In this document: in pieces, positions 1 to 11,217 of the stretch | Numbering within the stretch: position 1 is the stretch's first letter | Layout of the letters: the number at the start of each line of letters is the position of its first letter | NCBI GenBank assembly: GCA_026391235.1 | Contig: JAPLDV010000121.1 | Coordinates: 1-11,217 of the forward strand | Source: Bacteroidia bacterium | Lineage (GTDB): Bacteria; Bacteroidota; Bacteroidia; Bacteroidales; UBA12481 | DNA length: 11,217 nucleotides | Direction of reading: 5' to 3' | Program-made: the position numbers and the translations under genes | Notes under the pieces: generated by a model | What the model saw: only the letters and a program-made list of their open reading frames with translations | What the model was told of the DNA's origin: nothing | The model's database searches: none

Positions 1-1158
1 GTGAAGCCAAAGTTATTTAAGGGTCCTGAAAAGGAGTTTCTGCTGGGGGTCAGTGTCACACTGGCCCTGATGCAGCTGGGATTATTGCTCGTCATGCCTT
101 TTCTGGCTGTTTTTGGGGAAGGGCTGGAAGGCAACACTCCTGGATTGGTCGGTTTTTCCATTGGAGTTTTTGGTCTCACCCAGGCATTCCTTCAGATACC
201 TTACGGAAACTGGAGCGACCGGTATGGCCGTAAGAGAATGATACTTATCGGACTATCAATCAATGCTATCGGTTTAATCACAGGTTTTCTGGCGCATAAT
301 ATCTGGATGCTGGTCATCGCACGGGCAATACAGGGAGCAGGGGCGATCGGTACGGTTCTGTTTGCCTGGATCGGCGACCGGATTGAGCCTGAAAGGCGGA
401 GCCGGGCCATGGCTTATCCGGGGATATTTGTCGGGATAGCCAGTATCCTGTCGTTCATAGTCGGACCCATTTTACACCGGTTTATGACTGTCAATGCTGT
501 TTTTCTGGCAATTTTTATCCTGGTGATCGGCGTAATCATTTATATACAGATCACCTTGCCGGCTCATATTCCAACAAAACGCTCCGGGATTAAAAGAAAA
601 GATGTACTATCCGTATTCAAAAAGCGCAAGGTTTGGGGATACCTAATGGCCGGGGTAATGATGAATTATGTACTGACCTCATTCTTCTTCCTGATTCCCG
701 TTCATCTCGATATTTTGCATAAAACGAACCTGAATTGGCTGATATTCGTTCCAACAACCATAACCGCGCTGGCTTTTCTCCGGATGAGCAGCATCATGGC
801 CGACAAAGGAAAGCTTACCACTGTTCTGGTATCCGGATTTTCGCTTCAGTTAGCCAGCATGGTCGTTCTTCTCCTATTCAACATCACCCTTATTACATTA
901 ATAATCAGTGCATTTTTCTTTATGGCGGGATTTATGTCCCTGAATACTACCCTGCCCGCTGCCGTAACTCTGTTGACCGGCAGCGAAATACGCGGAACCG
1001 TCACCGGGGTTTACAGTACTTTTCAGAATATCGGATCATTTGTGGGCAGCACGCTCACCGGAATACTTTTTGGAATAGGACATAACATCCCTGTAATTGT
1101 TGAAGGGGGATTGCTGATACTCGTGATTGCAGTACTTACGACAACTAAAAGAAAATGA
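1..1158 (+). CDS. MFS transporter, drug/multidrug exporter type (YajR-like core)
   Basis: A 385-residue inner-membrane protein made almost wholly of hydrophobic helices, fitting the 12-helix major facilitator fold. The loop between helices 2 and 3 carries the MFS motif A, GNWSDRYGRKR at residues 69-79, with Asp73 and the following Arg/Lys cluster. RAIQGAG near residue 108 matches motif B, with its conserved Arg. These motifs mark proton-coupled exporters, and the overall look recalls the YajR group, but the C-terminal cytoplasmic domain of E. coli YajR (about 450 residues) is absent. The substrate cannot be read from sequence. The GTG start is the first base of the window and gives a sensible N-terminus (MKPKLFKG before helix 1), but an upstream start cannot be excluded. 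The amidotransferase gene follows after 12 bases, so co-transcription is likely, though no functional link is evident. Confidence 0.9.
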   Translation: MKPKLFKGPEKEFLLGVSVTLALMQLGLLLVMPFLAVFGEGLEGNTPGLVGFSIGVFGLTQAFLQIPYGNWSDRYGRKRMILIGLSINAIGLITGFLAHNIWMLVIARAIQGAGAIGTVLFAWIGDRIEPERRSRAMAYPGIFVGIASILSFIVGPILHRFMTVNAVFLAIFILVIGVIIYIQITLPAHIPTKRSGIKRKDVLSVFKKRKVWGYLMAGVMMNYVLTSFFFLIPVHLDILHKTNLNWLIFVPTTITALAFLRMSSIMADKGKLTTVLVSGFSLQLASMVVLLLFNITLITLIISAFFFMAGFMSLNTTLPAAVTLLTGSEIRGTVTGVYSTFQNIGSFVGSTLTGILFGIGHNIPVIVEGGLLILVIAVLTTTKRK

Positions 1159-1170
1159 TTTCAGTACATC

Positions 1171-1740
1171 ATGAAGATATTGCTCCTCGATAATTACGAC
1201 AGTTTTACTTACAATCTTGCGCATTACCTTCGGGAGTTGACGGGTAATGAAATCCCGGTCATACAGAACGACCAGATCAGTGTTGATGAAGTGGAAGCTT
1301 ATGATGCCATCGTACTTTCTCCAGGCCCTGGATTACCGGCCGATGCAGGGATCATGCAAGATGTGATCTGCAAATTTTCACCTACGAAGAAAATTCTCGG
1401 TATTTGCCTCGGCATGCAAGCGATCGGTGAGGTTTTCGGAGGAACCCTGCTTAATTTGCCATTCGTTTTTCATGGGGTGGCAACAACCGCAACCATCCTG
1501 GCTCCCGATGAGATTTTGTTCAGGGGATTGCCGGAGAAAATTGAGGTGGGCCGGTACCATTCATGGGTGGTAGATGAAAAAAAACTTCCTCTAGGACTTG
1601 AAATCACAGCTATAGATGAATTCGGACACATTATGGCTCTCCGCCATAAATATTTTGATGTTCGGGGAGTTCAGTTTCATCCGGAATCGATTCTTACACC
1701 TTGTGGCAAGGCAATGGTTCGTAATTGGTTGATGGGATAG
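1171..1740 (+). CDS. pabA: Aminodeoxychorismate/anthranilate synthase component II (glutamine amidotransferase)
   Basis: A 189-residue class I glutamine amidotransferase, the usual full length for PabA/TrpG. It hydrolyses glutamine and passes ammonia to a chorismate-using partner, giving aminodeoxychorismate (folate) or anthranilate (tryptophan). Visible family marks are LLLDNYDSFTYNL at the N-terminus, LSPGPGLP (oxyanion region, about 49-56), the nucleophile Cys79 in GICLGMQAIG, and the His170/Glu172 pair in VQFHPES. All three members of the catalytic triad are present. PabA and TrpG cannot be separated by these motifs. The absence of trpE, trpD or trpC next door favours a stand-alone PabA or a subunit shared by both pathways. 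The gene follows the MFS gene by 12 bases with no clear Shine-Dalgarno sequence, and a heptamer repeat begins 8 bases after its stop codon. Confidence 0.93.
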   Translation: MKILLLDNYDSFTYNLAHYLRELTGNEIPVIQNDQISVDEVEAYDAIVLSPGPGLPADAGIMQDVICKFSPTKKILGICLGMQAIGEVFGGTLLNLPFVFHGVATTATILAPDEILFRGLPEKIEVGRYHSWVVDEKKLPLGLEITAIDEFGHIMALRHKYFDVRGVQFHPESILTPCGKAMVRNWLMG

Positions 1741-1748
1741 AGATTATC

Positions 1749-1807
1749 GGGTGTCGGGTGTCGGGTATCGGGTATCGGGTATCAGGTGTCGGGTGTCGGG
1801 TGTCGGG
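1749..1807 (+). repeat. Heptamer tandem array, consensus GGGTRTC (8 units)
   Basis: Eight consecutive 7-bp units are visible: gggtgtc twice, gggtatc three times, aggtgtc once, gggtgtc twice, then a partial ggg. The array starts 8 bases after the pabA stop codon. Units differ only at the fifth base (g/a) and once at the first. There are no unique spacers, so it is not a CRISPR. The same unit in the opposite orientation lies against the 3' end of the AbiEii-like gene at 5485-5519. Confidence 0.9.
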
Positions 1808-1847
1808 ATCTGCTCTAAGGCCGGCCTGTACACTACTTGAATCTGGA

Positions 1848-1872
1848 ACTTCAAAATTCAAAATTGGTCTTC
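1848..1872 (+). repeat. 25-bp dispersed element, copy A
   Basis: This 25-base AT-rich stretch (it begins acttcaaaattc and ends ttggtcttc) is identical, in reverse complement, to 5422-5446. Flanking similarity extends it on both sides (tgaatct before, aatctc after) to roughly 45-48 bp. In both places it lies some 40 bases beyond a GGGTRTC heptamer array, in the same relative order, so array plus element form one composite repeat present twice in inverted orientation. Confidence 0.85.
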
Positions 1873-1979
1873 AAATCTCTAACTTCCAACCTTGGTTTAG
1901 AAGCTGAAAAATCCCTTAGGTTGATGGCTATGCCCCCGTGGGGACCCCTACATTCTACTTCAACCACAACCCTTGAAAC

Positions 1980-2047
1980 GTGACGCGTGAAACGTGAAGC
2001 GTGATGCGGAAGAAGTGACGAGTGACGAGTGACGAGTGACGAGTGAC
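1980..2047 (+). repeat. Two further heptamer arrays, GTGANGC-type and GTGACGA-type
   Basis: From 1980 to 2007 there are four units of 7 bp (gtgacgc, gtgaaac, gtgaagc, gtgatgc). After a 7-base gap, 2015-2047 holds four perfect gtgacga units and a partial gtgac. Both have the same period as the GGGTRTC array but different sequence. Together with the octamer block that follows they fill the space downstream of the nitroreductase gene on the minus strand. Confidence 0.9.
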
Positions 2048-2053
2048 ACACCT

Positions 2054-2091
2054 AACCCTGAAACTCTGAAACTCTGAAACCCTGAAACCCG
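2054..2091 (+). repeat. Octamer repeat AAACTCTG / AAACCCTG
   Basis: A partial aaccctg is followed by aaactctg twice, aaaccctg once and aaacccg, an 8-bp period rather than 7. The block ends in cccgata, which is also the reverse complement of the GGGTRTC-family unit, and it stops 6 bases before the nitroreductase stop codon (minus strand). It is therefore the repeat nearest to that gene's 3' end. Confidence 0.85.
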
Positions 2092-2096
2092 ATACA

Positions 2097-3014
2097 TCAA
2101 ACAAAATCAACATTGGCGAAGCTTCGTGCTATTCCCATCTTATATTTAACCGCCGGATAACCGATGATCAGAATCAGGCCTTCCCTGCTTTTATAACGGA
2201 TTCCGTGATCCTTCCTGAATTTTGCTGCTGCGCTTCCGCTCTGTATAAACGGATGAACACCTCCCAGCATGCAGGTGCCCAGTCCAAGTGATTCGGCAGC
2301 CAGCATGGCGTAGGTGGCAACAACGATGGGATCAGCAGGATCAGTATAGGGTGAACCGTAAAAATAGAATGCTGCCGGAGCATCATAGGTAACCAGGTTC
2401 TCACCTTTTTCCTTTGCACTGATGAAGGTATCGATCATCTGCTTTACGAAATTCCTGAACATCAGGTCATTCTCCTTTCCCCAGAAAGGCCGGGCCAATG
2501 TGAGGAACCATCCGGAAGTCATCCAACGGAGCCCTTTCAGGTAATCGCAAAAATCAAAACTAAATTTTCTGACTTTTTCCGGAGTGTCCATCACGAGCAC
2601 GTTAACGTCCGACGGAGGTAATCCCATCGGTGCCTGCGATGCCGCTTCAAGGATTTTATGAATCAGCTCCATCTCAACCGGCTTATCCTTAAACTCACGG
2701 ATACTTCTGCGCCGCTGCAGCAATTTCAGGTAAGGTCCGAAAGATGCGGCCTCTTCTTTTCGGGGTATAGGGAACAGATCAGCCCCGGAAGTAAACCTGC
2801 CTTCAATTTTAATTGCGCCATTCGGGCAAATGGCCATGCAGTGGCCGCAGCCAATGCATCCGAAGATGGCATTTTTCGATTTAGTGGCCTTTCCATCCAC
2901 TACTTCAAGACTGAAATCCTTGCAAACTGATACGCAAAGTCCGCAGCCCCGGCACAACTCAGTATTAAACAGGATTTGCGCTTCCTCAGTGGTACGGGTG
3001 GTTGGAATAGCCAT
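2097..3014 (-). CDS. Ferredoxin-nitroreductase fusion flavoprotein
   Basis: A 305-residue protein in two parts. The N-terminus has two 4Fe-4S ferredoxin motifs: Cys21, Cys24, Cys27, Cys31 (CRGCGLCVSVCK) and Cys53, Cys56, Cys59, Cys63 (CIGCGHCMAICPNGA). From about residue 97 it is a nitroreductase fold, opening with RRRSIREF at 101-108, the usual FMN phosphate-contacting segment of the family, and ending with the typical GYP and Arg-rich tail. Such fusions are common in anaerobes and are thought to pass electrons from reduced ferredoxin through FMN to an organic acceptor; the physiological substrate is unknown. The ATG at 3014 puts the first cluster near the N-terminus as expected. The gene lies 5 bases after the out-of-frame tail of the methyltransferase, so the two probably formed one operon. 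It looks intact. Confidence 0.92.
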   Translation of the reverse strand: MAIPTTRTTEEAQILFNTELCRGCGLCVSVCKDFSLEVVDGKATKSKNAIFGCIGCGHCMAICPNGAIKIEGRFTSGADLFPIPRKEEAASFGPYLKLLQRRRSIREFKDKPVEMELIHKILEAASQAPMGLPPSDVNVLVMDTPEKVRKFSFDFCDYLKGLRWMTSGWFLTLARPFWGKENDLMFRNFVKQMIDTFISAKEKGENLVTYDAPAAFYFYGSPYTDPADPIVVATYAMLAAESLGLGTCMLGGVHPFIQSGSAAAKFRKDHGIRYKSREGLILIIGYPAVKYKMGIARSFANVDFV

Positions 3015-3019
3015 AGATT

Positions 3020-3148
3020 CTATTTTTGTGCAATGATCAGCATTTCAAAGTCTTCGGTGGTGAGAACATCCTCTCGGCTGAATGCCCCGAGCCTGCAGCC
3101 GCAAATGGCAATCTCACGAAATCCTAGCGATTTAAGCAATAATCCCGG
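3020..3148 (-). pseudogene. Out-of-frame C-terminal tail of the methyltransferase
   Basis: Reading the minus strand in a different frame from the upstream methyltransferase, this stretch encodes 42 residues (it starts PGLLLKSLGFRE, then CRLGAFSRED, and ends DFEMLIIAQK) before TAG at 3020-3022. It looks like the normal C-terminal end of class I SAM methyltransferases of this type, with a late helix (LLKSLGF) and a final strand (FEMLIIA). No start codon of its own fits, and it overlaps the last codons of the upstream frame. I infer that it is the original end of that gene, separated by a frame-changing deletion or sequence error. Confidence 0.65.
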
Positions 3149-3687
3149 AACGTCATGACGTCGAAGGTATTGTCGCTTGTTACACATCCTGAAGTGCCGG
3201 CGTTGACAAAATCCTTCACCGAATGAAAAAGTGGGAACAGGCCATTAAGCGTGGTGAAAATCAATTTACCTCTGTCATTCAGGGAATTACAGGCATTCTG
3301 CAGGATGCGGTAATTCATTTCGTCGGTTTCCATCAGAGGAAATGCCCCTTCGCAGATCATGATGGCCAGATCAAACTCACCATAAAAGTCGAACTCCCGG
3401 GCATCAAGCCTGATAAAAGGGATATCCAGGTTCCTTGCAATTGCCACTTTTCTTGCTTTGGCCAGTTGAGCCTCCGAAAGGTCGATTCCGGTAACATAAT
3501 AACCTCTCGCAGCCAGTTCGATTGTGTGGCGGCCTGTTCCGCAGCCGATATCCAGGATCTTTAACGATTTATTGAATCCGGCTTCTTTCTCAATGAAATC
3601 GACTTCGCCGATCGTACCCCGGGTATATTCCTCGCGGTCATATCCGTCTGCGAAATCCTCGAATAATTCCTCGTACCATTGTTTCAT
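3124..3687 (-). CDS. Class I SAM-dependent methyltransferase, 3' end frame-disrupted
   Basis: The open frame is 187 residues. Motif I is ILDIGCGTGRHT at about 44-55, with Asp46 and the Gly48/Gly50/Gly52 loop that binds S-adenosylmethionine. Asp69 in GIDLS is the acidic residue at the end of strand 2, and Asp95 (RLDARE) fits the adenine-contact region. Related free-standing methyltransferases run to about 240-260 residues, and this frame stops after TFDVMTFRDYCLNR, short of the last helix and strand. A convincing C-terminal tail continues in another frame (3020-3148). Joining the two gives about 220 residues, so some 25-35 residues seem to be missing at the junction as well; that number comes from my knowledge of the family, not from an alignment. 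The methyl acceptor is unknown. The AlkD-like gene lies upstream across a REP-like element. Confidence 0.8.
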   Translation of the reverse strand: MKQWYEELFEDFADGYDREEYTRGTIGEVDFIEKEAGFNKSLKILDIGCGTGRHTIELAARGYYVTGIDLSEAQLAKARKVAIARNLDIPFIRLDAREFDFYGEFDLAIMICEGAFPLMETDEMNYRILQNACNSLNDRGKLIFTTLNGLFPLFHSVKDFVNAGTSGCVTSDNTFDVMTFRDYCLNR

Positions 3688-3702
3688 ATCTTATGATTTA
3701 AT

Positions 3703-3761
3703 GGGCGACCGCGGGTTAACGGGCGACCGCGGGTTAACGGACGACCGCGGGTCGCCCCTAC
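3703..3761. repeat. GC-rich REP-like element, three 18-bp units
   Basis: Two perfect copies of gggcgaccgcgggttaac (3703-3720 and 3721-3738) are followed by a diverged third copy that ends in gtcgcccctac. The third copy can fold: cgacc (3742-3746) pairs with ggtcg (3750-3754) around gcg. The GC-rich composition contrasts with its surroundings and resembles dispersed gggcgacc...ggtcgcccctac elements that I know from many bacterial genomes. It fills the gap between the AlkD-like gene and the methyltransferase and covers the AlkD-like stop codon (3758-3760). Confidence 0.8.
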
Positions 3762-4471
3762 TTGTTTTTACGATATTTCAATCTTTCGTCTTTGGTCATT
3801 TTTTCGGTGGCATACTGGATGATCAGGCGTGGTGCCGTGTTCTTGTGTTTCAGCAGGAATGCCTCCGTAATTTGGCGGTTTTTTTTCCAGGCTTCACGCA
3901 GGAACCAGCCGGCACCCTGGTGAACTTCCCGTTCGGGATCGGTCATCAGGGGCTCGATAAAATTAAACAAAGTATTAAAATCCTCTGTGGTTTTCAGGGA
4001 TTTGATCAGCGTTACCGGCACGCACCGCCGCTGAAATTTAAATTCTGATGTCAGCCAGGGCCGGAAATCTTCAATAACAACCACCTTTTGTTTAACCAAA
4101 TCAGGCAGAATCCACATGCCCAGGATATCCGCATGCGCCCAATTCCGGATTCCAAAAGCAAACCAGCTTTCAAGGGCTTTAAAAACATCACTGGTATATT
4201 GCTTTTTGCAACCGTTAAGCATCATGACTGCAAATCCGGTTTCTTCATACTTCTCCGACTTAACCAGCTCTGGAGAAGCCTCGAGTACCAGTGAAATTGT
4301 AATTGACTTGTCCTGAAGTAAGTCTTTTACCTTTGCCTCCACCTGGCCATTGGCCAGTCCGTAGGCGTTAAAACCACCTTTGAAATAGCGGCTGTACTTG
4401 ATGACATTGGCCTCATCCGCATTTGCCAGGCAAAAGGTGCGGATTTCACTGATCAACTCCTGGGAATTCAT
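3758..4471 (-). CDS. AlkD-family DNA alkylation repair protein (HEAT-repeat DNA glycosylase)
   Basis: A 237-residue all-helical protein, the family's usual length. AlkD enzymes remove positively charged N3- and N7-alkylated purines using a curved array of HEAT-like repeats. The segment NWAHADILG, with Trp111 and Asp115, fits the Trp/Asp pair of the AlkD active face. The paired arginines at 148-149 (FQRRC) and GAGWFLREAW with Trp189 and Arg192 match the conserved GWxLRE helix that contributes the other aromatic residue. The assignment is by motif pattern and fold-like composition, so activity on a given lesion is inferred. The start is ATG at 4471; a perfect TAnnTTTG box lies about 30 bases upstream. 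The stop codon is embedded in the REP-like repeat. Confidence 0.88.
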   Translation of the reverse strand: MNSQELISEIRTFCLANADEANVIKYSRYFKGGFNAYGLANGQVEAKVKDLLQDKSITISLVLEASPELVKSEKYEETGFAVMMLNGCKKQYTSDVFKALESWFAFGIRNWAHADILGMWILPDLVKQKVVVIEDFRPWLTSEFKFQRRCVPVTLIKSLKTTEDFNTLFNFIEPLMTDPEREVHQGAGWFLREAWKKNRQITEAFLLKHKNTAPRLIIQYATEKMTKDERLKYRKNK

Positions 4472-4500
4472 AGGATTCTGCTTTAAAAGTACCTCATTAA

Positions 4501-4508
4501 CAAAGATA
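4501..4508 (-). promoter_or_regulatory. Bacteroidota -7 box for the AlkD-like gene
   Basis: On the minus strand the sequence is tatctttg, an exact match to the TAnnTTTG -7 element of Bacteroidota primary-sigma promoters. It ends 29 bases before the ATG at 4471, giving a leader of roughly 20-25 bases. No clear TTTG -33 box is seen at the usual spacing, so only half of the promoter is supported. Confidence 0.5.
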
Positions 4509-4543
4509 TGAAATTACTATGCAATATTTTAACCATTATTTCA

Positions 4544-4551
4544 TACCTTTA
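4544..4551 (+). promoter_or_regulatory. Possible -7 box for the lipoprotein gene
   Basis: The sequence taccttta matches TAnnTTTG at all but the last base. It lies in the divergent space, about 65 bases upstream of the lipoprotein start. No -33 element was found, so this is weak support. Confidence 0.25.
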
Positions 4552-4615
4552 GTACTCTGATAACCAACAGGTGTGTTATAAAGTAAAAAAGTAAAATGAA
4601 TTAAACTTTAAAGAC

Positions 4616-5401
4616 ATGAAATCACTTAGGATTATTCTTGTCTCATGCATGATTGCCTGCATTTTCGCGAGCTGCAAAAAAGAGAATGTTGCTCCGGCCC
4701 TTCCTCCGGAAGGATCCATGGTCATGAAATTCGACGGGTTTTGGAGTGGAACTCCCAAATCGGTCAGTGTTCCCAAAAGCAATTTCCTGTATGCCTCCCT
4801 TAATGTTTCCTGGTGGAACCTGGTGCTGACTGTTCAGCTGTCAATTCCTGTGGCAACATTTATCGAATCGTTTAATCACCAACCCGTCTGGGATGGGGGG
4901 TTGGATGTATGGATCTGGTCCTACCAGGTACCGGTCGGCAGCGATATATTTACGGCTGAATTGCATGGAAAAGACAACGGGGATGAAGTAAACTGGAATA
5001 TGTATATTTCCAAAACAGGCGGATTTACTGACTTTTTATGGTATTCCGGCGTCTCTCGGAAAGACAATACATCAGGGACATGGTATTTGAACAAAGCACC
5101 TGAAAATCCAACCGATTATTTGCAGATCGACTGGAATAACAACTCTGACGAGACTGCCGATATCCGTTATCAGAATGTCATTCCGGGTGCAAACGAGAAT
5201 GGCTCCTACATCAAGTACGGCATTGTGGGTGACCTGCCTCTCAATTCCTACTATGACATCTTCGGTCATACGGATAGCAGGCTGATCAACATCAAATGGA
5301 ATTCAACTTCTCATGCCGGCCGGGTGATGGACCAGAAGTATTTTACGGATTCAAATTGGCATTGCTGGGATGAATTGTTTATTAACACGAATTGCCAATA
5401 G
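4616..5401 (+). CDS. Putative secreted lipoprotein of unknown function
   Basis: A 261-residue protein. The N-terminus is a lipoprotein signal peptide: basic start, hydrophobic core (IILVSCMIACIFA) and lipobox FASC with Cys20 as the lipidated residue, followed by Lys-Lys-Glu-Asn. The mature part is rich in Trp, Tyr, Asn and Ser with alternating hydrophobic stretches, which suggests an all-beta domain, and two Cys near the end (about 250 and 260) could form a disulfide. I do not recognise the family. The start is the ATG directly before the signal peptide, with no Shine-Dalgarno sequence. It stands alone, divergent from the AlkD-like gene and convergent with the AbiEii-like gene, and the composite repeat begins about 20 bases after its stop. 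Confidence 0.8.
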   Translation: MKSLRIILVSCMIACIFASCKKENVAPALPPEGSMVMKFDGFWSGTPKSVSVPKSNFLYASLNVSWWNLVLTVQLSIPVATFIESFNHQPVWDGGLDVWIWSYQVPVGSDIFTAELHGKDNGDEVNWNMYISKTGGFTDFLWYSGVSRKDNTSGTWYLNKAPENPTDYLQIDWNNNSDETADIRYQNVIPGANENGSYIKYGIVGDLPLNSYYDIFGHTDSRLINIKWNSTSHAGRVMDQKYFTDSNWHCWDELFINTNCQ

Positions 5402-5421
5402 GAGTAAAAATTTCGAGATTC

Positions 5422-5446
5422 GAAGACCAATTTTGAATTTTGAAGT
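5422..5446 (-). repeat. 25-bp dispersed element, copy B
   Basis: This is an exact reverse complement of 1848-1872, 25 of 25 bases, with further similarity on both sides (5411-5421 and 5447-5459). It is separated from the heptamer array at 5485-5519 by about 38 bases of unrelated-looking sequence, the same arrangement as at 1749-1872. A short palindrome, ttcga-gat-tcgaa, overlaps its left edge. Confidence 0.85.
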
Positions 5447-5484
5447 GCAAGATTCAGGTAATCGGAAGATCTGTCAGTGAGCAA

Positions 5485-5519
5485 CCTGATACCCGATACC
5501 TGAAACCCGATACCCGATA
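5485..5519 (-). repeat. Heptamer array, GGGTRTC family in reverse orientation
   Basis: The plus-strand units are cctgata, cccgata, cctgaaa, cccgata, cccgata, then a partial unit that runs into the AbiEii-like stop codon at 5521-5523. On the minus strand they read tatcggg/tatcagg, the same family as 1749-1807. Read from the 3' end of its own gene outward, the order heptamers, spacer, 25-bp element is the same as beside pabA. Confidence 0.85.
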
Positions 5520-5520
5520 C

Positions 5521-6147
5521 CTATTTGAGATAATCCCTCACCACTTGCTGAATTCCCTTTTTAACCCGGACCCAGGTCTGCTTTTTAAAACTCACCGGTT
5601 CCTCACTCTCATCTGCATCAACAAAATAGGTAATAGCATTGGGAATGCTGATTGCCAGCATCTGGGTGGGATATTTTTGCTTGTGCCAATCCATGATTTG
5701 TTGCAGGGAATAATGCTGCAGCAACTCAAACAGATCCCAGAAGTCCTTTTTCTTTCCCCTGCCCAGGATGGCTTGAATTTTCATGGCGCCAATATCAGGG
5801 CAGCTGTACATTCTGATGTTATCCTCAACTTCAATTGCAGCAATAGGTAAATGAGGAAAGTAAACGATATCCACCTTGACTTTTTGTATGTTACAGAAAA
5901 TCCCCAACTGCTTATGGCCGCCTTCATAAACAAAAGATCCTCCAAATGTCTCCACTAACTCGTTTTCGATCGGCACATGGTCGAATTTCTTATGAAAGAC
6001 CAAATCCAGATGGATGGAACTGCGGTGACCATATCGAAGAGACATGGCCGTTCCACCTACCAGAGAAAAAAATTCAAGCGATGGCATTGCCATCAGCTTT
6101 TTCAGTAAGGACAGAGTCCCGGGTTCAACTGTCTCAGTATGTAACAT
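5521..6147 (-). CDS. AbiEii/AbiGii-type nucleotidyltransferase toxin, first Asp replaced by His
   Basis: A 208-residue protein of the MNT-type nucleotidyltransferase superfamily, known for AbiEii (MenT) toxins of type IV toxin-antitoxin and abortive-infection systems, which modify RNA or other targets with nucleotides. Motif I is LVGGTAMSLRYGHRSS (Gly31, Gly32, Thr33, His41, Arg42). The metal-binding DxD that follows in the family reads HxD here: His46, Leu47, Asp48. A third acidic residue, Asp93 in KVDIVYF, and the late motif GRGKKKDFWDLFELL (about 129-143, Asp135) agree with the family. The start at 6147 overlaps the antitoxin gene by 46 bases, as is common in such pairs; MLHTETVEPGTL is a familiar type of N-terminus for the group. 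The His46 change could lower or abolish metal-dependent catalysis. The gene converges on the lipoprotein gene. Confidence 0.88.
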   Translation of the reverse strand: MLHTETVEPGTLSLLKKLMAMPSLEFFSLVGGTAMSLRYGHRSSIHLDLVFHKKFDHVPIENELVETFGGSFVYEGGHKQLGIFCNIQKVKVDIVYFPHLPIAAIEVEDNIRMYSCPDIGAMKIQAILGRGKKKDFWDLFELLQHYSLQQIMDWHKQKYPTQMLAISIPNAITYFVDADESEEPVSFKKQTWVRVKKGIQQVVRDYLK

Positions 6148-6422
6148 CTGAATTCCTTTAATGGTTTATTGATTACCGCGCTGGCTAGATGTATGCGGTG
6201 TTCCGGTAAAAACTTTGCATTCAATAATGCCTGTGTCACCTTTTCATCGCCGTAGTACCTGCGGCACTGGCGGATATCCTCCACATCACCGCGCTCAAAC
6301 ACCCGTTCAATTACGAAATTAGCCCTGAGATCATAGTCTAATTTCTCAAAATTGACATCCCAAAAGATGCGCTTGTCAAAAACCGGTTTCATTTTTTCAG
6401 ACATACCACGAAGATAAGCCAT
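6102..6422 (-). CDS. Small DUF6922-like protein, probable antitoxin partner of the AbiEii-like gene
   Basis: A 106-residue protein with the core FDKRIFWDVNFEKLDYD (about 15-31), then an Arg-rich helix around RQCRRYYGDEKVT and a C-terminal segment ending NKPLKEFRCY. It resembles, from memory, the DUF6922 proteins that lie just upstream of AbiEii-like genes in Bacteroidota. It comes first in the pair and overlaps the toxin start by 46 bases, the order and overlap expected for an antitoxin. ATG codons at 6422, 6404 and 6392 are all possible starts; conservation would be expected to begin near FDKR, so any of them keeps the core. A DNA-binding motif is not obvious, and the antitoxin role is inferred from position. 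Confidence 0.8.
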   Translation of the reverse strand: MAYLRGMSEKMKPVFDKRIFWDVNFEKLDYDLRANFVIERVFERGDVEDIRQCRRYYGDEKVTQALLNAKFLPEHRIHLASAVINKPLKEFRCYILRQLNPGLCPY

Positions 6423-6426
6423 TTTC

Positions 6427-6434
6427 TATATTTG
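6427..6434 (+). promoter_or_regulatory. Possible -7 box upstream of the broken small gene
   Basis: The sequence tatatttg is an exact TAnnTTTG match on the plus strand. A transcript would start near 6441 and place the ATG at 6456 after a leader of about 15 bases. No TTTG -33 element is present at the usual spacing. Confidence 0.4.
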
Positions 6435-6455
6435 TCTATCGAAACAAAATGGATT

Positions 6456-6759
6456 ATGGGCTGTAAAAATCGGTCTAAAAAACGCGGCATGCACTTCGCT
6501 TTTACCAGTTACCTCACCTGAGCACATGTACCGTTCGGTAAAAGCATTCATAAAGGCCGGTTTTACCGATGTAGGCGGGTTGTCGGCTTTCGATAAGCCC
6601 ATAGAACCGGGAAAGGCCATGGATAAGGAAAACACGAAAGATATCCGGGTAAAAAGCCTGTCGTTGCGATATAATATCTGGAGTTATCTGCATTATGAGC
6701 TGATTGTGATAAGGGAATATTTCGCCGTAGCTTATTACAAGTTGAAAGGGTGGATCTGA
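6456..6759 (+). pseudogene. Broken small gene of unknown family
   Basis: From ATG 6456 a short frame reads 21 residues (MGCKNRSKKRGMHFAFTSYL and one more) to a stop at 6519-6521. Directly after it another frame opens, with ATG at 6526, and runs 77 residues to TGA at 6757-6759. The second part is rich in Lys, Tyr and Asp, uses codons like the neighbouring genes and ends in a hydrophobic helix-like stretch (YHELIV-type composition) with a final LKGWI. I do not recognise it. The promoter-like box before the first part and the coding look of the second suggest one gene of about 100 or more codons split by a frame change. Alternatively 6526-6759 is a small intact gene. Minus-strand frames here look like shadows. 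Confidence 0.4.
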
Positions 6760-6833
6760 ATGGAATGAAGCAAAGTGATGCTCCTGACCAGGATAATCCA
6801 CAAATCAGGATCGTTTAGTTGGCCTTCTCAAGA

Positions 6834-6940
6834 AATAGAACGCGGATGACGCGGATGCTCCGCAGCGCTGATTTTCGCGTATTTTTAAAGATTCGTGAAA
6901 ATCAGCGTTCCTTTAGGATCCGCGTCATCCGGGCTCTATT
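6834..6940. repeat. Long imperfect inverted repeat (hairpin element)
   Basis: The left arm 6834-6879 and right arm 6894-6940 pair over about 46 bases with roughly ten mismatches; shared blocks are aatag, cggatgacgcggat and gctgattttc. The 14-base AT-rich loop is 6880-6893. The cggatgacgcggat core is also internally repetitive. Similar gcggatgacgcggat/gctgattttcgc elements occur as dispersed repeats in many bacterial genomes, so this is probably one of them. It lies between the broken gene and the esterase promoter and could act as a terminator or transcript stabiliser. Confidence 0.75.
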
Positions 6941-6945
6941 CTTAC

Positions 6946-6975
6946 TTTGTTGAATGCCGGAAATTAGTAATTTTA
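6946..6975 (+). promoter_or_regulatory. Possible promoter of the MORN-esterase gene
   Basis: TTTG at 6946-6949 is followed after 18 bases by TAATTTTA at 6968-6975, one mismatch from TAnnTTTG, so both Bacteroidota elements are present near the proper spacing (usually about 19-21). The expected start site falls at or next to the ATG at 6980, which would make the transcript leaderless or nearly so. Confidence 0.4.
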
Positions 6976-6979
6976 AGGT

Positions 6980-8113
6980 ATGAAAGTCGCTTCCATTATA
7001 ATGCCCGTTGTTATGACTATTCTGTGGACGAATTCGGAAATCGTCCAGGCTCAGGTCATTGATACTTTCCTGTTAAAATATGCAGCATCAAAAAATGATA
7101 CCATCTTGTATAAAAGGATCATCCGATTTGACGAGAGGAAAAAGTCATACTATGTCAGGGACTATTATCCAACCGGGCAGATTCAGATGGAGGCTCACTA
7201 CAGTTCCTTCGATAAGAACATCAAGGAGGGTTGGCAGTGCAACTACCATTCCAATACCAAGCAGAGCTTTTATCAAGAATGGTATGAGAATGGACAACTG
7301 AAGTTTTCGGGCAGGTTTAAGAACGGACGTGCCACCGGTCGTTGTCAGTGGTGGTACGGGAATGGCCAGAGGGAGGCTGATGAAGGACGGTTGAACGGGC
7401 AACTGCATGGCCGGGTCAGATACTGGACTGAGCAGGGCGATCCGGAGCTTGATTTAAAATTTAAGCACGGCGTTAATCAGAATCCGAAAAAAGTGTCTTA
7501 CCCGTATTTACCTTACCTTCCGAAGGACTATAATACAGATACTTTAAAGAGATGGCCGCTGATCATCTATTTACACGGGGGTTCACAGAGGGGAACAAAT
7601 TTAAAAAAGCTGTATGATTCCGGTATCCCGGATCAGATCTACCGGGGCCGTGAGTTTCCGTTTATCATCATTTCGCCCCTCTGCCCACTGCATTTACGGT
7701 GGTCGACCGATGACTGGTTCGAGAACTTTTTCAATGAAATAACCTGTAAGTACCGGATCGATACCACCCGGATTTATCTTACCGGGCTCAGTTTAGGAGG
7801 AAATGGCACCTGGTATATCGCTGAAAAATACCCGGAAAAATTTGCCGCGATTGCCCCCATCAGCGGATTTACAAGTGAGACCGATTATATCGGCAAGAAT
7901 ATTAACAAGTTGTTCGAAATGCCCATCTGGGCCTTTCACGGGAGAACCGATGATGTGGTTCCGTTTGAGGAAACGGAACGGATTGTAAAAATACTGGAAG
8001 GGAACAATAAGGATCTGAAATTTACCGCTGAGCCGGCAGTTGGCCATTGGATGCACTGGATCGTTTATCCCGGAGATGAGTTATATGAATGGTTTCTGAC
8101 AAAGCACCTATAA
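6980..8113 (+). CDS. Secreted MORN-repeat / alpha-beta hydrolase (esterase) fusion
   Basis: A 377-residue protein. Residues 1-25 look like a signal peptide ending VQA-Q. Residues 60-167 hold several MORN_2-like repeats with the pattern WY.NGQ...GR..NG...G (YYPTGQIQ at 62, WYENGQLKFSGRFKNG at 101, WYGNGQREADEGRLNGQ at 125). From about residue 190 comes a serine esterase of the PHB-depolymerase/phospholipase type: IIYLHGGS (oxyanion loop, 195-202), nucleophile Ser271 in GLSLGG, Asp324 in FHGRTDD and His356 in VGHWMHW, a full triad. It probably acts in the periplasm or outside on ester-linked substrates, with the MORN part giving a binding or display surface; the substrate is unknown. The start at 6980 is chosen because Lys2 gives the signal peptide its positive charge; Met at 7001 or 7013 would not. 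Confidence 0.88.
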   Translation: MKVASIIMPVVMTILWTNSEIVQAQVIDTFLLKYAASKNDTILYKRIIRFDERKKSYYVRDYYPTGQIQMEAHYSSFDKNIKEGWQCNYHSNTKQSFYQEWYENGQLKFSGRFKNGRATGRCQWWYGNGQREADEGRLNGQLHGRVRYWTEQGDPELDLKFKHGVNQNPKKVSYPYLPYLPKDYNTDTLKRWPLIIYLHGGSQRGTNLKKLYDSGIPDQIYRGREFPFIIISPLCPLHLRWSTDDWFENFFNEITCKYRIDTTRIYLTGLSLGGNGTWYIAEKYPEKFAAIAPISGFTSETDYIGKNINKLFEMPIWAFHGRTDDVVPFEETERIVKILEGNNKDLKFTAEPAVGHWMHWIVYPGDELYEWFLTKHL

Positions 8114-8166
8114 TGGGAAAACGCTCAAAAAACCCTATCTCCACCTGCTCTGATCTCTGCCAGGTC

Positions 8167-8201
8167 AACCGACAACTGATAACCGAAAACTGATAACTGC
8201 T
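8167..8201 (+). repeat. Heptamer array AACYGAN (5 units)
   Basis: The units are aaccgac, aactgat, aaccgaa, aactgat and aactgct, again at a 7-base period. It lies about 50 bases after the stop codon of the MORN-esterase gene and forms a fourth sequence family of heptamers at a gene 3' end in this window. The following gctctag recalls gctctaa next to the first heptamer array (about 1812). Confidence 0.8.
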
Positions 8202-8496
8202 CTAGCACACCGCTGTACCTGAATCAGAATAAGCCTTTCAGAAAGCTGTGCTGAATATTTCATCACCTGTTGAATTTATTTACATACACACTATTAACTT
8301 GATATCTTGAGCCTTAAGCCTTGTTTCTTTATTTTGTGTATATTATTTCAACACTTCGGGTGTGATCCTTTTCATCAATGGTTTTTCTATCTATTTGATA
8401 TTCTTCTATTTACATATTATTTTCTGCTTTGGCAGGGTAATTGAATACCAATATGGTGAATAGAAAACAGAAATTGTGAATTCAAATTTTAAGGCC
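8202..8496. other. AT-rich intergenic region, no gene seen
   Basis: This long space before the solute-binding fusion gene has stop codons in all frames and no RNA gene that I recognise. It is AT-rich, especially 8270-8420. A small hairpin (acac-ttcgg-gtgt) sits near 8350-8362. No full TAnnTTTG box was found. The upstream position suggests that it holds the promoter of the following gene, but the sequence does not show where. Confidence 0.5.
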
Positions 8497-9990
8497 ATGA
8501 AAAAAATATTGTTATTACTCATCGGTGCAGCACTGCTGCTTCAATGCCATGCCGGCATTATCCCTAAAATAGCCGGGGATTCCCAAAAAAACCCGCCCGG
8601 TACAGGCTCATTAACCATTACAAGCACCCCGGATCTGTATAATATGGTATCCAAATGGAGCAGCGAATACACCGCTATCAATCCGAAATTGAAGATCAAG
8701 GTTATAAACTTCGCGGATCTCAAGGCGGGCGCTTCATGGGATTCCGGTTCAGATCTGGCCTTTGGATCCAATGATTCCAATAATGCTTTCAGCGAAGGTT
8801 CACAGTGGAAAATGGTGATTGGCCGCGATGCCATCGTACCAATTATCAATTCCGGAAATCCTTTTCTGAATGAAATATTTCGCCAGGGAATCTCGGCAGA
8901 AGAGTTCAGAAGGCTTTTTGAGAATCCGGAAGCTCATACCTGGGCAACTTTGCTGGAAGGCGGACAAAATACCCCAGTCAATATCTATATGATTGATGAT
9001 GAACCCATCAAATCTTCTATCGCCAACTTTCTGAACCTCAAACCTGCTTCGATCAATGGAATTAAAGTAGCCGGCGGACCGGAAATGATCGCTGCTATTC
9101 AAAAGGATCCTAACGCAGTGGGTTTTTGCAAACTGGTTGATATTACCGATCCTTCAGGACAGATCCTGGTCAGTCAGATCAGCTTATTGCCAATCGACAA
9201 GAATTCAAACGGCAAAATGGACTATATTGAGAAAATATATGATAATGCAGCAGATTTATCGAGAGGAATCTGGATCGGAAAATATCCGAATGCCCTGTGC
9301 AGAAACTTTTATGCTTATGCCCCTGTTAAACCGGTCAATGATAATGAAATAACTTTTCTGAAATATGTCCTTACTGCCGGACAAGAATATCTCAGACTGG
9401 GTGGCTTTAATGGTCTCACGAATACCGAAAGGCTGTCTAAAATCGACCGGTTGCCATCTAATTTCCTCAAGGTTCAGGCAGGCACCGGAATAAATATCAC
9501 CCAGCTGATTATTACTCTTATTGCAGGAATCATCTTTATTCTTGCCATAGTATCCTTCTTAATCCGGAATAAGAAGTTATTTAGCCCGGTCGTGAAGGAA
9601 AGCGATCCCCGCTATTTGCAAGTAATTAACGAAAGTAATCTCATCGTACCAAAGGGTCTTTATTTCGACAAAACGCATACCTGGGCCTTTATGGAAAAAG
9701 ACGGTACGGTAAAAGTGGGTATCGATGATTTTCTCCAGCACGTAACAGGGGCGATAACCAGTATAAAAATGAAAAAACCTGGTGAAAAGATAAAAAAGGG
9801 TGAGCATATTCTCACAATTGTTCAAAATGGCAAACGCTTGAATATCTGCGCTCCGCTCTCAGGAATTATTCAAAAATTACCGACAGACCACTGGAGAGCT
9901 TTGGACCTGAGGTTTGGGAAGATTTTCAGACAAACTTTATCGATACTTCAAAATAACCAAAACAATAAATCATGGGACTTGATCGGATAA
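8497..9990 (+). CDS. PstS-like solute-binding / transmembrane / GcvH-like fusion protein, C-terminus suspect
   Basis: With ATG 8497 the protein has 497 residues; an in-frame GTG at 8476 only adds seven residues before the signal peptide MKKILLLLIGAALLLQCHA. Residues about 35-320 form a PstS-type periplasmic binding domain (LTITSTPDLYNMVSKW, IGRDAIVPIINSGNP, AVGFCKL, FLKYVLTAGQEYL). Inside it DKNSNGKMDYIE (234-245) has the spacing of an EF-hand calcium loop. One helix spans the membrane (about 334-356). From about 384 a GcvH-like domain follows (VPKGLYFDKTHTW, VKVGIDDFLQHVTG, PGEKIKKGE, CAPLSG). The lipoyl-lysine region reads IVQNGKR instead of ESVKA; Lys446 is the nearest candidate. After LSGII the frame turns unconvincing and another frame carries a better tail, so the last 35-40 residues are probably not native. 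The haem sensor kinase gene follows, suggesting joint signalling. Confidence 0.82.
   Translation: MKKILLLLIGAALLLQCHAGIIPKIAGDSQKNPPGTGSLTITSTPDLYNMVSKWSSEYTAINPKLKIKVINFADLKAGASWDSGSDLAFGSNDSNNAFSEGSQWKMVIGRDAIVPIINSGNPFLNEIFRQGISAEEFRRLFENPEAHTWATLLEGGQNTPVNIYMIDDEPIKSSIANFLNLKPASINGIKVAGGPEMIAAIQKDPNAVGFCKLVDITDPSGQILVSQISLLPIDKNSNGKMDYIEKIYDNAADLSRGIWIGKYPNALCRNFYAYAPVKPVNDNEITFLKYVLTAGQEYLRLGGFNGLTNTERLSKIDRLPSNFLKVQAGTGINITQLIITLIAGIIFILAIVSFLIRNKKLFSPVVKESDPRYLQVINESNLIVPKGLYFDKTHTWAFMEKDGTVKVGIDDFLQHVTGAITSIKMKKPGEKIKKGEHILTIVQNGKRLNICAPLSGIIQKLPTDHWRALDLRFGKIFRQTLSILQNNQNNKSWDLIG
9873..9956 (+). pseudogene. Out-of-frame C-terminal tail of the GcvH-like fusion
   Basis: In a frame different from the upstream gene this stretch encodes KITDRPLESFGPEVWEDF and then nine more residues before TAA at 9954-9956. 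The acidic, codon-typical sequence with GPEVWEDFQ looks like a real protein end, and it agrees with what I recall of related GcvH-domain fusions, while the in-frame version reads as Arg-, Gln- and Asn-rich nonsense. If so, the second half of the GcvH domain and a stretch after it are missing at a junction around 9861-9885, together with a frame change. This is inference. Confidence 0.45.
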
Positions 9991-10067
9991 CACTTTCCGA
10001 CTGGAAGATAGACAAGGCACAGACTGATATATTGAAAAATTCAACACTTGTGATCATTAATCCTTAA
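9972..10067 (+). CDS. Possible 31-residue small ORF
   Basis: ATG at 9972 opens a 31-codon frame (MGLDRITLSDWKIDKAQTDI...VIINP) ending TAA at 10065-10067, between the fusion gene and the kinase. The composition is plausible, but there is no Shine-Dalgarno sequence and no recognisable family. It overlaps the last codons of the suspect upstream frame and lies 15 bases beyond the alternative tail's stop. It may be a truncated gene start or chance. Confidence 0.2.
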   Translation: MGLDRITLSDWKIDKAQTDILKNSTLVIINP

Positions 10068-10091
10068 ATTTACCAGCGCAGCCCTGAATAA

Positions 10092-10095
10092 AGGA
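10092..10095 (+). promoter_or_regulatory. Shine-Dalgarno sequence of the sensor kinase
   Basis: AGGA (within aaagga) lies 6 bases before the ATG at 10102. It is a clear ribosome binding site in a window where most genes have none, and it supports this start over later ATG codons. Confidence 0.6.
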
Positions 10096-10101
10096 ACAGA
10101 C

Positions 10102-11217
10102 ATGTTCAATAAAGTCAAATCAGATAGCATAATCGGAAGTCCGTCGCTCAGAAAGAGATACATTCAGTTCCGATCATCTATTTACAGTCGCGTTGTCCTT
10201 ATAATCGGTATATTGTCAATCTTTCTTCTGGTATCTAACAATCTTATTTTCAGATCGGTCAATGACGGTTACATCAATACCGTCATCCATCAGAATGGCA
10301 GCAATATCGGGTCGATCGTTGAAGGTGCCCTCTACCATTCCATGCTTGAAAATAACCGGAGTGCTCTTCAGAATACGCTCGATGTGATCAATACCATGCC
10401 GGGAATTGACGATGTGAACATGTATGATAATCAGGACAACCTCGCCTATTCATCCTTTTCGGAGAATAAAGTAGGCCATATCGATCCTAATTGTAAAGGT
10501 TGCCATACTGATATACGTACCATGTTTCCACAAAAGGAAAAGTCGTACCGGATAATCGACAGTCATAGCGAGTGCCTCATGAGTCAGACTGATAAAAGCT
10601 CACGTCACCTGCTGATACGCTCGCCGATCCTGAATGAGCCCTCATGCTTCAATACCACTGCCTGTCACGCCCACAATGCCACCGAGGAGGTTCTGGGCTC
10701 CCTGTTCATTAAAATGCCGCTGACGGATGTGGATGCAGCAGTACAACGCTCATCGAGGGAGTTTTTCATACTGGAAGCACTGATCACCCTGTTCCTGGCC
10801 TCATTCCTGCTGTTTTTTACCCGGAAAAAAATTAAAAATCCTCTAAACGCCATCATTAAAGCCAGCGAAGCTGTTGCCACAGGCGATCATACCGCGCGGC
10901 TGGAGGTCAGTCCGAACCAGTTGGATGATATCCGTATGCTCTCCTTTGCATTCAACCACATGCTGGATAATTTGCAGAAGGCCACTACCGAACTGCAGAA
11001 CTGGTCGAAACAGCTGGAATACAAGGTCCAGAAAAAATCGGAAGAATTGGGAGAAGTACAGAACGAACTTATTAATATTGAGCGCATTGCTTCCCTGGGG
11101 AAATTGTCTTCCTCTGTAGCCCATGAAATCAATAATCCCCTGTCCGGCATCCTGATTTACACCAAACTGGTTCACAAGAAATTAATTAACGAAAATATCG
11201 ATCCCGCGAAAAAGGAC
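10102..11217 (+). CDS. Periplasmic c-type-haem sensor histidine kinase (5' part; runs off the window)
   Basis: The first 372 codons of an open frame that continues past the window edge. Transmembrane helix 1 is about residues 31-50 and helix 2 about 221-239; the periplasmic sensor between them holds CKGCH (Cys131, Cys134, His135), the standard covalent haem c motif, and a second motif CFNTTACH (Cys182, Cys188, His189) with five residues between the cysteines. A further Cys lies near 153 (HSECLMSQ). After helix 2 come a HAMP domain (about 240-292), a coiled coil (about 293-330) and the HisKA domain with the phospho-acceptor His341 in SVAHEINNP. The ATPase domain must lie beyond the window. It probably senses redox state or a ligand through haem and phosphorylates a response regulator not seen here. 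The PstS-GcvH fusion gene upstream is its likely functional partner. Confidence 0.92.
   Translation, partial: MFNKVKSDSIIGSPSLRKRYIQFRSSIYSRVVLIIGILSIFLLVSNNLIFRSVNDGYINTVIHQNGSNIGSIVEGALYHSMLENNRSALQNTLDVINTMPGIDDVNMYDNQDNLAYSSFSENKVGHIDPNCKGCHTDIRTMFPQKEKSYRIIDSHSECLMSQTDKSSRHLLIRSPILNEPSCFNTTACHAHNATEEVLGSLFIKMPLTDVDAAVQRSSREFFILEALITLFLASFLLFFTRKKIKNPLNAIIKASEAVATGDHTARLEVSPNQLDDIRMLSFAFNHMLDNLQKATTELQNWSKQLEYKVQKKSEELGEVQNELINIERIASLGKLSSSVAHEINNPLSGILIYTKLVHKKLINENIDPAKKD

Follow-up and report, generated by a model that had tools for sequence, protein, structure and literature searches.

GcvH-like membrane proteins beside a haem-type sensor kinase: a conserved operon of Bacteroidota and a reduced copy of it

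Related systems

Modules made up of an Fe-S protein and an NrfD-type subunit include SirCD of Shewanella and CbcTU of Geobacter, and SirCD is described as being able to replace CymA as quinol dehydrogenase (PMC11434368). A Tat-type Fe-S protein and an NrfD-family subunit also form HybA-HybB of Escherichia coli hydrogenase 2, where HybA is described with four [4Fe-4S] clusters and HybB as NrfD-like (PMC8076601). Concerning gene control, the QseG-QseE-QseF system of E. coli combines an accessory periplasmic protein, a sensor kinase and a sigma-54 regulator, the latter described as binding upstream sites (PMC6075780). Finally, GcvH and LbpA are lipoate carriers, and the lysine of LbpA is described as strictly conserved (PMC6067878).

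The window presented here (the whole stretch of 11,217 nucleotides) bears a reduced copy of an operon that is conserved in Bacteroidota, mostly uncultured ones, with the gene order F, A, B, S, K, R, M. Pfam matches characterize F as a PstS-like domain followed by a helix and a GcvH-like domain, A as a Tat-type HybA-like 4Fe-4S protein, B as an NrfD-like membrane subunit, S as a helix with a GcvH-like domain (the second membrane-bound GcvH-like protein), R as a sigma-54 NtrC-type regulator (REC-AAA-Fis) and M as an archaemetzincin, while K is a haem-type sensor kinase. A and B share the two-part make-up of SirCD and CbcTU, but here they are accompanied by two GcvH-like membrane proteins, a haem-motif kinase, a sigma-54 regulator and an archaemetzincin; no catalytic subunit is seen. 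Unlike HybA-HybB, it is not accompanied by hydrogenase genes, and its HybA-likeness refers to layout and Pfam Fe-S matches rather than to a HybA-specific model. The resemblance to QseG-QseE-QseF is also one of layout and not of homology, as F spans the membrane with PstS-like and GcvH-like domains and K carries haem motifs. Among the best-ranked matches of open-licence full texts the operon is undescribed; for GcvH with NrfD/HybA, archaemetzincin, REC-GcvH and SirCD-like modules, such matches gave general background only.

Conservation of the operon

Searches led to 103 related loci, 80 of which were kept for counts. A same-strand haem-type kinase gene lies downstream of F in 66 of the 80, and neither a fusion that is never near such kinases nor an ordinary pst operon downstream was encountered, in agreement with the original prediction that F is linked to signalling and not to transport or glycine breakdown. 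Among the other 14 loci, the sequence past F is shorter than 8 kb in 11; in L042 the kinase lies upstream of F, in L029 a kinase is encoded on the opposite strand, and in L070 none is seen. A, B and S are all established between F and K in 51/80 loci, two of the three in 6 and none in 9. Where K follows F, R comes next in 64/66 and M in 56/66. The A proteins contain 16-18 cysteines each, with RRxF within the first 45 residues in 59/61. In L126, A-B is replaced between F and S by a cytochrome with seven haems and a helix at its C-terminus. The response regulator, NrfD-like protein and Fe-S protein that the original prediction proposed to look for near the kinase therefore all exist in relatives (R, B and A), and the operon seems to tie membrane electron transfer to gene control. 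In Bacteroidota, most of them uncultured, it joins a haem-type two-component sensor, under its own promoter code, to a module resembling quinol dehydrogenases.

The reduced copy in the window

Within a single window ORF, matches to PBP_like_2 (PF12849, E-value = 7e-7) and GCV_H (PF01597) were detected, with a membrane helix between them that spans residues 331-358 of P0001, an intact homologue, as modelled with AlphaFold, so the predicted joining of a PstS-type domain, one helix and a GcvH-like domain in one polypeptide is real. A chance read-through of two adjoining genes was rejected because the fusion recurs within the order, 29 of the 295 genomes sampled there having it, 28 of them at full length; additionally, 1931 proteins match F at E <= 0.001 (7999 candidates scored). 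In the GcvH-domain tree, six of eight fusions lacking the PBP domain form one supported group nested among the fusions, which suggests a secondary loss of that domain, in a tree too weak to settle it.

The predicted domain order holds for the window, but its F is a broken gene. The start codon at 8497 is consistent with the sequence, homology stops near 9870, and what follows, as far as the stop at 9990, is in the wrong frame, as seen by tblastn with L002 (the corresponding locus of a relative) and three-frame translation. Compared with L002, the second half of GcvH has been lost, frameshift included, with about 240 bases absent as counted from alignments. The GCV_H match covers profile positions 1-72 of 122, and the ORF has 504 aa vs mostly 550-577 aa in intact homologues. 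Coordinates are collected in Table 1.

Table 1. Features of the operon remnant in the window.
Feature	Position	Strand	Basis
Distal palindrome, 15/20 consensus positions, with its centre about 185 bases upstream of -12	8247..8267	+	consensus from other loci, window excluded
Proximal palindrome, 15/20, centre about 97 bases before -12, 88 bases past the distal one	8335..8355	+	consensus from other loci
Sigma-54-type promoter TGGCAGGGTAATTGAA	8430..8445	+	10/12 consensus positions
F, intact part, with signal sequence, periplasmic PstS-like domain, helix (about 9502-9567) and beginning of the GcvH-like domain	8497..9873	+	ORF, Pfam, alignment, model
EF-hand-like loop DKNSNGKMDYIE within the PstS-like domain, common to PstS relatives; candidate calcium site	9196..9231	+	sequence reading
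Hairpin motif IVQNGKRLNI at the lipoyl-lysine site of GcvH; Gly aligns with the lysine, Lys one residue later	9817..9846	+	alignment, model
Deletion junction and out-of-frame remnant of the true C-terminus of F (GPEVWEDFQTNFIDTSK, stop 9954-9956)	9874..9956	+	tblastn with L002, three-frame translation
MGLDR, the five initial codons of the HybA-like gene A, which is otherwise deleted	9972..9986	+	comparison with L001, L002
Extra palindrome-like site before K, 16/20; equal-scoring site before K of L002	10028..10048	+	consensus match
Sensor histidine kinase K: periplasmic part with CX2CH and CX5CH, HAMP, start of HisKA; ends with the window	10102..11217	+	Pfam, alignment

Comparison with L001 and L002 revealed that the rest of A and all of B and S are absent as well, so that the SirCD/NrfCD-type module of the full operon (Tat-type multi-[4Fe-4S] protein plus NrfD-family subunit) is missing from the window. 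L002 has counterparts of eight of the nine genes found in the window from position 2097 onwards, and the kinases of both are 88% identical; the two are the same locus. The pairing of fusion and kinase claimed by the original prediction does recur in relatives, but their direct adjacency is not ancestral here, because L002 carries A-B-S at the same locus; F and K became neighbours secondarily, by deletion of three genes.

The losses in the window could also be an assembly or consensus error, the organism itself having the full operon, although we regard this as rather unlikely. The surviving C-terminal residues of F and the five codons of A look undecayed, which fits either a very recent event or an artefact; the same stretch is reduced elsewhere too (of two L002 genes, one of 270 aa is represented only by an 87-aa piece at 6496-6756, and one of 257 aa, which precedes F in L002, was not found in the window); and the closest database homologues of F are longer and 62-71% identical to the window copy. 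Nevertheless, K and the promoter region are undamaged in their readable part, and the same genes have been lost stepwise in nature. Specifically, L067 lacks A-B-S while its near relative L068 has them, with both flanks shared at 85-91% identity, and in G009 (the genome of L080) S-matching pieces with stops lie directly after F. Such natural losses as that of L067 vs L068 are ready-made comparisons.

Loss of A-B-S has occurred repeatedly, and intact F remains beside K in the nine loci without them; of the genomes with a locus lacking A-B-S, ten were tested, and B and S were jointly absent from every one. The GcvH-domain tree as drawn implies at least 11 loss changes, three of them forced by well-supported branches (the short-form fusion group), but 55 of its 120 branches are weak and the number of losses is therefore only bounded. 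This count labelled every fusion not scored as short as long, including those whose downstream genes were unseen; dropping ten such fusions still gave 11 changes, and counting L029 as short gave 12.

The PstS-like domain

The PBP fold of F is supported by PF12849 above the cut-off and by a well-predicted model whose best 12 Foldseek matches give TM scores by target of 0.51-0.74 to phosphate-binding proteins. F shares with the PstS phosphate receptor this fold, the overall alignment and the EF-hand-like loop, but continues into a helix and a GcvH-like domain and has no adjoining pstCAB. Moreover, the loops SGAFALYP, SR and R[SA]DA[SAC]GAA, which we take to be the anion-binding loops of PstS, are kept in 7/7 Bacteroidota PstS relatives vs 0, 1 and 0 of 11 F proteins in the alignment. 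As the original prediction stated, no pst permease gene (pstCAB) was found among the 10 window ORFs scanned with Pfam, and what recurs around F in related loci is A, B, S, K, R and M instead. Phosphate uptake was rejected because the anion loops are lost and pstCAB is missing. F might still act as a ligand-sensing co-receptor, with its PstS-like domain binding phosphate or another anion and reporting to K; the likeness to phosphate-binding proteins and the resemblance of the domain's closest relatives to pstS genes are in its favor, but the loss of the three loops makes it highly improbable.

The GcvH-like domain

F shares the fold of the lipoate carriers GcvH and LbpA by both sequence and model. 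PF01597 gives an E-value of 1.8e-10 for the window copy and 3.2e-22 for intact P0001, and the modelled domain matches 3a8i_E in Foldseek with a TM score by target of 0.94 and an rmsd of 1.1 Å. The NCBIfam GcvH equivalog TIGR00527 scored 28.2 bits against a cut-off of 115.85 in a scan of the truncated window copy only. In contrast to the carriers, the lipoyl-lysine column is occupied by Gly in 78/79 F and 55/62 S, and a Lys is located one residue past the canonical position in 77/79 F and 52/62 S.

In work on lipoyl domains, a one-residue shift of the lysine is reported to abolish lipoylation. Lipoylation of the neighboring lysine, which would allow a thiol/disulfide or acyl relay, would agree with the conservation of that residue and with the true GcvH fold, but we consider it scarcely probable given the canonical Gly. 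Additionally, the shifted residue is Arg, unable to hold lipoate, in one F and five S, as well as in the REC-GcvH proteins of L093 and L098, and the hairpin tip in the P0001 model consists of residues 441-442, with Lys443 already beginning the next strand. The redox relay of the original prediction, as far as it would use lipoate, was rejected because the lysine is absent from its canonical position. Glycine cleavage was rejected on the same lysine position in alignment and model, and, as the original prediction stated, no gcvPT gene was found among the 10 window ORFs scanned. The operon clearly exemplifies the apparent use of a lipoate-carrier fold without lipoate, alongside signalling proteins.

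Sensor kinase and promoter

The gene after F in the window was correctly predicted as a histidine kinase, and its putative haem-binding periplasmic sensor has the motifs CKGCH at 10492-10506 and CX5CH at 10645-10668, next to HAMP and HisKA. The latter motif is not a usual haem c site and counts against our preferred explanation, presented below; among the members of the K cluster, 68/76 harbor CX2CH plus CX4CH. The window K comprises 372 aa up to the window end vs a median of 557 aa in relatives and 574 aa in L002. Foldseek on a K model did not identify the fold of the sensor domain, the matches shown being to the kinase core or chimeras.

A sigma-54 site (>= 10/12 positions) precedes F in 57/74 loci vs 0.7 expected from shuffles. 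Paired palindromes at a fixed spacing were present in 65/67 related promoters and 2/67 shuffled ones, and palindromes in 30/34 promoters outside the motif discovery set and 0/34 shuffled; for the distant relatives, no palindrome was found before L090 and no promoter before L100. A palindrome-like site scoring at least 14 also precedes K in 10/72 loci. Ten of the 12 sigma-54 positions were reached before R in 16/66 cases, a stretch which is K coding sequence. The operon hence combines a kinase, a REC-AAA-Fis regulator, a -24/-12 promoter and paired upstream sites, although in the window the R gene would lie past the end. From the gene order we infer that R binds the paired palindromes.

Searching 49 genomes for palindrome plus sigma-54 site gave 25 matches, 18 before the F operon, 6 elsewhere and one (G004) at a contig end, with one match in the backward control. 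Concerning a wider regulon, the loose palindrome pattern had too many matches for use, and the stricter one revealed no second shared target of R in the 49 genomes. The promoter code opens the regulation of the operon to direct testing.

Proposed mechanism

Taken with the above, we somewhat favor a redox-sensing two-component system which governs its own operon and in which lipoate-free GcvH-like membrane proteins are adaptors. K would sense the redox state of the periplasm or the quinol pool through covalently bound haem and phosphorylate R, which on the paired palindromes would activate sigma-54 transcription of the operon that encodes it. A and B are predicted to form a SirCD-like quinol dehydrogenase lacking a catalytic subunit, passing electrons to periplasmic partners, while the GcvH-like barrels of F and S at the cytoplasmic face would mediate protein-protein contacts instead of carrying lipoate. 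The PstS-like part of F would no longer be a normal phosphate receptor and may serve as a periplasmic accessory partner of K and/or A-B, by analogy with QseG acting on the kinase QseE. As the window has A-B-S deleted and F broken, at most the kinase circuit would remain there.

Alternatively, F and S could be electron-transfer subunits whose GcvH-like domains sit at the cytoplasmic face as part of the A-B complex, with K only monitoring that complex, a possibility that we hold to be unlikely. The joint absence of B and S in the ten tested genomes, the damage to both A-B-S and F in the window and the cytochrome replacement in L126 would all fit it, as would the dN/dS of F in L067/L068 (0.35, vs 0.08-0.18 in seven other pairs). 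However, F is intact and precedes K in the nine loci without A-B-S, so F need not belong to an A-B complex. The F genes of short-form L076, L078 and L080 have a dN/dS of 0.14-0.18, with dS saturated, and the L067/L068 ratio is inflated because the dS of F is itself low (0.15, vs 0.21-0.38 for K, R and M).

Beyond this operon, it may tentatively be proposed that haem c sensor kinases of Bacteroidota generally work with lipoate-free GcvH-like barrels as an adaptor or output module, the barrels being either borne on a membrane helix together with a decommissioned PstS or fused to a receiver beside multihaem cytochromes. If so, a repurposed metabolic carrier fold would couple redox sensing to quinol-driven, possibly extracellular, electron transfer. 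For the receiver-fused form, REC-GcvH proteins, which also count in favor of the mechanism proposed above, adjoin an A-B-13-haem cytochrome-kinase arrangement in seven loci.

The Operon and Its Copy in the Window

The fusion of a PstS-like periplasmic binding (PBP) domain, a membrane helix and a GcvH-like domain (F), as well as the putative haem c sensor kinase (K) of the original prediction, were both recognized in the window ORFs (PBP_like_2, GCV_H, HAMP/HisKA and CXXCH), but F is broken and three genes are gone between the two. The GCV_H match of this F covers just the first 72 of 122 profile positions. It tracks its homologues, which among those listed are mostly 550-577 aa long, up to about residue 465 and then diverges, while its real C-terminus lies just downstream in another frame and ends GPEVWEDFQTNFIDTSK-stop. 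Approximately 240 bases are absent (counted against the related locus L002), so that the GcvH-like barrel lacks its second half and a conserved helical tail is mostly gone. The window copy of F is a broken gene and the operon copy is damaged.

Features of the window
Feature	Position	Strand	Basis
F ORF	8476-9990, conventional start 8497	+	PBP_like_2 + GCV_H (Pfam)
K	from 10102, cut at window end	+	HAMP/HisKA (Pfam)
CKGCH, periplasmic part of K	10492-10506	+	sequence reading
CX5CH, periplasmic part of K	10645-10668	+	sequence reading
Ferredoxin-nitroreductase fusion	2097-3014	-	84% identity to L002 counterpart
AbiEii-like nucleotidyltransferase and overlapping 106-aa gene	5521-6422	-	81% and 91% identity to L002
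Remnant (87 aa) of a 270-aa L002 gene	6496-6756		83% identical
EF-hand-like loop, PBP domain of F	9196-9231		
Palindrome-like site before K	10028-10048		

Synteny was studied in 80 loci from Bacteroidota, kept from 103 stretches encoding relatives; neighboring ORFs were called and then clustered. The usual order is F-A-B-S-K-R-M, where A is a HybA-like 4Fe-4S protein, B is NrfD-like, S is a membrane helix with a GcvH-like domain, R is a sigma-54 NtrC-type regulator and M is an archaemetzincin. In L002, the Pfam matches are 4Fe-4S for A (whose TAT signal match is weak and falls short of the cut-off), NrfD for B, GCV_H for S, HAMP/HisKA/HATPase for K, receiver, sigma-54 AAA and Fis domains for R and peptidase family M54 for M. 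In 66/80 loci F and K share a strand with K downstream, the two being separated by A, B and S in 51, by B and S in five, by A and B in one and by none of them in nine; in several of the six loci with two of these genes, the third is masked by an antisense ORF. Of these 66 loci, 64 also have R after K and 56 have M. Among the other 14 loci, 11 of which have less than 8 kb of downstream sequence, six carry A-B-S without K downstream, in four the sequence stops within A or B, and in the last four the F strand bears no gene of this set. One of the six, L042, is rearranged, with K-R-M standing before F-A-B-S.

In the window, ATGGGACTTGATCGG, found 15 bases past the old stop of F, corresponds to the start of A (MGLDR in loci L001 and L002), and shortly after it the window matches the L002 stretch immediately 5' of K; on sequence grounds, A, B and S are missing between F and K. 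Apart from the tabulated genes, identities with L002 are 78% for a methyltransferase, 78% for a DNA-alkylation protein, 69% for an esterase, 60% for F and 88% for K, and the two evidently represent the same locus. The AbiEii-like gene and its 106-aa partner look like a toxin-antitoxin-type pair retained there. A 261-aa ORF at 4616 has no counterpart in L002. The 270-aa gene is reduced to a remnant, and no counterpart was found in the window for the 257-aa gene standing before F in L001-L003, so the losses in this stretch go beyond the operon genes.

Recurrent Loss of A-B-S

Similar losses were detected elsewhere. Loci L067 and L068 have both flanks in common at 85-91% nucleotide identity; A-B-S is present in L068, while L067 retains one piece, from the end of A to the start of B. 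In the genome of L080 (G009), S-matching pieces with stops are located directly after F. Whole-genome searches with S and B models covered 15 genomes, namely nine with the short form (F-K without A-B-S between), that of L029 and five comparison genomes carrying A-B-S. B was found in these five, and neither B nor a complete S in the other ten, whose completeness is not stated. In the GcvH-like domain tree (n = 123; six duplicates dropped, and one outgroup row and the L003 and L046 fusions left out for want of an anchor), no fewer than 11 changes between the short and long forms are required on the drawn topology, and the well-supported branches alone force three for the short fusion group. An assembly error is a less probable explanation for the loss in the window; given the parallels elsewhere, such a loss has natural precedents. 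Between L067 and L068, F has a dN/dS of 0.35, against 0.08 (K), 0.05 (R) and 0.12 (M), with a low dS for F (0.15 vs 0.21-0.38), and F shows 0.08-0.18 in seven other pairs, several with saturated dS. These values suggest, without proving, that F loosens once A-B-S has been lost.

Promoter Architecture

A sigma-54 element scoring at least 10/12 precedes F in 57/74 loci, against 0.7 expected from shuffles, and a score of 11 occurs solely before F (10/74). At the 10/12 level the element precedes A in 1/61, B in 2/65, S in 0/62, K in 5/72 and M in 2/57 cases, as well as R in 16/66, where the stretch searched is K coding sequence. Counting of dyads led to an upstream palindrome (consensus AGTGTTGAATNATTCAACACT, cut-off 14/20). 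Promoters with a weak call or less than 200 bases upstream were dropped, and in the 67 left from the 80 loci at least one copy was found in 65 and at least two in 59 (shuffled, 2/67), the majority at around -95 or from -160 to -190. The palindrome also precedes B (2/65), S (3/62) and K (10/72), and none was found before A, R or M. Thirty-four promoters independent of the discovery, counted after dropping six duplicates and L100 (no promoter call), harbor it in 30 cases and at least twice in 23 (shuffled, 0). The window, also outside the discovery set, has both palindromes at the expected places, 88 bases apart.

A strict pattern of palindrome plus promoter gave 25 matches in 22/49 genomes, against one in the backward control. 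Judged by position, 18 of the 25 stand before the operon, six lie elsewhere and one is at a contig end. With this pattern, which misses many true sites and leaves 27 of the 49 genomes without a match, no second shared target stands out. The palindrome-like site preceding K in the window resembles the activating sites, and L002 has one too. There may be a second control point before K in some lineages.

Distribution beyond the First Loci

An even sample of 295 genomes from the order of G013 (E-value <= 1e-70) presented 37 with a match: 29 fusions, all full-length apart from that of G531, which starts from position 79, and eight with a first gene lacking the PBP part. We examined the loci of all eight and of 26 fusions (six duplicating loci of the first set), the remaining three, in G013, G002 and G011, being already covered. 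The order in the eight is S1-A-B-S-K-R-M in six and S1-K-R-M in two. Among the 26, L128 and L130 are F-K-R-M and L115 ends before K. In L126 the place of A-B between F and S is taken by a 7-haem cytochrome bearing a C-terminal helix (2412-3458). L136 appears rearranged: a single 381-aa ORF (2404-3549) matches both A and K, as would result from deletion or misassembly of the intervening B and S. B and K are present in the other 21, A or S being sometimes hidden by an antisense ORF. The constant part is a membrane GcvH-like protein with K, R and M.

In a phylum sample of 395 genomes (E-value <= 1e-30, at most a few candidates scored per genome), 40 had some match, the whole fusion matching only in the centre genome. 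The PBP half alone matched 11 times in 10 genomes, and seven proteins at six loci were examined. In L082, the one scanned with Pfam, genes for two permeases and an ABC ATPase come next after the PBP-only one, and the neighbors at the other loci are similar in size. The PBP half thus most likely derives from PstS. GcvH-only matches revealed S-A-B-S'-K-R-M operons in L085, L086, L090 and L100, and one of this type in L081 that also includes a 4-haem cytochrome and an additional GcvH gene. Loci L088 and L093-L098 are ordered A-B-13-haem cytochrome-K-REC-GcvH-REC-GcvH, with 19- and 16-haem proteins following in four of the seven, which suggests an extracellular electron-transfer cluster; REC and GCV_H were confirmed by Pfam in all 10 scanned of the 14 such genes. 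GcvH-like domains and the CX2CH+CX4CH kinase thus remain together where much else changes.

Domain Function and Putative Mechanism

When 79 F and 62 S domains were aligned together with two true GcvH fragments, Gly occupied the lipoyl-lysine column in 78/79 F and 55/62 S, and one column further on Lys was present in 77 F and 52 S (Arg in one F and five S). Seven longer REC-GcvH proteins, read by eye, have K, N, T, Q, R, K and N in the lipoyl column and K or R in the next. The GcvH-like domain of P0001, an intact F homologue, superposes on the E. coli H-protein with an rmsd of 1.1 A, and in the AlphaFold model of P0001 (mean pLDDT 85.7) residues 434-440 and 443-448 form the strands of the hairpin, with Lys443 off the tip. 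The domain is not, as far as these residues indicate, a normal lipoate carrier. The original interpretation, a role in signalling or redox relay, is supported in part: a lipoate redox relay is unlikely, because the lipoyl-lysine column is Gly and Lys443 is off the hairpin tip.

Seven PstS relatives were aligned with 11 F (that of the window and those of 10 among the 80 loci). None of the 11 F has the SGAFALYP or the R[SA]DA[SAC]GAA loop and 10 of them lack the SR loop, and the PBP domain is predicted not to be a normal phosphate receptor. Its EF-hand-like loop is common to F and the Bacteroidota PstS relatives, so it was probably inherited from PstS.

From the observed parts, gene order, promoter code and losses, a mechanism can be proposed in which K would sense redox via haem, R would activate the operon, A-B would move electrons from quinol to the periplasm and F and S would be membrane adaptors. 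The role of A-B is suggested by likeness to SirCD and CbcTU (PMC11434368) and to HybA/HybB (PMC8076601). A precedent is QseG-QseE-QseF, where an accessory periplasmic protein acts on the kinase controlling a sigma-54 regulator (PMC6075780).
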